Positions 1 through 64,000 of a stretch of 64,000 nucleotides of DNA are shown one piece after another. The notes beneath the pieces were generated by a model. The model was not told the DNA's origin, ran no database searches, and worked only from the letters and a program-made list of their open reading frames with translations. The DNA lies in contig JABLXN010000023.1 in assembly GCA_013177995.1 (NCBI GenBank), forward strand, positions 1 through 64,000, in the 5' to 3' direction. A program made the position numbers and the translations under genes. This stretch comes from Brevinematales bacterium (GTDB lineage Bacteria; Spirochaetota; Brevinematia; Brevinematales; Thermospiraceae). The first letter of the stretch is position 1. The number at the start of each line of letters is the position of its first letter.

Positions 1-34
1 CGATAGTCAAAGTGAAGGTGAATTCTTTACGCAT
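1..34 (-). CDS. N-terminus of an unidentified protein (partial)
   Basis: An ATG on the minus strand at 34 is preceded by a strong Shine-Dalgarno site (AAGGAGG, about 5 nt away) and reads MRKEFTFTLTI before leaving the window. Eleven residues are too few for a functional call. The gene is divergent from the LacI-type regulator; the space between them holds an R1 repeat copy. Confidence 0.55.
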   Translation of the reverse strand, partial: MRKEFTFTLTI

Positions 35-119
35 GGGTTCCTCCTTGTGTCCTATTATCGGCCAGGGAGGAACTTTTTTTGCTTTTCCTCATCTTCCCAC
101 TGCAGGTCTCCTGAAAAAA

Positions 120-249
120 ACGTTACCAATAAATAATCCTCTCTTTTTGAACAAAAAAGACAAACCGGCCCCTGTAAACAGAAAAAGCGGGGAAGAGGGG
201 CGTAGCCCCTGACCTAAAAAGGGCAAGAAAGCACCCGTGCAAGGGTCTC
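120..249 (+). repeat. R1 element, left-truncated copy
   Basis: This copy keeps the right two thirds of the R1 family: the AAAAAGAC block, the hairpin GGGGCGTAGCCCC, and the right terminal repeat CGTGCAAGGGTCTC ending at 249. The left terminal hairpin found in full copies is missing, so the left boundary is approximate. A fragment resembling the GCTGAAACAAGG repeat follows at about 252-266. No other feature is seen between 35 and the promoter at 328. Confidence 0.8.
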
Positions 250-327
250 ACTTTAGGCTGAAACAAGGCGAGAACAAAAGTGTTTTCTCAAGAACTTCGG
301 ATGCCAACAGCGCTTCTCTGCTAAAAA

Positions 328-356
328 TGGACAAAAAAAACTTTTTGTATTATACT
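328..356 (+). promoter_or_regulatory. Promoter of the LacI-type regulator
   Basis: TGGACA (328-333) and TATACT (351-356) are separated by 17 bp. The predicted start lies about 50 nt before the ATG at 418. No copy of the TGTAAACGTTTACA operator is seen here, so autoregulation through that site is not evident. Confidence 0.65.
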
Positions 357-417
357 TTTATATAGAAATCTTCTCTCATATTTCCTCCCCAAAATAAAAA
401 GTTGACGGAGAAAAAAC

Positions 418-1398
418 ATGAGCACCATTCGTGATATTGCAAGAGAAGCAGGGGTCAGCATTGCTACTGTTTCCCGGGTGCTTAAAGGTGGCACAAACGT
501 CAAACCAGAAACCTATCAGAAGATCATTGAAGTTATAGAAAAGCGCGGCTATCGACCAAACCGTATAGCCCAGAAACTGGTCAAAAAACAGACTACTTCT
601 CGAACTATAGGTATCCTCATACCAGACATTACTCAAACCTTCTTTATTGAAATCATTAGAGGGATCTATGATGTACTACGAGCAGAAGAATACAATTTGT
701 TTGTCTTTAATATCCCTAACCTCAGCCAGTCCTCTATCTTTCCCCATATTCTTGAGGAAAACTTAGCTGGACTTCTCGTTATCAATTTTCGGATTTCAAG
801 AGAAGAAGCGCACCTTCTTCGCCACCATCATCTTCCCTTCCTTGTAGTGGAAAATCACCTTCCCTATGTGCATTCCATTTATGTGAACAACCGAAAGGGA
901 GGAGAACTTGCCGCTCAGTACCTTCTTTCGCATTCTCTCAACAAAATTGCCCTAATAGGAGAAAACAGGCATACCCTTCAACAACAGGAACGTTTTGAAG
1001 GATTTAAAAACTATATTCAGAAACATCATCTCTCCATTTCCTTGATTGAGGAATATATTTCCGTTGATTCTCATCTCCCTTATAGCCATTATACTCAGGA
1101 AGCTTATGAACTCACCCTCAGATTGGCCACAAAAGAGGGAGTGGATGGTTTTTTCTTTTATTGTGATGAATTGGCCTATGGGGGTATTTCTGCCCGTCAG
1201 GAGATAGAAAAAAAGATTTTCATTGTAGGATATGACGATCTTCCCCCTTCGGCTTATCTTGGACTCACCACCATTCGACAACCTGCTCATGAGATGGGAA
1301 AGTTGGGGGCATCCCATCTTCTGAAACTCCTTCACAAAAAATCAGAAGAAGACCTCCTTCACCTGCGCCTTGACCCCCAATTGATTATAAGAAACTAA
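418..1398 (+). CDS. LacI/GalR-family transcriptional repressor
   Basis: The 326-residue protein has the LacI-family layout. An N-terminal helix-turn-helix (residues ~2-22, IRDIAREAGVSIATVSRVLK) and hinge are followed by a periplasmic-binding-protein-like effector domain (about 60-326) with the usual ending around the TTIRQP block. The family binds palindromes centred on a CG step. Two perfect TGTAAACGTTTACA sites sit downstream of the promoter of the convergent sugar operon (6533-6568), so this protein is the obvious candidate repressor; that link is inferred. It has its own sigma-70 promoter. The effector sugar cannot be read from the sequence, but the neighbouring trehalose synthase points to trehalose or maltose. 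Confidence 0.93.
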   Translation: MSTIRDIAREAGVSIATVSRVLKGGTNVKPETYQKIIEVIEKRGYRPNRIAQKLVKKQTTSRTIGILIPDITQTFFIEIIRGIYDVLRAEEYNLFVFNIPNLSQSSIFPHILEENLAGLLVINFRISREEAHLLRHHHLPFLVVENHLPYVHSIYVNNRKGGELAAQYLLSHSLNKIALIGENRHTLQQQERFEGFKNYIQKHHLSISLIEEYISVDSHLPYSHYTQEAYELTLRLATKEGVDGFFFYCDELAYGGISARQEIEKKIFIVGYDDLPPSAYLGLTTIRQPAHEMGKLGASHLLKLLHKKSEEDLLHLRLDPQLIIRN

Positions 1399-1401
1399 AA
1401 A

Positions 1402-1442
1402 AAGAGAAGGCGTTGTCCTTTTTTAATCAACAACGCCCTCTC
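1402..1442 (-). terminator. Terminator of the sugar operon
   Basis: The arms GAGAAGGCGTTGT and ACAACGCCCTCTC form a stem with one mismatch. Read on the minus strand it is followed by a run of seven Ts, so it ends the treS operon. Plus-strand read-through from the regulator meets the same stem without a good T tract. Confidence 0.75.
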
Positions 1443-1460
1443 CCCTGTTCTGGCAGCTCT

Positions 1461-3086
1461 CTATTTGACGAGAAAAACCTTGTACTCGTAGGGAGAAAAT
1501 TTCCAGACCACTGTTTCTTTGTTCAAAGAAAAGGTGGGCTTTTTGCCTTCTATGTCAATCAGAGTTTTTCCTTGCCACTGCCTCATATCCAGCACAATTT
1601 CCTTTTCCATATCACCAAAAAAAGCAAACACCAGCACCTCTTCCTTCCCATCATAAACCCTATACCAGAGAAGGGCTGGATCTTTTCCAGAGAAAAATTC
1701 AATTTTTCCCATCCCAAACACTGGATTTCTTTTACGAAGAGCGATCCAGCCCTTTATCCAGGAGAAAAGAGAAGAAGGATCATGAGAAGCTATTTCCACA
1801 TTCACTTTCTGATAGGAGAAATCCCCTTTTTCTATAACAGGGGCATACAACCTTTCTGGAGGAGCAACGGAAAATCCCGCATTACGAGAAGTATTCCATT
1901 GCATGGGGGTTCGTACTCCATTCCTATCGGGCAAAGCAATATTGTCTCCCATTCCTATTTCATCCCCATAATACAAAATAGGTGTTCCCGGAAGAGTAAA
2001 AAGAACACTATGCAAAAGTCGAATCTTCCTCTGATCATTATCGAGAAGAGGTGCTAACCTCCGTCTTATTCCAAGATTCAAACGCATGCGCTTTTCCGGG
2101 GCATACATTTTCCACATATACTCCCTTTCCTCAGGAGTCACCATCTCAAGGGTGAGTTCATCGTGGTTGCGAAGAAAGTTACACCATTGACATTGAACTG
2201 GTATCTCTGGAAGCCCTTCCATTATTTTTACAATAGGAGATACATCCCGGGTTTTTAGTGCCATAAAAAGACGGGGCATCAAGGGAAAATTAAAAGCCAT
2301 GTGGAATTCATCTCCATTGCCGAAATAGGGCAACAAATCCTGGGGCCACTGATTTGCCTCAGCAAGGAGTATAGCCTCCGGATAATGTTTTTCTACCATA
2401 GCTCTCAATTCTTTCAGATATTCATGAGTTTCGGGAAGATTCTCACAGTTTGTTCCCTCTCTTTCAAAAAGATACGGTACCGCATCCACACGAAAACCAT
2501 CCACTCCCATATCAAGCCAGTATAAAAGAACCTTCTTCATCTCCCTTCTTACTTCAGGGTTATCATAATTGAGATCCGGCTGATGGGAATAAAACCTGTG
2601 CCAGTAATAATAACCATTCTCCTCACAGTACGCCCAATTGGAGGTTTCTGTATCAAGAAAAATAATTCTGGCTTCTTTATACTTCTCCGGCGTCTTGGAC
2701 CAGACATAGTAGTGAAAATAAGGAGATGTTGGCCCTTTTTTGGCTTCCTGAAACCATGGATGCTGATCAGAGGTATGATTGAGAACAAGATCTATAATCA
2801 GTTTCATGTCTCTCTTATGTACCTCTTTAAGCAACTCTTGAAAATCTTGCATCGTACCGTATTTAGGGGCAATGGTATAATAATCCGCCACATCGTATCC
2901 ATCGTCCCTTTCCGGAGAAGGATAAATAGGAGGAAGCCAGATACAATCAATCCCCAACTCCTGTAAATAATCAAGCTTTTCAATAAGTCCCCTGACATCT
3001 CCTATTCCATCTCCATTTGAATCATAAAAGCCCTTGAGATAAAGCTCATAAAATACCGCATGTTTGTACCAGGGAGTATACCCCAT
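1461..3086 (-). CDS. treS: Trehalose synthase (maltose alpha-D-glucosyltransferase), GH13
   Basis: This GH13 enzyme interconverts maltose and trehalose. The start at 3086 (541 aa) is chosen because AAAGGAGGAT lies just upstream; an in-frame extension of 17 residues has no such site. The (beta/alpha)8 landmarks are present: DxVxNHTS near residue 100, nucleophile Asp201 in GFRVDAV, acid/base Glu243 in LLAEANQW and Asp309 in FLRNHDE. The stretch [14 protein letters not shown] and the [10 protein letters not shown] block are typical of TreS rather than oligo-1,6-glucosidase. No C-terminal maltokinase domain is fused. It is the last gene of the operon, after a 75 bp gap, so imported disaccharide would meet it directly. 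Confidence 0.9.
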
Positions 3087-3161
3087 CTCTATCCTCCTTT
3101 CCTGTATCTTCTTGTCATTTGACAAACTCTCTCCCAAATAGCTAGTGAAAAGAGATAATAA

Positions 3162-4037
3162 TCACCCTTTCACTGCACCGGCTGTGAGCCCCTCTACAAA
3201 ATATTTCTGGAAACTCAAAAAGAGAATGAGAGGAATCACCATCGAGACAAAAGCCGCCGCACTCATCAAATGCCACCCGGATTCAAGAGAACCCTTCATA
3301 GAGGCTATTTTTACAGTCAAAGGAGCCACTTCAGGCGTTCCTCCCAAAAATACAAGAGCCACCAAGAGATCATTCCACACCCACATAAACTGGAAAATTC
3401 CAAGACTTGCGACAGCCGGCATGGACATAGGTATCACCAAGCGAGAAAATATCTGAAATTTTGTTGCTCCATCTACTTCCGCTGATTCAATGATAGCGTA
3501 AGGGATACCCGCAAAAAAGTTACGGAAAATATAAATAGCCAGTGGCAGCCCATAGGCCGTGTGCGCCATCCATATCGCAGGAAAGGTCCCAGAGATTCCC
3601 AAGGCACTCATCATTTTCATCACCGGAATCAGCGTGATCTGAAGAGGAATAACCTGCAAAGAAACAAAAAGCACGAAAAGAAAGGTTCTTCCCGGAAATT
3701 TAAAGAATGCCAAAGGAAAAGCCGCTAAAGCCGCAATGATAATCACTAATATCGTCGAAGGAATGGAAATCAGAAGCGAATTCACAAAAGCCCTTCCTAC
3801 TCCTCCCTGAAGAAGAACCGCTCGATAGTTTTCAAGGGTAAATTCATTCACACGAGAAAAGGCCATCCACCACCCCGAAGACACAATTGCCTCTGGTTTA
3901 CGAAAAGAGGTAATCAACAGGCCGATTGTCGGCAGAATCCATATCACCACAAACACAACCAAAATTGCATTAATCAGGAATATCTCAGAAGGTTTATGAT
4001 AAGGTTTATTCGTTAAAGGAATTCTTGTCTCTTTCAT
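3162..4037 (-). CDS. Sugar ABC transporter permease, MalG type
   Basis: The 291-residue inner-membrane protein has six predicted membrane segments and the binding-protein-dependent permease (EAA) loop SAEVDGATKFQIF at about residues 184-196, which docks on the ATPase. It belongs to the carbohydrate uptake family 1 (MalG/AraQ side) and follows the MalF-type gene after 12 bp. No ATPase gene is in the operon. Such systems often share one MsmK/MalK ATPase encoded elsewhere, and that is the likely arrangement here. Substrate is inferred from treS. Confidence 0.92.
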   Translation of the reverse strand: MKETRIPLTNKPYHKPSEIFLINAILVVFVVIWILPTIGLLITSFRKPEAIVSSGWWMAFSRVNEFTLENYRAVLLQGGVGRAFVNSLLISIPSTILVIIIAALAAFPLAFFKFPGRTFLFVLFVSLQVIPLQITLIPVMKMMSALGISGTFPAIWMAHTAYGLPLAIYIFRNFFAGIPYAIIESAEVDGATKFQIFSRLVIPMSMPAVASLGIFQFMWVWNDLLVALVFLGGTPEVAPLTVKIASMKGSLESGWHLMSAAAFVSMVIPLILFLSFQKYFVEGLTAGAVKG

Positions 4038-4049
4038 TGTCTTCCTCCT

Positions 4050-5213
4050 CTACCTCTGACTCTCTTCAATGTAATAACTCTTGATATTACCAATCATCAC
4101 CGGAACAATACAGAGAAAAAGAATCACCGCCATGGCTGCAGCATATTCAAAGTTTCCCTCGTTAAAAGCCGTACGGTACATACGATTTGCCAGCACTTCA
4201 GAGGAGCCGTATGGACCTCCCTGTGTCATAGTGTACACAATATCAAATACCTTGAGTACATTTATCACCATCGTTGTAGTTACCACGGTAATAGTAGGCA
4301 AAAGCATAGGAACTTCCACAAGAAAAAATGTCTGAACAGGAGTAGCTCCATCCACCATGGCCGCTTCCCGTACGTCAGCAGGAAGAGCAGCAAGGGCTGC
4401 ACTGAAAACCGTCATACAAAATCCCACCCACATCCATACACCTGCCGCGATGAGAGCAAAATTTACTGTTTCCGGTCGACCTAAAAACGCTATTCCTTCA
4501 TAATATCCCGAACTCATCCGGAAATACCTTCCTACATGATTCAAGAAATTCAACAAAGCATTAATTGTTCCAATCTGAACATCCTTGTCATACATAAAAG
4601 ACCATATCACGCCGGCCGCCACATAGGAAATAGCCATGGGTACAAAAATAATGGTTTTGGCAATAGGAGCCCATCGAATATTCATGAGAAGTTTCGCAAA
4701 CCCTAAACCAAAACTCACCGTAAACACCGTAAAAAACACAAGCCACACAAGATTATTTCGAAAAGCAATAAGCATATCACTGTCAGTAAACATTCGCTTG
4801 TAATGATCTATGCCAAAACGGATAGAACTTTTTTCTTTCAGATGTGTATAGGAGATTTCGGCCAGATCATTCACCGTGAGAGTGTCTTCAATTTTTTCTT
4901 TATAAGAAAAATGATATTTCTCCTGAAATAAAGCCACCCCTTTCTGCCAGGAAGGAATATCCTGTAAAAGGGTATATCTATCAACATCTATCCCTCCTGT
5001 TTCAGAAAAAATTTGAATGAGATCCTTTCGCAGTTCACTAACACTCACCCTCTGAGGTACTTGAAAACTCAAAATAATGGTTTGTATGGTAGGAACAATC
5101 AGAAAAAAGACGACTAATAAAAAAGCAGGAAGCATCCAGAGATAATACCTCAGAAAACGATAATTATACCTTCTTTTCTGTCTTACCCCCTGGGTTCCCT
5201 GAACTGAAAACAT
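4050..5213 (-). CDS. Sugar ABC transporter permease, MalF type, with extracytoplasmic insertion
   Basis: The start at 5213 (387 aa) has the site AAGAGGAGGTCTGT before it; the longer frame to 5273 lacks one. A first membrane helix (about 27-48) is followed by an extracytoplasmic segment of roughly 80 residues (51-130) before the five remaining helices. The EAA loop REAAMVDGATP is at about 282-292. An enlarged first loop is familiar from MalF, where it contacts the binding protein. It pairs with the MalG-type gene downstream and the binding protein upstream. Confidence 0.91.
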   Translation of the reverse strand: MFSVQGTQGVRQKRRYNYRFLRYYLWMLPAFLLVVFFLIVPTIQTIILSFQVPQRVSVSELRKDLIQIFSETGGIDVDRYTLLQDIPSWQKGVALFQEKYHFSYKEKIEDTLTVNDLAEISYTHLKEKSSIRFGIDHYKRMFTDSDMLIAFRNNLVWLVFFTVFTVSFGLGFAKLLMNIRWAPIAKTIIFVPMAISYVAAGVIWSFMYDKDVQIGTINALLNFLNHVGRYFRMSSGYYEGIAFLGRPETVNFALIAAGVWMWVGFCMTVFSAALAALPADVREAAMVDGATPVQTFFLVEVPMLLPTITVVTTTMVINVLKVFDIVYTMTQGGPYGSSEVLANRMYRTAFNEGNFEYAAAMAVILFLCIVPVMIGNIKSYYIEESQR

Positions 5214-5297
5214 ACAGACCTCCTCTTTTATCTTCTCTTTAAAGAAAGGAGTAGAGAGTGCCACAAAGGGCACTCCCTTCTCTCCTGTATCACCGGT

Positions 5298-6509
5298 TTA
5301 ATAATTTTTCTTTGCCAGAGCTTCCATTTCCTGAAGAATTTTATCAAGATTCTTCGGATTCTGGATATACTTCTTGGCTGCATCCCAGAAACCACCCTGA
5401 TTTCCTACGGCAGGAGGCATCAAATCCGAAGCGTCAAAAACAAAGATATCTGCCTGCTGCACAATCTCCGCTGATTTGCGAAGAACCGGATCCTTGAAAG
5501 CTGTAAGAGGAACTTTACGATTGGGAACAAGGAAGCCACCTTCTGCTCCTACCGTCTGGGCCTTTACATCAATAAGCCCCTTGATGAGTTTTTGTACCTC
5601 AGGGGTATCATTGAAAACAACAATAATATCACCACCACCAACAATGGGAGCTCCATACTTAGGATCAATCGATGGGAAAACAAAGAAATCCATATTGGCA
5701 GACGAGATCTGAGCCTTGACAATACCTGCCATGAAATCACCTTCATAGTACAAATAGGCTTTGGGAGGAGTCTGGAAAACAGCATATGCGGCATTCTGGA
5801 AGGTTGTGGCAAGTGTTCCATCAATACCACCAAGGAGGTATTTTGGATTTCCTACAATATCACCCCAGGTCTGGAAGGCCTTTCTCACAGAAGGATGTGT
5901 CCATGGAATCTCATGATCAATCCACTGTTGATAAAGTTCTGGACCTGCAGTTCGAATCATGATATTCTCTACCCAGTCAGAAAGAGGCCACCCAATATCA
6001 GCCCCAATAGACCATGGAGTCTTTCCCGCTTTAGCCATCTTTGCCGAAAGATCCACTAATTCCTTCCAGGTTTTCGGTACGCTCCAGCCGTTCTTTTTGA
6101 ATTCCTCTGGATTATACCAGATCACCGACTTGTTAGCAATCTTTACAAACACACCATACAGCTTCCCACCATAACTTCCAAGATCATACATGGTTCTGGC
6201 CATCGTCTGGGACAATTCTTCCCTGGACACATAGGTGATGGGCTTCAATACACCCTGAGCAGCAAGCCGCTTCAACATACTGGGGTTGGGAAGAATAGCA
6301 ATATCAGGCAAATTCTTTGAGGCTATACGAGTAGCTATGAGGGCATCCAGATCACGAGTGGTCTCAAAATTCACCTTGACACCCACACTCGTACACATTG
6401 CCTTGAACACCTCAAGCTCACTTCCTCCCCATGTTCCGATAGCCGATACATCGGCAAACAACACCGACACCACCACCATACCACACAACACCAGAAGGTT
6501 TCTTCGCAT
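5298..6509 (-). CDS. Extracellular sugar-binding protein (ABC transporter, family 1)
   Basis: The 403-residue protein starts at 6509 behind AAAAGGAGGATTTT and has a signal peptide of about 20 residues (MRRNLLVLCG, then a hydrophobic core). There is no lipobox Cys, so it may be free in the periplasm. The mature part has the family 1 solute-binding fold, including the early GTWGGSELEVFKA strand-helix. It is the first gene of the operon, directly behind the double-operator promoter. With treS at the operon end, a glucose disaccharide is the likely ligand. Confidence 0.9.
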   Translation of the reverse strand: MRRNLLVLCGMVVVSVLFADVSAIGTWGGSELEVFKAMCTSVGVKVNFETTRDLDALIATRIASKNLPDIAILPNPSMLKRLAAQGVLKPITYVSREELSQTMARTMYDLGSYGGKLYGVFVKIANKSVIWYNPEEFKKNGWSVPKTWKELVDLSAKMAKAGKTPWSIGADIGWPLSDWVENIMIRTAGPELYQQWIDHEIPWTHPSVRKAFQTWGDIVGNPKYLLGGIDGTLATTFQNAAYAVFQTPPKAYLYYEGDFMAGIVKAQISSANMDFFVFPSIDPKYGAPIVGGGDIIVVFNDTPEVQKLIKGLIDVKAQTVGAEGGFLVPNRKVPLTAFKDPVLRKSAEIVQQADIFVFDASDLMPPAVGNQGGFWDAAKKYIQNPKNLDKILQEMEALAKKNY

Positions 6510-6532
6510 AAAATCCTCCTTTTCTTTTTTTT

Positions 6533-6568
6533 TGTAAACGTTTACATTCAATTTTGTAAACGTTTACA
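6533..6568 (-). promoter_or_regulatory. Two perfect LacI-type operators
   Basis: The 14 bp palindrome TGTAAACGTTTACA occurs at 6533-6546 and again at 6555-6568, centre to centre 22 bp, which is close to two helical turns and places both on the same DNA face. They lie just downstream of the -10 box of the sugar operon, from about +4 to +39, so bound repressor would block clearance or elongation. Confidence 0.85.
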
Positions 6569-6578
6569 ATTTTGCCTT

Positions 6579-6606
6579 ATTATACCACGAAAAAAATTTT
6601 TGTCAA
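6579..6606 (-). promoter_or_regulatory. Promoter of the sugar uptake/treS operon
   Basis: On the minus strand, TTGACA (6606-6601) and TATAAT (6584-6579) are consensus boxes with a 16 bp spacer. The rest of the gap to 6879 is AT-rich and shows no further gene. No clean sigma-70 promoter was found for the divergent sigma-factor gene, which may use its own sigma. Confidence 0.8.
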
Positions 6607-6879
6607 GTATTTTTGGCCTTTTTTTGAAAAAAATTTTTTCATGCTTTATGTCCTGCACCATTCCTTTTCCTCTTGTTTAACTCTCAGAACATACCTCAGC
6701 TATTCCTATGTTTCAGCAAAAATGAACTTCAAGCTAAAAAAGTGACAACTTTCCTACCTTTCCCATACCCCTTTATTCCCAAACCTCTTTTCCCCTCCGA
6801 AAATCATGAGAAATCTGCATCTTTTGACAGAAAATCCCCCTTATGATATTATATACCACACCAAAAGAAGGCGGGGAAT

Positions 6880-7380
6880 GTGGATTTTGAGGACTTTTAC
6901 AACACCAACAAAGACCTCTTTTATCGCTGGGCTTACAGCTACCTTCACGACAGAGAAAACGCCCGGGATATCGTCCAGGAGGCAAGTATGATAGTCGCAC
7001 GCCACTGGCCAAGGGTAAGCAGAATGGAAAATGCCGTAGGATATATGCTTCGCATTATCGGAAACTTAGCCAAAAAACAACAAAGAAAACCTCAAGCGGT
7101 TTTTTTAGATGACGAGGGGTGGAATACGTTGGCCGAGGAAAACGACATGGAAAGTCGCATAGACAACGAAAAACAAGAAGCCTGGCTTTATGAGGCCCTG
7201 AATACCCTGAAAAGGGTAGAAAAAGAAGTGATTCTCCTTCGAGATGTGGAAGAGATGGATTTTGCTACCATTGCCAAGAACCTGAAGCTCAATCTCTCCA
7301 CCACCAAGTCTCACTACCGCCGGGCAAAACTCAAACTCTTGAAGCTATGGGAGGAAACCTATGGACAAAAAAACATGTAA
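6880..7380 (+). CDS. ECF-subfamily RNA polymerase sigma factor
   Basis: The frame starts with GTG at 6880 and encodes 166 residues, normal for an ECF sigma. Region 2 lies at about 8-75, with the DARDIVQE-like stretch ENARDIVQEAS. Region 4 lies at about 105-160, with LNTLKRVEKEVILLRDVEEM and the recognition helix around LNLSTTKSHYRRAKLKL. Regions 3 and 1 are absent. The ATG at 6878 is in another frame. The next gene overlaps by 20 bp and encodes a zinc-finger anti-sigma, so this is a standard membrane-signalled regulator pair. Confidence 0.93.
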   Translation: MDFEDFYNTNKDLFYRWAYSYLHDRENARDIVQEASMIVARHWPRVSRMENAVGYMLRIIGNLAKKQQRKPQAVFLDDEGWNTLAEENDMESRIDNEKQEAWLYEALNTLKRVEKEVILLRDVEEMDFATIAKNLKLNLSTTKSHYRRAKLKLLKLWEETYGQKNM

Positions 7381-7744
7381 GAAAGTGATGGATTTCATCG
7401 ATGAATTTCCTCAAAGTCCTTATCCAGAGTGGCTGAAGAAACATCTTGCCTCCTGTTCTCAGTGCGCCCAGTATGCCAGACTTTCCTATAAACTCCAGAA
7501 CCTGAGCTTACGTCATCACACCATGCCAGAAACCATACTTCCCCAGGTCTCCGCTCCCCACTTTCATCCCTGGCGATGGGTTACCGGCATAGCCGCCAGT
7601 CTCACCCTCATCACCGGTCTCTGGATAGGTCTTACCCTCTCTTCTTCACGAGACACACTGAATATAGCCCAACAAACAAGTGATGTCACCACCGAGGATA
7701 CCCAGCTTATGGACGATTATACCGAAATTGCCCTCTTATGGTAA
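7361..7744 (+). CDS. Anti-sigma factor with HC2-type zinc finger and one membrane helix
   Basis: The 127-residue protein carries the zinc anti-sigma motif HLASCSQC (about residues 29-36) near the N-terminus. A single hydrophobic helix follows at about 70-88 (WVTGIAASLTLITGLWIGL), then a short acidic extracytoplasmic tail of about 35 residues. This fits a membrane anti-sigma that holds the ECF factor encoded just upstream. The tail is too short to be a sensory domain by itself, so sensing may involve the next, secreted protein. That last point is inference. Confidence 0.88.
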   Translation: MDKKTCKKVMDFIDEFPQSPYPEWLKKHLASCSQCAQYARLSYKLQNLSLRHHTMPETILPQVSAPHFHPWRWVTGIAASLTLITGLWIGLTLSSSRDTLNIAQQTSDVTTEDTQLMDDYTEIALLW

Positions 7745-7766
7745 AAAGATACAAGGAAGGACATAT

Positions 7767-8321
7767 ATGAAAGAAAAAATCATTCTCCTTTTTCTCCTCC
7801 CGTGGATAGGATACTCCCAAATGCAACCCCCTCGAGATGGAAGAGGCCCCATGAGACAACGGATGATGAACGAACCAGAGGCTCAAATATCCCTCACCGA
7901 AGTCATGCTTTTTCAGTATTTACAGGTAAACGAGATCCAGCAAACCTACATGCAAAAGGTTCGACAGATTACCCTTCTCACCCGCTCAAAGGGCAATTCT
8001 CTCCGCCAACAGTTAGCCACCTATGAAAAGAAGTTTCTGGACCTTACAAGCCAGAACTCCCTTTCTCCACAGCAACAGGAGGAGATGATTCAACTTCTGG
8101 AAGAAATCACGCGCATTAACCGGGAGCTTTTTGCCCTTCAGCGTGAAGCCATGAAAGAGATCGAAGCCCTGAATCTCGAGAGGGAAAAGAAAATCCTCTC
8201 TCTCACCACGAGCTGGCTTAAAAAGGCCAAAAAAGATCCGGGAGAACTGATGAACTTTGTCCGATTTGTTCAGACAAAGAAACCCTTTCTTCCTCCCCCA
8301 CCACCTAACGATAATGAGTAA
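7767..8321 (+). CDS. Secreted helical protein, Spy/CpxP/ZraP-like
   Basis: The 184-residue protein starts at 7767 after AAGGAAGG. It has a short signal peptide (residues ~1-18, ending near GYSQ), a Pro/Arg/Met-rich linker, then a long charged alpha-helical region (about 35-165) rich in Gln, Glu and Lys, and a proline-rich tail. Small periplasmic helical proteins encoded beside ECF sigma/anti-sigma pairs often act as chaperone or metal sensors of the Spy/CpxP type. No diagnostic LTxxQ motif is exact here, so the family is tentative. The end overlaps the convergent ABC gene by 17 bp. Confidence 0.7.
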   Translation: MKEKIILLFLLPWIGYSQMQPPRDGRGPMRQRMMNEPEAQISLTEVMLFQYLQVNEIQQTYMQKVRQITLLTRSKGNSLRQQLATYEKKFLDLTSQNSLSPQQQEEMIQLLEEITRINRELFALQREAMKEIEALNLEREKKILSLTTSWLKKAKKDPGELMNFVRFVQTKKPFLPPPPPNDNE

Positions 8322-8988
8322 ACCCCGTGATCTCTCCCTCTGAAATCGAATAGGCCTCACGACAATACTCACGAAATCTCACATCATGGGTGGCCACGAG
8401 GATAGTAAGCCCTAACTGGTTAAGGTTCTGGAAGATATTGTAGATTTCCTGAGCAGATTTTTCATCAAGATTAGCCGTTGGTTCATCGGCAACAAGAATC
8501 TCAGGGCTATGAATAAGTGCCCGGGCAATACTGGCTTTTTTCCTCTCCCCGCCACTGAGTTGATAAGGATACAGATGCACAAGATGATCAATACGAAGTT
8601 TCTCACACAGAGTACGAAAATAGGCTTGCTTCGAGCGAACAGAAATACCATTGATAAGAAGGGGGAGAAGAATATTATCCCCCACCGTGAGATCATCCAC
8701 AAACTGAGACTCCTGAAACACAATCCCAAAATAACGCCGTCGAAGAGCTGAAATCTCCCTATCCGAAGCATGAGAAAGACACACCTTATTCCAGAACACA
8801 TCCCCCTCCGTAGGACGAAGAAGGCCCAAAGCGGTATGAAGAAGGGTCGTTTTTCCGCTTCCAGATGGTCCTACCAGACTGATATAGTCTCCTTCGTTGA
8901 TATCCAGATTCACCCGTTTGAGAGAAAGAAGCATTTTCTCCTGTGTCACTTTATACCGTTTGGTAATATTAATAAGACGAATCTGCAT
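8305..8988 (-). CDS. ABC transporter ATP-binding protein, FtsE/LolD/MacB type
   Basis: The 227-residue ATPase has Walker A GPSGSGKTTL (about 41-50), Q-loop FQESQFVDD, signature LSGGERKKASIARAL, Walker B ILVADEPT and the switch His in ATHDV. The shape is that of the lipoprotein-release/FtsE/MacB subfamily. Its start codon overlaps the stop of the preceding permease gene (ATGA), so the two are translationally coupled and presumably form one complex. Confidence 0.92.
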   Translation of the reverse strand: MQIRLINITKRYKVTQEKMLLSLKRVNLDINEGDYISLVGPSGSGKTTLLHTALGLLRPTEGDVFWNKVCLSHASDREISALRRRYFGIVFQESQFVDDLTVGDNILLPLLINGISVRSKQAYFRTLCEKLRIDHLVHLYPYQLSGGERKKASIARALIHSPEILVADEPTANLDEKSAQEIYNIFQNLNQLGLTILVATHDVRFREYCREAYSISEGEITGFTHYR

Positions 8989-9485
8989 CAGATCTCCTTG
9001 AGATATCGTTCCTGTTTAGAAACAATCACAAGAGTGGTAAGCGGCACCACCACAAGAATACACCCCAATCCCACAAGAACAGCCATCCAGAAAGATCCCC
9101 ATCCAGAAGGAGAAGGTCCCCACTTCTGAACGATGGCCACGCCTTTTATCCCTATACCCACAGCCACTCCTAAGATATATGGCACAAGTATTTCCAGAAG
9201 CATATTAGCGACTAAAAAAAGATGAGATGCCCCTAAAGAACGCAAGAGAACCACCGTGGAACGACTCTCAAGATGCGCTTTGAGATTGATGATAATCACT
9301 TCTATACCCAAGAACAACAAAACCAATAACCACCACGTTTCCCCTGATGGCATCTCACTCAACCAGAAGAGCATCCCACCATTCACAAGCACAAGGAGCA
9401 CTCTCCATAACCACATCTTGCGAAAACGCCGAAAGGCCAACCATACAAGATTTGCCCAGAATATCAGAAACGACTGTTCTTTCAC
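8988..9485 (-). CDS. Short FtsX-like membrane protein, partner of the ATPase
   Basis: A GTG start at 9485 sits behind AGGAGGAATAAG. The 165-residue product has four predicted membrane helices. The stretch VVLLRSLGASHLFLVANMLL resembles the conserved cytoplasmic-loop/transmembrane region of FtsX and MacB permeases. The large periplasmic domain of those families is absent, and the length is about half of FtsX. It sits between the ATPase (1 bp overlap) and an unknown cytosolic protein (1 bp gap), so the three genes are one unit. Whether it works in cell division, lipoprotein release or another task is open. Confidence 0.72.
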   Translation of the reverse strand: MKEQSFLIFWANLVWLAFRRFRKMWLWRVLLVLVNGGMLFWLSEMPSGETWWLLVLLFLGIEVIIINLKAHLESRSTVVLLRSLGASHLFLVANMLLEILVPYILGVAVGIGIKGVAIVQKWGPSPSGWGSFWMAVLVGLGCILVVVPLTTLVIVSKQERYLKEI

Positions 9486-9486
9486 C

Positions 9487-10359
9487 TTATTCCTCCTGCC
9501 ACAAAAACTGGGAATACGCCTTCTTGATATTTTTCAGTATCTCCAGTTTCTGAGCAGGGTCAAACTTTTTTATAAACAGCATACGAGCATACCTATCGAA
9601 AGCCTTCACCTGAGCCAACACCCTCTTGTATTCATCATGGATCTCATCATCAACCACAAGAATGAGACCTATCTTTTTATCATTATACGTCGTGAGAAGT
9701 TTTCCAGACTCATTGATCGTATACACATCCCCTTCAGGATAAAAGTCCGGAGCAAGGGAAACCCCGAGTTTTTTACTCTCCACAAGAAGACTCACTACCT
9801 CAGTGAATTGCATGAACTTCTGTGGATACTTTGGATCCTTGGAATCAAGCAAAGAAAAAACGATAATCCCCGTTTCATCAATACGATAGTTGATAACGGC
9901 ATTTCGACTCAGTTTGGACTTGATGGTGTTCCAATCCTTATAGGAAAGTTCAGTCCCATAAGGCAAAACAGTCTCCAGTACACCCTGTGAATTCTTCTGG
10001 TAAAACTCATCAAGCACTATCACATGACGCTTCCTTTTGGCCATGGCATTGGCCCCATCCACCTGTTCAAGAAGCCTATCCATTTCAATGAGACTCTTCT
10101 GCCCTAAAGGAAGACGGTACTTCTCAGGAAAATTCGCCGCAAGTTTTGCAAAAAGACGATCCGTATAGACCACCTCGATTTCTCTCACCTGAGAATCGAC
10201 AAATAAATCATACTGAGAGGGATCAAAGCGCATACCGGCCGAGAGTTGAAGTACCTGAGCACCATGACGTAAATACACATCCTTCAGCAAAACAAGCGGC
10301 ACTTCTTCCGTTCCATACTTCTCACAGATGCGCATCGCTTCTTCAATAGTGATCCTCAT
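9487..10359 (-). CDS. Unrecognised soluble protein, first gene of the ABC unit
   Basis: The start at 10359 (290 aa) is preceded by GAGAGGTTC and excludes a 32-residue hydrophobic extension without a site. The product has no signal peptide or membrane segment. It is mixed alpha/beta: an N-terminal helix (RITIEEAMRICEKYG), a beta-rich part with VPLVLLKDVYLRHG, and later strands such as GIIVFSLLD and KIGLILVVDD. I do not recognise the family. Close linkage to the FtsX-like and ATPase genes suggests a shared role. Confidence 0.75.
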   Translation of the reverse strand: MRITIEEAMRICEKYGTEEVPLVLLKDVYLRHGAQVLQLSAGMRFDPSQYDLFVDSQVREIEVVYTDRLFAKLAANFPEKYRLPLGQKSLIEMDRLLEQVDGANAMAKRKRHVIVLDEFYQKNSQGVLETVLPYGTELSYKDWNTIKSKLSRNAVINYRIDETGIIVFSLLDSKDPKYPQKFMQFTEVVSLLVESKKLGVSLAPDFYPEGDVYTINESGKLLTTYNDKKIGLILVVDDEIHDEYKRVLAQVKAFDRYARMLFIKKFDPAQKLEILKNIKKAYSQFLWQEE

Positions 10360-10465
10360 GAACCTCTCCCTCTTTTCTTTGTATATGGTAAAGCCAAAAG
10401 AAAAAAAAGTCAATACGAGGGAAATTCTTGTCTCGCCACTCACAAGAAAGGTCAAAATACCCTTT

Positions 10466-10520
10466 GGCTATCACCTTGTTTCAGCAAAACACCCTCCTCT
10501 CGCTGAAATAAGGTCATAGC
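10466..10520. repeat. Inverted pair of the 20 bp GCTGAAACAAGG repeat
   Basis: GGCTATCACCTTGTTTCAGC (10466-10485) and its near inverse (10502-10520) flank a 16 nt loop, giving a long imperfect hairpin between two genes. The same unit recurs many times inside R2 elements. It has no T tract and is not a classical terminator. Confidence 0.75.
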
Positions 10521-10531
10521 TTTCTTCTTCC

Positions 10532-11689
10532 TTATTCCTTTGTGATAATTTTAATCTCCACACGACGATTCTTCGCCCTACCTTCCGCGGTGGTATTGCT
10601 GGCCACGGGTTTTGTATCCCCATAGCCGATATAAGAGATACGATCCTGACTCACCCCGCGCTGCAGAAGATAATCAGCAATGGCTTTTGCCCGAAGTTCA
10701 GAGAGTTTTTGGTTATAGGTAGGATTCCCTACAGAATCAGTATGACCGGAAACCACAATATCGAGTTTGGGATACTTCTTGAGCACCTCAGCTAACTGAT
10801 CCAGACCCTTTTCAAATTCCTTTCGAATGGTGGCTTTATCAAACTCAAAAAGGATATTCCCTAAATTCACAATAATCCCATCCACATCTTCACGGAGAGA
10901 AAGGGCCTCATTGGTTTTGACCGCCTGTTGAAGATCAGCCACAAGGTTGGTTTTCACCCCTTCCTCCTGAAGTACATCGACAAGCCCTTCTGATGTTCCT
11001 ACAAAACTCTGGCTTTCCCCATTGGCCAAAGTGATCATAAAATTATACTCTTCTACGTAATACCGAATCCCCTGACTTTGTCTATCCCAGTATAGTTTGA
11101 TGGTAGTCATTCCCGTATATGAGCGTATATACCTATCAGAAGGATAATAACGCACCTGATACATCACCTGAAAAACCGGATACGACACATTCTCCACCTT
11201 TTCCTCTCCAAGGTAAATATACTTCGCCTCAAAAGGAACCCGATAAAGCCGACCCTCTACGAGTTCCTGAGCTTCTTCCCCGGGGGCTGTCCACGTCATA
11301 CCAGGGACAAGATTCGTAGCCGGAAAAGTAGGTACTCCCCTTACCACGGGCATAACCACATCGGCGGGCACTATCATTCTTCCATAGGTATCTCGCTGAA
11401 AACGGCTATCATAGATATTCTTGAGCTGGAAAGCCTCATAACGATCCACATCCTTCAGATAATACTCATATTTTCCACGACAATAAGCCCATACCCCATC
11501 GTTACTCAAAACCTCAATCACTGCCTTGTGAAGTTGTTCAAGATTCGCCGCAACCTTATCATTCACATATACCGTTTGTTTCACAAAATTTTTGAAACGA
11601 TACTTTGTTCCTACTGTCTGATTGAAACGAAACTCTTCAGCAAAAAAAAGCATCGGAAGAAAAATGCCTACGACTATCCATCTCTTCAT
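10532..11689 (-). CDS. OmpA-family outer membrane/peptidoglycan-binding protein
   Basis: The 385-residue protein begins with a signal peptide (MKRWIVVGIFLPMLFFAEE) behind AAAGGAGAAAACG. A beta-rich N-terminal part of about 250 residues is followed by an OmpA C-terminal domain (about 270-382) with NILFEFDKATI, the GHTDSVG motif and the LSELRAKAIADYL helix, ending in AKNRRVEI. This domain binds diaminopimelate in the cell wall. The N-terminal part is not a classical eight-strand barrel that I recognise, so it could be periplasmic. Confidence 0.88.
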   Translation of the reverse strand: MKRWIVVGIFLPMLFFAEEFRFNQTVGTKYRFKNFVKQTVYVNDKVAANLEQLHKAVIEVLSNDGVWAYCRGKYEYYLKDVDRYEAFQLKNIYDSRFQRDTYGRMIVPADVVMPVVRGVPTFPATNLVPGMTWTAPGEEAQELVEGRLYRVPFEAKYIYLGEEKVENVSYPVFQVMYQVRYYPSDRYIRSYTGMTTIKLYWDRQSQGIRYYVEEYNFMITLANGESQSFVGTSEGLVDVLQEEGVKTNLVADLQQAVKTNEALSLREDVDGIIVNLGNILFEFDKATIRKEFEKGLDQLAEVLKKYPKLDIVVSGHTDSVGNPTYNQKLSELRAKAIADYLLQRGVSQDRISYIGYGDTKPVASNTTAEGRAKNRRVEIKIITKE

Positions 11690-11798
11690 CGTTTTCTCCT
11701 TTCATTTACAATATCGGCAAAAAAATCTCTTCTCATAACCTGCCAAACTTCTCTGAAGAAAAACTTTTCTCACTTATGAAACTCTCTTCTAAAAAATA

Positions 11799-11830
11799 AA
11801 AAAGGGACTATCACAGGATAGCCCCTTTTT
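11799..11830 (-). terminator. acpP terminator
   Basis: The stem GGGGCTATC/GATAGTCCC (one G:U pair on the minus strand) is followed by a T tract on the minus strand. On the plus strand the same pair is an A:C mismatch, which supports the minus orientation. Confidence 0.7.
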
Positions 11831-11844
11831 ACTCACACGACAAG

Positions 11845-12078
11845 TTATTGGTGAGACTTGATATAATTCACAGCATCACCAACCGTCTTAATCTTGGCTG
11901 CCTCTTCATCAGGAATATCAATGCCAAACTCTTCTTCAAGGGCCATAACAAGATCCACAGTATCAAGAGAGTCTGCACCGAGATCCTCAACAAAAGAAGC
12001 CTCCATCTTCACGGCGGATTCATCAACGCCGAGCTTATCGACGATGATTTCCTTCACCTTGTCAAAAACATCAGCCAT
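11845..12078 (-). CDS. acpP: Acyl carrier protein
   Basis: The 77-residue acidic protein carries the growing acyl chain in fatty acid synthesis. The phosphopantetheine site is the Ser of GADSLDTV (about residue 37), in the usual context [23 protein letters not shown]. The start at 12078 follows GGAGGTAGTT. It stands alone rather than beside fabF or rnc, with its own promoter and terminator. Confidence 0.97.
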
Positions 12079-12144
12079 AACTACCTCCACTTTCTATGTC
12101 TATATTGAGATATTCCTGTACCTATCACCATGATTTATGCCATT

Positions 12145-12173
12145 ATTTTAGCGAAACGAAAAGTCTTTGTCAA
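12145..12173 (-). promoter_or_regulatory. acpP promoter
   Basis: On the minus strand TTGACA (12173-12168) and TAAAAT (12150-12145) are separated by 17 bp, about 65 bp upstream of the acpP start. Confidence 0.75.
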
Positions 12174-12199
12174 GTTTTTTTTCAACTTAAAATTTTTTT

Positions 12200-12974
12200 C
12201 GTTTTACATTCATACAGACGGTTATCTTCACACAAAAACTGAATACCCGTTTAACCTTCTTTTTTCTTTCAGTTTGGGGCTCTTTTTGTTGCCCATCTTC
12301 CTTATTTTCACGAAGTGCTCCCGCGCGGAGCAAAAGGGACGCTGTCCTCGTCGCATGCTACGCATGCGCCTCGGACGGATAGTGCGCCGCTTTTGCGGAC
12401 AAGCAAGGGACTTTTTCTTTTCAGGGGAAGTCCTTCCTCCGTGGGCGACATTGCCTCGTCCTCGGAACTTCGGCAACCACAACTCGTCTTACTGAACCTT
12501 GCCCCCAACTTTATAAACTTTACAAACTTTCAACTTTCAACTGATACGCACCCTCACTTCGGAAGGACTTCCCCCTTTCGGCAAAAGACACACGACCGCA
12601 AAAGTGGCCCGGTGGATACTGAGCGAAGTCGAAGTGGGGTACAGAAAAAAAGGGTGATGAAAGAGCAAGCTATTCTCTTACCAGCCCGCGTGGCTTGTTT
12701 TCTCATAGGGGCTTTTTAGATATGGCACCGCGGTAGGGGCTATGGCGATATTTCAGCAAGAAAGAAACTTTCCGAGACACCAGGGCCCAGGGCTATGACC
12801 TTGTTTCAGCAAAGAACAATGGTTTAACTGAAACAGGGTAATACCCCTATCTTATCGTTATATTTTTTCAAGCACGACTCTTTTTTCAATAGGTACCAGA
12901 ACAGAAAGCTTTTGAGTTATTTCCCTTCACAGGAAATGTGAAAATAGCTAGTCAGTTTCATATGTGGAACGACA
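12200..12974 (-). repeat. R2 long repeat element, copy A
   Basis: Read on the minus strand this ~775 bp block begins with TGTCGTTCCACAT (12974) and ends near ATGAATGTAAAACG (12200). It aligns along most of its length with copy C at 50787-51970: the GAAACTGA...TATTTTCAC block, the GGCTATGACCTTGTTTCAGC hairpin pairs, a TTCTGTACCCCAC stretch, the GCATGC-TAC-GCATGC palindrome (about 12354) and the GGGTATTCAG right end. It contains one inverse copy of CTTCGACTTCGCTCAG (12616-12631). No convincing protein is encoded. Confidence 0.75.
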
Positions 12975-13013
12975 ACATGTGGAACGTCCCCCTTCTTCAA
13001 AAACCTTTTCTTT

Positions 13014-13042
13014 TTGACATTTTCCTCTCTTTCTCCTACAAT
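13014..13042 (+). promoter_or_regulatory. metE promoter
   Basis: TTGACA (13014-13019) and TACAAT (13037-13042) have a 17 bp spacer. Transcription should begin at about 13049, right at the start of the cobalamin riboswitch. Confidence 0.85.
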
Positions 13043-13044
13043 AA

Positions 13045-13204
13045 AACCATCAGGTGGCGAAAGCCTCAAAAAGGAAGTCCGGTGAAAATCCGGCGCAGCC
13101 CCCGCTACTGTAAGGCAGACGAAATCCACAGATGCCACTGGGAAACCGGGAAGGCGTGGAGAGTAGGATGAAGCCAAGCCAGGAGACTTGCCTGAAAATC
13201 CACG
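13045..13204 (+). ncRNA. Cobalamin (B12) riboswitch
   Basis: The conserved core is easy to read: GGTGGCGAAAGCCTC at the 5' stem, AAGTCCGGTGAAAATCCGG, GCAGCCCCCGCTACTGT, and the B12 box GCCACTGGGAAACCGGGAAG, closed by CCAGGAGACTTGCCTG. In this class adenosyl- or other cobalamins lower expression of the downstream gene. That suits metE, which is dispensable when B12 allows MetH to work. About 110 nt separate the aptamer from the ATG. I see no strong intrinsic terminator there, so control of translation or Rho is possible. Confidence 0.95.
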
Positions 13205-13317
13205 AACGGAGGGTTCGACTATGGTCTCTCTTTCTCCTTAAACTTTTCCCTTTTTTCTTCTCTTCCAGGTTTTTCGCTGGTGTTGTCTTTTGTATTCTCT
13301 TCAAAAAGGAGGATTGT

Positions 13318-15552
13318 ATGCGTATTACCGTTGTAGGTTTTCCCAGAATTGGACGAAATCGAGAATGGAAAAAAGCCCTTGAAGAATACTGGGCTAAACA
13401 TATCTCCCAGGAAGAATTTTTCACTCAGGCTTACGCCCTTCAAAAACAACATCTCGCCATGATGTCTTCTCTGGACGAAATTCCCCTTGATTTTGCCCTG
13501 TATGATCATATGCTTGAAACCTGTTTTCTCCTCGGGGTTATTCCTGAGAGTGTCTCTTCCCTCCCTCTCTCATCTCTTGATAAGTATTTTGCTTTAGCAC
13601 GAGGGTTTCAATCAGATACCATGGATATCAAGGCCTGGCCTATGAAAAAATGGTTTTTCACCAATTACCACTATGTGGTTCCCAAGCTCACTCCGGAGAT
13701 CTGCTGGAAACCTGATCTTTCCTTTCTCTCCCAGAAAATACAATTGGCTTCCGAAGAAAAGAGGCCTACCAGAATCACTCTCGTAGGACCTTACACCTTC
13801 TACAAACTCAGCCGAAGAGAAAACCTTTCTGAAACACTTCTCAGAGAAAGACTTCTTGCCGCTTACCAGAAACTCCTTGACTCCTATGCTACTCTTCTCT
13901 GGCAATTAGACGAACCCGCCTTAGTTATGGATATGAATGCCCATGAAAAAGAAGTCTTTTCTTTTTTCTACCAGCAACTTGCTCCCTCCTATGGGAAATC
14001 TCTCCATCTTCAAACCTACTTTGGCGACATTCGAGATATCTACCAAGAGGTTATCTCTCTCCCTATTCATAGCATAGGCTTGGATTTTGTCGATGGAAAG
14101 CAAAACCTCTCCCTCCTTGAACAGTATGGCTTCCCAGCGGACAAAATTCTGTATGCCGGTATTCTTTCAGGTCGAAACATCTGGAAGTCTGATATGACCA
14201 CTCTTTCCCGCCTTTTGAACTCTCTTTGTCGCTACACGAAACCCGAAAATATCATGGTTTCTACCTCCTGCTCTCTTCTCCATGTGCCCTATACTCTTGA
14301 AGGAGAAACCCTCCCCACCACTGGAGGAAACCATTTCTCCTTTGCCCTTGAAAAAATAGAAGAACTCAAACAAATCGCCTCTCAATACAATACTCAAAGC
14401 CCTTCTGAGTATCTCCAGACTCATGCTTCGTCTCCATCTTCTTCTCTAAGTCCTGAACTTCAAAAGGCGATAGAAAGTCTCGGTGATAACGCTTTCAATC
14501 GTCGTCTCCCAGTTGAAGAGAGACTTCCTCTCCAAAAGCAACTTCTCAAACTTCCGCTTTTTCCAACGACAACCATTGGATCTTTCCCTCAAACCAGAGA
14601 ACTCAGAAAAATCCGAAAAGCCTACCAGGAAGGCAATTTATCGCACAAGGAGTACGAAGAACACCTCCGCCACATGATTCGGGAGTGTATAACCAGACAG
14701 GAAGAAATAGGCTTAGATGTTCTCGTTCATGGGGAATATGAACGAAACGACATGGTAGAATATTTTGCTCATTTTCTGAGTGGTTTCTGGACCACAAAAA
14801 ATGGATGGGTACAATCCTATGGCTCCAGAGCAACAAAACCACCGATTATTTATGGAAATATCAAGCGACTCAAAGCCATGACGGTTCCCTGGATAACGTA
14901 TGCCCAATCCCTCACAAAAAAACCCATGAAAGCCATTTTGACCGGACCTATTACTATCATCAACTGGTCTTTTTGTCGCGAAGATATCTCTCTTCGTGAA
15001 ATTGCGTATCAGATAGCGTTAGCTTTGAGAGAAGAGATCGATGAACTCCAGAAGGAGAGCATTCCTATCATTCAAGTCGATGAAGCCGCTCTGAGAGAAA
15101 AACTCCCTCTCAGAAAAAAAGACTGGAAGGAATATTTGGAGATAGCCACTTCTGCCTTCAGGCTTGCCACAAGTGGCATAAAACCAGAAGTACAACTCCA
15201 TACCCACATGTGCTACAGTGAGTTTTCAGAAATCGCTGACGCCATTGAAGCTATGGATGCTGATGTTTTGACCATTGAAGCCTCACGCTCTGACCTTGAT
15301 GTCATTGAATCACTTCGTACCTATAGCCAGAAAAGAGACATTGGGCCAGGGGTGTACGACATTCACTCACCCCGTATCCCTTCAGAAGAAGAAATATCGA
15401 CTACTATCCAGAAACTCCTTACCGTTATACCTGCCGAACACCTCTGGATAAACCCAGACTGTGGGCTCAAGACCCGTCAGGAACACGAAGCCTATGAAAG
15501 TCTTTCCCATATGGTGAAGGCAGCACAAAAACTTCGCTCTACCCTACCCTAA
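13318..15552 (+). CDS. metE: Cobalamin-independent methionine synthase
   Basis: The enzyme transfers a methyl group from 5-methyl-tetrahydrofolate (polyglutamate) to homocysteine. At 744 residues it has full MetE length, with the N-terminal domain beginning VVGFPRIGRNREWK. The C-terminal catalytic domain starts near residue 415 (TTTIGSFPQTRELR). Zinc ligands are visible in LHTHMCYSEF (about 624-633) and NPDCGLKTR (about 712). The start at 13318 follows AAAAAGGAGGATTGT; an in-frame extension back to 13132 runs through the riboswitch and is not real. Regulation by the upstream B12 riboswitch predicts that the genome also has a B12-dependent MetH. Confidence 0.96.
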   Translation: MRITVVGFPRIGRNREWKKALEEYWAKHISQEEFFTQAYALQKQHLAMMSSLDEIPLDFALYDHMLETCFLLGVIPESVSSLPLSSLDKYFALARGFQSDTMDIKAWPMKKWFFTNYHYVVPKLTPEICWKPDLSFLSQKIQLASEEKRPTRITLVGPYTFYKLSRRENLSETLLRERLLAAYQKLLDSYATLLWQLDEPALVMDMNAHEKEVFSFFYQQLAPSYGKSLHLQTYFGDIRDIYQEVISLPIHSIGLDFVDGKQNLSLLEQYGFPADKILYAGILSGRNIWKSDMTTLSRLLNSLCRYTKPENIMVSTSCSLLHVPYTLEGETLPTTGGNHFSFALEKIEELKQIASQYNTQSPSEYLQTHASSPSSSLSPELQKAIESLGDNAFNRRLPVEERLPLQKQLLKLPLFPTTTIGSFPQTRELRKIRKAYQEGNLSHKEYEEHLRHMIRECITRQEEIGLDVLVHGEYERNDMVEYFAHFLSGFWTTKNGWVQSYGSRATKPPIIYGNIKRLKAMTVPWITYAQSLTKKPMKAILTGPITIINWSFCREDISLREIAYQIALALREEIDELQKESIPIIQVDEAALREKLPLRKKDWKEYLEIATSAFRLATSGIKPEVQLHTHMCYSEFSEIADAIEAMDADVLTIEASRSDLDVIESLRTYSQKRDIGPGVYDIHSPRIPSEEEISTTIQKLLTVIPAEHLWINPDCGLKTRQEHEAYESLSHMVKAAQKLRSTLP

Positions 15553-15556
15553 CTCC

Positions 15557-16240
15557 TCACAGGGGAGGGGAATTTCCCCTCCCCCGAACATAACGCTCTC
15601 GAATAATCCTTTCGATTTCCAAAACCTTTTGTTTCCGCTTCTCAAGAGAAAGCGCTTCCTCTCCTATAGAGAAGGACTCCCCAACCAGAATCCTACGTGA
15701 AGAAGGACAAATAGCCACAGGAATCACACGAAGGGGTTTTCCTGTTTTCTCCCAGTACAAAGCAGCTAATTTCAAAAAACCATGTCTCAAAGGAGCAACT
15801 CCCTCCTTCGTTGGCTGAGAAGCCTCTTCAGCAAATACCACCACCTTTCCCCCTCCAAGAAGTACCTTGAGACTCCTTTCCATAGTGAGTGTTATCAAAC
15901 GACTTTTTCTATAGACAGGAATGCACCCTAAAAATCTCAAAAAAGGAACCACGATCAAAGCAAGACACAAGGAAACCGCTTTGCCTATACTCCCCTTGAG
16001 GTGCATCTCCTTTTTGACAAAATCTTCAAATAGGTAGAGAGGGGCTTTTCTGAGCGTAAGCATTTCCGAAACAATCCAGGGAAAAAGCCTTTCAGGCCAG
16101 AAAGAGAGAAGCCACACAGGGCCAATAGATCCCACATGATTGGAAACAACAAGAGCAGGCTCTCCCAACAAAAGCCCTTTTTCCTCAATTTTCACTTCTG
16201 GAAGAAAAAAACGAAAAAGATGCTGGAATAATCTCCACAT
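15557..16240 (-). CDS. PlsC-like acyltransferase of the NHxGxxGP type
   Basis: I choose the ATG at 16240 (227 aa); in-frame starts at 16288 and 16312 would add a hydrophobic or R1-derived N-terminus. The glycerophosphate acyltransferase fold is suggested by ALVVSNHVGSIGPVW (motif I), a second block GCIPVYRKS and motif III VVFAEEASQP. The usual NHxxxxD reads NHVGSIG, so the catalytic Asp is replaced by Gly. From memory, a bacterial subfamily with NHxGxxGP exists. The role is presumably lipid acylation, but the acceptor is unknown. The gene is convergent with metE, 4 bp apart; its last codons lie in a GGGGAGGGG/CCCCTCCCC hairpin. Confidence 0.75.
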   Translation of the reverse strand: MWRLFQHLFRFFLPEVKIEEKGLLLGEPALVVSNHVGSIGPVWLLSFWPERLFPWIVSEMLTLRKAPLYLFEDFVKKEMHLKGSIGKAVSLCLALIVVPFLRFLGCIPVYRKSRLITLTMERSLKVLLGGGKVVVFAEEASQPTKEGVAPLRHGFLKLAALYWEKTGKPLRVIPVAICPSSRRILVGESFSIGEEALSLEKRKQKVLEIERIIRERYVRGRGNSPPL

Positions 16241-16297
16241 AAAAACATCCCTTTTTCCTATCGACAAAAATACCAAAATCTCAAGCATCTTTATTAT

Positions 16298-16327
16298 GAG
16301 ACCTTTGCACACCCGTCCAAGGGTCTC
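16298..16327 (+). repeat. R1 minimal derivative (30 bp, both ends only)
   Basis: GAGACCTTTGCAC and CCAAGGGTCTC are joined with almost nothing between. The flanks ATTAT | element | ATTAT form an exact 5 bp direct duplication. This looks like an R1 element that lost its interior, or an excision product. Confidence 0.8.
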
Positions 16328-16430
16328 ATTATTTCTTTTATTCCTGTTAATTTGCTAAATTTTCCCATTCTATTTCAGTTTATTCTCTTTTTTTCCGTAT
16401 ATATTGTGAGAAGGCTTCAGGAGGCGCATA

Positions 16431-17570
16431 ATGAAAAAAACTTTCATGGAAAAGATGTTTTTCCTCTTCATAACCACTTTTTTGACCGGATGTGATTTAA
16501 TCTTGGGTCCCCTTGCTTCTTTAAGCCTGGAAGCGGCTATGAACGGCAAATGGGAGAAAATTGATGTAGGCGAATGGAGAGGCACTATATACACGATAAA
16601 CACAACGATGGTTCATGGGATCCAGGTCTATGCCCTCAAAACAGATCCATCACCACAATTCATTGTATATTATCTTTACCAAAACACCTACGATTATCCT
16701 CGTTATCTCAACATTCACAATCAAAATCAGGTGGACACTATTGATGAATATTTATCAGGTTCAGGTGCCATAGTTCCTACTCCACGTCTTTTTGTTGACA
16801 AGAACCAGGAAAAAATCCTGTTTTGTGCCATCGCTCCTTCTGATAAATGGACAGTAACCTTCTACGATCTTTCTAAATATTCTTATCCCGCAGGAGAAGA
16901 AGTACAAAAAATATGCTCTCTAGGCGACATTCTTCTCTATACTTCTCCCACCAGAGTACAAGGATTAAAACTCAACGGATCTCCCGCCTTTGGTATTCTC
17001 GTAAGTAAAATTCCTTCTCTTGCCTCAATTGACAATCCTGAAGTCAAAGAAAAATTAGGAGTTATGCTTCTCACCAACGAAAACACGATGACTCTTCAAT
17101 TTTTTAGCCAGAATGGTGCCATTCTCCCCGAGAAGAATTTAACTCTCCCTACCAACGGAAATGGGGTATTTGTCCGTGGCGTAGGCATAGGAGAATCTCT
17201 CTTTCTCTTAGCTCAGGCTCCAACGGGTCTCCGTATTAACCTATGGCACATGACCAATAACCAGTGGAAATCGGTAGATTCATTTCCGATCATGTCACTT
17301 GCCGAAATTCAGTCCCTCGCCGATATCATAGTCGTCGGAAGCCAGGCTCTCTTTGTAGCCACTGCAGCAGGAGAAAAAACCATAGAAATCCATGCCTATA
17401 CCTATACCCACAATTCTCTCAAAAAGATCTGTGTCCAAACTCTTTCTACTTCAGATCCTATTGAAGGACTTGATTTCTTCTATGATAAGGTAAGAGAAGC
17501 TCTGCTACTTGGGGTACTCCAGAACATCGGAGATGGCTTCAAAGTTTCCTATTTCAAACTCCCCATCTGA
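16431..17570 (+). CDS. Unknown lipoprotein
   Basis: The 379-residue protein has a lipoprotein signal with lipobox LTGC (Cys at about residue 21) and a good site AGGAGGCGCATA before the ATG. The mature part is rich in short beta strands with recurring patterns such as KILFCAIAPSDKWTVTFYDL and ALFVATAAGEKTIEIHAYTY, which suggests a beta-propeller-like fold. I do not recognise the family. It stands alone, with a bidirectional terminator after it. Confidence 0.8.
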   Translation: MKKTFMEKMFFLFITTFLTGCDLILGPLASLSLEAAMNGKWEKIDVGEWRGTIYTINTTMVHGIQVYALKTDPSPQFIVYYLYQNTYDYPRYLNIHNQNQVDTIDEYLSGSGAIVPTPRLFVDKNQEKILFCAIAPSDKWTVTFYDLSKYSYPAGEEVQKICSLGDILLYTSPTRVQGLKLNGSPAFGILVSKIPSLASIDNPEVKEKLGVMLLTNENTMTLQFFSQNGAILPEKNLTLPTNGNGVFVRGVGIGESLFLLAQAPTGLRINLWHMTNNQWKSVDSFPIMSLAEIQSLADIIVVGSQALFVATAAGEKTIEIHAYTYTHNSLKKICVQTLSTSDPIEGLDFFYDKVREALLLGVLQNIGDGFKVSYFKLPI

Positions 17571-17582
17571 GAGAAAACAAAA

Positions 17583-17606
17583 AGCCCCTCTCATGAGAGA
17601 GGGGCT
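17583..17606. terminator. Bidirectional terminator
   Basis: AGCCCCTCTC-ATGA-GAGAGGGGCT is a perfect stem. T-rich stretches lie on both outer sides (TGTCTCTTT on plus, TTTTGTTTT on minus), between the convergent lipoprotein and aminotransferase genes. Confidence 0.85.
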
Positions 17607-17613
17607 TGTCTCT

Positions 17614-18801
17614 TTAATCGCCAGCTTCAGAAACGGCAACATCAGGGATAGGGAAGTTTTTGAGAATATACTCCTGAGCCACAGCCACAGATTTCCCGAG
17701 CTCAAACTTATAGCCTAACTCTTTCAAAGCAAGCTCCATAGCCTGGAGTTCCACAAGAATATCCGACTTGTCCACATAGCCAAGATGCCCAAGGCGGAAG
17801 ATTTTGCCTTTCATGGTTCCTTGACCACCGGCGATGGTTACCCCATATTTGTCCCGCATATAAGCAGGAATCTTCGCTCCATCAATCCCATCGGGTACCC
17901 GAATAGCCGTTACAGAATCAGAAGGCCTCACATTGGGCACATCAGCAAAGAGTTTCAGTCCAATAGCCTGTACCGCTTGACGGAAAGTCTCAGCGACAAG
18001 GTAATGACGCTTGATGACATTGTCAATCCCTTCTTCCAGCATCATCTTGAGAGCCACATTCAGTCCCATAAAAAGACTGATAGCCGGTGTCCAGGCTGTG
18101 GTTTTCTTCTCGAGGTTTTTCTTTTCCTTGGCAAGATCAAAGTAGAAACGGGGCAGTTTCGCCTCTTTCATGAGATTTTCAGCCTTGGCAGAATAGGCCA
18201 CAAAAGCAAGTCCGGGAGGAATCATAAACGACTTCTGAGCCCCGGCAATAGCCACATCAATACCCCAATTGTCCATCTCAAACTCCATGGCTCCAATAGC
18301 CGTAATACCATCCACAACCATAATCGCCGGCGTTTCTCTCACCACAGCGGCAATCCCCTTGACATCAAAGGCGACGGCGGTTGAAGTCTCACTGTACTCA
18401 GTATACACCCCTTTTGCCTGAGGATACTGCTTCAAAGCCTCACGTACCTGCTCTGGTTTGATATCCTTGCCGTACTCATTCTTGAGTTCAACCACATTGA
18501 GTCCATACGCTCGACCAATCTCGGCAAACCGTTCACCGAACTTTCCAGCAGAAAGCACAATAATCGTATCACCAGGGGACATAAAATTCGTAATGGAAGC
18601 CTCCATCCCACCAGTACCAGACGATGTCAGTGTCAAGACGGGAGAGGATGTCTTGAAAACCTTTTTGAGCATCTCTGAGTTTTCAGCCACTACCTCAGAA
18701 AATTGGGGGGTTCTGTGGTGCATCAAAGGGCGTGCCATCTCCACCAGCACTTCACTGGGAACAGCCGTTGGCCCGGGTGCACACAGAAAACGCTTCATCA
18801 T
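17614..18801 (-). CDS. Class V aminotransferase (alanine/serine-glyoxylate or -pyruvate type)
   Basis: The 395-residue PLP enzyme starts at 18801 behind AAGGAGGAAAGGCT. Family marks are CAPGPTAVPSEV at the N-terminus, TSSGTGGMEA (cofactor phosphate loop, about 65-74), VVDGITAIGA with the PLP-ring Asp, and the Schiff-base Lys in AGAQKSFMIPPG (about 195). Such enzymes transaminate serine or alanine with glyoxylate, pyruvate or phosphohydroxypyruvate. The exact substrate cannot be read, and no serA-like gene lies nearby to settle it. Confidence 0.9.
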   Translation of the reverse strand: MMKRFLCAPGPTAVPSEVLVEMARPLMHHRTPQFSEVVAENSEMLKKVFKTSSPVLTLTSSGTGGMEASITNFMSPGDTIIVLSAGKFGERFAEIGRAYGLNVVELKNEYGKDIKPEQVREALKQYPQAKGVYTEYSETSTAVAFDVKGIAAVVRETPAIMVVDGITAIGAMEFEMDNWGIDVAIAGAQKSFMIPPGLAFVAYSAKAENLMKEAKLPRFYFDLAKEKKNLEKKTTAWTPAISLFMGLNVALKMMLEEGIDNVIKRHYLVAETFRQAVQAIGLKLFADVPNVRPSDSVTAIRVPDGIDGAKIPAYMRDKYGVTIAGGQGTMKGKIFRLGHLGYVDKSDILVELQAMELALKELGYKFELGKSVAVAQEYILKNFPIPDVAVSEAGD

Positions 18802-18925
18802 AGCCTTTCCTCCTTGTATGTATCTTTCCCTCTTCTCAAAGGGAGATATAGTATGAAGCAAAAGACGATTTTTCGCAACTATTTTCTTTTTTGTCTTTTT
18901 CAAAAGAAACATTACCAACTATAAT

Positions 18926-18964
18926 GTGAAAATAGCTATTCAGTTTCCTATGTGGAACGACAAA
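18926..18964 (-). repeat. R2 end remnant
   Basis: About 39 bp match the left end of R2 copies A and C: GTGAAAATAGCTATTCAG followed by TTTCCTATGTGGAACGACA on the plus strand. No R2 body adjoins it, so this is a solo end. It sits upstream of the promoter at 19003. Confidence 0.75.
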
Positions 18965-19002
18965 TCATTTCCATTGAGTTGCGAGAACATATTTTTCAAA
19001 AC

Positions 19003-19031
19003 TTGAAAAATATTTTTTCTTTCCCTAAAAT
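19003..19031 (+). promoter_or_regulatory. Promoter of the PEPCK-like gene
   Basis: TTGAAA (19003-19008) and TAAAAT (19026-19031) have a 17 bp spacer, about 50 bp before the ATG at 19080. Confidence 0.7.
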
Positions 19032-19079
19032 AATCAAGTTTTAGCGTAGGCTAAACAAATTTTATACAAAGGAGTGTCT

Positions 19080-20957
19080 ATGAAGGACATTATCCACCGC
19101 CTCCACCTCCCCAAAGAAATCGGGGACATTCTTCAGGATTGCCCGGGTATCACCACCTTCAACACTCGCCAGGAGCTTATTGAGCTTTCCCTTGGCTTTC
19201 CCGGGAACAACCTTTATGAAGTGAAATATACCCTTGATAATACAACCCCAACAGAAACTACAGAAGCCACCGTGATTCGCTGCAAAAATGGGATTGTTGT
19301 GAACTATCCAGATCCATACATGCGCCGACGGGACCCAAACAGCATGGTTATTGGCGACGAAGAAGAAACTGACAAACCAACTTTCCAGGAAAAGTACGGT
19401 CGTCCCTTTGACGAAGTGCGAAAAGCGACTTTTGAATGGCTTTCGAAACAAGAGCTTCTTATTATGCCCTTCGTGAGCGGGGATGAATCTCTGGACTATT
19501 ACTCCCTTCTGATTGCCCCCAAAAATGCCGCCTTCTTTGCTTTGATGTTAGGGGATATTCAGGGATTTATTCCTTTTGATTCTCTCCCCAAAGACTTCAA
19601 ACCCCTTGCTATTGTGTATGTGGCTCCAACCTTCCGTCATACCCATTTTGATGGCAAACAGATTGTTGTGCACAATCGTCTCAACCATATCCACGAAGTT
19701 TTCTCTTATAACCTCTATCCCGGCCCAAGCGCCAAAAAAGGAGTATATAGTGTTCTCCTTGATATCGGAGAAAAAGAAGGCTGGCTTTCCGTCCATGCCT
19801 CCTCTGTCAAGGTGATTACTCCCTATGATAATGAACTTGTCATGCTTCATGAAGGCGCCTCGGGCGGTGGAAAGAGTGAACTTCATCAACAGATTCGCCG
19901 AGAAAAAGACAACAAGATTGTCCTTGCTACCCACCTTCGTACCCAGGATAAAATTTACTTAGAACTCAATGAATCCTGTGATCTGATGCCCATTACAGAC
20001 GATATTACCCTTGTTCATCCCAAGTTTCAGAAAAACCACAAGAAAATGGTGATCAAAGATGCTGAACAGGGATGGTTTGTGCGAGTCGACAATATTCCTC
20101 ATTACGGTACAGATCCTCACCTTGAAAGTATCTGTACCCAACCAGCTGAACCTTTAGTTTTCCTCAATATTGATGCCGTTCCCAACTCTACAGCCCTGAT
20201 CTGGGAACATATTGAAGACGCCCCGGGTAAAAAATGTCCCAATCCCCGTGTAATTCTTCCAAAGCGACTTATTCCCGATGTTATTGATCAGGCTGTGGCT
20301 GTTGACGTGCGTTCCTTTGGGGTACGCACTCCTCCTTGTTTCGATGATGCTCCCTCCTACGGTATTATTGGTATTGCCCATGTGCTTCCTCCAGCTCTTG
20401 CCTGGCTGTGGAGACTTGTAAGCCCGCGTGGACATGCCAATCCCAGCATCACCAGTAATACAGCCGCTCTCTCCAGTGAAGGGGTAGGCTCATTCTGGCC
20501 ATTTGCTACAGGGAAAATGGTCCGTCATGCCAACCTTCTCTTAGAGCAGTTCCAGGATTTTACGGATACCCTGTATCTTTTGATCCCCAACCAGCATATT
20601 GGAGCTTACAAAGTTGGTTTTATGCCGGAATGGGTGGTGAGAGAATATCTTGCAAAACGTGGAAGCGCCAGAATCAAACCATCGCAACTTGTACCCGCTC
20701 GATGTTCACTCCTCGGTTATGCCCTTGAGTACATGAAATTTGAAGGTATCTATATTCCCAAGAGTCTTCTCCAGGTCAATCTTCAATCCGACGTTGGTGA
20801 CGAAGCCTATGACAAGGGAGCTGAAATGCTTCAGGCATTCTTCAAAGAAGAGCTCAAGCAGTTCCTTACCCGCGATCTCTCCTCTACAGGGAGACGTATC
20901 ATTGAATGTTGTCTCGACAATGGTTCTGTTCAGGACTATGAAGAGATTCTCCACTAA
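19080..20957 (+). CDS. Uncharacterised PEPCK-like P-loop protein (DUF4914-like)
   Basis: The 625-residue protein starts at 19080 behind AAAGGAG; a GTG two codons earlier is too close to the site. A P-loop HEGASGGGKSELHQ (about 256-269) followed by MPITDDITLVHPK recalls the nucleotide-binding core of phosphoenolpyruvate carboxykinase and HPr kinase. The size and motifs (VSPRGHANPSI, EGVGSFWPFATG) match my memory of the DUF4914 family. The PEP carboxykinase substrate motifs are not clearly present, so carboxykinase activity should not be assumed. It has its own promoter and terminator, and no signal peptide. Confidence 0.75.
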   Translation: MKDIIHRLHLPKEIGDILQDCPGITTFNTRQELIELSLGFPGNNLYEVKYTLDNTTPTETTEATVIRCKNGIVVNYPDPYMRRRDPNSMVIGDEEETDKPTFQEKYGRPFDEVRKATFEWLSKQELLIMPFVSGDESLDYYSLLIAPKNAAFFALMLGDIQGFIPFDSLPKDFKPLAIVYVAPTFRHTHFDGKQIVVHNRLNHIHEVFSYNLYPGPSAKKGVYSVLLDIGEKEGWLSVHASSVKVITPYDNELVMLHEGASGGGKSELHQQIRREKDNKIVLATHLRTQDKIYLELNESCDLMPITDDITLVHPKFQKNHKKMVIKDAEQGWFVRVDNIPHYGTDPHLESICTQPAEPLVFLNIDAVPNSTALIWEHIEDAPGKKCPNPRVILPKRLIPDVIDQAVAVDVRSFGVRTPPCFDDAPSYGIIGIAHVLPPALAWLWRLVSPRGHANPSITSNTAALSSEGVGSFWPFATGKMVRHANLLLEQFQDFTDTLYLLIPNQHIGAYKVGFMPEWVVREYLAKRGSARIKPSQLVPARCSLLGYALEYMKFEGIYIPKSLLQVNLQSDVGDEAYDKGAEMLQAFFKEELKQFLTRDLSSTGRRIIECCLDNGSVQDYEEILH

Positions 20958-20970
20958 AGCCTCTTTCTCC

Positions 20971-21001
20971 GCCCATCAAACCGATGGGCGGAATTTTTTT
21001 A
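20971..21001 (+). terminator. Rho-independent terminator
   Basis: CCGCCCATC-AAACC-GATGGGCGG is a strong stem followed by AATTTTTTT, 15 bp after the PEPCK-like gene. Confidence 0.9.
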
Positions 21002-21007
21002 AGGATA

Positions 21008-21322
21008 GAGACCTTTGCACGAATGTGCGAAGGTCTCAAAAAAGTAATAAAAAAGCAAAAAATAGTATAAAAATATTTCTTTCCATAATCAATAATTCTA
21101 CTTTTTTGAATAGAAAAGACAAATAAGCCCTTGTAAACAGAAAAAACGGGGTTTCAGGGGCGTAGCCCCTGACCCAGAAAGGGCAAGAAAGCACCCGTGC
21201 AAGGGTCTCAATTCTACTTTTTGAATAGAAAAGACAAATAAGCCCTTGTAAACAGAAAAACGGGGAAGAGGGGCGTAGCCCCTGACCTAAAAAGGGCAAG
21301 AAAGCACCCGTGCAAGGGTCTC
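21008..21322 (+). repeat. R1 element with internal partial tandem duplication
   Basis: A full ~202 bp R1 copy (21008-21209) with hairpin arms GAGACCTTTGCAC/GTGCGAAGGTCTC and right end CGTGCAAGGGTCTC is followed by a second copy of its right 113 bp (21210-21322). The outer flanks GGATA and GAATA could be a 5 bp duplication with one change. It fills the gap between the terminator at 21001 and the MFS promoter. Confidence 0.9.
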
Positions 21323-21328
21323 GAATAT

Positions 21329-21357
21329 TTGCTTTTTTTCCCTCTTTTCCCTATAAT
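21329..21357 (+). promoter_or_regulatory. MFS gene promoter
   Basis: TTGCTT (21329-21334) and TATAAT (21352-21357) have a 17 bp spacer and start right after the R1 element. The predicted transcript start is at or just before the ATG at 21366, and no Shine-Dalgarno site is visible, so the message may be leaderless. Confidence 0.65.
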
Positions 21358-21365
21358 AAAAGCAT

Positions 21366-22745
21366 ATGAGTTCTCAAGAAGATAAGTCCTCTTTATCCCG
21401 CAAACAAAAACTCTCAGCTTCGCTACGCGCTTCGATTATTGATGGCTGTTTTTATACGATGATGGTGGGCTTTGGAGAGTCTTTTTTTGGAGCTTATGTG
21501 GTGGCTCTCAAGGCAAGCCATTTTGTGATTGGATTGGTTGGATCTCTCCCCCAGGCTATGGGATCTTTAGCCCAACTCCTCAGTATTCAGATGGTCAGGC
21601 TCTTCCGAAGCCGCAAAAAAATGGTTACCACCCTTGTTTTCATCCAGGCTTTTCTCTATTTTCCCATCATGATGGGAATGATGTTACCCTCCCCTCTTGG
21701 CATCATCTTGATTGTTCTCAGTATTACCCTCTACTTTACCCTTGGTATGGTGGTTGTTCCCGCCTGGATTGACTGGATGGGATTTCTTGTACCCTCTCCT
21801 CTCCGTGGACGATACTATGGCCTCAGAAATAGCATTACGGGCTTCTTTTCACTTTTTTCTTTTCTTGCTGCAGGGCTTTTTCTTCAACTTATGGACAAAA
21901 ACCATCTCCTCTGGTGGGGATATGGGATTCTCTTTTTGCTTGCTTTTATCTCAAGGATTTTTTCTTTCTACTTCCTTTTGCAGGTACAAGAAGTCAACGT
22001 TCCTCCGCCCGGCCCTCTCCTCTCAGAAACAAAGGTCGGACTCGCTTTACGAAAACTCCCCAAAACCCCATTCTTCCCTTTTTTAATGCAAAGTGTCCTG
22101 ATGAACATGGCCGTCTACCTTTCCGGACCCTATTTTACCCCCTATATGCTCGAAGAACTCCATTTCTCCTACTGGACCTTTACCTACGTTTTAGCTATCC
22201 CCATGCTTGTCAAAGCCCTTGCCATGCCTATTTGGGGAAAAATCTGCGATATCTACGGAAACCGCAACGTCCTTGCCTTTTCTGGCACTTTTTTGGGCAC
22301 TCTCCCCATTCTCTGGACAGTCTCTCCAGATGTGAGCTTTATTGTCTTTGTCCAGGTACTTTCTGGCTTCCTCTGGGCCGCCTATGATCTGAGTTCTTTC
22401 AACACTCTCTATGACCTAACCTCAGAGAAATCCCGAATGAAATACAGTATCGTCCTGAATAGTGTCAATGCCCTTGCTTACCTTGCTGGAGCCCTGATGG
22501 GAGATAGGATTATTTCTCTCGCCCAATCGTTTCCTCTTCCCATCTCCCCCTACTATCTTGTCTTTCTCACCAGTGGTTTTCTTCGTTTTGCCGTTGCTTT
22601 CTTCTGGATCCCCAAAATCCCCCCCGTGCCAGGCAAACATCAGGTTCGTTTCCGTACCCTTCTCTGGACGTTTTCTGTCCTCTCTGTTCGTGGTTTCTCC
22701 TGGAATTTTCTTCAAGCAAAGAAAAAGCCAACAAAAAAAGCCTGA
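21366..22745 (+). CDS. Major facilitator superfamily transporter
   Basis: The 459-residue protein has about twelve hydrophobic segments in two halves. The loop between helices 2 and 3 is basic (RLFRSRKKM), and a second such loop follows helix 8 (GKICDIYGNRN). An SPLRGRYYGLRN stretch after helix 4 is common in poorly characterised MFS proteins of this shape. The substrate cannot be deduced. The gene is monocistronic, with a terminator shared with the convergent gene. Confidence 0.88.
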   Translation: MSSQEDKSSLSRKQKLSASLRASIIDGCFYTMMVGFGESFFGAYVVALKASHFVIGLVGSLPQAMGSLAQLLSIQMVRLFRSRKKMVTTLVFIQAFLYFPIMMGMMLPSPLGIILIVLSITLYFTLGMVVVPAWIDWMGFLVPSPLRGRYYGLRNSITGFFSLFSFLAAGLFLQLMDKNHLLWWGYGILFLLAFISRIFSFYFLLQVQEVNVPPPGPLLSETKVGLALRKLPKTPFFPFLMQSVLMNMAVYLSGPYFTPYMLEELHFSYWTFTYVLAIPMLVKALAMPIWGKICDIYGNRNVLAFSGTFLGTLPILWTVSPDVSFIVFVQVLSGFLWAAYDLSSFNTLYDLTSEKSRMKYSIVLNSVNALAYLAGALMGDRIISLAQSFPLPISPYYLVFLTSGFLRFAVAFFWIPKIPPVPGKHQVRFRTLLWTFSVLSVRGFSWNFLQAKKKPTKKA

Positions 22746-22786
22746 TGGGGCTTCCAAACTCCCATCAGGCTTTTTCTTTTCGAAAA
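22738..22786. terminator. Bidirectional terminator
   Basis: AAAAAAGCCTGATGGG and CCCATCAGGCTTTTTC form a stem with an 11 nt loop. An A run on one side and a T run on the other let it work for both convergent genes. Confidence 0.88.
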
Positions 22787-22791
22787 TGTTT

Positions 22792-23511
22792 TCACACACT
22801 TGCCCGGGCAAGGGAAAGGGGAAGAGACTCAGAAGATTCCGTAGCAAAGTACTGGATAATATCCACCATGGAGATAAAGGGCTTTTCCCGGTAATGGGCA
22901 AACACTCCACGAACCCTCTGCAAATCTTCATAGGTATCCACGGTAACCCTGATCTCAGGGGCATAATAAAGCCCTGTTGACACAGGTTCAAGAATAGTAA
23001 AAGAGTCTCTATTCTTGTAGAGAAAAGGAGTGACATGTTCCTTCTCATAATCCGTCTTAGCATTCTTGTAGGCTGCTTCTAAGGCACTCCTGGAAATCAC
23101 CTCCACCCCAGTTCCTAGCGGTATCCCCAAATAATGGGTGAGATCAGCCATACTCTCTAAATGGTATTCAATGGCCATATCCATAAATTCAGGAGAAACA
23201 AGCGGATTATCCCCCGTCGCCCGAACCACCACATCACTATCAAAGAACGTCATGGCCATATAATAACGCTCAAGCACATTGGGCTTACTCCCGATGAAAA
23301 ATTGTACCTCTGGATAAGGCTTCAGTACCTCGGCTATGGCAGGATACGAATCAGAGGTCGTCGCCACAATAATACGTCTCGCATAATGAGAGAGGCGAAG
23401 CCTTTCGACAATATGGGCAATAAGTGGCTTTCCTTCGATAAGGGCCAGTACCTTCCTTGGTAGTCTCTCCGAATCCAAACGGGCCTGAAGAATGATATCA
23501 ATCTTACGCAT
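22792..23511 (-). CDS. SpsF/NeuA-like nucleotidyltransferase
   Basis: The 239-residue protein opens with IDIILQARLDSERLPRKVL, the nucleotide-binding loop of the SpsF and CMP-sugar synthetase (GT-A fold) family, and has VVVRATGDNPLVSPE, where the metal-binding Asp lies. Such enzymes activate acidic or other sugars for surface glycans, often beside NeuB. A NeuB is encoded at 61269-62252 in this window, though far away. The start at 23511 gives the natural MRKIDI N-terminus. It follows the glycosyltransferase-like gene by 10 bp. Confidence 0.82.
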   Translation of the reverse strand: MRKIDIILQARLDSERLPRKVLALIEGKPLIAHIVERLRLSHYARRIIVATTSDSYPAIAEVLKPYPEVQFFIGSKPNVLERYYMAMTFFDSDVVVRATGDNPLVSPEFMDMAIEYHLESMADLTHYLGIPLGTGVEVISRSALEAAYKNAKTDYEKEHVTPFLYKNRDSFTILEPVSTGLYYAPEIRVTVDTYEDLQRVRGVFAHYREKPFISMVDIIQYFATESSESLPLSLARASV

Positions 23512-23521
23512 AGTCTTCCTC

Positions 23522-24421
23522 CTATGCTTTCTCATTATTTATTATCGAAAAAATTGCAAGATCCTCAATAGGAAAGACCCCTAATTCTTGACGAATTCTT
23601 TTTCTTGAAGTGAGATAACCCCAGATCTTTCCTGTTATTCCCCATTTCAGGGTCAAAAGAGACCGTACCAACAGAGAAAAAAGAACCGTATTTTGTTTTC
23701 TCACCGCTGATCTGTGGGTAATATTTCGATAGTGAAAAAGAAGGTACTCTCCATCTTTTTCAGAAAAAGCCATCTCCGTTTGAGACACCGTATCAAGGAT
23801 CACTTTCCATTGACGCACCTGGATAACCCAGAACCCATTCTTCCATACCCGCCAGCCAAACTCAGCAAGGGTATAAAGGGGATTGTCATACTCGATGATA
23901 CCCAGTTCCCTTGAGAGAAACATTTCCTTATTGACAATAAAGCAAAAGTGAACAGGATACAGGACAGGAATCGCATTCTGAGGTTTGTCCCGGCTTACCG
24001 TTTCTAAAAAACCATTTCGAAGAACAGGTTTCACCTGAGAGGGTATGACCTCTCCCTTCTCAGAAAAACAGTGAGGCACCATCACCCCATACTGAGGATC
24101 CTCAAAATAGAGCGAAAAAATCTCCATCGGAAGGGTTTCCAGAGAAACCCTATCATCAAGAAACATGACATTTTGAGAAAAACTCTCCTGACACCCTATC
24201 CGAATAACCTGGGGAAAGGAAAGCGTATTCTCCGGAAAAATCACTCGAAGCACAGGAAATCTATCCATGAGATTTTCATACTGGTAGGCATCCTTTTCCT
24301 CGGCAATGAGGATGAGTTCAATATCCTCTCTCCCCTGAAGAAGTTGATAAAGACTATTGAGTGTGGCTACAGGATTTGCCAAAGGCTTCAAATACAAAAC
24401 CAAAGAGAGTTGTTTAGGCAT
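23522..24421 (-). CDS. GT2-like glycosyltransferase (divergent)
   Basis: I place the start at 24421 (299 aa, MPKQLSLVLYLKPLANPVATLNSLYQLLQG), because the N-terminal strand-helix resembles a family 2 glycosyltransferase. An upstream frame to 24652 runs into R2 repeat sequence. The segment NVMFLDDRVSL stands where the DxD lies in GT2 enzymes. The rest (about 200-299) is not recognised. The ribosome-binding site is weak, and a start near 24526 is possible. The SpsF-like gene follows, so a glycan role is likely. Confidence 0.6.
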   Translation of the reverse strand: MPKQLSLVLYLKPLANPVATLNSLYQLLQGREDIELILIAEEKDAYQYENLMDRFPVLRVIFPENTLSFPQVIRIGCQESFSQNVMFLDDRVSLETLPMEIFSLYFEDPQYGVMVPHCFSEKGEVIPSQVKPVLRNGFLETVSRDKPQNAIPVLYPVHFCFIVNKEMFLSRELGIIEYDNPLYTLAEFGWRVWKNGFWVIQVRQWKVILDTVSQTEMAFSEKDGEYLLFHYRNITHRSAVRKQNTVLFSLLVRSLLTLKWGITGKIWGYLTSRKRIRQELGVFPIEDLAIFSIINNEKA

Positions 24422-24632
24422 TCGAAGAAAAGCCCTTTCTCTATTACTGACCTCCGTGTAGATAGGTATCACCTTGCTCTCCTTTTGAGGATATCTTTTT
24501 ATTGTATCGGAAGAAAAGAAAAACATTTGAATAAAAACCGATTCGACGGTGATGTCTTTCCTCTGGGAAAAACAATCTCCGCGGGCTGGTAAGAGAAGGT
24601 TCTGTTCTTTTATCTTTTTTTTCTGTACCCCA

Positions 24633-24715
24633 CTTCGACTTCGCTCAGACACCCACTTCGACTTCGCTCAGTATTCCCTTCGACTTCGCTCAGGAGCCAC
24701 TTTGACTTCGCTCAG
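24633..24715 (+). repeat. Four tandem copies of CTTCGACTTCGCTCAG
   Basis: Copies start at 24633, 24656, 24678 and 24700, with a period of 22-23 bp; the last has one change (CTTTGACTTCGCTCAG). A single inverse copy is in R2 copy A (12616-12631). The same motif is known to me as a dispersed repeat in many unrelated bacteria. Confidence 0.85.
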
Positions 24716-25140
24716 GAGCCCCACCTGGCCGCTTTTGCTGTGGTGAAAAGAACTTTTTGTACTGCTAACGGGGAAGTCTTTCCGAAGTGAGGGTGCAGGA
24801 GGCACCCGGGGCGACATCTTTTGTTGCTTTTCCCCCAAGCCCACCGAAGCAAAGCCGCGGGGGCTTTGCTGAGACATAGTAATAGCCGTGGTTGGCTTTT
24901 CTCCCTGAAACAAGGTGGCAGCCACTGCTTGAGTTTGTATGGAGGTTGGTTAAACGTTTAACCAAGTGTGTATTTGCTGAAACAAGGTAATAGCCCTGGT
25001 CCCTGGTGTTCCGGAAAGTACTTTTTTGCTGAAACAAAGTCATAGCCTTCGCCCCTGCCGCGGTGCGCCGTCATAGAAGCCCCGTGGGAACAGAAGCCCT
25101 GTGGGCTGGTGACAGAAGGCCTCATTCTCCTACGGATGGC

Positions 25141-25224
25141 CGAGCCACAGGAGGTGGCGAGGAAGCTCAAGGTCAGACAAGGAGGGTTGTCCTTGAGCGG
25201 CTACAGAAGAGAGCAAGGCTACAG
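25141..25224 (+). ncRNA. Putative structured RNA module in R2 copy B
   Basis: A GCCAC/GTGGC hairpin is followed by an eight-pair stem GCTCAAGG (25165-25172) / CCTTGAGC (25191-25198) enclosing a four-pair inner stem ACAA/TTGT around GGAGGG. The homologous 84 nt in copy C has GCCCGGGG/CCCCGGGC and ACAG/CTGT, so four pairs differ by compensatory changes. A third strand CAAGG (25214-25218) could pair alternatively with CCTTG. Transcription is not shown, and I match it to no known RNA class. Confidence 0.5.
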
Positions 25225-25497
25225 TTTTTTGTTCCAGCCCGGATGGTAAGACGGAAGACGAAATGCTATAGAAACCGTCGCAGGGGCGGGTTGGGGATTT
25301 CAAAAGGGGCGGGAGCCCCTTTTGTCCCGCGCAGAAGCGCTTCGTGGAAAAAAGGAAGATGGGTAACAAAAAGAGCCCAAACTGAAAGAAAAAAGAGGGT
25401 TAAACGGGTATTCAGTTTTTGCGTAAAGATAACCATTCTGTATGAATGTGGAACGACAAAAGAATACCATCTTCCTTTTCTTGAAAGAACCCAAAAA

Positions 25498-25526
25498 TTG
25501 CTTTTTCCTCCTTTTCCCTTTATACT
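25498..25526 (+). promoter_or_regulatory. carA promoter
   Basis: TTGCTT (25498-25503) and TATACT (25521-25526) have a 17 bp spacer. The start of transcription should lie near 25533, giving a very short leader that contains only the AGGAGGGATTC site. There is no room for a long attenuator. Confidence 0.75.
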
Positions 25527-25545
25527 ATTTCTTCAGGAGGGATTC

Positions 25546-26625
25546 ATGGCAAAGGCAATTCTTCTCTTGGAAAATGGCGAATACTTTCTTGGCAAGTCGT
25601 TAGGAAGCGAAGGAGAAACCATGGGAGAGGTGGTTTTCAACACCTCAATGACAGGATATCAGGAAATCCTTACCGACCCATCCTATCGTGGACAGATCGT
25701 CACAATGACCTATCCTGAAATTGGCAATTATGGTATCAACCGCTTCGCTGTGGAATCAGACAAAATCCAGGCGTGTGGTTTTGTGGTGAGACAGGCCTCA
25801 AAAATTGCCTCCAACTGGTCAAGTGAAATGACCCTGCAGGAATATTTAGCCAAACACAACATCGTGGCTATTGAAGGCATAGACACCAGAAAACTCACCC
25901 GGATTCTCCGGATAAAAGGCTCCATGAATGGTATTATTTCTACCATTGACTTTGATAGAGAAAGTCTCAAGAAAAAACTTTCAAAGCTTCCATCAATGGA
26001 AGGCCTTGATCTTGTTCCAGGAGTTACTATTGATACTCCTCGCCAGTATCGACCATTTGTGAGTGGTCGTCCCCACGTTGTGGCCATCCATGCTGGTATC
26101 AAAGAAAACATCCTTCGCCTTCTCTCAGAGAGAGAGATCAATATCACCCTGGTGCCAGCGACTTTCAGTGCAAAACAGATCCTCGAACTCAAGCCAGATG
26201 GTGTCTTTATCTCGAATGGCCCTGGAGATCCAGCAGCCGTCACCTATATCATTCAAACAATCCAAGAACTCATGGGAAAGCTTCCTATGTTTGGTATCTG
26301 TCTTGGCCATCAAATGCTTGGGCTTGCCCTTGGGGCAAAGACCTACAAACTGAAATTTGGTCATCATGGTGGTAACCAGCCAGTCAAAAACCTTCTCACC
26401 GGTCGTGTGGAAATCTCTGCTCAAAATCATGGCTTCTCGATTGTCGAAAATACCCTTCCCCCGGATGTAGAAGTAACTCATATCAATCTCAATGACAATA
26501 CCATTGAGGGTATCCGTCACAAAAAGTACCCGGTTTTCTCTGTGCAGTATCACCCCGAGGCTTCTCCTGGTCCTCATGATTCTCACTACCTTTTTGATGA
26601 TTTTGTGCGTCTTTTGAGGCGCTAA
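25546..26625 (+). CDS. carA: Carbamoyl-phosphate synthase small subunit (glutaminase)
   Basis: The 359-residue subunit hydrolyses glutamine and passes ammonia to CarB for carbamoyl phosphate (arginine and pyrimidine synthesis). The N-terminal CPSase domain includes GEVVFNTSMTGYQEILTDPSY. The C-terminal class I glutaminase has nucleophile Cys in FGICLGHQ (about residue 252), HNGFS-like QNHGFSIV, and the His/Glu pair in YHPEASPGP. The start at 25546 follows AGGAGGGATTC; the longer frame through R2 is rejected. carB is not adjacent. The next gene, rarA, overlaps the stop by 1 bp. Confidence 0.96.
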   Translation: MAKAILLLENGEYFLGKSLGSEGETMGEVVFNTSMTGYQEILTDPSYRGQIVTMTYPEIGNYGINRFAVESDKIQACGFVVRQASKIASNWSSEMTLQEYLAKHNIVAIEGIDTRKLTRILRIKGSMNGIISTIDFDRESLKKKLSKLPSMEGLDLVPGVTIDTPRQYRPFVSGRPHVVAIHAGIKENILRLLSEREINITLVPATFSAKQILELKPDGVFISNGPGDPAAVTYIIQTIQELMGKLPMFGICLGHQMLGLALGAKTYKLKFGHHGGNQPVKNLLTGRVEISAQNHGFSIVENTLPPDVEVTHINLNDNTIEGIRHKKYPVFSVQYHPEASPGPHDSHYLFDDFVRLLRR

Positions 26626-27893
26626 TGTCCCTCTCTCAACAACCCCTCTCACGCAGGATGATGCCAACTTCTCTTGAGGATTTTGTGGGGCAAACTCATC
26701 TTCTTGGTCCAGAAGGCCCTATCAGGGCTATGATTAACAATGGCCGTCTCCACTCCATGATTTTCTATGGTCCTCCTGCCTGTGGAAAAACAAGTCTGGC
26801 AGAGTTGTTAGCCAGACATTTTCACTACCGTTATGCCCGGACTCACGCGGCCACCATTTCCAACGAAGAGATAAAAAAGGTATTGGACGAAGCAAAAAGC
26901 TTTCTCTCCTCAAGCCCCACCCTTGTTTTTGTTGACGAAATCCATCGTCTTACCAGACCAAAACAGGATCTTTTTCTTGCCAGCATGGAAGAAGGGGATA
27001 TCATCCTCATTGGTGCCACCACAGAAAATCCTTACTTCGTGCTTCAACCAGCTATGCGTTCTCGTCTCTTTATTTATGAATTCAAACCCCATACCAGAGA
27101 AGAACTGAAAACTATTCTGTATCGAGCGTTTGAAAAAGATGATTTTCTCAAAAAAAGCGAAGTTAAACTCGCCCCGGATGCTGAAGATTACCTCCTCTCC
27201 GTATCCAGTGATGCTCGTGTGATGCTCAATATGCTCGAAATGGCTGTGCTCACCCTTCCCCTCCAGGTCAATCCTCTCATAAGCAAAGACCATCTCATGA
27301 GTCTTGCCAAAAAACCCGATACAGCTTATAGCGAAGACATGCATTATGATGTGATTTCCGCTTTTATCAAATCTGTGAGGGGAAGCGATCCTGACGCCGC
27401 TCTCTATTACCTCGCCTGGATGATTGAATCGGGAGAAGATCCCCTCTTCATCGCTCGCCGTCTTGTGATTCTCGCCGCCGAAGATATTGGTCTCGCCTAT
27501 CCAGAAGCTCTGCCTCATGCCGTTGCCTGCTACGAAGCCGTGAATAACATCGGAATGCCTGAGGCTCGCATTATTCTTGCTGAAACCACTGTCCTTTTGT
27601 CCTGCGTTCCCAAGAGCAATTCCGCCTATAGAGCCATTGACAAAGCCCTTGAGCATATCAAGACCCACAAACCTGAAGGAGTACCCTCCCACCTGAGAGA
27701 ATCCCATTTTTCGGGAGCCCAAGCCTTAGGAAGGGGAATAGGATACAAGTATCCCCACGACTATCCCAAACACTATGTCAAACAATCCTACACTCTCAAG
27801 CCTGTTCATTTCTATGAACCGGGCAATCTTGGTTTTGAACAAAAACTCAAAACCTGGATAGAAAACCTCACAAAATCCACGGAGGAAAAATGA
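26625..27893 (+). CDS. rarA: Replication-associated recombination ATPase RarA (MgsA)
   Basis: The 422-residue AAA+ protein belongs to the clamp-loader-like RarA/WRNIP1 family that acts at stalled forks. It shows RMMPTSLEDFVGQTHLL at the N-terminus, Walker A FYGPPACGKTSLA (about 47-59), Walker B LVFVDEIHR, sensor 1 GATTENP and the C-terminal RarA signature HYDVISAFIKSVRGSDPDAA. Translation is coupled to carA (TAATG). Linkage to carA looks like convenience rather than function. Confidence 0.95.
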   Translation: MSLSQQPLSRRMMPTSLEDFVGQTHLLGPEGPIRAMINNGRLHSMIFYGPPACGKTSLAELLARHFHYRYARTHAATISNEEIKKVLDEAKSFLSSSPTLVFVDEIHRLTRPKQDLFLASMEEGDIILIGATTENPYFVLQPAMRSRLFIYEFKPHTREELKTILYRAFEKDDFLKKSEVKLAPDAEDYLLSVSSDARVMLNMLEMAVLTLPLQVNPLISKDHLMSLAKKPDTAYSEDMHYDVISAFIKSVRGSDPDAALYYLAWMIESGEDPLFIARRLVILAAEDIGLAYPEALPHAVACYEAVNNIGMPEARIILAETTVLLSCVPKSNSAYRAIDKALEHIKTHKPEGVPSHLRESHFSGAQALGRGIGYKYPHDYPKHYVKQSYTLKPVHFYEPGNLGFEQKLKTWIENLTKSTEEK

Positions 27894-28657
27894 GCACCTT
27901 TATCTTCCTTGGAACCGGAACCTCCAATGGTGTGCCCGTTATTGGATGCAACTGTGAAGTCTGTACCTCACCGGACCCACGGGACAAACGGCTCAGGTGT
28001 AGCGGCTACTACATCACAGACAATGGAACCCGGATTCTCATTGACATAGGCCCTGATTTTCGACAACAGGCCCTTTCTCATCATATCACCCATATTGATG
28101 CTATCCTCATTACCCATTCCCACTATGATCATATTGGGGGACTTGATGAGGTGAGGCAAATCAACTTCCTGATGAAAAAAGCGATTGATGTTTATGGAAC
28201 AGAAGAAGCCATAAAGGACATACGAAACCGTTTCGGCTATATTTTCAATCCCACCCAGATTGGAGGAGGTATCCCTCAGATCACCCTTCATCAGATTGGT
28301 GGCTTGCCTTTCTCTGTGGGAACTACGAAAATTACCCCTCTTCCCATTCTGCACGGTATTCTTCCCATCGTTGGGTACCGAATAGAAAACTTCGCCTACA
28401 TCACCGATGCAAGTTCCGTACCCTCTGAGACCATCGATCTCATTCGGGGCATTGATACCCTCGTTATCAATGCCCTCAGGTACAAACCCCATGCCACCCA
28501 TTTCAACCTTGAACAGGCCCTTGCGTTCATCCAGGAGGTAAAACCAAAACGCTCTTACCTCATTCACATGACCGATGCCTTTCTCCACGAAAGGGTTTCA
28601 AAGGAACTCCCCCCTGGTGTTTTTCTTGCCTATGATGGACTTACCCTGAAGTGGTAG
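27890..28657 (+). CDS. MBL-fold hydrolase, PhnP-like
   Basis: The 255-residue metallo-beta-lactamase-fold enzyme opens with FLGTGTSNGVPVIGCNCEVC, like PhnP phosphodiesterases whose cysteines bind a structural zinc. It carries the metal motif THSHYDHIGGLD (about 75-86), Asp in ITDASSV, and further His in LPILHGI and LIHMTD. PhnP cleaves ribosyl 1,2-cyclic phosphates, but many homologues lack an assigned substrate and no phn genes are near. The ATGA overlap couples it to rarA. It ends 3 bp from a convergent small gene. Confidence 0.9.
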   Translation: MSTFIFLGTGTSNGVPVIGCNCEVCTSPDPRDKRLRCSGYYITDNGTRILIDIGPDFRQQALSHHITHIDAILITHSHYDHIGGLDEVRQINFLMKKAIDVYGTEEAIKDIRNRFGYIFNPTQIGGGIPQITLHQIGGLPFSVGTTKITPLPILHGILPIVGYRIENFAYITDASSVPSETIDLIRGIDTLVINALRYKPHATHFNLEQALAFIQEVKPKRSYLIHMTDAFLHERVSKELPPGVFLAYDGLTLKW

Positions 28658-28660
28658 TCC

Positions 28661-28864
28661 CTACTTTCCCACTCCCTTGACCTGACTATTGACAAAACTA
28701 CCAAACCTTTGCCATGCCTGATCGGGATGCCCCTCTTCCCGACTTTGATAGAGAAGATAATAACAGGGAGAACCATTTCGAAGAACACACTTCTCAAGAC
28801 TCATCTCTTCACTTCCATCAATATTACACCGCATAAGATTACACCTGAGCACCAGATGCTTCAT
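28661..28864 (-). CDS. Small Cys-containing protein, unknown
   Basis: The 67-residue frame follows the barrel gene by 21 bp and has the site GGGAGGGAGAT directly before the ATG, which is the main argument that it is real. It has four Cys (at about 8, 13, 26 and 34), a YYLLYQ strand and a basic C-terminus. There is no signal peptide or membrane helix. I do not recognise it. Confidence 0.5.
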   Translation of the reverse strand: MKHLVLRCNLMRCNIDGSEEMSLEKCVLRNGSPCYYLLYQSREEGHPDQAWQRFGSFVNSQVKGVGK

Positions 28865-28885
28865 ATCTCCCTCCCACCAAAGGTG

Positions 28886-29920
28886 TTATATTTTCCCCAA
28901 TATATGAAAATACATCCCAAAGGGATTATGCCATATGCCATCAAGCACATTATAAAACACTCCCATTTTGAAACGCACCGTACTCAGATCGTTATACACA
29001 TAGAGCCCCATCCTATCAGAAAGGGCATAATTCGTGGACATAAGAAAGGTATTTTCAAACCCTACCCCATAAGAGAGAACCTTGGCTCCCGCCGAAAAAT
29101 AAAAGTCAATATCCTGCCTCAAAGGTTCCTCAATCCCATTGTACATGGTAGGACGGGCAAAGATGGCCAAATTCTGCTCAAAATATCCCACCACAAGATG
29201 CTCGGCAAGATGAACATAGGCCTCTTCAAAAAGAGGAAGGTTGGTGAGATGACTATTGGGAAATCCTATCCCTACCTCAAAATCCAACTTCCCGTACACC
29301 GACCGAATCAACATGCTATAACGCTTTTGAAGAGTATTATCCACCACAGCCTGATAAAGATTGATATCCGAAAAACCAACAGAAAATTCAAGCACCGTAT
29401 TCCCTATACGACTATCCACTACCACATCAAACCCAACACGATTTTCTGTTGCAGGCTGATAGATGAGAAGATGGGGATATATCATCCCTCCCAAAAAACT
29501 CTTGCCAAAAGCTACTCCTGTTCCCCGCAGATCATAGGCCCCTTCATAACAAAGAAATGGATCGGAGAAAAACTGAAGCCCTCGATAGCCATATTCCTTC
29601 CTTGCGAGCGTTCGCCAGTTCCCTACAAAATAATCAACCTCTACAAAACCAAAAGGCTCTGTTCGGAAAAAAAAGGTGTCCAACGAGGGAATGATATTGG
29701 TTCCTGGCAGAGGAGCATTGGTAAAAATCCCATGGAGAGCCATATCTACCCGAAAACCGTATTTTGCTCCCCCATCCAACGAGAACAAGACCCGATGTCT
29801 TGTTATAATTTTGCTATTGGTTCCCATTTCAGAGTAAATATCCATGACAGGCAAACGTACTAACTGGCCCCAGAGAGCCCCCGCTATCACCACCCACAAG
29901 ACAAAAAAAGAATAACGCAT
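28886..29920 (-). CDS. Predicted outer-membrane beta-barrel protein
   Basis: The start is the ATG at 29920 (344 aa) behind AAGGAAG. After a signal peptide (residues 1-19, ending ALWGQ), the protein shows alternating hydrophobic/polar strands throughout, many aromatic residues at strand ends (FGFVEVDYFVGNW, FKMGVFYNVLDG), and no long helices. This is what a barrel of about 14-16 strands looks like. Family unknown. It is in an operon with the DOMON protein (3 bp gap). Confidence 0.72.
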   Translation of the reverse strand: MRYSFFVLWVVIAGALWGQLVRLPVMDIYSEMGTNSKIITRHRVLFSLDGGAKYGFRVDMALHGIFTNAPLPGTNIIPSLDTFFFRTEPFGFVEVDYFVGNWRTLARKEYGYRGLQFFSDPFLCYEGAYDLRGTGVAFGKSFLGGMIYPHLLIYQPATENRVGFDVVVDSRIGNTVLEFSVGFSDINLYQAVVDNTLQKRYSMLIRSVYGKLDFEVGIGFPNSHLTNLPLFEEAYVHLAEHLVVGYFEQNLAIFARPTMYNGIEEPLRQDIDFYFSAGAKVLSYGVGFENTFLMSTNYALSDRMGLYVYNDLSTVRFKMGVFYNVLDGIWHNPFGMYFHILGKI

Positions 29921-29923
29921 CAA

Positions 29924-30421
29924 CTACTTCCTTTTGAGTATCATTTTTGTTTTTCCAATACTGACATGCTTACTACTGGTATTGTCAAACCTTCCATAGG
30001 CAAGGATAATATCTATAGGTTTATCAAGCGCCAATACCACATCATAGGTGTCCTTGGTATTCAACAGACGGGCAATCACCAATCGAGTTCTGCCATTACT
30101 CTCAGACGCCTCAATGAGACGAAAATTATCCACCCCCCCAAGTTCTGTATCACGGCGATGACCTGTAACACTCACCCCAAAATGATCCTCTACCACTCCC
30201 ACGTTGCCATTGGTCACATATCCCATCAAATAATCCGCATCTTTCATACGAGCGGTAGCCCCCCAGCCAACAGCCACCCATCCTGTCGTGGGAGCCTCCA
30301 TCGTGAAAATAACCTCATTGGAAACCACTTCATAGGCAAAACGTATTCCATTTACCTCTACCATTTCGGCAAACATCATCCCTACCCAAAGCATACCACA
30401 AAGAACAAAAGACCACTTCAT
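29924..30421 (-). CDS. Secreted DOMON-domain protein
   Basis: The 165-residue protein has a signal peptide (residues 1-18) and one DOMON domain covering the rest. Typical blocks are TGWVAVGWG, KDADYLMGYV and VEDHFGVSVTGHRRDTELGG. DOMON domains bind haem or sugars and occur in extracytoplasmic electron transfer (DMSO/ethylbenzene dehydrogenase gamma type) and dopamine hydroxylases. A potential haem-ligand Met lies in ARMKDADYLMG and a His in GHRRD. No oxidoreductase is encoded beside it, so partners are unknown. Confidence 0.8.
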   Translation of the reverse strand: MKWSFVLCGMLWVGMMFAEMVEVNGIRFAYEVVSNEVIFTMEAPTTGWVAVGWGATARMKDADYLMGYVTNGNVGVVEDHFGVSVTGHRRDTELGGVDNFRLIEASESNGRTRLVIARLLNTKDTYDVVLALDKPIDIILAYGRFDNTSSKHVSIGKTKMILKRK

Positions 30422-30429
30422 AAATCCTC

Positions 30430-30738
30430 CTATTTTTCTAATATCTTCCCCCGAAGACTCTCAATAGAAGCCGCTTTGCTAAAGGCTGGAGCCACGGCAT
30501 ACGACTTTTCATAGGCAGAGATGGCTTGCCGATAACTCTTTGTGCTTTCATAAGCTTTTCCCATTCGCAGGTACCACTCAGAAAACTTCTCTATCATCTC
30601 ACGATTGAGAACCATGGGTTGAATCTCTGTCGTCTTTTCCCGCATAGGAAGAACAGGTGGTAGAGAAGTCTTTGCTGTCAGATATTGTGGCTCACGGGCG
30701 GGCGGAAAATCAGAAGGTTGCAGTCTCTGTATCTGCAT
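30430..30738 (-). CDS. Small TPR-like protein
   Basis: The 102-residue protein starts behind CAGGAGGGAAGT. The first 40 residues are proline-rich and probably disordered. The remainder (about 44-100) forms one to two tetratricopeptide repeats (WYLRMGKAYESTKSYRQAISAYEKSYAVAP). It lies 8 bp before the DOMON gene and 22 bp after the 3' end of tmRNA on the same strand, so it could be co-transcribed with the tmRNA precursor. Confidence 0.75.
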   Translation of the reverse strand: MQIQRLQPSDFPPAREPQYLTAKTSLPPVLPMREKTTEIQPMVLNREMIEKFSEWYLRMGKAYESTKSYRQAISAYEKSYAVAPAFSKAASIESLRGKILEK

Positions 30739-30759
30739 ACTTCCCTCCTGTCTTCAATG

Positions 30760-31102
30760 TGGAGGCGGTGGGAATCGAACCCACGTCCTGGAAAGAGATG
30801 CCATAGACCTTATCCACAGGCTTGGTCCTGCTTTGGTGTTCTTCTTCCGAAGGAGGCAGGACAAACCCTCAGAAGAAAGAGCCGGTTTGTTTCAGGCAGA
30901 AACCCCGGCTTTTTCTGCCCTATCCTCTGTGTCTGACCTTCGTTAGCTATGCAGAGGAGCCACAGCTAAGAAGGCTGGCCGGCTTAAGCAGCCAGGAGAG
31001 CAGAATTATCTGCGTCTATTTGTGTGAAGCAGTTTTAAGGGATACTTCAGCCCTGCCTGAAGTCTATAACCTCCCATTTCCAATCGAAAACCATTCGCCC
31101 CC
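30760..31102 (-). ncRNA. ssrA: tmRNA (ssrA)
   Basis: The 3' end on the minus strand is the tRNA-like T arm GACGTGGGTTCGATTCCCAC with acceptor strand CGCCTCC, which pairs with the 5' end GGGGGCG (31102-31096) over seven pairs with one G:U. CCA is not encoded. The tag frame (31013-30984) starts with the resume codon GCA after AATAGAC and reads ADNSALLAA, then TAA. The GGGCTGAAGTATCCC stem and pseudoknot-rich middle have the usual size (343 nt). tmRNA rescues stalled ribosomes and tags the nascent peptide. Confidence 0.96.
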
Positions 31103-31247
31103 TCTCTCTTCTATACTATACCATACTTCCCAAAAAAAGTCAAAAAATCCCTATCTTTTTTATCGGCAGGTTATGAAAGAAAATTAAGTCTCTTTTTCGT
31201 TTTTTTGTAAACAAAAAAGTTCTATTACTGCCAAAAGCCAATTTTCC

Positions 31248-32345
31248 CTATCGTGAGGTTTTCCAGCGAAGTCGTAAAATCTTATCATCTCCCTGCTGCG
31301 GTTTTCCCCTTCCATCTCTATTGCTGGTGAGAACATAGAGAGCTCCATCTGGACCCACCACGGCATCCCGAAGCCGTCCGTACTTTCCCCCAGACGAAGA
31401 AGAAAACCATCGTTCTACTCTCTTGACCACCACCTCTTCTCCTTTTTTCTCAAGCACAAGACGAATCAAAGCCTGACTCCGCAGTGTCGCCACAAAAAGA
31501 TCGTCGCCCCAAAAGGTCATCCCGGAAGGAGGGGTAGCCTGTTCCCAGAAGATCAAAGGATCTTCATACAGGGCGTTCCCTGCCCTCCCTTTCACCAGAG
31601 GCCACCCGTAGTTTTTCCCGGGAAAAATACGATTGATCTCATCATGCCCATACCAGCCTTTCTCTCCTGATGGTCCATGTTCACTGGCCCACATACCGAA
31701 AATAGAATGCCACGCAAGTCCTTGAGGATTTCTATGCCCAAGAGACCACACCACATTTCTATAGGGGTTTTCAGCGGGGATAGTCCCATCATCATTTACT
31801 CTCAAAATCTTTCCTGCTAAAGAGTCTCTCTCTTGTGCTAAATCAGGCTTCAAGGCATCGCCGGTGGTGATATAGAGTTTTTTGTCAGGTCCAAAAGCAA
31901 TCCTTCCCCCTGCGTGAAAACGTGCGGCCGGAATCCTGTCAACAATGACCCTCTCTACCGCCCCCTTGCTTCCAGAGTGGAGAATCCTCACCACCCTATC
32001 CAAAACCCCCTCTTCCGTGCGGTAAGTGTACATCGCATAGACATATGGCTTCGCAGGAAATTCTGGATGAAGAGCAAGCCCCAAAAGACCTGCCTCACCC
32101 TCGGCATAGACTGGCAGGGTAAGATACACAGAAGGAGCCACTCCCTTTTTCAAAAGAAGAATCCTTCCCCCTCGTTCGCTTACCAATGCTTCCTCTCTGG
32201 AAAGAAAGACGAGAGACCAGGGAACAACAAGGTTACTGGCCCAGATTTCCACCTCTATTTCTGGTGGCTCAGGCAAAAAGACCTCATTCTGAGCATAAGC
32301 CAAAACACTCCACACGAAAATAAATCCCCACACAACCCTTTGCAT
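31248..32345 (-). CDS. Secreted PQQ-type sugar dehydrogenase (YliI/Asd family)
   Basis: The start at 32345 (365 aa) follows AGGAGGTGGAT. After a signal peptide (about 1-19, ending AYAQ) comes a six-bladed propeller of the soluble glucose/sorbosone dehydrogenase family, with VPWSLVFL, ALVSERGGRI, RFHAGGRIAFGPDKKLYITTGD, LGHRNPQGLAWH and GPDGALYVLTSNRDGRG. Relatives oxidise aldose sugars with PQQ in the periplasm. PQQ synthesis genes are not in the window, and some relatives do not use PQQ. It precedes no obvious electron-transfer gene. Confidence 0.9.
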   Translation of the reverse strand: MQRVVWGFIFVWSVLAYAQNEVFLPEPPEIEVEIWASNLVVPWSLVFLSREEALVSERGGRILLLKKGVAPSVYLTLPVYAEGEAGLLGLALHPEFPAKPYVYAMYTYRTEEGVLDRVVRILHSGSKGAVERVIVDRIPAARFHAGGRIAFGPDKKLYITTGDALKPDLAQERDSLAGKILRVNDDGTIPAENPYRNVVWSLGHRNPQGLAWHSIFGMWASEHGPSGEKGWYGHDEINRIFPGKNYGWPLVKGRAGNALYEDPLIFWEQATPPSGMTFWGDDLFVATLRSQALIRLVLEKKGEEVVVKRVERWFSSSSGGKYGRLRDAVVGPDGALYVLTSNRDGRGKPQQGDDKILRLRWKTSR

Positions 32346-32360
32346 ATCCACCTCCTTTTC

Positions 32361-32774
32361 TTAGGACTTTTTCCACTCCACCTCCACATTCACACGTATC
32401 CCCCCACGACTCTTCCAGTTGCCTATCACTTTCACCCATCGAGGAGACACCTTGGCCACAAAATCATCCAAGATCTTATTGATGGCGTTCTCCTGAAAAA
32501 TACCAAGATTTCGATAAGAAGTCAAATAAAGCTTCAAGGACTTCTCTTCAACAAGATACGCATCAGGAATATACCGAATAATCACCGTGGCAAAATCAGG
32601 GAGTCCAGTTTTGGGACAGACTGATGAAAACTCATCGGTTACCAGTTCAACGACAAAGTCTCTGTCCTGATAAATATTTTCAATCACCTCAAGGGCCGGA
32701 GAAATCACAAGATCCCTGATATGGTTCTGCTTGTCGGTATAACCTGACGTATCCCAGCTCTGATGAATCACCAT
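32361..32774 (-). CDS. queF: NADPH-dependent preQ0 reductase QueF (or paralogue)
   Basis: The 137-residue single-domain protein (start 32774, site GGGAGGAAAGGT) has the T-fold QueF motifs: catalytic Cys and Asp in SSVCPKTGLPDFA and the NADPH motif EEKSLKLYL. QueF reduces 7-cyano-7-deazaguanine to preQ1 for queuosine. The normally conserved FHE near the active site reads FQE here (YRNLGIFQENAIN), so the His counted as catalytic in the Bacillus enzyme is Gln. Activity may be altered. No other queuosine gene is nearby. Confidence 0.88.
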   Translation of the reverse strand: MVIHQSWDTSGYTDKQNHIRDLVISPALEVIENIYQDRDFVVELVTDEFSSVCPKTGLPDFATVIIRYIPDAYLVEEKSLKLYLTSYRNLGIFQENAINKILDDFVAKVSPRWVKVIGNWKSRGGIRVNVEVEWKKS

Positions 32775-32788
32775 ACCTTTCCTCCCTT

Positions 32789-33052
32789 TTATAACATCCA
32801 AAAGAGAACTATCACCATCACCACAATCATCAGCCCTGCTAAAACAAGGTCCATATCCTGACGAATGGTATTTTTCAGCATCCGCCAAAAGGGATGCCTG
32901 TAATGATCCCGAATATAAACCTTGGTTTCCTCTGGCAGGTCTTCCCACTTTTCTTGAAACTCCCGCCCTTTCATTACAAGCCGGTACACCATCCAGCCAA
33001 AGGAAAGAGCGAGCCCAACGAGTACCACATCAAGATACTCATACCAATCCAT
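32789..33052 (-). CDS. Small two-helix membrane protein
   Basis: The 87-residue protein has an N-terminal membrane helix (about 7-27), a charged cytosolic or periplasmic loop of about 40 residues (GREFQEKWEDLPEETKVYIRDHYRHP) and a second helix (about 68-87). It lies 14 bp upstream of queF and 24 bp after another membrane protein gene. No family recognised. Confidence 0.72.
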   Translation of the reverse strand: MDWYEYLDVVLVGLALSFGWMVYRLVMKGREFQEKWEDLPEETKVYIRDHYRHPFWRMLKNTIRQDMDLVLAGLMIVVMVIVLFWML

Positions 33053-33076
33053 GAGTATCCCCCTCTCTTTTTTATT

Positions 33077-33529
33077 TTAGACGTTATCACTCACCTCTTC
33101 TTGATTTCGCAACACAAGCATTGTCGCCATACTCAGCCAACCAAAGACATCTACAAGCCCAACCCACCATTGCCAGCTACTGAACGAAAACACAAGGGAC
33201 ACTCCCCACAGAAAAAAAGCCACCATCTGAAGATACCAGAATTTTTCCTGCCTGTGTCTTAACCCCTCCGAAAAAACCATAGCCACCCAGAAGCCCACTC
33301 GAAACACCCTGTGCCAGACACCAAGTCCCATCATAGCCGAGAAAACCATGAGTGCATAGAAGACTAAGGTTATTTCCCGTCTCTGCTCACTATCATTCCA
33401 GAAGAGAAGGGCAAAAAAACCATACCCCAAAAGGGATAACACAAGCCATACTCCCATCTGTTCAAAAAAAGCCGGAACCATAACAAACAGACACCCTATC
33501 ACAAAAAGCGTTTTTATCGAGTTTCCCAT
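33077..33529 (-). CDS. Membrane protein of unknown function
   Basis: The 150-residue protein is Trp- and Phe-rich, with five or six hydrophobic segments and short loops, ending in a charged tail (LRNQEEVSDNV). It overlaps the end of pyrK by 16 bp, so translation is coupled. I recognise no transporter or enzyme motif. Confidence 0.75.
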   Translation of the reverse strand: MGNSIKTLFVIGCLFVMVPAFFEQMGVWLVLSLLGYGFFALLFWNDSEQRREITLVFYALMVFSAMMGLGVWHRVFRVGFWVAMVFSEGLRHRQEKFWYLQMVAFFLWGVSLVFSFSSWQWWVGLVDVFGWLSMATMLVLRNQEEVSDNV

Positions 33530-34266
33530 ACCATTTCCCTCCAGGCAAAAACCGGCCCATCACTACAACACAACGCATACTCCCCATCCCTTTTGGGAAG
33601 CACACACCCCTTGCAGGCCCCAAACCCACAGGCCATCATACTCTCTGTAGAAAAATAGGCCTCGATATCAGGAGAATTTTTCTCAAGAAAATCTGAAAGA
33701 GCCGCAAGCATCCGATGGGGGCCACAGGCAAAAATCACCTTGTCCTTGAGCGAGACCTTCTTCATCATGTCAAGAACCGTCCCCTTCTCTCCTGCAGAAC
33801 CATCATCTGTGGCTATCATAACCCTCTTTTCATCAAACCAGTCCAGAGGGGGTATCATCTCACACGAGCGAAACCCCACCAAAAGCCTTGCCGAAGGAAA
33901 AAGCCGCATAAGCCAGGCAAAGGGAGCGACCCCCACTCCCCCCGCTACAAAAATGACCTCTCTTTCCATCATCGGAAACCCATTGCCTAAAGGCCCAACT
34001 AATGAAAGAGTATCCCCCACCACCTTCTCAGCCAAAAGCCGCGTTCCCTTTCCCCGAATTTGAACCAATAACCTCACCTCTTCTCCCACGACATCGGCTA
34101 TACTGAGAGGACGCCTGAGAAGCGGGTCAAGGGTGTCTGAAACCCGCACATTCACAAACTGCCCAGGCCTTGCCTCTCTGGCAATACGGGGAGAAAAAAG
34201 CGAAAGAAGAAGGTATTTCCCCTCCCTCCGAAGACTTCGAATAGTCGCTCTCTCTTCGTATTTCAT
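33514..34266 (-). CDS. pyrK: Dihydroorotate dehydrogenase electron-transfer subunit-like protein
   Basis: The 250-residue flavoprotein has the ferredoxin-reductase layout of PyrK. A FAD barrel with RRPLSIADV (about 53-61) is followed by an NAD domain with VGPLGNGFPM and FVAGGVGVAPFAWLM, and a C-terminal [2Fe-2S] site with cysteines in MACGFGACKGC and YALCCSDGP. PyrK passes electrons from PyrD to NAD+. pyrD is not adjacent, so assignment to pyrimidine synthesis rests on similarity alone, and a related electron-transfer role is possible. Confidence 0.85.
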   Translation of the reverse strand: MKYEERATIRSLRREGKYLLLSLFSPRIAREARPGQFVNVRVSDTLDPLLRRPLSIADVVGEEVRLLVQIRGKGTRLLAEKVVGDTLSLVGPLGNGFPMMEREVIFVAGGVGVAPFAWLMRLFPSARLLVGFRSCEMIPPLDWFDEKRVMIATDDGSAGEKGTVLDMMKKVSLKDKVIFACGPHRMLAALSDFLEKNSPDIEAYFSTESMMACGFGACKGCVLPKRDGEYALCCSDGPVFAWREMVWETR

Positions 34267-34361
34267 CCTTCCAACCCAAAAGAAAGTCCCTATATTCTAA
34301 GCCAAAAAAAAGAATATGTCAATTGGGGAAAAACTCTTTTAAGACCAAAAATTGACTAGAT

Positions 34362-34561
34362 GAGACCTTTGCACGAATGTGCGAAGGTCTCAAAAAAGTA
34401 GTAAAAAAACAAAAATAGTATAAAAATATTCCTTATCATAATAAATAATTTTACTTTTTTGAATAAAAAAGACAAATAAACCCTTGTAAACAGAAAAAGC
34501 GGGGAAGAGGGGCGTAGCTCCTGACCCAAACAAGGGAAGAAAACACCCGTGCAAGGGTCTC
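34362..34561 (+). repeat. R1 element, complete copy with TAGAT duplication
   Basis: The 200 bp element runs from GAGACCTTTGCACG to CGTGCAAGGGTCTC and is flanked by TAGAT on both sides. It has the full order: left hairpin, AT-rich block with TAGTATAAAAATATT, GACAAATAAACCC block, and a hairpin GGGGCGTAGCTCC that has one change against the family. It sits between pyrK and the flaA terminator. Confidence 0.93.
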
Positions 34562-34593
34562 TAGATATTAACCCATACCTTTTCTTTAGAACC

Positions 34594-34625
34594 TAAAAAA
34601 AGGGCTACCTTACGGTAGCCCTTTG
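34594..34625 (-). terminator. flaA terminator
   Basis: GGGCTACC-TTAC-GGTAGCCC is a perfect stem with seven Ts after it on the minus strand. Confidence 0.88.
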
Positions 34626-34641
34626 GTTTCACTTTCAAAGA

Positions 34642-35616
34642 TTACTTGGCTGGAGCATTGGCTCTCTGCTGAGCCTTGGCCTGTTCGTAGAGCTGCTGGA
34701 TATCACTCAAGCGCTTGAGTTCAAGGATACGTCTATCAAGTCTTTCCTTGGCAAGGATACCCCACTGAGCCTCATCATCGATATCCATCTCCTCACGGAT
34801 AATAGCCCGGTCAAACTCCATATCAATATCCTTGAAGTAGATCACAAAATCACCGCCCTGTTCAATCTCAGGTTTGTACACAATGTAGCTATCAAACACC
34901 ACATAAGGGTAGCTTCTTGGATAGAGAGGGATTCTCTGAAGCACACGATCTCTCACATCATCAGTGTACTCAGGATTTTGCCAGAGAAGTTTTCTCCATC
35001 CCTCGAACCACACAGATCCCATGAAGTAATCCCTGGTCTGATCCATGCGGTCGCGAAGACGAATACCAACCTGCATCTGATAGTTGAGACCATACACCCA
35101 GGTAGAAATACTCTTGATCTGACCAACATTGGCAAGGAGTCCCATCACAAGAGAGTTCTCTTCACCACCCTCAGCGTTGACAAAAGACCTATCATCATAG
35201 TAAGCAAAGATATCAAAAGGTGGCTTGATGAGAGCCCAGGAGAGGAAACGACCCTGAATAAAATGGATACGTGCACCAAGCACCGTTCCACCTTCACTCT
35301 CCCACTTTTTACTCTTCACTGGCTTGGTGTAGGAAAGCACATTGTTTTTCGTCGTATTGGCCGAAGGAGCCAAAATAATACGCCAGTTCGAGAGAGCCCA
35401 ATCAGAACCTGTGAACTTCACCGTCGGATAACCGTAGTCTGCCAGGTTAATGACATTGGAAGCTTGCTCCCGGATCGCGTTATCCTTTTCCACCACCTTG
35501 GCTATATTCTGTTCAAAGGTGGGGAAATGAATCAATTTTTTCTGGATAGCGCCAAATCCGCTTGCGGTTATCCATAATACACTGACAATAGATAGAAACG
35601 CCACTCCTTTCCTCAT
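34642..35616 (-). CDS. flaA: Flagellar filament outer layer (sheath) protein FlaA
   Basis: The 324-residue protein has a signal peptide (about 1-23) and the block NVINLADYGYPTVKFTGSDWALSNW, followed by ILAPSANT, which marks spirochaetal FlaA. FlaA coats the FlaB core of the periplasmic flagellum and is exported by Sec, consistent with the signal peptide here. The C-terminal part has an acidic EEMDIDDEAQWG stretch and a helical Gln/Ala-rich tail. It is monocistronic, with a strong sigma-70 promoter carrying a palindrome in its spacer and a strong terminator. This is the best evidence that the host is a spirochaete. Confidence 0.92.
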   Translation of the reverse strand: MRKGVAFLSIVSVLWITASGFGAIQKKLIHFPTFEQNIAKVVEKDNAIREQASNVINLADYGYPTVKFTGSDWALSNWRIILAPSANTTKNNVLSYTKPVKSKKWESEGGTVLGARIHFIQGRFLSWALIKPPFDIFAYYDDRSFVNAEGGEENSLVMGLLANVGQIKSISTWVYGLNYQMQVGIRLRDRMDQTRDYFMGSVWFEGWRKLLWQNPEYTDDVRDRVLQRIPLYPRSYPYVVFDSYIVYKPEIEQGGDFVIYFKDIDMEFDRAIIREEMDIDDEAQWGILAKERLDRRILELKRLSDIQQLYEQAKAQQRANAPAK

Positions 35617-35652
35617 ATATCCACTCCTTTCAAAAGGTATTTTGTTCTCTTT

Positions 35653-35680
35653 AGTATACAGGAGATTTTTCTCCTGTCAA
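35653..35680 (-). promoter_or_regulatory. flaA promoter with palindrome filling the spacer
   Basis: On the minus strand TTGACA (35680-35675) and TATACT (35658-35653) are 16 bp apart. The spacer and box edges form ACAGGAGA-AAAA-TCTCCTGT (35658-35677), a perfect inverted repeat with 8 bp arms. A dimeric regulator bound there would sit between the two boxes. Confidence 0.8.
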
Positions 35681-35805
35681 GCCCCTCAAGGTTTTTTTCT
35701 TTTTTCCGATATATCGAGGGGTTATTTCAGGTATTCATACTATCGGATACTCCCCTCTCAGAAGTTTAATCAAAAAAGAAAAAAATCAAAATTTTTTTTC
35801 TCCTC

Positions 35806-36318
35806 TTATCTTTTTACAGGAACAGGATAAAAGAGATTCCATCTCCCTACCACCACCTTTTGATAACTTCCCTCAACCAGAAAACTACACCTCTCAATGG
35901 GTCTCCCATTCTCCCGAAGGGTCTGAAAAAGCCCTTCTATCCACCGCTGCACAAGCAAAGGATGACGCTGGATATCCCCAACAAACTCACGACTAAAATT
36001 GATCACAAGATGAGTAGGTTTTTTGGGGGTGATTGTCCAGGCTCCTAATACCTTTCCATCCAAAAACCACACTTCAGGGGCATAGGAAAGCGGTCCCTCA
36101 AAATACTGACGAGCAATGGCTACGTCCTTCCCGTAGTGCTTCACAAAACCCATCTGAAGATACTGGTAATCCACTACCTTTTTAGCAGCGGCAGAAGAAG
36201 AATAGTAAATCATCTTCACTCGAGGAGGTGCCGTAAAAAACCAGATCAAAGCACTTATGATTACTCCTATGCCAGCTATTCCTCCAATCCATAAAAAAAG
36301 TTTTTTACGATCTCTCAT
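35806..36318 (-). CDS. Membrane-anchored GerMN-like domain protein
   Basis: The 170-residue protein has an N-terminal membrane anchor (about 8-28) and one extracytoplasmic domain. The domain pattern fits GerMN: VKMIYYSS at the start, EVWFLDGKVLGAWTI, a hydrophobic strand LVINFSREFVGDI, then the helix VQRWIEGLFQTLRENG, and a final FLVEGSYQ. These domains occur in spore and cell-wall proteins. It overlaps the amidase gene by 4 bp, which supports a cell-wall role. Confidence 0.68.
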   Translation of the reverse strand: MRDRKKLFLWIGGIAGIGVIISALIWFFTAPPRVKMIYYSSSAAAKKVVDYQYLQMGFVKHYGKDVAIARQYFEGPLSYAPEVWFLDGKVLGAWTITPKKPTHLVINFSREFVGDIQRHPLLVQRWIEGLFQTLRENGRPIERCSFLVEGSYQKVVVGRWNLFYPVPVKR

Positions 36319-37592
36319 ATATTTCCCCTCCTTGCATTATAACGGCGGATAAATCTATCAAGTCCAGAAGCCATAAATTTCGCTAACTGTCTCTGATAAG
36401 ATTGAGAAGTAAGCTGATTTCCCTCTTCTGCATGAGAAAGATACCCTATCTCCCAGAGAATAGCTGGAAGAGGACTGAAACGCAAGACATAAAAATTAGC
36501 ACTTTTCACCGAAACGCGGGAAAACTGAGATTCCAGCGCTATTTTTACATCCTTCGCCAAGGCTTTTGAAACCTTTGATACCCCCTCCCGCATAAGCACA
36601 TTGAGAACACTGTAGAAACCCTCCGTGTGTTTCACATCGTCCATACTGAAGCCGGCATTTTCGGCTATCTCCACCGCTGAAGCCCCTGCATCACTGGCCT
36701 TATCAGAAAGATAATACACCTCAATTCCCCTTATCCGGGGATTGAGGGAGATATTCCCATGAATAGACACAAAGATCGCCCCCTCTCCCCCATTCCAGCG
36801 ATCATAGGCAAGTTCCACCCTTTCGGAGAGGGACACATACCTATCAAGCGAACGGGTCAAAAGCACCCGATAGCCCATATTTTCCAGTGCTTCTTTGAGA
36901 CTCTGGGCAAGTTGCAAAACAATTTCCTTTTCTTTTATCCCTCCCTTTCCAATGCCTCCAGGGTCCTTTCCTCCATGGCCCGGATCAAGAATGACGGTTT
37001 TGATAGGACGAAAGAGATCTCTTCCCCCGGGAAGAGGGGTTTGTTGAGAGGATGCAGCTGTTTCTTTGTTGGTATTTTGTTCGATACGATTCGTGGTTAC
37101 CTTTCCCGTGGATGAGGTGATCTGGTTCGTTTTCACTTCTCTGGAGACAAGATTTTCTCTATTGGAAACCAAAGCATTGGAAACCACAGAAAGGGGCTTC
37201 GTGTTTTGTGGAAAAACCTCTTTTATCTGATTTGTCTCACTATTCCTCTGAAAATTACTCTGGAGAATAGCAAGGCTTCGCTGGTTTTTGACATCCCGGG
37301 CAAATTCCTTCACCACTTTTTCCATCAATGGAGAAAGGACAAGCCGACCATTGGTCTCCCATCCTACTCCCTCCTCAAAATAATACACCCTGCCATCCAC
37401 AATCACGTAGGGCATATTGAAGTAAACACGACAAAAACGATTGGTGTTTTCGCTTTTGAGTTCCCCATAGCCCAAATTCCAGTCGTAGCGAAGGGAAAGC
37501 CCATACTCCCCGGCCACTTCCTCAAGCGAAACCCCAGCTACCACAAGACCATAGCAAAGTCCCACTACCAAGAAACGCCATATGCTACGCAT
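36315..37592 (-). CDS. N-acetylmuramoyl-L-alanine amidase (Amidase_3)
   Basis: The start at 37592 (425 aa) gives a signal peptide (about 1-20). About 190 residues of linker, Asn- and Thr-rich in its last part, precede the zinc amidase domain (about 200-420): VILDPGHGGKDPG, catalytic-region KEKEIVLQLA, VSIHGN and LWEIGYLSH. The enzyme cleaves the stem peptide from muramic acid, usually during daughter-cell separation. Its first bases overlap coaX by 8 bp. Confidence 0.92.
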   Translation of the reverse strand: MRSIWRFLVVGLCYGLVVAGVSLEEVAGEYGLSLRYDWNLGYGELKSENTNRFCRVYFNMPYVIVDGRVYYFEEGVGWETNGRLVLSPLMEKVVKEFARDVKNQRSLAILQSNFQRNSETNQIKEVFPQNTKPLSVVSNALVSNRENLVSREVKTNQITSSTGKVTTNRIEQNTNKETAASSQQTPLPGGRDLFRPIKTVILDPGHGGKDPGGIGKGGIKEKEIVLQLAQSLKEALENMGYRVLLTRSLDRYVSLSERVELAYDRWNGGEGAIFVSIHGNISLNPRIRGIEVYYLSDKASDAGASAVEIAENAGFSMDDVKHTEGFYSVLNVLMREGVSKVSKALAKDVKIALESQFSRVSVKSANFYVLRFSPLPAILWEIGYLSHAEEGNQLTSQSYQRQLAKFMASGLDRFIRRYNARRGNI

Positions 37593-38373
37593 GAGCCATC
37601 CAGAGATAATAAATTCCCTTGAGCATGAGATGGGTATCGACAAGGTCAATACGATGACTCGATTGTTGCACCAACTTAGCAAGCCCTCCGGTAGCTATGA
37701 CCAGAGGATTCTCCCATTGAAGTTCTGCCGTGATACGTCTCACGAGTTCATCAATCATGGCTCCATGACCATGCAGGATTCCGCTTCGAATCCCATCTAT
37801 GGTGTTTTTGGTCACCACCGTCGGTGGGAGAGAAAGATCAATATGAGGGAGTTTCGAAGCCCTCTCAGTCAATGCCCGAAGAGAGGTGATCATCCCGGGA
37901 ATAATTACTCCCCCCTCATAGGCTTTTCCGTCTGAAAGAATATCAATAGTAGTAGCTGTCCCAAAATCCACGACAATGGCATCACGAGAGGGATATTCCC
38001 TCGCCACAGCATACACATTGACAAGCCTGTCAATCCCTATCTCATAGGGGTAATCATAATGGATCTCAAGTGGCACATCGGCCGTACAGAGAAAACGGGG
38101 AAGGATCTCATAGTACTTTTCAAAAAGATGCCCCATCTCATAGTTCACCTCAGGGACTACACTGGCGATCACCACCTCCTCCTTTTCGTTTTCCCTGAGC
38201 CCCCAGCGTTTTCTGAGAACCTCATAGCGAACCATCCAGTCATCATGGGTCATCGCCTTCTGGGTGAGAAAATGGGCATGATGTAGAGGACGATTCATTC
38301 CCCTTTGAAAAAGTCCCATGCTAACATTGGTATTGCCTATATCTATGGCCAAAAGGTATTTAGATGGTTTCAT
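37585..38373 (-). CDS. coaX: Type III pantothenate kinase
   Basis: The 262-residue ASKHA-fold kinase phosphorylates pantothenate, the first step of coenzyme A synthesis. Visible motifs are the phosphate loop LLAIDIGNTNVSMGLF, the central VVDFGTATTIDILS with the catalytic Asp, and EGGVIIPGM. Length is normal. It overlaps gpsA upstream by 14 bp and the amidase downstream by 8 bp. Confidence 0.95.
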   Translation of the reverse strand: MKPSKYLLAIDIGNTNVSMGLFQRGMNRPLHHAHFLTQKAMTHDDWMVRYEVLRKRWGLRENEKEEVVIASVVPEVNYEMGHLFEKYYEILPRFLCTADVPLEIHYDYPYEIGIDRLVNVYAVAREYPSRDAIVVDFGTATTIDILSDGKAYEGGVIIPGMITSLRALTERASKLPHIDLSLPPTVVTKNTIDGIRSGILHGHGAMIDELVRRITAELQWENPLVIATGGLAKLVQQSSHRIDLVDTHLMLKGIYYLWMAHA

Positions 38374-39349
38374 CTTTGAGTGGCCTCACCATGAGTTGTT
38401 TCATCACTTCCAGGGGATGCTGTTGGTCATAAATCACAGAATGCACAGCCTGGCATATAGGCATATCAATCCCCACCTCTGCAGCCATCTTGAGAGCAGG
38501 TCTCACTGTCTCTACACCCTCCGCCACCATTTTCATCCCAGCAAGAATTTCTTCGATCGATTTTCCGGTAGCCAAAGCCTCACCCACTCTTCCATTACGA
38601 CTATGGCGGCTGGTACAGGTCACAATAAGATCCCCAACCCCAGCTAATCCGGAAAAGGTGGCTTCCTGAGCCCCCATTTTGAGTCCAAGTCGCCGCATTT
38701 CAGCAAGCCCTCGGGTGATAAGGGCGGCCATGGTATTATCACCAAAGCCAAGTCCCCGAACCATGCCGGCGGCAATAGCAATCACGTTCTTGATGGCCGC
38801 ACAGAGTTCTACCCCTATCACATCCGTATTGCGGTAAACACGAAAAAACTCTGTCGAAAAGGCCTGTTGAACCTGCTTCGCCGCCTCTTCTCTGAGAGAA
38901 GCCGCCACAATAGCCGTAGGCACATCCCGACTCACCTCTTCTGCATGGGTGGGCCCGGAAAGGGCTACAATATTTTCACATCCTGGAAGTTCCTCGGTGA
39001 GAATCTCCGTCATACGCTTTTCAGAAGGAAACTCAAGCCCTTTGGTAGCACTCACCACAATCTGATGTGGCTTCAACCGGGGAGCAAATCGCTTCACCAC
39101 CGAACGGAAAAACTTGGAAGGAGTCACAAAAACCACTATATCAGCCCCATCAACGATGGCATCATCCGTGGTAAACACAATATCCTCAGGCAATTTCACA
39201 CCAGGAAGATAGTACACATTCTCCCGTTCTTTATTGAAAAGATCGGCCTCTGCCTTATCGTACGACCAGATCTTCACCTCATGGTTTCGCCGAATCTGAA
39301 GGGCAAGCGCCGTCCCCCATCCACCTCCACCAATGATGGCTACCCTCAT
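38360..39349 (-). CDS. gpsA: Glycerol-3-phosphate dehydrogenase [NAD(P)+]
   Basis: The 329-residue enzyme makes sn-glycerol 3-phosphate for phospholipids. N-terminal Rossmann motif RVAIIGGGGWGTALA, SGPTHAEEV, the catalytic Lys in GVELCAAIKNVIAIAAG and the GFGDNTMAALITRGLAEM block are all present. The start at 39349 is 4 bp after gatB; an 11-residue upstream extension inside gatB is less likely. Confidence 0.96.
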   Translation of the reverse strand: MRVAIIGGGGWGTALALQIRRNHEVKIWSYDKAEADLFNKERENVYYLPGVKLPEDIVFTTDDAIVDGADIVVFVTPSKFFRSVVKRFAPRLKPHQIVVSATKGLEFPSEKRMTEILTEELPGCENIVALSGPTHAEEVSRDVPTAIVAASLREEAAKQVQQAFSTEFFRVYRNTDVIGVELCAAIKNVIAIAAGMVRGLGFGDNTMAALITRGLAEMRRLGLKMGAQEATFSGLAGVGDLIVTCTSRHSRNGRVGEALATGKSIEEILAGMKMVAEGVETVRPALKMAAEVGIDMPICQAVHSVIYDQQHPLEVMKQLMVRPLKDETI

Positions 39350-39353
39350 AAAC

Positions 39354-40799
39354 CTACCCCAACTTCTTCTGAAGAATCTCATTCACAAGCTTTGGATTGG
39401 CCTGCCCTTTGGTAGCCTTCATCACCTCACCCACAAAAAAGCCCATGAGATTCTTCTTGCCTTCTTTGTAACGCTGCACCTCACCCGGATTTTTTGCCAA
39501 AATCTCATCGATGAGAGATTCAAGGGCTGAGGTATCGGTGATCTGCTTCAGTCCTTTTTTCTCCACAATCGCAGAAGGAGATTCTCCTGTATCCACCATC
39601 TCGGCAAACACATCCTTGGCCATTTTGCCACTGATCACATTATCATGAATGAGATTCATGAGCTCTGCTAACTTCTGGGCAGATATCCTTTCCTTCGCAA
39701 GTCGGGTAATATCCCAGTTCAATTCATTGAGAACCGCCATGAGCTCACTCTGGATCCAGTTTGCCACCTTCTTCGGCTCAATTTTAGTCTGTTTCAACAC
39801 ATCCTCAAAATAATCTGCCATTTCCTTTTCTTCGGTGAGTACCTCGGCATCAGAAAGCGTAATTCCATACTGTCGTACAAACCTCTCCCGCTTCTGCTGG
39901 GGAAGTTCAGGAAGTTCCTGACGAATTTTCTCCACCTGATCCCGGCTCACACGAAGCGGGGGAAGATCCGGCTCCGGAAAATAACGGTAATCGTTCGCCT
40001 CTTCCTTGTCCCGCATGGGAAAGGTCTTATTCTGCTTGGCATCATAGAGACGGGTCTCCTGAACCACCTTCTCTCCATTTTCCAAAAGGGCAATCTGGCG
40101 TTCAATCTCGTATTCAATAGCCTTTTTCACCCCGTTGAATGAGTTGAGATTTTTGACCTCTACCTTGGTTCCAAACTCCTTCTGACCAACCGGGCGCACG
40201 GAGACATTAACATCACAGCGAAGACTCCCTTCCTCCATATTCACATCAGAGACGCCCAAGTATTTCATGATACTGCGAAGCTCCTTGAGATAGAGATACG
40301 CCTCCTCACTGGAACGCATATCCGGTTCAGAAACAATCTCCAGAAGGGGTACACCAGCGCGATTGAGATCAACGGCCGAATAGGGTTCCCCCTCTAAGTG
40401 AATAGACTTCCCTGCATCTTCCTCCATATGAATACGGGTAACCCCGATCTTCTTGGTAGAACCATCAGAGAGAACGATCTCTATCACCCCTTTTTGACAA
40501 ATGGGATAATCATACTGAGAAATCTGATACCCCTTGGGAAGGTCCGGGTAGAAGTAATTTTTTCTATCAAACTTGGAAAATTCAGCAATATTGGCCTGAA
40601 TAGCGAGTCCTGCCAAAATCGCCTTGTGAAGCACCTCCTCATTGAACACAGGAAGTACTCCCGGTTGTCCCATACACACAGGACACACGTGGGTATTGGC
40701 CGGTGCACCAAATTCGGTAGAACAGCCACAAAAGATTTTCGTTTTTGTGTTGAGTTGAACATGTACCTCAAGGCCTATGACTGCCTCATAACTTCTCAT
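39354..40799 (-). CDS. gatB: Asp/Glu-tRNA amidotransferase subunit B
   Basis: The 481-residue subunit starts at 40799 behind GGAGGAAACC. It activates mischarged Glu-tRNA(Gln) or Asp-tRNA(Asn) in the GatCAB complex. Motifs include YEAVIGLEVHVQLNTKTKIFC, the zinc cysteines in CGCSTEFG and HVCPVCMGQPG, and the C-terminal YqeY-like helical tail domain (about 340-481). gatA and gatC are not adjacent. It opens the gatB-gpsA-coaX-amidase-GerMN run. Confidence 0.96.
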   Translation of the reverse strand: MRSYEAVIGLEVHVQLNTKTKIFCGCSTEFGAPANTHVCPVCMGQPGVLPVFNEEVLHKAILAGLAIQANIAEFSKFDRKNYFYPDLPKGYQISQYDYPICQKGVIEIVLSDGSTKKIGVTRIHMEEDAGKSIHLEGEPYSAVDLNRAGVPLLEIVSEPDMRSSEEAYLYLKELRSIMKYLGVSDVNMEEGSLRCDVNVSVRPVGQKEFGTKVEVKNLNSFNGVKKAIEYEIERQIALLENGEKVVQETRLYDAKQNKTFPMRDKEEANDYRYFPEPDLPPLRVSRDQVEKIRQELPELPQQKRERFVRQYGITLSDAEVLTEEKEMADYFEDVLKQTKIEPKKVANWIQSELMAVLNELNWDITRLAKERISAQKLAELMNLIHDNVISGKMAKDVFAEMVDTGESPSAIVEKKGLKQITDTSALESLIDEILAKNPGEVQRYKEGKKNLMGFFVGEVMKATKGQANPKLVNEILQKKLG

Positions 40800-40875
40800 G
40801 GTTTCCTCCATGTTTTGAGAAAAATCGCTCTTTATTATAGAACAAAATCAAAAAAACAGCAAAAAACCATTCAAA

Positions 40876-41046
40876 ACTCATACACGAGCATTTTCTTGCC
40901 CTGTCCTGGTCAGGGGCTACGCCCCTCTTCCCCGCTTTTTCTGCCCTCGAATAGAACTTCTTTTCACGGGTACAAAAAGATATTTTTGTCTTATTTTGTT
41001 TTTTATTACTTTCTTTGAGAGCATTGCACGAATGTGCAATGCTCTC
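40876..41046 (-). repeat. R1 element, diverged copy with compensated hairpin
   Basis: This minus-oriented copy ends with the perfect hairpin GAGAGCATTGCAC-GAAT-GTGCAATGCTCTC (41017-41046). Two pairs are swapped on both arms relative to other copies. The interior keeps GGGGCTACGCCCC and the TTTCTTGCCC block; the far end is degraded. Its last 2 bp overlap the stop codon of the FAD protein gene. Confidence 0.82.
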
Positions 41047-42433
41047 ACTCAAGCCTACTTCCTAAAAGATAACCACTCACACTGGCCTGCATAAGTCCCC
41101 GGGTCCATCCCGCCCCATCCCCAATAGCATAGAGCCCCGGAAGAGAAGTCTCGAAATTCTGAACCACAAGACGCTGGGAATAAAATTTGACCTCCACACC
41201 ATAAAGAAGTGTCTCAGAACTGGCAATACCCGGAGCCACATGATCCAGGGCCAAAAGCATCTCAATGATATCTGTCATGGTCCGATAGGGAAGAACCAGA
41301 CTCAAATCCCCGGGAAGGGCATCTGGTAAGGTTGGCTTGAGATTCCCTCGAAAGAGCCTCTCTGGGGTGGTACGTCTTCCTCGTTTCAGATCCCCAAATC
41401 GCTGGACGATGATACGATTCCCTGAAAGCATATTGCCAAGCCCGGCTATATACTTTCCATACTCCACCGGTTGATTAAAAGGTCGGGTAAAGGCATGGGA
41501 AACAAGAATAGCAAGATTGGTATTTTCTGTTTTGAGTTCTTCGGATTTATAACTATGCCCATTGACAACGGCAATATTCCCCTCATAGTGTTCCGTAGCG
41601 ACGACTCCGCCGGGATTCTGGCAAAAAGTACGAACCTTGTCATCGAAGGTAGGCGTATAGTAGATAAACTTACCCTCATACATGGTTTCATTGATCTCTT
41701 TCATCACCTCGTTGCGGACCTCAACTCTCACCCCGATATCTACAGGCCCAACATCATAGGCTATCTGATACTTTCTGATAAGCATACTCAACCATTCAGA
41801 ACCCTCACGTCCTACCGCTAAGACTACCGCCTTTGCCCGGTACACACGATCCGCGACTACTCCCACGACACGACCATCTTCGACCACAAGATCCCTCGCT
41901 GGACACTCAAAACGAATGTTCACACCCTCTTCTCTCAATCGCTTCTGAAGGAGAGCATAAATCTCTGCACTCTTTTCCGTTCCAAGATGACGAAGGGGAT
42001 TCTCTACCAGCTGAATATGGCTCCGAATGGCCCTGGCACGAATAACCTCAATACGATCTGGATTTTCAAGCCCATAAATCCGTTTATCCGCCCCATACTG
42101 AACATAGATATCATCAACAGAGCGAATAGCCTCTTGTACCACAGAAACATCAAAAAGATCAACGAGATCCCCACCTATAAAAGGAGAAAGAGAGAGCTTG
42201 CCATCACTATAGGCACCTGCTCCGGAAAAACCCGTGGTAATATTACAGGGTGAACAATGCTGGCATGGTTTTCCTTCACGTTTAGGACAGACTCTCTTTT
42301 CAATAGGCCGACCCTTTTCAAGAAGGAGAATAGAGCGATCTGGCCAGCGTTCACGATACCGAAGCGCCGTGAAAATACCCGCTGGCCCCGCACCAATGAT
42401 AATCAGATCATATACCGTCTTTTCCATATCCAT
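41045..42433 (-). CDS. FAD-dependent oxidoreductase, COG2509-like
   Basis: The 462-residue flavoprotein has an N-terminal dinucleotide fold YDLIIIGAGPAGIFTALRY (about 7-25), a cysteine-rich stretch CPKREGKPCQHCSPCNI (about 48-64), GFSGAGAYSDGKL, and a C-terminal FAD contact GLYAIGDGAGWTRGLMQA. It matches the widespread uncharacterised NAD(FAD)-utilising dehydrogenase family. Reaction unknown. The ATG at 42433 or 42427 could be the start. The stop lies at the border of an R1 element. Confidence 0.88.
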   Translation of the reverse strand: MDMEKTVYDLIIIGAGPAGIFTALRYRERWPDRSILLLEKGRPIEKRVCPKREGKPCQHCSPCNITTGFSGAGAYSDGKLSLSPFIGGDLVDLFDVSVVQEAIRSVDDIYVQYGADKRIYGLENPDRIEVIRARAIRSHIQLVENPLRHLGTEKSAEIYALLQKRLREEGVNIRFECPARDLVVEDGRVVGVVADRVYRAKAVVLAVGREGSEWLSMLIRKYQIAYDVGPVDIGVRVEVRNEVMKEINETMYEGKFIYYTPTFDDKVRTFCQNPGGVVATEHYEGNIAVVNGHSYKSEELKTENTNLAILVSHAFTRPFNQPVEYGKYIAGLGNMLSGNRIIVQRFGDLKRGRRTTPERLFRGNLKPTLPDALPGDLSLVLPYRTMTDIIEMLLALDHVAPGIASSETLLYGVEVKFYSQRLVVQNFETSLPGLYAIGDGAGWTRGLMQASVSGYLLGSRLE

Positions 42434-42518
42434 TACCCCCTGCCCAACATTTGGCTGAGAACTTTTCTCCCCATCTTCACAGAGGAAAACCTACAATTTT
42501 CTCCAGGGGGTGTGTCCT

Positions 42519-43937
42519 TTATTTCTTCTTGTTCTTGTAAGCCACTTTGATTTTGGCCTCAACCATCCTCTGCCAGTCCTGATTCCAGGCATTCATAATG
42601 TAGTAGGAAGCTTCCGATGTCATCGGAGTCTTCGGTTTTGCCTCACTCTTCGCTATTCCATTCTTGCGGATCAGAAGATACACGCCCCCAAACTCAAACT
42701 GTTTCACAGAAGCCCCAGAAGACACAAGAAAAGACAATACGTCAGGATGCTGGGAGAGTTGATAGGGAAAAACATTTCCCTCTGCATCCTCAGAGTACAG
42801 ATCCACAAGAGACATCTTTGGAAGTCGTACATATCCAAAGGGCTTATTGGAAACCATGGACTTCCAATCGGCTGAAGGGTTCGCCTGAAGAGAAGCCATC
42901 GTCTGCACAAGATCATTGGAATACTTTGTCCAGAGATTCTCAAAATGAAGGGCAAGGTAGGCCTTCAAAAGCCGCTGCTGAGCAAACCCGGACAGTTCCT
43001 CAAACGAAGATACCCTCTGAACCCGAATCACATGGTACTGTTTATTCTCAAAAACAGGCTTGGGAAGCACCATATTTGATGAAACCGTGGAGAGAAATTC
43101 AAACACCCGAGGATGTTTCTCCTTAGTGAGACTCATGTTCTTTGCCACCACTGCCTCTGCAGGAAGAGTAGCAAGAGCCTCATCCCATCCCTTTGCCTGG
43201 ATAGTCGCCAAGGTCATCTCAGCAAGCATTCTGTTTGATACTGTATTTTTGTTGGTAAAGGTAATCCTGTCCACCACCACAGTATCCAGGAAATTGGTCA
43301 GGTTTTGCTGATAGTACGCCTCAAGATCTCCTTTCTCAAGAAAACGGGCAACAAAATTTGTCTTTTCAGTAAAAACAATTTCCACATCATAGGCAAGATT
43401 TTTGGTATCCTGATAAAGAAGTGCCACAGAAGAAGGAGAAAGAAGAAGGGTATTCTGAATGTCTCCCCAGCTTCCTAAAAACATATCACGGGTATAAAAG
43501 ATATCCAAGTACTCTTTTTCCCCAAAGGTAGGTTTGGCTGTCCGATACATCGCTTGAGCAAGCTGGCTATAAAAGAAATCAGAAGGTTTCACCCCAAGAC
43601 GACGAGCATACTCAACAACACTCAGGGTTTTGCCATAGTTTTTCACCGATTCTTCATAAAAGAGTCGCTCTACCTCATTATCAGCAAAATTCACCCCCTG
43701 CTGTTGAAGCCGATTCTTCTGCTCATCATACCAGTAGGCAAAGCCTGTATCAATACCCTCATAAAACCATTTTCCGTTCACCTTCACCAACTTTGAGCGC
43801 ATACGTCCCTGAGAAGAAAAGGGATTATACGCCAAGCTCACCACAAAAGAAATGATGATAAGAGAGGTAAAAAGAACCAAAGCCGCATAACGAATACGTT
43901 GAACCAAGAGTTTTCTCTTTTCAGATGCTGATGACAT
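42519..43937 (-). CDS. Membrane-anchored SurA/PpiD-like protein
   Basis: The 472-residue protein has an N-terminal anchor (about 17-38) and a long helical extracytoplasmic region. GVNFADNEVERLFYEESVKNYG resembles the SurA N-terminal chaperone fold. A parvulin domain is not clear: the AEMTLATIQAKGWDEALA segment and KQYHVIRVQRV recall rotamase edges, but the catalytic pattern is weak. It probably helps fold or deliver envelope proteins. The ribosome site AGGAGCAAGGT precedes the start. Confidence 0.72.
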   Translation of the reverse strand: MSSASEKRKLLVQRIRYAALVLFTSLIIISFVVSLAYNPFSSQGRMRSKLVKVNGKWFYEGIDTGFAYWYDEQKNRLQQQGVNFADNEVERLFYEESVKNYGKTLSVVEYARRLGVKPSDFFYSQLAQAMYRTAKPTFGEKEYLDIFYTRDMFLGSWGDIQNTLLLSPSSVALLYQDTKNLAYDVEIVFTEKTNFVARFLEKGDLEAYYQQNLTNFLDTVVVDRITFTNKNTVSNRMLAEMTLATIQAKGWDEALATLPAEAVVAKNMSLTKEKHPRVFEFLSTVSSNMVLPKPVFENKQYHVIRVQRVSSFEELSGFAQQRLLKAYLALHFENLWTKYSNDLVQTMASLQANPSADWKSMVSNKPFGYVRLPKMSLVDLYSEDAEGNVFPYQLSQHPDVLSFLVSSGASVKQFEFGGVYLLIRKNGIAKSEAKPKTPMTSEASYYIMNAWNQDWQRMVEAKIKVAYKNKKK

Positions 43938-44083
43938 ACCTTGCTCCTGTTTTATTTTCAGAGGTTGAGGATTGTATTATAACGCAGGCAAAAGGAAAAG
44001 TCAAAAGAGAATCAAAAGCCTTGTTCAAGCAGAAACGACCTGAAAAAAATTTACTCCCCTCTGGAGAAGAAAAACCCCGCCAT

Positions 44084-44112
44084 TTGAATTTTCGCTTGTT
44101 TCTCCTTATAAT
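44084..44112 (+). promoter_or_regulatory. Promoter of the 44-49 kb operon
   Basis: TTGAAT (44084-44089) and TATAAT (44107-44112) have a 17 bp spacer. An inverted repeat GTGTGCTCGGCACAC (44127-44141) lies in the leader just before the ribosome-binding site AAAAAGGAG. Confidence 0.75.
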
Positions 44113-44156
44113 AAAAATCTATCACGGTGTGCTCGGCACACAAAAAGGAGAAAACT

Positions 44157-45251
44157 GTGGATTTCATTGACCTGAAAACCCAATATCAACGAGACAAGGA
44201 AGCTATCTGGTCAAGGCTTTCAAAAAACATGGAAAACGCCACCTTTATTCTTGGACCCGATGTCGCCGAACTTGAGAAAACCCTTGCCTCCTACGTAGGA
44301 GTCAAACACGCCATCGGAGTCGCCTCTGGAACGGATGCCCTCTGGATTCCCCTTCTTGCCTATGGCGTTGGACCTGGAGATGAGATTATCACCACCCCAT
44401 TTACCTTTGTCGCGACTATCGAGGTCATTGCCTTGGTAGGAGCCAAACCTGTTTTTGTGGACATTGATCCCAAGACCTATCTCATAGATATCAATCAGAT
44501 TGAAAAAGCCATCACTCCACGGACAAAGGGTATCATTCCTGTTTCTCTCTATGGACAAACGCCTGATATGGATGCCATCAATGCCATTGCCAAAAAACAT
44601 AACCTCTGGGTAATGGAAGATGCCGCTCAGTCGTTCGGTGCGCTGTACAAGGGAAGAAAATCCTGTGGACTCTGTGATGTGGCGGCTACTTCCTTTTTCC
44701 CATCCAAGCCTCTTGGCTGTTATGGAGATGGTGGTATGATTTTCACCAACGATGATGACTTAGCTACACAGATGCGTCAGATAGCCAATCATGGCCAGCA
44801 TGTTCGCTATCAGCACCGATATGTGGGAATGAATGCCCGACTCGATACCCTTCAAGCTTCCATCCTTTTAGCCAAATGGCCACACTTTGAGGAGGAAGCC
44901 AATGCCCGGCATAAAATTGGGAATTTTTACACAGAACTTTTGAAAGACACCGTTACCACGCCGGTTCTTGAACCCACCACTACGAGAAGTGTGTATGCTC
45001 AGTACACCATCCGGGTTAAAAACAGAGACCACTTCATCGCTAAACTCAAAGAAAACGGGATTCCAACAGCTGTACACTACCCCATTCCCCTCCACTTGCA
45101 GGAGGCGTATGCTAACCTTGGTTACAAGAAGGGAGATTTCCCCCACGCGGAAAAGGCAGCTGAAGAAGTGGTCAGCCTTCCCATGCATCCCTTCCTCACT
45201 GAAGAAACCATACACTTTATTGTGAATACGGTGAAACAAGCGGTCCAGTGA
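44157..45251 (+). CDS. DegT/DnrJ/EryC1-type sugar aminotransferase
   Basis: The GTG at 44157 follows AAAGGAG; the product is 364 residues. PLP-enzyme motifs are SGTDALWIPLLA (phosphate contact, about 59-70), MEDAAQSFGA (ring Asp) and the Schiff-base Lys in FFPSKPLGCYGDGG (about 182-186), followed by MNARLDTLQA. The family aminates keto-sugars for surface glycans. The sugar is unknown. It is the first gene of an operon with two CorC proteins and an RNA methyltransferase. Confidence 0.9.
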   Translation: MDFIDLKTQYQRDKEAIWSRLSKNMENATFILGPDVAELEKTLASYVGVKHAIGVASGTDALWIPLLAYGVGPGDEIITTPFTFVATIEVIALVGAKPVFVDIDPKTYLIDINQIEKAITPRTKGIIPVSLYGQTPDMDAINAIAKKHNLWVMEDAAQSFGALYKGRKSCGLCDVAATSFFPSKPLGCYGDGGMIFTNDDDLATQMRQIANHGQHVRYQHRYVGMNARLDTLQASILLAKWPHFEEEANARHKIGNFYTELLKDTVTTPVLEPTTTRSVYAQYTIRVKNRDHFIAKLKENGIPTAVHYPIPLHLQEAYANLGYKKGDFPHAEKAAEEVVSLPMHPFLTEETIHFIVNTVKQAVQ

Positions 45252-46498
45252 TGGAGACAACTCTGGTTTTCTCAGCGATTGGTATCGTGCTTCTCATCAT
45301 GTCAGCCCTCTTTTCCTCCAGTGAAACGGTCTTTGTCGGATTAGACGAGACCCGTATAAGGACTGGAAAATTCTCAAAGATACGAAAGAACCTCCGCCAT
45401 CTCTCCAAAAGAGGGGGAGCCGTCCTGGTGATCATTCTTCTCCTCAATAATATGGTCAATATTCTCTTCTCCTCTCTCATCTCCCAGACACTTCCCTCTT
45501 TTAGCCCTCTTGTTTCTTCTCTCATCATCACAGGTATTGTCCTCTTTTTTGGAGAGATGCTTCCCAAAACACTTTCCCTCTTCAAACCCGATGCCATGAT
45601 TCTGATAAACAATACCTGGTTCTATCCCCTCTTTCGAGTTTTTGAACCGGTAGGACAAATTGTCTATAAAGGTATCGAGAAGCTCATCCGTCTGATTCAC
45701 AAACTCAGGCCCCCGACAGACGAAGACACAAAAGAAGTAAAAATCGAAGCCCTGCTCAGTATTGTCTCACGAGAAAACCTCTTCTCTGATGAAGAAAAGG
45801 ACATGATTGAATCCGTCCTGAACTTTGCTAAACGAGAAGTCTGGAACATTATGACACCCAGAAACCGTATCGTGAGTGTCCCTGTAGATACACCCATTCC
45901 TGAGATTCTCAAGATATGTGAAAAAAGCCACTACTCCAAAATACCGGTATATGAAGAAACAGAAGACAACCTCATTGGGGTAGTATATATCCAGGATCTT
46001 TTAGAGTATGTCCATCGAGAAAAAAAGCAGGGAAAAGTCGCCAAAGACATCATGCAACCCCTCTATTATGTTCCTGAGACCAAAAAACTCTCCGATATGT
46101 TAGAGGACTTCAAGCAAAAGAAACTTCGTATAGCGGCCGTGGTTGATGAATATGGACTGGCTGTAGGTATCGTCACTATTGCCGATGTGTTAGGAGATAT
46201 CGCCGGAGAGGTGATGGACGAGACTTTTGGGCTTCACAAAAAGATTATCAAACTCACAGGGAACCGTTTCCAGGTAAGTGGAGATATTAGCCTCATGGAT
46301 TTCAACGACTATTTTGATGCTCATCTGCAAAGTGAAACCTATGAAACCCTTGCGGGATACCTCATTGAGAAACATGGGGATATCCCCGAAAGGGGAACCG
46401 TCATTGCCACGGAAAATTTTACTTTCACCATCCAGAAATCAAATGACAAGCAGATTGAGTCTATTCTTGTGGACATCAAAAAAAGGAAAAAGCCATGA
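45251..46498 (+). CDS. CNNM/CorC (HlyC) family membrane protein 1
   Basis: The 415-residue protein has an N-terminal CNNM/DUF21 membrane domain (about 1-140) with SALFSSSETVFVGL and FFGEMLPKTLSL. A CBS pair follows (about 195-320; VVDEYGLAVGIVTIADVLGDIAGEV), then a CorC_HlyC C-terminal domain with ETLAGYLIEKHGDIPERG. Members are linked to magnesium/cobalt or sodium export. The start overlaps the preceding stop (TGATG). The next gene is a paralogue. Confidence 0.93.
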   Translation: METTLVFSAIGIVLLIMSALFSSSETVFVGLDETRIRTGKFSKIRKNLRHLSKRGGAVLVIILLLNNMVNILFSSLISQTLPSFSPLVSSLIITGIVLFFGEMLPKTLSLFKPDAMILINNTWFYPLFRVFEPVGQIVYKGIEKLIRLIHKLRPPTDEDTKEVKIEALLSIVSRENLFSDEEKDMIESVLNFAKREVWNIMTPRNRIVSVPVDTPIPEILKICEKSHYSKIPVYEETEDNLIGVVYIQDLLEYVHREKKQGKVAKDIMQPLYYVPETKKLSDMLEDFKQKKLRIAAVVDEYGLAVGIVTIADVLGDIAGEVMDETFGLHKKIIKLTGNRFQVSGDISLMDFNDYFDAHLQSETYETLAGYLIEKHGDIPERGTVIATENFTFTIQKSNDKQIESILVDIKKRKKP

Positions 46499-47751
46499 TA
46501 TGGGCCATTGTACTCCTTTTTCTCCTCTCTGCCTTTTTCAGTGGAAGTGAGACAGCCCTTCTTTCTATGAATCGACTCAAGCTCTACGCAAAACTTGAGA
46601 ACAATGCCAAACATGAACGGCTTCTCTTTTTCCTTCTCAAACATTTAGATAGTGTGATCGGAAGCCTTCTTGTTGGAAATAACCTTGTCAATGTCCTTTT
46701 GGCTGTCCTGTTTACCCATCTTTTTAGCAGGTGGTGGCAGGATCCTTTTGTCATTTCTCTCCTCACGATGGGTGTTTTAACCCCTCTTCTTCTCTTCTTT
46801 GGAGAAATTCTGCCAAAAATAGTGGCCAAAGAACTCTACACCCTTTATTTGAAACTCTTTGGCTGGCTCATCTTTGTTGTATTTCTTCTTCTTTTGCCTG
46901 TCCAATTTCTTTTTCACAGGATTATCACTACCCTTCTCTGGATGGTGGGTATTCGCCGAAAAAGAGAAATCTTCAGCCGAGATGAGTTTGAATCCCTTAT
47001 CCATATGGCAGAACAGAGCGGGGAACTACGAAAGAGTGAAAAAGATTTTATCGAAAGCGTCGTCAATTTCAAAAATGTGAAAGTAAAAGAAATCATGGTT
47101 CCTCTCATTCGTATGAGTTGCGTCGAAGAAAACGATAGCGTTCAATTAGCCGCCGCCCTCATGATAACCACCAAACATACCCGTATTCCTGTGTTCAAAA
47201 TGCGTGTTGATAACATGGTCGGGTACCTCGACCACAAGGATATTCTCAACAAGCCAAGTGAAGACCCGGTAAAAAAATACATAAAAAAAGCCATCTTTAT
47301 CCCGGATACCGTTTCCATCACCCAGGCTCTCCTGGAAATGCAAAGGCATAGTGTTCAGATGCTTTTTATTGTGGATGAATATGGTGGTGTAGTCGGGGCT
47401 GTCACCAACCATGATATCATTGGAGAGATTGTGGGAAACTGGATTGACAGCAGGGAAGAAATGTTCCACTATGAGAATGGGGTCTGGCACGTGAACGGAA
47501 TGGCCAACATTGATGATGTCAATGACATAGTAGGAACAAAAATAGAAAAACAAGACTTTGAAACCATCGCTGGTTATCTTCTCACGGTTTTCGGGCGTAT
47601 TCCAACCGTAGGGGACAGCTATGAAGACACTCATTTCACCTTTGAAATAGAACATGCTACGGCTACTCGCATTGTGAGAATCAAAATCCAACCAAAACGA
47701 AACAAAAAAATCAAAGGGAGAAAGAACCGTGAAACCAGTACCATTCGTTGA
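46495..47751 (+). CDS. CNNM/CorC (HlyC) family membrane protein 2
   Basis: The 418-residue paralogue of the preceding protein overlaps it by 4 bp (ATGA). It has the same order: DUF21 domain with SAFFSGSETALLSMNRLKL and FFGEILPKIVAKEL, CBS pair with FIVDEYGGVVGAVTNHDIIGEIVG, and transporter-associated domain with ETIAGYLLTVFGRIPTVGD. The tail is very basic. The two may form a heterodimer; that is inference from pairing. Confidence 0.93.
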   Translation: MIWAIVLLFLLSAFFSGSETALLSMNRLKLYAKLENNAKHERLLFFLLKHLDSVIGSLLVGNNLVNVLLAVLFTHLFSRWWQDPFVISLLTMGVLTPLLLFFGEILPKIVAKELYTLYLKLFGWLIFVVFLLLLPVQFLFHRIITTLLWMVGIRRKREIFSRDEFESLIHMAEQSGELRKSEKDFIESVVNFKNVKVKEIMVPLIRMSCVEENDSVQLAAALMITTKHTRIPVFKMRVDNMVGYLDHKDILNKPSEDPVKKYIKKAIFIPDTVSITQALLEMQRHSVQMLFIVDEYGGVVGAVTNHDIIGEIVGNWIDSREEMFHYENGVWHVNGMANIDDVNDIVGTKIEKQDFETIAGYLLTVFGRIPTVGDSYEDTHFTFEIEHATATRIVRIKIQPKRNKKIKGRKNRETSTIR

Positions 47752-48964
47752 AGACATCAACCCCCGCAAGACAAAGATTGCCGACAGAGAAGTTATTCTC
47801 AGGGTAGATCGCTATGCTGGAGAAGGGATGTGTATTGCCTACGAAGAAGGGAATAACGAAGGAAAAATCGTCTTCGCCCGCTACGTCCTCCCCGGTGAAC
47901 GAATACGGGCCAAGATTTACAGGGAAACCAAAGATTATGCTATGGCCGACCCCCTCGAATGGCTTGAAACCTCACCCCAGAGACAAAACCCTCCCTGCCC
48001 CTATTTTGCCTTCTGCGGTGGATGTGATTATCAGATGCTTGATTATAAAACCCAGCTTGAGGTGAAAAAGAATCTTGTGCTTGAAACCTTTGCCCGCGTG
48101 GGCAAATTCCAGAATCTTGAACTCACAGGCATTATTGAAAGTCCTGAACCTTTTTACTACCGCAATACGGAGACCTTCAAGGTCAATGAACGAAAACGGC
48201 TCATCGGCTTTTTCAGAAAGGATACCAAGTTCATTGTAGATATCGAAAAATGTATGTTGGCCATGCCCGGTATCAATGAGGCTCTCTCCAAGCTCCGCCA
48301 TCAGGACCCATTTCCTCCCCACAATTTCAAGGTACGTACGACCGTTCCCGGGGAAACTGTCGTCCACTGGGTGCGTTCCCCTTACTATGAGGATAAACCT
48401 GTCTATGAGGTGGTCAAAGCCGCCGGAAAGGAGTTCAAATTCAAAATCTCCAAGGATAGTTTCTTTCAGGTCAATACCTATGTTATTCCCCTCTGGCTTG
48501 AGAAAATCATCAGCTTCCTTGCCGAGGACAAACATGAACGTATCTTTGACCTCTACTGTGGGATAGGACTCATCACCCTCTTTGTGGGAGAATTTGCCAA
48601 GGAAACCATTGGGGTAGAGGTACAGAAAGCCTCTGTAGAGGATGCCTGGCACAACCTTCATATCAACGGTATCCAGAGCAAGATTGAATTCATCCAGGCT
48701 TCAGTCGATGACACCCTTGAAAAACTCGGCTATGCTGATGTTATGATTATTGATCCTCCGCGAAAAGGTATGGATCCCCATGTGATTGAGGTTCTCCGCC
48801 AAATGCAACCAGAGAAAATCATCTACTCTTCATGTAAACCAGCCACCATGGCACGTGATATTCGTTCTCTCTCTGATATGTATCATATTGATCAACTTTG
48901 GATGGTGGATATGTTCCCACAGACCCATCATATAGAGATGTTGGCTCTGCTCAGGAAAAAATAA
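47729..48964 (+). CDS. RNA m5U methyltransferase, RlmD/TrmA family
   Basis: The GTG at 47729 lies within the preceding gene's end (23 bp overlap). The 411-residue enzyme has an N-terminal TRAM-like domain, the iron-sulfur cysteines CPYFAFCGGCDYQ (about 89-101), QVNTYVIPLWLEKI, the SAM motif DLYCGIGLITLF (about 273-284), and the catalytic block IDPPRKGMDP then YSSCKPATMARD with the nucleophile Cys. It methylates a uridine in 23S rRNA or tRNA; which site cannot be told. Confidence 0.92.
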   Translation: MKPVPFVEDINPRKTKIADREVILRVDRYAGEGMCIAYEEGNNEGKIVFARYVLPGERIRAKIYRETKDYAMADPLEWLETSPQRQNPPCPYFAFCGGCDYQMLDYKTQLEVKKNLVLETFARVGKFQNLELTGIIESPEPFYYRNTETFKVNERKRLIGFFRKDTKFIVDIEKCMLAMPGINEALSKLRHQDPFPPHNFKVRTTVPGETVVHWVRSPYYEDKPVYEVVKAAGKEFKFKISKDSFFQVNTYVIPLWLEKIISFLAEDKHERIFDLYCGIGLITLFVGEFAKETIGVEVQKASVEDAWHNLHINGIQSKIEFIQASVDDTLEKLGYADVMIIDPPRKGMDPHVIEVLRQMQPEKIIYSSCKPATMARDIRSLSDMYHIDQLWMVDMFPQTHHIEMLALLRKK

Positions 48965-49003
48965 AAAAAGCCGGTAGAACCTCTTCTACCAGCCACCATT
49001 TTC

Positions 49004-49444
49004 CTACTGGACCGTGAATGAAATCTCGGCACTGGAGTGTGTCACTTCCATATCGCTATTGTAAGCCCATACCGCCCAGTAATAGGTCTTTCCAGAAACC
49101 AATGACGGGGCCGCATTTTGCAAGGCTGGATAGTCCTTGAAGTTACTATACTCCACATTGCCCGCCTGCCCACTCATCCCACTCGTCCACATGGCAATAC
49201 AGTCCTGGGTATTCACGATCTTTTTTCCCTCAATCTTGAGATGATTGGTAAACACCCCCACCACCTGGTAATAAATCCCCTCTGGAGAATTCCAGACAAA
49301 GGTGGGAGTAGATGTCGCGGTGGTTTTAGGAGAGGTAACCACAATAAGCCTTGTTCCCTCGAAAAGAGGGTTTTCCTGTGAGAGAGAAGAACACCCTCCT
49401 ATCAGGGTCATGGTCAATATCACAAAAAATATATTTTGCTTCAT
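49004..49444 (-). CDS. Small lipoprotein with Ig-like pattern
   Basis: The 146-residue protein has a lipobox LIGGC (Cys at about 18). The mature part contains PTFVWNSPEGIYYQVVGVFT and TYYWAVWAYNSD, the kind of strand pattern seen in fibronectin III-like domains that end with TYYWRV. Function unknown. It lies 11 bp downstream of the FlgO/PEGA protein gene. A weak stem (GCCGGTAGAA/TTCTACCAGCC) between it and the convergent methyltransferase may terminate both. Confidence 0.72.
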   Translation of the reverse strand: MKQNIFFVILTMTLIGGCSSLSQENPLFEGTRLIVVTSPKTTATSTPTFVWNSPEGIYYQVVGVFTNHLKIEGKKIVNTQDCIAMWTSGMSGQAGNVEYSNFKDYPALQNAAPSLVSGKTYYWAVWAYNSDMEVTHSSAEISFTVQ

Positions 49445-49455
49445 AGCCCTCCTCC

Positions 49456-50703
49456 TTAATAGGCAAACTGGAGACCAACACCTATGAAAAGGTTTTGCAT
49501 CACCACGGTTTTCTCGGCGATATTATAGTCTCCAAAGAGATTCACCACCCGATAACGCAGAACCACCTCTGAAGGACTTGTCGTATAATAGGTCATCTCG
49601 ACAAAGGGCGAAACCTGACCTGTGGGAAAGAGGGTGAGTCCTCCTACCCCTTTGGCATAGAAACGAACATCATCCCACGAGGTATCCCGATCCCCAGGAA
49701 AGACAATACCAGCGCCCGCTCCAAGGTAAGGGGAAACATACCGACTCTGATAGGAAAAGGCATACTTCACCACAAGATCCAGCCGGTGATAGTAAAGAAA
49801 CTGGGTTTCTTCAAAGGTCTTGCCGCCGGGAAGATTGGTACTATATTTGTGGGTGATGAGATTTCCTCCATACTCCACCCCCACAATAAAACCCTTGTTG
49901 AGGTATTCGACTACCCCTATATTGAAAAAGGGTTGGTAAGGATCTGCTGAAAGCAATGGAAGAAAATGAAGCCCAATCGTTGTTCGGAAGGGTCTCACCT
50001 CACCAGTCTGTTTTGTTAAAGCCACGGAGACCTTGGTCGTTTCCTTGGCTTTTATGGTCACGGTTTTTCGATACACCTCATAATTTTTGAGCGTTATGGT
50101 GAGGTCATAGGTGCCCGGCTTCATCATCCTTTTGGCAATAGGGGTATAACCCAAAATCTCATCCCCTACTCTCACCTCTGCCCCAGAAGGCGAAGTCTCA
50201 AGAGAAAGATATCCCACTTCACTTCCTGTGATCCCCAAACTCATTTTTTCAGCCATTTCCTGAACAGAGGCAAAAAGTGCATCCCCCAACGGGGCTTCTC
50301 TTTTCTCTGCCAAGATTATGACACCAGAGGAAACCTCCACCAGTCGGGCGTTGACCTCTACCCTGTCTTTCACCACGGTATAACTCCCTAACAGAAGGTA
50401 CTGGGCCGACACAAGTGCCCCTATCCGAAGAGAGTTTGAGACATCAGTTTCCACTAACCCTGTAAGCACCAGTTTCTGTTCCTGAATGAGAGATTTGAGT
50501 TGTTGGCGTTCCACCACCCTGATGTCCTTGTTTTTTGAAAATGCGGTGACAAAACTCTCCGCTAAACCCGAAGAGAGAAAGTCATACCCGCTTTGCTGAC
50601 TGAGATTCTTGAAATCAAGAACCGCTACCGTTTTGCTTTCACTCCCAAAACATAAACCCCATGCTATAACAAAAAGCACTCCACTCCAAACCATCCTTCG
50701 CAT
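49456..50703 (-). CDS. Envelope protein: FlgO/CsgG-like domain, PEGA repeat, C-terminal barrel
   Basis: The 415-residue protein has a signal peptide (about 1-20). A domain with KTVAVLDFKNLSQQSGYDFLSSGLAESFVTAF and VVERQQLKSLIQEQK follows, like FlgO/CsgG-type proteins. A PEGA repeat (YLSLETSPSGAEVRVGDEILGYTP, about 165-230) comes next, then about 170 residues of beta strands that look like a small outer-membrane barrel ending in VGLQFAY. The three-part build is common in spirochaetes as far as I recall. It may anchor or sense envelope structures. Confidence 0.8.
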   Translation of the reverse strand: MRRMVWSGVLFVIAWGLCFGSESKTVAVLDFKNLSQQSGYDFLSSGLAESFVTAFSKNKDIRVVERQQLKSLIQEQKLVLTGLVETDVSNSLRIGALVSAQYLLLGSYTVVKDRVEVNARLVEVSSGVIILAEKREAPLGDALFASVQEMAEKMSLGITGSEVGYLSLETSPSGAEVRVGDEILGYTPIAKRMMKPGTYDLTITLKNYEVYRKTVTIKAKETTKVSVALTKQTGEVRPFRTTIGLHFLPLLSADPYQPFFNIGVVEYLNKGFIVGVEYGGNLITHKYSTNLPGGKTFEETQFLYYHRLDLVVKYAFSYQSRYVSPYLGAGAGIVFPGDRDTSWDDVRFYAKGVGGLTLFPTGQVSPFVEMTYYTTSPSEVVLRYRVVNLFGDYNIAEKTVVMQNLFIGVGLQFAY

Positions 50704-50786
50704 ACGCTACTCCTTTTTTTCTGATTTACTATACCCTCTTTTTCTCAAAAAATCAACTTTTTTGTGCAAAAAAGAGAAAGTCTTTT

Positions 50787-51970
50787 CGTTCCAAATGTCG
50801 TCCCACATAGGAAACTGAATACCTATTTTCACCTTTCCTGTGAAGGGACATAACATAAAAGCTTTCTGTTCTGGTACCTATTGAAAAAAGTCGTGCTTGC
50901 AAACATATAACGACAAGATAGGGCTATTACCCTGTTTCAGATAAACCTTTGTTCTTTGCTGAAACAAAGTCATAGCCATCGTCCCAACAGCGGTGCTATA
51001 TCTAACCTCTGCTGGAAGAGAAACCCTGCGAGTTGGTGAGAGAAGGTCTTGTTATTCCTCTCTTTTTTCTGTACCCCACCGGGCCGCTTTTGCGGTTGTG
51101 TACTCTTGGCCTGTGGCGGGAAAGTCCTTCCGAAGTGAGGATGCAGGAAGCACCCGAGGCGACATCTTCTGTTGCTTTTCCCTAAAAGCCCACCGAAGCA
51201 TAGCCGCGGGGCTTTTGCTGAGACAGAGTAATAGCCGTGGGTGGTTTTTCTCCCTGAAACAAGGTGATAGCCACCACTTGAGTTTGTATGGAGGTTGGTT
51301 AAACGTTTAACCAATGAGGTGGTTAGCTGAGACAGGGGAATAGCCAGAGGGGGAGGGGATTTGTGTAGACATAGGTTAAACGTTTAACCAGGTGGTGTGT
51401 TTGCTGAAACAAGGTCATAGCCCCGGTGTCCTGCGGTCTCAGAAAGCTCGCTTCTTGCTGAAACATCGCCATAGCCTTCCCGCCCCTGACTGCGGTGCGC
51501 CGTCGGAGAAGCCCCGGCGGGAGGGAAAGCCCTGCGGGCTGGTAACGGAAGTCATCGTCTTTTCACCACTGGCCGAGCCACAGGAGGTGGCGAGGAAGCC
51601 CGGGGTCAGACAGGGAGGGCTGTCCCCGGGCGGCTACAGAAGAGAGCGGGGCTACAGGCTTTTGTTTCAGCCCGCACCGTGGGAGACAGGTCGGTGGCTA
51701 CAGAAACCGCCGCAGGGGCGGGGACGGGGTTTTCAAAAGGGGCGGAGCCCCTTTTGCCCCGTGCGGGAGCGCTTTTTCCGAAGTCAGGATGACGAGTTGA
51801 TGTCGCCCACGGAGAAAGGACTTTACCCTAAAGAAAAGGTGTCTGCTTGCCCGCAAAACCGGCCCATAGTTCGTCCGAGGCGCATGCGTAGCATGCGACG
51901 AGGACAACGCCATTCTGCACCCGTCTATCGCCGCGAGGGCAAAACTTTTTGATGAATGTGAAACTACAAC
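50787..51970 (+). repeat. R2 long repeat element, copy C (longest)
   Basis: This ~1.18 kb non-coding block has a left end with TGTCGTCCCACATAGG and a right end with GATGAATGTGAAACTACA. It contains seven copies of the 20 bp GCTGAAACAAGG-type repeat (50921-51476), two LacI-operator-like palindromes (51295-51314 and 51374-51389), the structured module at 51574-51657, and the GCATGCG-TAG-CATGC palindrome near 51890. It aligns with copy A at both ends and with copy B through the middle. The 186-residue frame at 51392-51952 is not protein-like. Confidence 0.78.
51574..51657 (+). ncRNA. Putative structured RNA module in R2 copy C
   Basis: The 84 nt match the module of copy B position by position. 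The main stem is GCCCGGGG (51598-51605) / CCCCGGGC (51624-51631), the inner stem is ACAG/CTGT around GGAGGG, and the leading GCCAC/GTGGC hairpin is unchanged. The alternative partner strand CGGGG (51647-51651) changes in step. It is supported only by comparison of two copies. Confidence 0.5.
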
Positions 51971-52006
51971 AAGGGAATAGCCATCTCCTCACGAAAAAAT
52001 CTTCGT

Positions 52007-52035
52007 TTGCTTTTTTTCCTGTTTAACTGTATGAT
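52007..52035 (+). promoter_or_regulatory. Promoter of the TPR lipoprotein gene
   Basis: TTGCTT (52007-52012) and TATGAT (52030-52035) have a 17 bp spacer, immediately downstream of R2 copy C. Confidence 0.7.
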
Positions 52036-52068
52036 AAAATCGATAAAAAAAGCAAAAGGGGGATACCT

Positions 52069-52899
52069 ATGAAAAGAAACTTTTTTGCTTTTTTCATGGC
52101 AGGTGTGGTGTGGAGTATGCTTCTCTCATGTCAGACACCCCAAAAACCCTTTGACAGAGGAATGAGCTTTTTCTACCAGCAGAACTACACAAGCGCCATC
52201 GAAGCCTTTGCACAGGCCTTTTCAGAGAACGACAGGCCAATTGAAGCCGCCATCATGCACGCCACTTCTCTGCAAGAAGGAGAAGAGTACCAAGAAGCCC
52301 TCACCGTATGTGAGAAGGCCCTTGCACGTTTCCCTGATTCCCTTGCCCTCTGGGTAGAACAGATGCGTGTAGCAAGAGCCCTCACCAATGAGTCGCTTCT
52401 TGCTCTGTGTCGAACCAACATCCAGAGACTCTCTCCACAAAATGCCTGGGACTACAGAGCCCTCGGTTTTTTCTACAAGACATTTGAAAAGAACTCCCCT
52501 CAAGCCCTCGATGCCTATTCCAAGGCTATCGAAAAAGACCCTCAATTTGCCTTGGCCTACATTGATCGCGGTGATCTCTATTACGACCTCGACCAGGAGA
52601 ACAACGCTATCCAGGACTACACTCAGGCCATAAAAATAAGCCCTCACTATGCTTATGCCTACTATAGCCGCGGCAATGCGTATCTCAACCGCAAGCAATA
52701 TAGACAAGCCCTCAAAGACTTCAACAAAGCTATCAAAATAAACCCCCGCTACGCCCTCGCTTACCACGACAGGGGAGTGATCTACTATAGACTGAAAAAG
52801 TATGCAAAAGCCAAAGCAGAGTGGCTCAAAGCTAAAGAGCTTGATCCTCATGGGAGAGCCGGGGAACTGGCTGAAGGAAACCTTTGGCTTCTTCCTTGA
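52069..52899 (+). CDS. TPR-repeat lipoprotein
   Basis: The 276-residue protein has a lipobox LLSC (Cys at about 19) and six or seven tetratricopeptide repeats filling the mature part. The last repeats (YAYYSRGNAYLNRKQYRQAL, YALAYHDRGVIYYRLKKY) are near consensus. TPR lipoproteins scaffold envelope complexes; the partner is unknown. The site AAAAGGGGG precedes the ATG. It is followed by a strong terminator. Confidence 0.85.
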   Translation: MKRNFFAFFMAGVVWSMLLSCQTPQKPFDRGMSFFYQQNYTSAIEAFAQAFSENDRPIEAAIMHATSLQEGEEYQEALTVCEKALARFPDSLALWVEQMRVARALTNESLLALCRTNIQRLSPQNAWDYRALGFFYKTFEKNSPQALDAYSKAIEKDPQFALAYIDRGDLYYDLDQENNAIQDYTQAIKISPHYAYAYYSRGNAYLNRKQYRQALKDFNKAIKINPRYALAYHDRGVIYYRLKKYAKAKAEWLKAKELDPHGRAGELAEGNLWLLP

Positions 52900-52933
52900 A
52901 AACCTGAAGCCCTTGGTTTCAAGACCATTGTTC

Positions 52934-52972
52934 AGCCCCTTGCGTTGTTAGCAGGGGGCTTTGTTTTTTTTG
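52934..52972 (+). terminator. Rho-independent terminator
   Basis: AGCCCCTTGC and GCAGGGGGCT form a ten-pair stem with one G:U, followed by TTGTTTTTTTT. Confidence 0.88.
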
Positions 52973-53015
52973 GCTTTGAGAAAAGCCACCTTTCCCCATA
53001 CAAAAGCCCCTTTTT

Positions 53016-53218
53016 GAGACCTTTGCACGAATGTGCGAAGGTCTCAAAAAAGTGGTAAAAAAACAAAAAATAGTATAAAAATGTTCCTTAACGTAATAAA
53101 TAAACCTATTCCTTTGAACAAAAAAAGACAAATAAGCCCTTGTAAATGGAAAAAACGGGGTTTCAGGGGCGTAGCCCCTGAAACAAACAAGGGAAGAAAA
53201 TACCCGTGCAAGGGTCTC
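53016..53218 (+). repeat. R1 element, complete copy in a T-tract target
   Basis: The 203 bp element has the hairpin GAGACCTTTGCAC/GTGCGAAGGTCTC at the left and CGTGCAAGGGTCTC at the right. Both flanks are TTTTT, consistent with a 5 bp duplication but not proof of one. It lies between the TPR gene terminator and the SulP promoter. Confidence 0.9.
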
Positions 53219-53222
53219 TTTT

Positions 53223-53251
53223 TTGTTTTTTTTCTCTTTTTGCTTCATAAT
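53223..53251 (+). promoter_or_regulatory. SulP gene promoter
   Basis: TTGTTT (53223-53228) and CATAAT (53246-53251) have a 17 bp spacer and begin 5 bp after the R1 element. The -35 lies in the presumed target-site flank. Confidence 0.6.
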
Positions 53252-53282
53252 ATACTAAAAAATTTTTCTCAGGAGTACCTCT

Positions 53283-54941
53283 ATGCCCAAACTTACCCCA
53301 AAATTCTTTACGGTCATGAGAGAAGGATACACCCTCAAAATGTTCTGGCAGGATCTTTCGGCCGGGGTTCTTGTGGGTATTGTTGCTCTCCCTCTTGCTA
53401 TCGCCTTTGCGATTGCCTCCGGGGTCAAACCGGAACAGGGGCTCTATACGGCCATTGTCGCAGGGTTTCTCATCTCTTTTCTCGGGGGAAGCCGTGTTCA
53501 GATAGGTGGCCCTACCGGAGCTTTTGTCGTGATTGTCGCTGGTATCATGCAGCAATATGGCTATGATGGGCTGGCTGTTGCTACCTTTATTGCCGGTTTT
53601 CTTCTCATTCTGATGGGGCTTCTTCGATTGGGTAGTGTCATTCGTTTCATTCCCCACCCTGTCACCGTCGGATTTACGGCTGGTATTGCCGTGATTATCT
53701 TCACTTCCCAGATCAAGGATTTTCTTGGTCTTGCGATACCAAACCTGCCTGCTGAATTCGTAGGAAAGATTGAAGCCTACCTCCACAGTATAGGAACCAT
53801 CAATCCCTGGGCCGTTATTATTGGCGGAGTATCATTTCTGATTATCATCCTCTGGCCAAAAGTTTCCAGAAAGATTCCGGGATCTTTAGTGGCTATTCTT
53901 GTCTCCACCATTCTCGTGCAGATTTTCAATCTCCCTGTCGAAACGATTGGACAACGATATGGAAGTGTTCCCAACATGCTTCCTGCCCCAAGGATCCCTC
54001 ACGTCTCGTTAGAGATTGTACAGAAAATGTTTTCTCCTGCCCTCACCATCGCTCTTCTCGCCGGTATCGAAAGTCTGCTTTCGGCGGTGGTGGCTGATGG
54101 TATGCTCGGTACTCGTCATCGTTCCAATATGGAACTCATTGCCCAGGGAATAGCCAATATCGCCTCTCCTATTTTTGGTGGTATTCCTGCCACAGGGGCC
54201 ATTGCACGTACAGCCACCAATATCAAAAACGGTGGTCGTACTCCCGTGGCTGGTATGATTCATGCTATCACACTCTTATTGATTCTGATGTTCTTTGGCA
54301 AATGGGCATCTCTCATTCCCTTAGCATCTTTAGCGGCCGTCCTTATGAAGGTGGCTCTCAATATGAGCGAATACCATGTCTTTGCTGCCATCTTCAAAAC
54401 CACCAAATCTGACATCGCTGTCCTTATGACCACCTTCCTCCTCACGGTGTTTATTGATCTCACCGTGGCTATTGAAGTTGGTATTGTTCTTGCCGCTCTG
54501 CTTTTCATGTATCGAATGTCAAATGTCACCCAGGTCTCTCACCTCACCGAGGAAATGGAAGAAGAAGAAACTGCCGACCCTAAATCTATTAGAACAAGGG
54601 ATATTCCGAAGGGTATTGAGGTTTTTGAAATCCAGGGTTCTCTCTTCTTCGGCGCTGCAGAAACCTTCAAAAGCCGTATTCGGAATATCCAGAAGCCTCC
54701 CAAAGTGCTTATTCTCCGGATGCGTCATGTCTATGCTCTTGATGCTACAGGGCTTGCTGTGCTTGAAGACCTCTATAACAAATGTAAACAGGAAAAAACC
54801 CGCCTCATCCTCTCCGGTGTTCATGCCCAGCCACTCGATATCCTTATTCGAAGCGGTCTTGCTGACAAGATTGGAAAGGAAAATCTCTTCAAGGATATCG
54901 ATGACGCCCTCGCCAAAGCCAAAGAACTTCTACCTGCGTAG
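53283..54941 (+). CDS. SulP-family anion permease with STAS domain
   Basis: The 552-residue protein has the SLC26/SulP membrane domain (about 20-410) with DLSAGVLVGIVALPLAIAFAIASG, GPTGAFVVIVAGI, HPVTVGFTAGIAVII and GTRHRSNMELIAQGIANI. A cytosolic STAS domain follows (about 440-550) containing VLILRMRHVYALDATGLAVLED. Members move sulfate, bicarbonate or other anions, often with sodium or protons. The substrate is not readable, and no cysteine or carbonic anhydrase gene is adjacent. Confidence 0.93.
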   Translation: MPKLTPKFFTVMREGYTLKMFWQDLSAGVLVGIVALPLAIAFAIASGVKPEQGLYTAIVAGFLISFLGGSRVQIGGPTGAFVVIVAGIMQQYGYDGLAVATFIAGFLLILMGLLRLGSVIRFIPHPVTVGFTAGIAVIIFTSQIKDFLGLAIPNLPAEFVGKIEAYLHSIGTINPWAVIIGGVSFLIIILWPKVSRKIPGSLVAILVSTILVQIFNLPVETIGQRYGSVPNMLPAPRIPHVSLEIVQKMFSPALTIALLAGIESLLSAVVADGMLGTRHRSNMELIAQGIANIASPIFGGIPATGAIARTATNIKNGGRTPVAGMIHAITLLLILMFFGKWASLIPLASLAAVLMKVALNMSEYHVFAAIFKTTKSDIAVLMTTFLLTVFIDLTVAIEVGIVLAALLFMYRMSNVTQVSHLTEEMEEEETADPKSIRTRDIPKGIEVFEIQGSLFFGAAETFKSRIRNIQKPPKVLILRMRHVYALDATGLAVLEDLYNKCKQEKTRLILSGVHAQPLDILIRSGLADKIGKENLFKDIDDALAKAKELLPA

Positions 54942-54966
54942 AAGAGTTTTCTCGTACGAAAAATCC

Positions 54967-55000
54967 AGGACCTTTGCGAAAAGCAAAGGTCCTTTTTTGT
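54967..55000 (+). terminator. Rho-independent terminator
   Basis: AGGACCTTTGC-GAAAA-GCAAAGGTCCT is a perfect stem followed by TTTTTTG, after the SulP gene. Confidence 0.9.
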
Positions 55001-55023
55001 CTAGGCAACCACCATTAGCTTTT

Positions 55024-55052
55024 TTGCGAAACCCTTTTCTTTCCCTTACACT
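55024..55052 (+). promoter_or_regulatory. TatD gene promoter, apparently without leader
   Basis: TTGCGA (55024-55029) and TACACT (55047-55052) have a 17 bp spacer. Transcription would begin about 7 nt after the -10 box, at or beside the ATGATG at 55059-55064, leaving no room for a Shine-Dalgarno site. Confidence 0.6.
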
Positions 55053-55058
55053 ATACCC

Positions 55059-55820
55059 ATGATGTGGGATGCACACTGTCACCTTCACGACTCACGGATC
55101 ACCGATCTTCCCCAGCAACTCCATCAGGCAAAAGAAATACCCATTTCCCGATGGGTGGTCTGTTCTACAGGACCGGAAGACTGGGAGAAAGTGCTTTCTC
55201 TCTCTTTGCAGGACGATGCTCTTTTCCCAGCCTTTGGTGTCCATCCCTGGTATATAGACAACCTTCCCCCTCAGTGGGAAAGCCAATTGTTCGACTACCT
55301 GAAAAACCACACCTGTTTTGTGGGAGAATGCGGCCTTGACTTTGAAAAACCCCCTCAAGAGATTCAAGAAACCATCTTTGCTACCCAGATACGCATGGCT
55401 ATTGAATTAGGAAGACCCCTCAATATCCATTGCCGAAAGGCATGGCACAGGCTTTTTCCCCTGTTGAAACCGGCTATCAACAAGATACCGGGCTTTGTTA
55501 TCCATGCCTACTCACAAAATCGTGATATAGCCATGCAGATTGCCTCCTACGGCGGCTTTGTCTCCTTTGCCTGCCATATCCTTCGGCCATGGAACCAGTC
55601 CCGTTATCAGAGAATCATCACAGAAATACCTCTTGAAACCATCCTGATCGAAACAGATGCCCCTGATATTCCTCTTTATACCCTAAAAACAGGCCTCTCT
55701 TCTCTTTCACGGCTCTCTGATCTTGCCCTGGTGGCCAAACAAATCTGCGAGTGGAAAAACATTTCCCGGGAAACCCTCTCTCAAAGCCTCACAAAAGCCT
55801 GGGAAAAACTCACCTCCTGA
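55059..55820 (+). CDS. TatD-family metal-dependent hydrolase
   Basis: The 253-residue TIM-barrel protein has the metal motif WDAHCHLHD at its N-terminus (HxH), AFGVHPWY, VGECGLDFEKPP (metal Glu), NIHCRKAW, VIHAYSQN and LIETDAPD. TatD relatives act as DNases or other hydrolases. There is no Shine-Dalgarno site before the ATG at 55059 or 55062; see the promoter entry. Genes on both sides are separated by a terminator and an R1 element. Confidence 0.9.
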   Translation: MMWDAHCHLHDSRITDLPQQLHQAKEIPISRWVVCSTGPEDWEKVLSLSLQDDALFPAFGVHPWYIDNLPPQWESQLFDYLKNHTCFVGECGLDFEKPPQEIQETIFATQIRMAIELGRPLNIHCRKAWHRLFPLLKPAINKIPGFVIHAYSQNRDIAMQIASYGGFVSFACHILRPWNQSRYQRIITEIPLETILIETDAPDIPLYTLKTGLSSLSRLSDLALVAKQICEWKNISRETLSQSLTKAWEKLTS

Positions 55821-55851
55821 AACCAAAAGCAACCCTTCTCTTTCCTGAATT

Positions 55852-56052
55852 GAGACCTTTGCACTTTCGTGCAAAGGTCTCAAAAAAGTAATACAAAACG
55901 AAAAATGATATAAAAGTATTCACTTTCATAATAAATAATTCTCTATTTTTGAATAAAAAAGACAAACCAGCCCTTGTGAACGGAAAAATCGGGGTTTCAG
56001 GGGCGCAGCCCCTGACCCAAACAGGGGAAGAAAACACTCGTGCAGGGGTCTC
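55852..56052 (+). repeat. R1 element, complete copy with GAATT duplication
   Basis: The 201 bp element starts with the perfect hairpin GAGACCTTTGCAC-TTTC-GTGCAAAGGTCTC and ends CGTGCAGGGGTCTC. Flanks are GAATT | element | GAATT. A GGCTATCACCTTG fragment related to the 20 bp repeat lies nearby at about 56078. No other feature is seen between TatD and the phosphatase gene. Confidence 0.93.
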
Positions 56053-56149
56053 GAATTATAAAGGCAAAAAAATCTCGGCTATCACCTTGCCTCAAGAGAA
56101 CGTCTCTTTGCTAAAACAGGGAAAGAGCCTCTTCTTTTTTAGGTGCTTG

Positions 56150-58267
56150 CTACGTCTTGATAATGACAAGCGTCATATCATCATAAATCTCAGCCCCGGC
56201 GGTGAAATCCCGAATCTCCTCAAGGATCTTTTGCTGAATCTCTCCAGCAGAGAGATAATCATATCGTTGAATAAGAGCCTTCAAACGCTGAATACCAAAT
56301 TCTTCCTCGGCTGGATTGATACATTCCGTCATTCCATCAGAATACAACACAAAGATCTGATCACTCTCGTAGCGATAGGTTTCTGTGACATACGTTGCCT
56401 CAGCAAAAAGCCCAACCGGCTTTCCCGGTGTAGAAAGCTCAATAAACTCCCTTTTTTCCCTATCCCATACCAAAAGGGGATAATGCCCGGCGTTACTAAA
56501 AAAAAGCGTCTGAATCTCTGTGTCCACAAAACCAGCAAACAGCGTAGCAAAACTCAAGGTTCTCCATTCATGCTCCGGTTTTTTTCGAGAAAGCATGGTA
56601 TTCAATCGATGAAGGAGAGCATTGACCGTGGACGATCCAAACTGATACCCTTGAACCGTACTATGAATCATCATAGTAATCAACGCTGCAGAAACCCCTT
56701 TCCCTGAAACATCAGCCACCACAAAGCCAAGTTCATGAGAAGACACCACCTCAAGCCACAGATAATCCCCACTCAACCACTTTGCCGGTTCCTGATAAAA
56801 AGCAATATCAAGCCCCCGAACTCTTGGGATCTCCCGCTGAAAAAGTGTTTCCTGAATCTCCGAAGCCAAAGCGAGTTCTCTCTCTGTCTGCTGTGTCTCC
56901 TCTGCTTTCTCAAAAAAGATCACATTCTGATACAATACCTCAATCAACCGAAGAATGGCCCTGAGTTCCTTTATCTCACGAAGAGAAAAGCCCTCCTCAT
57001 CACCAACCGTGGCAAACTGGACAAGCACCTCTACCTGACCCTCTCGCATCACTGAAAGTACCGCCTCACACTTTGCGGCATCAAAATACCTGAAAAAAGC
57101 CTCCACATCACGTCGAAATGGCCTCTGATGAAGCACAAGCTCCCTGTCAAAATACCCCTCACCACTCTCAAAATGCTTCACAAGAGAAAAATCCACCTCT
57201 ATTTTTCCCCGCAGGCCTCTCGTGGAAAAAACAGCAAAAAATTCCTCCCCGTGCCTTTCTACAATATCCACATCCCTTTCTATCATATCCTTCAAAAAAA
57301 GAGCCAAGGCTTCATAAAACTCATCTCGACTCTTGTTTTGACCAAGATGTCTCACTAAAAGAGGAAATCTCTCTTCCTCAATAGCCTGGTTTTGAAAAAG
57401 TTTTCTCAAAAAAGTGAGCAAAAGCACTGCAAAGACGAAATAAAGAGCCATACTCCCCGAAAAAACAAACAAAAACACCTCCGCCGCCAGTTCCATAAAC
57501 CACCGACGAAAGATATAAAACAACATCGCTGGCAATCCCATCAAAAAGAACCCAAAAAGGGCTAAAGACACAAACCGTATCACCTTTTCCCTGAGTTTGA
57601 GTGTCCGAAAGGTATTGGCTACATAAAAGACCACTCCCCCCAACACCAAAAGAGACAAGGCCTTGACTGAGAGAAAAGCTACCTTTTCTTCCCCTGCAAG
57701 AAACATCACAAGAGCCACACCACTCCCTGCAAGAAGATAGCGAATCCGTCGCTGTTGAAAGGCGTATGGCACAGCCATATACCTCATGAGAGCCTCTATA
57801 CCAGCAAACACAAAAATAATCACCGTATAGACAACAGCAAGGATTCTCCCAACCGATGGGACTACCATTACATTACGAGAATTTGTCGGAAGAGAATAAA
57901 GATAGAGAGAATCATACAAACCACCAAAAAAACCAAAAACAGAAAACAAAAGACTGATACCCATGAGCGGAATTACCCGACGGGGAAAGGCCTTTTCCTC
58001 CTGTGTCAACCACAACACAAAAAGCCAGCCCATCCACCCCTGATGGACCCAGAGCACATCCTGTATTCTCTGAATCCAGCCCAAAAGCACCATATTATTG
58101 TTTTGAGCCACATACAGTTTGAGCCCCCAGAGAAGAGCATAGAGAGCCAAAGTGCCATTCCAGAGAGCGGCTATCAAGGTCACTCGATTGAAATTCATCA
58201 CAAGCATATCCAGCGCCAGCACAACAAGCACAAAAGCCACCAGAAAAAGGCTTGCTGTCTCAATCAT
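56150..58267 (-). CDS. Membrane SpoIIE/PP2C-type serine phosphatase (RsbU-like)
   Basis: The 705-residue protein has an N-terminal half with about nine hydrophobic segments (1-290). A linker/GAF-like region follows (about 300-450), a coiled segment (about 455-485) and a SpoIIE domain (about 490-700) with ASEIQETLFQREIPRVRGLDIA, SGDYLWLEV, FVVADVSGKGVSAALI and FVLYSDGMTECIN. Such phosphatases dephosphorylate anti-anti-sigma proteins in partner switching. An RsbW-like ATPase is encoded in the same operon. No STAS anti-antagonist is seen here. Confidence 0.9.
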   Translation of the reverse strand: MIETASLFLVAFVLVVLALDMLVMNFNRVTLIAALWNGTLALYALLWGLKLYVAQNNNMVLLGWIQRIQDVLWVHQGWMGWLFVLWLTQEEKAFPRRVIPLMGISLLFSVFGFFGGLYDSLYLYSLPTNSRNVMVVPSVGRILAVVYTVIIFVFAGIEALMRYMAVPYAFQQRRIRYLLAGSGVALVMFLAGEEKVAFLSVKALSLLVLGGVVFYVANTFRTLKLREKVIRFVSLALFGFFLMGLPAMLFYIFRRWFMELAAEVFLFVFSGSMALYFVFAVLLLTFLRKLFQNQAIEEERFPLLVRHLGQNKSRDEFYEALALFLKDMIERDVDIVERHGEEFFAVFSTRGLRGKIEVDFSLVKHFESGEGYFDRELVLHQRPFRRDVEAFFRYFDAAKCEAVLSVMREGQVEVLVQFATVGDEEGFSLREIKELRAILRLIEVLYQNVIFFEKAEETQQTERELALASEIQETLFQREIPRVRGLDIAFYQEPAKWLSGDYLWLEVVSSHELGFVVADVSGKGVSAALITMMIHSTVQGYQFGSSTVNALLHRLNTMLSRKKPEHEWRTLSFATLFAGFVDTEIQTLFFSNAGHYPLLVWDREKREFIELSTPGKPVGLFAEATYVTETYRYESDQIFVLYSDGMTECINPAEEEFGIQRLKALIQRYDYLSAGEIQQKILEEIRDFTAGAEIYDDMTLVIIKT

Positions 58268-59168
58268 TGTCCACCCTCCGCAAAAACCCCATAATAAGTT
58301 CCATGACTCTCTCTTTTACCCCCTCATGATTGAGAAGGAGATGCCTTCGACTTTCCTTATCCCAGCGCATATCAAAAATAGTAGCCTCTCGATGTGCCCC
58401 CTTCAGAGCCCTCATAAAATGAAAAATACTCGAAGGATTCACCGTCCGATCCCTATTCGATTGTACCAAAAGACAAGGAGCTTTGACGAAAGCCAAACGC
58501 TTTCTCATCTGTCGAAGACCTATTCTCTGAGTATGAACAGCCCTTGCCCATATCACACCCTCAATCCCATAACGTTTTTCAATAGACGAGGACGGGGGAA
58601 TTTTTTTTACCTCCCACCATGGACAAAAAAGCCCAATCCATCCGGAGAGAAGAAGAAAAAGATTTCTCGAAAAAGGCCGAAAATAATGCCAGCCAAAAAG
58701 CCCATAAGGAGCCGCTACAGCAAAAACGGCCCTCACCTCATACCAGGAAGCAAGGTGCAAGGCTATACTTCCCCCAATACTCGCCCCTCCTACGGCAACT
58801 TTCTCATACTTTCCTAAAAGATTTTGAAGACTTTTTTCTGCTTCCTCATACCAGAGAAAGTACAAAGGCCCTACTTCCAGCTTGCCAAGGTCTTCTTTCG
58901 TAGCCACCGTTTCTGGCATAGCTGGAATATACACATCCCATCCCTCTTCATACAACCTCTTCCCCAATTCCTCCAACGACAAGGGAAGACCAGAAAACTC
59001 ATGAAGAAGAAGCACCGCTTTTTTCGTGTTGTAGGGATGAAGCATCTCAAGAGAAGGGAGAAAAACCTTCCCCTTTCCCTTGGCTAACCAGCGTACCCAG
59101 AACAGGGTCTCATTGATCACGACAAAAACAAGGAGAAGAAAAATTCCCAAACCAATCAGCCACCCCAC
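58260..59168 (-). CDS. Alpha/beta hydrolase, membrane-anchored
   Basis: A GTG at 59168 follows AGGAGG by 8 nt; the product is 302 residues. An N-terminal anchor (about 3-22) precedes an alpha/beta hydrolase core with KKAVLLLHEFSG (oxyanion region), the nucleophile Ser in VGGASIGGSIALH (about 140), an Asp in QSNRDRTVNPSSI, and His in LLNHEG. It resembles carboxylesterase/lipase-type enzymes of the Est30 kind. Substrate unknown. It overlaps the phosphatase gene by 8 bp. Confidence 0.85.
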   Translation of the reverse strand: MGWLIGLGIFLLLVFVVINETLFWVRWLAKGKGKVFLPSLEMLHPYNTKKAVLLLHEFSGLPLSLEELGKRLYEEGWDVYIPAMPETVATKEDLGKLEVGPLYFLWYEEAEKSLQNLLGKYEKVAVGGASIGGSIALHLASWYEVRAVFAVAAPYGLFGWHYFRPFSRNLFLLLSGWIGLFCPWWEVKKIPPSSSIEKRYGIEGVIWARAVHTQRIGLRQMRKRLAFVKAPCLLVQSNRDRTVNPSSIFHFMRALKGAHREATIFDMRWDKESRRHLLLNHEGVKERVMELIMGFLRRVDND

Positions 59169-59180
59169 CTGACAAACCTC

Positions 59181-59849
59181 CTATCGGAACTGGAGATACA
59201 CCACGAGAGCCAGTCCTAAAAGCGAAAAATTATACAAGAAATCCTCAAGGGGGATATGCCAAATCTTTATCCCCCATATTGCCCTGTCATTATAGAAAAT
59301 CGTTGGGAGATTCACATACAACCCATCAAAAATCACAAACGCCACCATAGAAAACCCCATGAAAATCCAGAACGTCGAAGAAGTGATGATCCCAGGAGAA
59401 AAAAAGGCCGAAAGAAACCAGAAAAAAGCCACACTTCCCATGGCTAAAAGGGTATAGCCCTGTTTTCGCCAGACCCAGGCAAGAACCATAAATAGAAACC
59501 CAAAAACAAGTTGAATCCACCACAGAGAAGGAATATCTTCCGTCACAGGAAAAAGAACACGACTCACTTCATACACAAAAAGACAGGCATACGGAACCAC
59601 CACAAAGAAAAGCCACTCCCCCGGTGGAAGCCCGAACCATCTCACCTCACCCACATACTCGTTGTTAAACCGCCAGTGTCCCCACTTGACCGCTAACATA
59701 TCCCACACAATATAGAGTCCTCCAACGATAACCACACTTGCGAACACAGCCGGGAGATACTGAATAAAGAAAGCCAACGGATGAAACGAAAGAAGAAAAG
59801 GCCCTGCAAAAATTCCAAGGGAAATCAGGGTATAGGTATGTTTTTTCAT
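59181..59849 (-). CDS. Lycopene cyclase domain protein (CrtYcd-like)
   Basis: The 222-residue membrane protein has about seven helices and two repeats of the heterodimeric-type lycopene cyclase pattern: VWDMLAVKWGHWRFNNEYVG then LPPGEWLFFVVVPY in the first half, and FDGLYVNLPTIFYN then IPLEDFLYNFSLLGL in the second. The single chain therefore covers both CrtYc- and CrtYd-like halves. The PxE(E) motifs that carry the acidic residues are PPGEW and PLEDF. The family cyclises lycopene ends. Phytoene synthase and desaturase genes are not in the window. ATGA overlap with the preceding flavin reductase. Confidence 0.85.
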   Translation of the reverse strand: MKKHTYTLISLGIFAGPFLLSFHPLAFFIQYLPAVFASVVIVGGLYIVWDMLAVKWGHWRFNNEYVGEVRWFGLPPGEWLFFVVVPYACLFVYEVSRVLFPVTEDIPSLWWIQLVFGFLFMVLAWVWRKQGYTLLAMGSVAFFWFLSAFFSPGIITSSTFWIFMGFSMVAFVIFDGLYVNLPTIFYNDRAIWGIKIWHIPLEDFLYNFSLLGLALVVYLQFR

Positions 59850-60352
59850 TTTCTCCTCCACACTCCTTCAATCCGGGCTATAAAAAGATCATGATAATCA
59901 CCCTGCGCATAAAAAGCCCGCCTGATGTCCTCCCTCAAGAGAGAAGAAGGTTCTATGGGTTGCCGACAGGCTGTGGTACAGGAAAGCGCCATCTCCGCCT
60001 CCTCAAAAGCCACTCCCCCCTCTTCCAGAGAAAACGGGGTAAGCCCCGCTAAACGCATCTTTTCTATTTCTCGACCAGATTTTGCCCCACAGATTTCGAG
60101 AATATCTCGATGAGATTCAGGCAAAAAGACAAGCGTAAACGAAGGATATTTCATCAAAAACTCGTGGGTATAACGACTCGGCCGCACAAAAACAAAGGCC
60201 ATGGGTTCATTCCATACCACTCCAACCCCACCCCAGCTTGCCGTCATCATATTATAGGACTCAAGAGTTCCTCCCACGACAAGCATCCATTTTTCCCCTA
60301 TCCATTCAAACACATTCCAGGAAAGTTCTGAAAGTGGTATAGAATGCAGCAT
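59846..60352 (-). CDS. Flavin reductase-like FMN-binding protein
   Basis: The start at 60352 (168 aa) has GAGGGAG before it; the ATG at 60367 overlaps the previous stop and is an alternative. The product has the split-barrel flavin reductase pattern: WMLVVGGTLESYNMMTASWGGVGVVWNEPMAFVFVRPSRYT, where flavoredoxin relatives bind FMN, then KYPSFTLVFLPESHRDILEICG. Family members reduce free flavin or serve as electron carriers. A link to carotenoid chemistry with the next gene is conceivable but unproved. Confidence 0.85.
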   Translation of the reverse strand: MLHSIPLSELSWNVFEWIGEKWMLVVGGTLESYNMMTASWGGVGVVWNEPMAFVFVRPSRYTHEFLMKYPSFTLVFLPESHRDILEICGAKSGREIEKMRLAGLTPFSLEEGGVAFEEAEMALSCTTACRQPIEPSSLLREDIRRAFYAQGDYHDLFIARIEGVWRRK

Positions 60353-60366
60353 ACTCGTCTCCCTCA

Positions 60367-61272
60367 TCAGGTATAATTTTCCCGAAAATTAAACAACAGA
60401 GAAAGGGCATTCCCGTTCGCATTATAGGTCAAAGCCGATGTGAGATGCTTCATCAGGCGTATTCCCCGTCCCGTGATGGTCTCATTGTCAATAAGGGATA
60501 CGGGTACATGCCTTCGTACATCAAATCCCTCTCCCGGATCCTGAATAAACACCCGTAGTGCTTCAGGACCAATCTCATAGGCGATAGAAATCTTCTTGCT
60601 ATAGTCCATCTGACTCCCATAGGTGATGGCATTCACCAGAGCCTCGTGAATCACCGTTTCAATATGCCAGTGTTCATCGCATTGATAGCCAAGGAGTTTA
60701 TTCTTGAACATCTCGGTAGTAAGACCAACCGCCCCAAGGGATGATTGAATGAAAAACGTGTACTTTTCCGCTGGTAAAAACTGCATCACATAAAGAAGAG
60801 AGACCCCTCGAAAATTCCGCCGAAAATACCTCTGGAGAAAACTGAGTGCCTCATCCGCCACAAGTTCACATTCTTTTTTTGGCCGGGAGATAAGAAGTTC
60901 CCTCTCAAGTGGCTGATCTAAAGCAAGCAGAATCTCTCCCTCATTGACCCGAAAGGAGTGGTCTATATCCACCGGTCTGAACGGTACATCACACGTCCCC
61001 ACATAATAATACACCTTTTTCCGTCGAGCTACCTTTACCACCCCTTCATGATACGTGAGCACATCAGGCAAATGCTCAGGCAAAGCTTCATAATCATAAA
61101 AAGGATTATCCCAGAGATCAATACCCACCCGAAGCGAATACTTATCAAAACTCCTGGCAAAACGATAAAAAGGCCCATTCTGGTTATTGAGCGTGAACCA
61201 GACATTTCGTGTCAACGTGAAATCCAGAAGTTCATCCTTGACGGTAAGCGGAAACCGTCTTCTGTGGTTCAT
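60367..61272 (-). CDS. RsbW-like ATPase with an unassigned N-terminal domain
   Basis: The 301-residue protein ends with a GHKL ATPase domain (about 165-298) showing the N box HEALVNAITYGS, the G1 box DPGEGFD and GRGIRLMKHL, as in anti-sigma kinases of the RsbW/SpoIIAB type. The first ~150 residues begin HRRRFPLTVKDE and contain FARSFDKYSLRVG; this vaguely recalls PilZ (RxxxR ... DxSxxG) but does not match it. With the SpoIIE phosphatase of the same operon it could form a partner-switching module. The ATGA overlap couples it to neuB. Confidence 0.8.
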   Translation of the reverse strand: MNHRRRFPLTVKDELLDFTLTRNVWFTLNNQNGPFYRFARSFDKYSLRVGIDLWDNPFYDYEALPEHLPDVLTYHEGVVKVARRKKVYYYVGTCDVPFRPVDIDHSFRVNEGEILLALDQPLERELLISRPKKECELVADEALSFLQRYFRRNFRGVSLLYVMQFLPAEKYTFFIQSSLGAVGLTTEMFKNKLLGYQCDEHWHIETVIHEALVNAITYGSQMDYSKKISIAYEIGPEALRVFIQDPGEGFDVRRHVPVSLIDNETITGRGIRLMKHLTSALTYNANGNALSLLFNFRENYT

Positions 61273-62252
61273 AATTTCTCATACGCCCTGTAATCTTTTC
61301 TTGCCCTTTTTCCTACATAGGTATCATACTTTCGTAGCGTAATCCCTTCACCCGGTCTGGCACATAGCACATCACTCCCGGTGATCATTTCACCAGAGTG
61401 AATATCCCTTGCCGCATAGAGACCTCGCATCGAAAGGGGACGAATCTTTTGCTCAAAATCCGTGATTTTTTTCTTTCCGCATCCTATGGCCACCTCAAGT
61501 TGCCGTATCTCTGCCACCATTTTGCCAAACCTTTCAGGATCAAGAGACACGGGGTGATCCGCCTCCTGAAGTTTAGCGTTATCCGTAAAATGCCTTTCGA
61601 TGATTCTTGCCCCTAAGGCTACAGCCGCTACACTGAATACTGTTTCCAAGGAATGGTCCGAGAACCCAACCGTGGTACGAAACCTTTCAGAAAGGGTTTT
61701 GATAAACGCCAAATCCATATCCCCGGCCTCAGAAGGATAGCGAGACACACAATAGAGAAGCCCCAACCTTTCTTTTGGGAAAAACCGCACCGCTTTCTGA
61801 ATCTCCGAAAGACCCACAAAGCCTGTCGAAAGAATAGCATAGGCCTTCTCTCTTCTCACATAATTCCCTATCTCTCGCAGAAAAGGTTCAAAAGTAATAT
61901 CGGCACTGGCTACCTTGATCACAGGAATCTTCTCGCTTATCATCCATCGAAGAGAAGAAAAGTCTAAGGGAGTAGCAAAAAACAAAACTCCCTTCTTCTC
62001 CGCATATTGTCTGAGACGTCCAAAAGCCTCATACGAAAGTTCGTACTTCGCAAAGATTTCCCTCACAGGAGAATCCGGATGATAAAATTCTGTGGTCCGA
62101 TAAATCTGAAACTTCACCGCATCGGCACCACATTTCACCGCCTCATCAATCAATCTCAGGGCATATTCCTCACTCCCGAGATGATTAATACCAATCTCAG
62201 CAACGACCAGAACCCGCACATCTGTGGGATCAAAGGCACGATACCACTCCAT
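61269..62252 (-). CDS. neuB: N-acetylneuraminate/legionaminate-type synthase
   Basis: The 327-residue enzyme condenses phosphoenolpyruvate with an N-acetyl sugar to a nonulosonic acid. The TIM-barrel part has VAEIGINHLGSEEYALRLIDEA, GADAVKFQIYRT, FFATPLDFSSLRWM and VGFSDHSLE; a C-terminal SAF (antifreeze-like) domain begins near residue 270 (MRGLYAARDIHSGEMIT). Which nonulosonate is made cannot be told. It sits directly downstream of a flagellin-like gene, which suggests flagellar glycosylation. Confidence 0.93.
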   Translation of the reverse strand: MEWYRAFDPTDVRVLVVAEIGINHLGSEEYALRLIDEAVKCGADAVKFQIYRTTEFYHPDSPVREIFAKYELSYEAFGRLRQYAEKKGVLFFATPLDFSSLRWMISEKIPVIKVASADITFEPFLREIGNYVRREKAYAILSTGFVGLSEIQKAVRFFPKERLGLLYCVSRYPSEAGDMDLAFIKTLSERFRTTVGFSDHSLETVFSVAAVALGARIIERHFTDNAKLQEADHPVSLDPERFGKMVAEIRQLEVAIGCGKKKITDFEQKIRPLSMRGLYAARDIHSGEMITGSDVLCARPGEGITLRKYDTYVGKRARKDYRAYEKL

Positions 62253-62267
62253 ATTCCTCTCATATCT

Positions 62268-62867
62268 TTAGAGTATTTTGACAATCTGCGCAAACGAATG
62301 CTCTCTTCGCAAAGGATAGATACCCTCTTTCGTCATGGCATCCTTCACCTCTGCAAGCAAAGCCTCTGAAGACTTTCCTCCCAGAGCCTCCTGATTTTCC
62401 TGCGTGACCAAAAAAGCGGCAATCTGTTTTCTTTCCTGTTTCAGCCTGTTCTGATGAACCGTCATCTCCTGATCGATCTGTTGAGAAAGGGTATAGAGCG
62501 TTTTCTCATCAGAGACCTTCACACTCATATAGGCAAGCGGGGTCTCTCCCTGAAAACGGGTGCCACTCACTATCTGCTGGAGTTCCTGAGAAAAAGCCTC
62601 ATAGTTTCGCTGTTCCACAGCCGTACGAGAAAACTCCGCCACGCGCTTTTTGAGAAGTTCTAAACCAGAAAGCACCACCTCATGCCGCATAAAATTCTGC
62701 TCTCTATCACGAATGGCAAGAAGTTTTTCATCTGTCTGTCGAAGAAGACCAACCTCATCCTGAGACGTTTTCAGAAGACGGGCTGAAACCCCCCGTGATT
62801 CCGTCTGTTTCTGCTTTTGAATCCTGTCAAGCGCCACCGTGCTATGCAGAATATCCTCAATCCTCAT
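62268..62867 (-). CDS. Helical protein with flagellin/FlgL-like pattern
   Basis: The 199-residue protein (site AAGGAGGGG) is almost wholly alpha-helical and has no signal peptide. After a basic N-terminus, GLELLKKRVAEFSRTAVEQR and SQELQQIVSGTRFQGETPL resemble the flagellin D1 pattern (LQxEIxQIxxxTxFNGxxLL). The C-terminal half is Gln/Glu-rich coiled coil. The usual flagellin N-terminal INxN start and C-terminal D0 helix are not evident, so it may be a filament-associated relative. First gene of the operon with neuB. Confidence 0.65.
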   Translation of the reverse strand: MRIEDILHSTVALDRIQKQKQTESRGVSARLLKTSQDEVGLLRQTDEKLLAIRDREQNFMRHEVVLSGLELLKKRVAEFSRTAVEQRNYEAFSQELQQIVSGTRFQGETPLAYMSVKVSDEKTLYTLSQQIDQEMTVHQNRLKQERKQIAAFLVTQENQEALGGKSSEALLAEVKDAMTKEGIYPLRREHSFAQIVKIL

Positions 62868-62905
62868 AAACCCCTCCTTGTTTTCTTCCTTTTTCTCCCA
62901 AGCAT

Positions 62906-62933
62906 ATTATAACACAAATCTGGAAAAAGTAAA
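62906..62933 (-). promoter_or_regulatory. Promoter of the seven-gene operon
   Basis: On the minus strand TATAAT (62911-62906) is preceded 16 bp upstream by TTTACT (62933-62928). It lies 40 bp before the flagellin-like gene. This looks like sigma-70 rather than sigma-28. Confidence 0.6.
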
Positions 62934-62958
62934 GAAAAATAAAGAAAATTTCCATTTC

Positions 62959-63160
62959 GAGACCTTTGCACGGGTATTTTCTTCCCTTGTTTGTGTCAGG
63001 GGCTACGCCCCTGAAACCCCGCTTTTTCTGTTTCCAAGGGTCTATTTGTCTTTTTTTATCCAAAAAATAGGCTTATTTATTATAGAAAGGAAATATTTTT
63101 ATACTCTTTTTGCTTTTTTATCACTTTCTTGAGACCTTTGCACATTCATGCAAAGGTCTC
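62959..63160 (-). repeat. R1 element, complete copy with ATTTC duplication
   Basis: The 202 bp minus-oriented copy has its hairpin end at 63131-63160 (arms GAGACCTTTGCA/TGCAAAGGTCTC) and the single-arm end at 62959. Flanks are ATTTC | element | ATTTC. It lies between two divergent promoters. Confidence 0.93.
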
Positions 63161-63235
63161 ATTTCGAGGCAGTCCCCTTCAACGTCAAGAGAAGGGTAAC
63201 GGTTTTCTGAAAAAAGATTTCTCCAATACTCTTTT

Positions 63236-63264
63236 TTGTTTTTTTCCTTCACCTATGCTATAAT
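63236..63264 (+). promoter_or_regulatory. proS promoter
   Basis: TTGTTT (63236-63241) and TATAAT (63259-63264) have a 17 bp spacer. The leader of about 25 nt carries TGGAGGAGAAATC before the ATG. Confidence 0.75.
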
Positions 63265-63296
63265 ATCGTACCTTAATTTTTTATGGAGGAGAAATC

Positions 63297-64000
63297 ATGC
63301 GACGAAGCCAGATGCTTCTTCCCACACTTCGAGAAGATCCCAAGGATGCAGAGATTGCCTCTCATATTCTCATGATGCGGGCAGGGATTATCCGAAAACT
63401 GGATGCAGGACTTTATACCTTTTTGCCTCTTGGCCATCGTGTCCTTCTCAAGGTTATTCAGATCATTCGCGAAGAGATGAATAGAGCCGGGGCTCAGGAG
63501 CTTCTTCCCCCTATTCTGATCCCGGCAAGTCTCTGGAGAGAATCCGGACGTTACGACATCATGGGCAAGGAGATGATGAGACTCCAGGATCGCCACGAAA
63601 ATGATATGGTCCTTGGTCCCACTCATGAAGAGGTTTTCACCCACATTGTGAGAGAAAATGTACAGTCCTATCGCGATCTCCCTCTCAATCTCTATCAGAT
63701 AAATACCAAATTCAGGGATGAGATCCGTCCTCGATATGGGGTGATGCGATGTCGAGAATTCATCATGAAAGATGCCTACTCCTTTGATATTGACGAAGCC
63801 GGGCTTGAGAAAAACTATCAGGCCATGAGAGAAGCTTACAGACGGATTTTCACCCGATGCGGGCTTGAGGTTATTCCTGTGGAGGCAGATACCGGAAATA
63901 TGGGTGGATCAAACTCCGAAGAATTCATGGTACCTTCTTCTGTGGGAGAAGAAACTATCATCCATTGCCGGAGTTGTGGGTATGTGGCCAATGTAGAACG
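63297..64000 (+). CDS. proS: Prolyl-tRNA synthetase (5' part; continues beyond window)
   Basis: The first ~234 codons of a bacterial-type ProRS are present, starting at the ATG 63297 behind GGAGGAG. Class II motif 1 lies around [24 protein letters not shown], motif 2 around [26 protein letters not shown], and [11 protein letters not shown] contacts ATP/proline. The fragment ends after [12 protein letters not shown], at the start of the YbaK-like editing insertion typical of this type. No frameshift is seen. Confidence 0.95.

Follow-up and report, generated by a model that had tools for sequence, protein, structure and literature searches.

The described systems closest to R1, a repeat of about 200 bp in the genome of a Brevinematales bacterium, are IS5-family insertion elements and MITEs with similar ends. 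The BrickBuilt MITE of Porphyromonas gingivalis is bounded by GAGACCTTTGCA...TGCAAAGGTCTC, and ISPg1, like ISPg9 an IS5-family element, carries the end GAGACCATTGCA (PMC4596501). ATR, the AT-rich repeat of Neisseria meningitidis, is a MITE with 19 copies (cited in PMC4596501); as that paper summarizes it, ATR was given the IS5-family parent ISNme1 on the basis of its ends, GAGACCTTTGCAAAA. The likeness of R1 to ATR is one of description. BrickBuilt, ISPg1 and R1 have similar ends, a likeness drawn from published ends only, and both BrickBuilt and R1 contain internal repeat units in some copies and have a related IS in the same genome. The two differ in that BrickBuilt is present in 19 copies with irregular duplications (PMC4596501), whereas the copies of R1 number about 150 or more, its target duplication (TSD) is uniformly 5 bp and its left end is palindromic. 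ISAba23 has an end, GAGACCTTTGCACGAA, identical to the left 16 bp of R1 (16/16); unlike R1, the ISAba23-like IS is autonomous, is ~1.25 kb long and lacks the left palindrome. R1 in itself is new, while the type of element is known, an IS5-family MITE whose mechanism is that of the textbooks apart from the left end. The Nezha MITE of cyanobacteria, reportedly an active bacterial MITE, has ends that may resemble those of R1.

The window, that is, the whole stretch of 64,000 nucleotides that was analyzed, holds five full copies of R1 of 200–203 bp, together with derivatives:

34362–34561 (+): full copy of 200 bp with terminal inverted repeats; exact TSD TAGAT at 34357–34361 and 34562–34566
34362–34391 (+): left end of this copy, a 30-bp palindrome in which the terminus occurs twice, in inverted orientation; the arms pair in 64 sampled copies
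34545–34561 (+): right end of this copy, ACCCGTGCAAGGGTCTC; agrees at all 17 bp with the terminus of an IS on contig 27
21008–21209 (+): full copy
21210–21322 (+): partial tandem unit of 113 bp (R1 positions ~85–201), abutting the right end of the 21008 copy
53016–53218 (+): full copy within a T run; TSD TTTTT
55852–56052 (+): full copy; TSD GAATT
62959–63160 (−): full copy; TSD ATTTC
127–249 (+): left-truncated R1 (positions ~78–201)
16298–16327 (+): minimal 30-bp element, left terminus fused to right terminus; TSD ATTAT
40874–41046 (−): old, diverged R1; hairpin at 41017–41046, GAGAGCATTGCAC...GTGCAATGCTCTC, with pairing kept despite changes on both arms

The five full copies lie where the original prediction had placed them and have the lengths it gave; the exact flanks that it reported at 34362, 55852, 62959 and 16298 are present, the last around a 30-bp element, and the 53016 copy does sit in a run of T residues. 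Other details required adjustment. The flanks GGATA/GAATA ascribed to the 21008 copy bound a 315-bp pair, formed by that copy and the tandem unit at 21210–21322, which had gone unmentioned. The derivative placed at 120 is real but occupies 127–249, and the one placed at 40876 is likewise real, with a hairpin that has diverged and is still self-complementary. The shared 14-bp ends exist, but left (GAGACCTTTGCACG) and right (GAGACCCTTGCACG) are not identical, differing at 1 position of 14; the terminal inverted repeat pair GAGACCTTTGCACG / CGTGCAAGGGTCTC is complementary at 13 of 14 positions.

The left end as a whole is the 30-bp palindrome GAGACCTTTGCAC-GAAT-GTGCRAAGGTCTC, which with inner-arm variation reads GAGACCTTTGCAC-GAAT-GTGC(A/G)AAGGTCTC, and its inner arm and the R1 right end are near-identical direct repeats. 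Farther inside, a GGGGCGTAGCCCC hairpin is nested in a larger stem, formed by pairing of an internal CCCTTG with the right end. The consensus has 37% GC; sampled copies average 91% identity to it and 87% among themselves, and no coding frame of element length spans R1. At up to 3 mismatches, the 14-mer end has 29 matches in the window, compared with 4.6 expected. All window copies are intergenic, except that the 16298 element runs 15 bp into a gene if one possible GTG start is used. The window also contains a FlaA gene (34642–35616), which makes a spirochaete host very probable, and, by Rfam match, a tmRNA gene (30757–31102, −) and a cobalamin riboswitch (13035–13209, +).

Copy statistics come from ~235 kb of sampled sequence surrounding known copies that had been selected for near-perfect ends, a choice that inflates hairpin conservation in the sample; in the set of 67 full copies, one copy enters twice, once per orientation, and one of the pairings includes an IS relic. 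An exact 5-bp duplication flanks 38 of these 67 copies (1.7% expected from mismatched flanks), so that the repeats, far from being absent at most genomic copies, are exact at the majority of those sampled. Flank matches of 4 bp and 6 bp are rare (7 and 2 copies, respectively), and the TSDs are 84% A+T. Empty sites were sought by joining the flanks of a copy and matching them against the sampled sequence. Paralogous sites that contain a single 5-mer were found for the copies at contigs 18:14476, 11:30285 and 12:4774. The first of these splits the repeat GTAAAGTTTATAAAG with duplication of AGTTT, and the second has ten uninterrupted paralogues of its target repeat. The copy at contig 7:45641 has a 6-bp duplication, AAGTAT, that is missing from its empty paralogues. 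Uninterrupted paralogues also lie in the window:

12440–12574 (−): empty target, paralogue of the repeat split at contig 18:14476 (TSD AGTTT)
25315–25457 (+): paralogue of the repeat split by R1 at contig 11:30285; a second lies at 12199–12353

At the 34362 locus, colinearity with two congeners (G001 and G002) extends to either side, and their spacer is shorter and lacks R1. Empty sites, which the original prediction had proposed to seek in sister strains, are found both within other repeats of the same genome and at the orthologous locus of the two congeners. Together, the TSDs and empty sites support its central claim, MITE-like mobility without a transposase in the element: R1 is a non-autonomous MITE-like element that has transposed with 5-bp target duplications.

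A PF01609 family search of the genome led to three places, one of which supplies the full-length IS with R1-type ends that had been suggested as a check:

Contig 27, L037:1320–2685: IS of 1366 bp; its 14-bp inverted ends, GAGACCCTTGCACG, are perfect, and its single transposase is intact

Its transposase matches NF033581, ‘IS5 family transposase’, at 283.5 bits (cut-off 140), and its invariant D146, D252 and E302 are compatible with a DDE triad. The right end of R1 and the end of this IS are identical over 17/17 bp; both IS ends are of the C variant, and the R1 left end has T. The GAGACC...TTGCA ends that the original prediction linked to some IS families are known ends, and the family that it left unassigned is IS5, NF033581 group. 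In the assembly, which is split into 57 contigs, a relic of a second copy of the IS adjoins an R1 on contig 12 (91% identity over 96 bp). The contig-27 IS is flanked by AGAAA/AAAAA, matching at 4/5 bp, and its recent movement is unproven. Only its terminal 14–17 bp, and nothing of its body, are found in R1. R1 thus did not arise from the contig-27 copy by simple internal deletion and may descend directly from a sister IS that has been lost. As judged from the shared ends, the contig-27 IS is the probable source of R1 mobility, and we infer that its transposase moves R1. Another candidate full-length IS, contig 3:36015–37398, was rejected; it proved to be an R1 copy that a different non-coding repeat interrupts. 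A decayed IS5-type transposase relative with several stops occurs in the R1-free congener G001 (L096, contig 27:185322–185705), so the IS lineage was once present in the genus.

The same ends and duplication length recur around relatives of this transposase. A Candidatus Ruthturnera relative, 37–40% identical to the contig-27 enzyme, belongs to an IS with about 18 near-full copies and ends GAGACCTTTGCATAAA; of its 16 copies in which neither end is damaged, 9–10 have 5-bp TSDs. On plasmids, relatives in Solidesulfovibrio (46%), Desulfolutivibrio and Capnocytophaga likewise have GAGACC-type ends and 5-bp TSDs, a combination that surrounds transposase relatives in four other bacterial genera, and the ISAba23-like transposase (NF033581) is ~37% identical to the contig-27 enzyme. 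R1 thus shares its ends with the IS of contig 27, Ruthturnera, ISAba23, Solidesulfovibrio, Desulfolutivibrio and Capnocytophaga within the NF033581 clade, and its TSD length is that of the clade, 5 bp in most intact-ended Ruthturnera copies and in the three plasmid ISs. Inspection of a related transposase locus in G006 revealed no GAGACC ends.

These comparisons make it very probable that R1 is an IS5-family MITE mobilized in trans by a full-length IS5-family IS of the same genome and amplified in this lineage. The gene-less R1 would depend on an IS5-family DDE transposase supplied in trans by the contig-27 IS or lost sister copies. The enzyme would recognize the ~14–17-bp GAGACCYTTGCAC termini, and R1 would be cut out or copied and then inserted at an AT-rich target; a stagger of 5 bp would account for the 5-bp duplications. 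Amplification would have followed the split from the sampled congeners, with survivors mostly intergenic.

Other sources of mobility fit less well. Contigs 36 and 38 of the genome carry IS1380-family transposases, and R1-type ends delimit the contig-36 copy precisely, so an enzyme of this family could be imagined to move R1 in place of the IS5-family enzyme. However, the intact contig-38 element (L038:1335–2993) has its own inverted ends, CCTGCATCCGTG, and no GAGACC end, and the homology between the two IS1380 copies breaks off at the start of the R1 ends. The contig-36 copy carries a frameshift, has lost the CCTGCATCCGTG ends at exactly these points and looks to have acquired its R1 ends by rearrangement. 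GAGACC ends are instead carried by relatives of the IS5-type transposase. IS1380 was rejected as the R1 driver because its ends differ from those of R1, and such a role is very improbable. Short palindromes in high intergenic copy number also recall REP/REPIN or IS200/IS605-type elements, which are moved single-stranded by a tyrosine (RAYT/Y1) transposase. Yet 5-bp TSDs and terminal inverted repeats are DDE hallmarks, Y1 enzymes make none, and a matching DDE IS is present on contig 27; this reading is largely refuted by the TSD statistics and is scarcely credible.

An explanation of another kind is that R1 is a domesticated regulatory or structural RNA or DNA repeat, with hairpins useful to the host in termination or mRNA stability and mobility confined to the past. 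It gains from strong folding (z of −6.45 and −4.57 on the two strands), from retention of the hairpin even in old copies and from the almost entirely intergenic placement. Folding is, however, to be expected of a MITE, the R1 hairpin has no T-run terminator, R1 has no Rfam match, its orientation to flanking genes has no clear bias in a small sample, and it is missing from congeners. We regard domestication as unlikely, and an IS5-family MITE is the preferred reading of R1.

The extent of amplification was assessed by searching the genome (2.38 Mb, 57 contigs) and its relatives with R1 and its ends, as had been proposed. The 14-bp end with at most 1 mismatch has 387 matches genome-wide versus 2 for a reversed control, and the 30-bp left-end palindrome occurs in 152 places, which at 200 bp each would place R1 at roughly 1.3% of the genome. 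An exact search for the 13-bp end core gave zero matches in the two congeners and four further genomes, BLAST of R1 against 59 relatives gave short low-complexity hits and no convincing copy, and no R1 matches were found in plasmids, phages or viral contigs. A literature search found no MITE family of this kind in spirochaetes. Most likely, R1 was amplified after the split from the two sampled congeners, in a lineage-specific burst.

When flanks were joined, 4 of 32 copies interrupted an ORF of at least 150 aa, versus 41% for positions drawn at random from these sequences; all four interruptions are close to the end of an ORF and could be spurious. R1 is thus mostly intergenic, as expected if insertions in genes are purged. 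Relative to neighboring genes, a small sample (10 same sense, 6 antisense, 11 convergent, 4 divergent) has no clear bias. The claim that every copy lies between genes holds within the window but not strictly genome-wide. On contig 36 (L039:2467–2556), an amylase-like gene is interrupted by a solo 30-bp R1 hairpin, which has a copy of a ~30-bp direct repeat, GTACTTCCCGAACTATTGAGAATAACAAAC, on each side; the frame is still open.

Partial tandem units start exactly after the GTCTC end at 21210 and contig 8:125686, with an array of the same kind at contig 18:10693–11262, and the IS1380 copy of contig 36 breaks off, on either side, precisely at an R1 end. The tandem units and these breaks would fit adjacent deletions made by a transposase. 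R1 also neighbors other repeats. One R1 right end is broken by a second repeat, a non-coding mosaic of ~1.2 kb whose ends, GTCGTTCCACAT...ATGTGGAACGAC, are inverted (L034:719–1880, contig 3:36218–37379); this second repeat is flanked by a 20-bp direct repeat, AAACACCCGTGCAAGGGTCT, and therefore looks mobile, with a ~20-bp target duplication. Its relatives in the window lie at 12199–12975, 24769–25457 and 50796–51909. The repeat TTTGCTGAAACAAGGTCATAGCC is present in many copies in both orientations (window 10466–10518, 12791–12843, 24970–25066 and 50952–50996); some adjoin GGTTAAACGTTTAACC palindromes, and one is interrupted by R1 at contig 54:4239.

The left end gives rise to features of its own. 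Elements of 30 bp, consisting of two termini back to back with exact 5-bp TSDs, were found at three places:

16298 in the window: TSD ATTAT
Contig 10:26909: TSD AAACT
Contig 21:5321: TSD TTTTT

They are best explained by a deletion that removes the body and joins the inner arm to the right end; the direct repetition of these two sequences would make it possible, and the remnant would retain the original duplication. Transposition of the 30-bp units themselves is a possible alternative. The 4-nt center of the palindrome is GAAT in most copies, but 7 of the 64 that were aligned have the inverted form, ATTC. These ATTC copies are scattered over the R1 tree and are not mutual nearest relatives, and all have perfectly matching arms (Fisher p = 0.012). 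Matching target duplications are kept in four flipped copies, one of them 6 bp, making recombination between copies an unlikely cause of the inverted centers. Among 80 hairpins, three paired double changes on opposite arms were detected (two in window hairpin 41017 and one at contig 1:38359); a fourth scripted case, contig 18:11286, was an indel artefact, and contig 54:4239 (GATACC...GGTATC) is an additional one. As the sample favors intact hairpins, flip and double-change counts are indicative only. Template switching across a palindrome is a known process and would suffice; selection for the hairpin is another possibility. Tentatively, the left end may have been repeatedly extruded as a hairpin or cruciform, flipped and copied arm-to-arm, by replication template switching or by the transposase, a proposal that we hold as possible rather than likely.

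R1 would be a very abundant MITE for a spirochaete; it widens the range of IS5-family (ISNme1/ISPg1/ISAba23-like) MITEs and supplies marked empty and filled sites. The palindromic, flipping left end is the part of R1 most worth following, its double terminus being a natural experiment on palindrome flipping and the formation of minimal 30-bp elements. If the proposed extrusion and copying are true, one genome would offer ~150 natural palindromes in which flip and arm-copy events can be counted.

Follow-up and report, generated by a model that had tools for sequence, protein, structure and literature searches.

A family of non-autonomous transposons in a Brevinematales genome and the predicted TwoAYGGAY-type RNA among its cargo

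The window analysed here (the first 64,000 nt of a contig from a Brevinematales genome of the Spirochaetota) contains several long repeats with inverted ends, and the one that we call element C raises a simple question: what is a repeat of this size if it is not a gene? The preliminary description had proposed either non-autonomous mobile elements or a family of large non-coding RNAs, on the basis of three copies, A, B and C, and a solo end. All four are real and belong to a genome-wide family. Element C, used as a query against its own 2.38-Mb genome (57 contigs), gave 109 matches in about 38 clusters; since a model of module M3 (see below) added further loci, the count of loci carrying part of the family is at least 50, the loci being read as stretches around the matches. 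In relatives, the same query found nothing longer than 27-60-bp matches.

The boundaries first given were slightly off. Element C, a non-autonomous transposon, occupies positions 50796-51968 (+ strand), with a head end on its left, TGTCGTCCCACATAGGAAACTGAATACC, and a degenerate tail end on its right, GATGAATGTGAAACTACA; a second degenerate end copy of 12 bp, TTTCGTTCCAAA, adjoins it at 50784-50795 (+). Element B (about 24547-25458, +), located upstream of carA, is without head end and has an intact tail end, ATGTGGAACGACA. Element A (12197-12974, -) has the same ends, and the solo head end lies at 18923-18962 (-). Long modules are indeed common to A, B and C, but the constant order once attributed to them is not: order varies from copy to copy, and some modules are inverted. 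That the middle of C is present in B and absent from A holds true for C:661-988. Other features of the window are a cobalamin riboswitch directly adjoining copy A (13035-13209, +), a tmRNA (30757-31102, -) and, at 24634-24720, four tandem copies of CTTCGACTTCGCTCAG, presumably a repeat widespread across unrelated bacteria.

The ends of the family are inverted (TGTCGTTCCACAT/ATGTGGAACGACA), as had been noticed in the window. With up to three mismatches allowed, the 26-bp head end TATTCAGTTTCMTATGTGGAACGACA occurs 48 times genome-wide; the reversed-pattern control gave no match, and neither did two congeneric genomes. Of the 22 two-ended copies, 13 are flanked by direct repeats of 14-19 bp (mode 18 bp; one of 30 bp), with 0-2 mismatches in most cases, and such a repeat is also present at locus L088. 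When flanks of different copies were paired at random, 3 of about 390 draws reached an equal score, for which R1 repeats shared between flanks may account. Target duplications, proposed as a check, are thus found in the family but not at A, B and C, where none was seen when the flanks were read outward from the ends; copies without duplications, these three included, may be recombination products or eroded.

Two sites bear on what was there before insertion. The element of locus L037 sits within a repeat of the R1 family; its flanks, once joined, match about 20 uninterrupted R1 copies over the whole junction, and in-silico removal of the element restores an intact R1 repeat, i.e. a paralogous empty site. 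The other is that of element B. The CarA protein of the source organism has a 91% match in the Brevinematales MAG SKW221, which by this measure is a close relative. There the carA promoter region aligns and the element is absent; since the left neighbour is different, this evidence for an empty site is only suggestive.

R1 itself, which has the ends GAGACCTTTGCACG...CGTGCAAGGGTCTC and an internal hairpin, AGGGGCGTAGCCCCT, has the appearance of another family of non-autonomous elements. It is present in the window at 128-249, 21039-21322, 34361-34562, 53015-53218, 55851-56052 and 62949-63161, and it served as target for insertion of the elements studied here at L037 and L034. An identical R1 sequence stands beside the head end in two copies (L085:1790-1932 and L037:3830-3967), which reflects either one site reused or exchange between copies. 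Nested insertions were also seen within element copies: they carry transposase genes of ISH6 type (L055:3511-4743) and IS1595 type (L079:1210-1992), both unrelated to the family.

A search for integrase-core domains revealed three genomic places inside the family's ends. One of them, at L077:1493-2859, is an insertion sequence of 1367 bp that is intact, codes for a 406-aa DDE transposase and is flanked by an 18-bp duplication, CATCTTTCTTTTCGTACC. L078 is nearly identical to it, with two one-base deletions and an 18-bp duplication of its own, AAACTTTTTTCTAAAGTA; L076 is an 87% relative. Many contigs end within this parent sequence, so there must be more copies of it than were assembled. The stretch that parent and elements have in common is limited to about the first 41 bp (95-98% identity) and the last 51 bp (about 80%); the head end of C (50796-50836, +) is 95% identical to the first 41 bp of the parent, and the solo head end 98% identical to its first 40 bp.

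The parent transposase has an rve domain. Its best NCBIfam model is ISNCY_2 (NF033594, E 2e-38), but no NCBIfam model is matched above its curated cut-off (132 versus 250 bits). The residue seven positions after the catalytic E is a glutamine (...GKIERKIQTFQ...), the ends are TGT...ACA, the end motif recurs further inside, and L077 and L078 have duplications of 18 bp. Q at E+7, TGT/ACA ends and an inner end-motif repeat are traits of the IS1202 family, whose long-duplication group generates duplications of 16-28 bp (PMC10132070). To that group belong IS1202, ISCARN62/63 and ISTde1 of Treponema denticola (1327 bp, 394 aa, 17-bp duplication; PMC10132070). By these sequence traits, the parent appears to stand nearest to the IS1202 group within the IS1202 family: it resembles the group in its size (1367 bp), its single DDE transposase, the Q at E+7, the TGT/ACA ends, the inner motif and the long duplication, and differs in that its transposase falls below the curated NCBIfam cut-off. 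A pattern scan found the parent transposase in none of the named genomes, and no non-autonomous member of the IS1202 group was found described in the literature searched.

Because of the shared ends, the duplications, the restored R1 site and the parent insertion sequence, we conclude that the repeats are non-autonomous (MITE-type) transposons and not decayed genes; they have ends in common with an autonomous element, target duplications, an empty site and no transposase gene of their own. The first of the two options initially proposed is upheld by the inverted ends, the 14-19-bp duplications, the intact transposase of the parent and the paralogous empty site. Since the ends are shared, we infer that the IS1202-group transposase of the 1.37-kb insertion sequence moves the elements in trans in the same genome. 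It would recognise the TGTCGTTCCACAT/ATGTGGAACGACA ends with their subterminal TATTCAG box, and would insert with a long staggered cut of about 18 bp.

Inside, the elements are mosaics: their structured modules have been reshuffled between copies. Element A, for instance, reads head / C:614-759 / C:290-358 / C:989-1135, and in other copies, including L040, modules are inverted. Module M3 (51076-51211, +) contains the hairpin GGATGC-AGGAA-GCACCC, for which the family consensus is GGGTGC-AGGAG-GCACCC with a co-varying stem. Its inverted homologue is at 51776-51911 (+), C:290-425 and C:990-1125 being homologous in inverted orientation; M3 was not found in congeners. A perfect palindrome, GGTTAAACGTTTAACC, is present at 51297-51312 and again at 51374-51389. 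It fits the letters of an integron attC R box, but by eye the 60 nt between its copies do not form an imperfect hairpin, and attC was rejected.

Related modules are also found in clusters devoid of ends, where units of about 76 bp containing GGTTAAACGTTTAACC and GCTGAAACAAGGTNATAGCC are repeated in tandem. Such arrays, in which GGTTAAACGTTTAACC is a LacI-operator-like palindrome, were located at L041:2900-3850, L044:2130-2500, L045:7050-8250, L053 and L057. The second sequence, GCTGAAACAAGGTNATAGCC, is a short REP-like palindromic repeat, with 238 occurrences in the genome, 14 in the congener G002, 1 in G001 and 0 for the control. It forms solo hairpins (window example, 10466-10520) and is also placed inside mosaics, often at module junctions, where it would help copies to recombine. 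The shuffling of modules probably arose through recombination at short internal repeats and through nested insertion. In agreement with the claim that no plausible protein is encoded, the three interior modules tested for coding potential showed none: none of the frames stays open across the whole set of copies, and substitutions have no codon periodicity. Global folding of whole elements gave little above shuffles (z of -1.5 on one strand of B and -2.1 on the other), so the case for an RNA rests on covariation and not on energy.

That case concerns a unit of about 330 nt (C:661-988, i.e. 51447-51774, +), present in C, in B and in some 25 other places. It is absent from A and from many copies, and is thus not needed for transposition. 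The unit contains a core (51528-51677, +) in which an outer stem, GCGGGCUGG/CCAGCCCGC, encloses two predicted GGA-loop hairpins: hairpin 1, GCCAC-AGGAG-GUGGC (51577-51591, +), and hairpin 2, GCCCGGGGUCAGACAGGGAGGGCUGUCCCCGGGC (51598-51631, +), with A-N-GGA in its loop. In the core of B (25095-25244, +), the stem of hairpin 2 is altered to GCUCAAGG/CCUUGAGC. The consensus of hairpin 2 is GCCCGGGGUCAGACAR-GGAGGG-YUGUCCCCGGGC, and both hairpins keep their loops while their stems vary on both sides. A covariance model of the 150-nt core detected 27 copies in this genome and 8 in G002. Over both species, 18 of the 40 pairs have changed on both sides; compensatory cells numbered 78, as against 19 after shuffling and 6-21 with slid structures, these counts being those of mutually related copies and hence not independent.

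The strand read from head to tail folds better in two of three modules (-107 versus -81 and -30 versus -22 kcal/mol), the third giving -27 versus -30. Departures from Watson-Crick pairing are G-U more than A-C, by 22:6 columns when the count is confined to helices called on both strands; unpaired columns show no such bias. GGA-loop hairpins number 157 in the sense strand of the elements, versus about 70 in shuffles and 44 in the opposite strand, and CAGGANG loops 48 versus 1; a small number of repeated hairpins dominates both counts, and among enriched loop triplets GGA ranks second.

In G002 the unit also measures ~330 nt, with sharp borders, and lies outside transposon ends of this family. 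It is directly upstream of, and on the same strand as, repeated cassette ORFs in the seven of seven cases examined. The G002 copy that diverges most (L115) has other sequences in both stems but retains the loops, ACGGAU and ACGGAG. A large repeated gene family, apparently of interchangeable cassettes, was observed at L108 and L109 of G002, with the RNA unit at the upstream border of the cassettes, where it is possibly a recombination or leader element; two proteins of that family had no NCBIfam match. A match of the first model in G033 was set aside as due to chance, the region consisting of purine-rich tandem repeats.

The nearest known RNA is TwoAYGGAY, a candidate RNA found in 2010 (PMC2864571), for which CsrA binding was suggested in 2014, as one of the earliest such cases beyond the gammaproteobacteria (PMC4333381). 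Element C does not match its Rfam family, RF01731, and no Rfam RNA was found in the elements at curated thresholds; the divergent G002 copy scored 33.8 bits, below the gathering score of 43. RF01731 occurs in 15 of 392 Spirochaetota genomes, mostly once each, with four above threshold. In the reverse direction, the element/G002 model detected several of these RF01731-positive loci of other spirochaetes (L117, 5e-6; L131, 9e-5; L119, 9e-4; L118, 5e-3), and it also picked up RF01731-like sequences in G173 and G218. As in TwoAYGGAY, the two hairpins are adjacent and GGA is kept, the flanking loop letters being relaxed (ACGGAU is found in L115). Covariation, occurrence in a second species and reciprocal matches thus identify the module as a predicted structured RNA of TwoAYGGAY type with two GGA-loop hairpins. 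For this one module, the non-coding-RNA option of the preliminary description gains support from compensatory change, the second species and kinship to the Rfam family.

Whether this RNA has a protein partner is a further question. The CsrA selection consensus is RUACARGGAUGU (PMC7652899), and hairpin 2 of G002, AAUACAAGGAUGUAUU, includes it complete; in the genome of the elements, csrA adjoins fliW. From this we infer a mobile candidate RNA with CsrA-type binding. We suggest, tentatively, that a head-to-tail transcript would be a target of CsrA or a CsrA-like protein and would serve either as decoy or as leader of the downstream gene. It is rather doubtful that the transposon family went further, capturing and amplifying a candidate CsrA-binding RNA of TwoAYGGAY type into dozens of decoys or leaders that would tune CsrA-FliW. 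The explanation as a whole, non-autonomous transposons mobilised in trans with a mosaic interior that includes a TwoAYGGAY-type RNA, is in our view highly probable.

The most serious alternative is that the transposons are purely selfish and their interior accumulated debris without function in this genome, made up of other short palindromic repeats and an RNA captured from the host, structure having been selected before capture. This is an almost even bet. Modules are freely lost and rearranged, solo end and fragments persist, the genome harbours several other nested repeat families, and no promoter-like site was seen in C in the sense direction. Difficult to reconcile with debris are the compensatory changes and the G-U asymmetry, which are observed among copies inside one genome and not just between species, and the constancy of the GGA loops while stems vary.

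A second alternative makes the element a cis-regulatory leader, inserted upstream of promoters or in 5' regions, whose RNA controls the next gene via CsrA. Elements, parent copies included, lie 15 times between divergent genes and twice between convergent ones, against a background that is about even (from simple ORF calls), and the congener's units, all seven examined, immediately precede a cassette ORF on its strand. The divergent excess may, for its part, reflect target preference for promoter regions, or tolerance. In tandem contexts, however, neither orientation clearly prevails (about 8 co-directed, 5 opposed), and in C and others further modules intervene between RNA and gene; we regard a leader role of this kind as unlikely.

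Alternatively, the hairpins could be kept as DNA, i.e. as cruciforms or single-strand hairpins used in transposition or recombination, the paired changes arising by template switching in quasi-palindromes. Template-switch correction is established for bacterial palindromes, the interior is very palindrome-rich, and M3 and C:990-1125 are inverted homologues. We regard this alternative as improbable: G-U prevails over A-C on one strand only, with unpaired columns unbiased, and the strand favouring G-U is the TwoAYGGAY strand and the only one enriched in GGA loops. Finally, an intact gene-bearing parent, which the preliminary description had named as a possible refutation, does exist, but descent of the elements from protein-coding genes is scarcely credible, since they resemble it only over the ~41- and ~51-bp ends and have neither an all-copy open frame nor codon-periodic substitutions.

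The reading as trans-mobilised transposons with an RNA cargo joins the IS1202 group, for which we found no described non-autonomous offspring, with TwoAYGGAY, an RNA without assigned function. The dozens of diverged natural copies constitute a ready set for testing which loop letters CsrA needs and, if binding is true, the family would be a mobile element dispersing sites for a global post-transcriptional regulator.

Compared with TwoAYGGAY, the module has the same succession of hairpins with GGA-centred loops, the A-A-G linker, the longer second stem, the outer stem and the strand, with reciprocal model matches. It differs by its loops, mostly AGGAG/ANGGAG and not AYGGAY, by a score below gathering, by its inclusion in a 330-nt unit and by its number: about 27 copies, mostly in transposons, versus mostly one per genome. 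The decoys CsrB/CsrC/RsmYZ likewise display multiple hairpins with CAGGANG-type loops on one strand; unlike them, the element RNA is no dedicated gene with its own promoter, and the host has a protein antagonist, FliW. Bacterial MITEs such as ERIC and Correia/NEMIS are gene-less, intergenic and multi-copy, with the ends of a parent and an RNA-structured interior, all of which applies to the elements. The latter are longer (0.6-1.3 kb), GC-rich mosaics of variable module order, and their RNA unit also occurs, independently, in another species. To conclude, the family is ordinary as a MITE-type family with a parent, and unusual in its cargo, a conserved, predicted structured RNA with a plausible protein partner.
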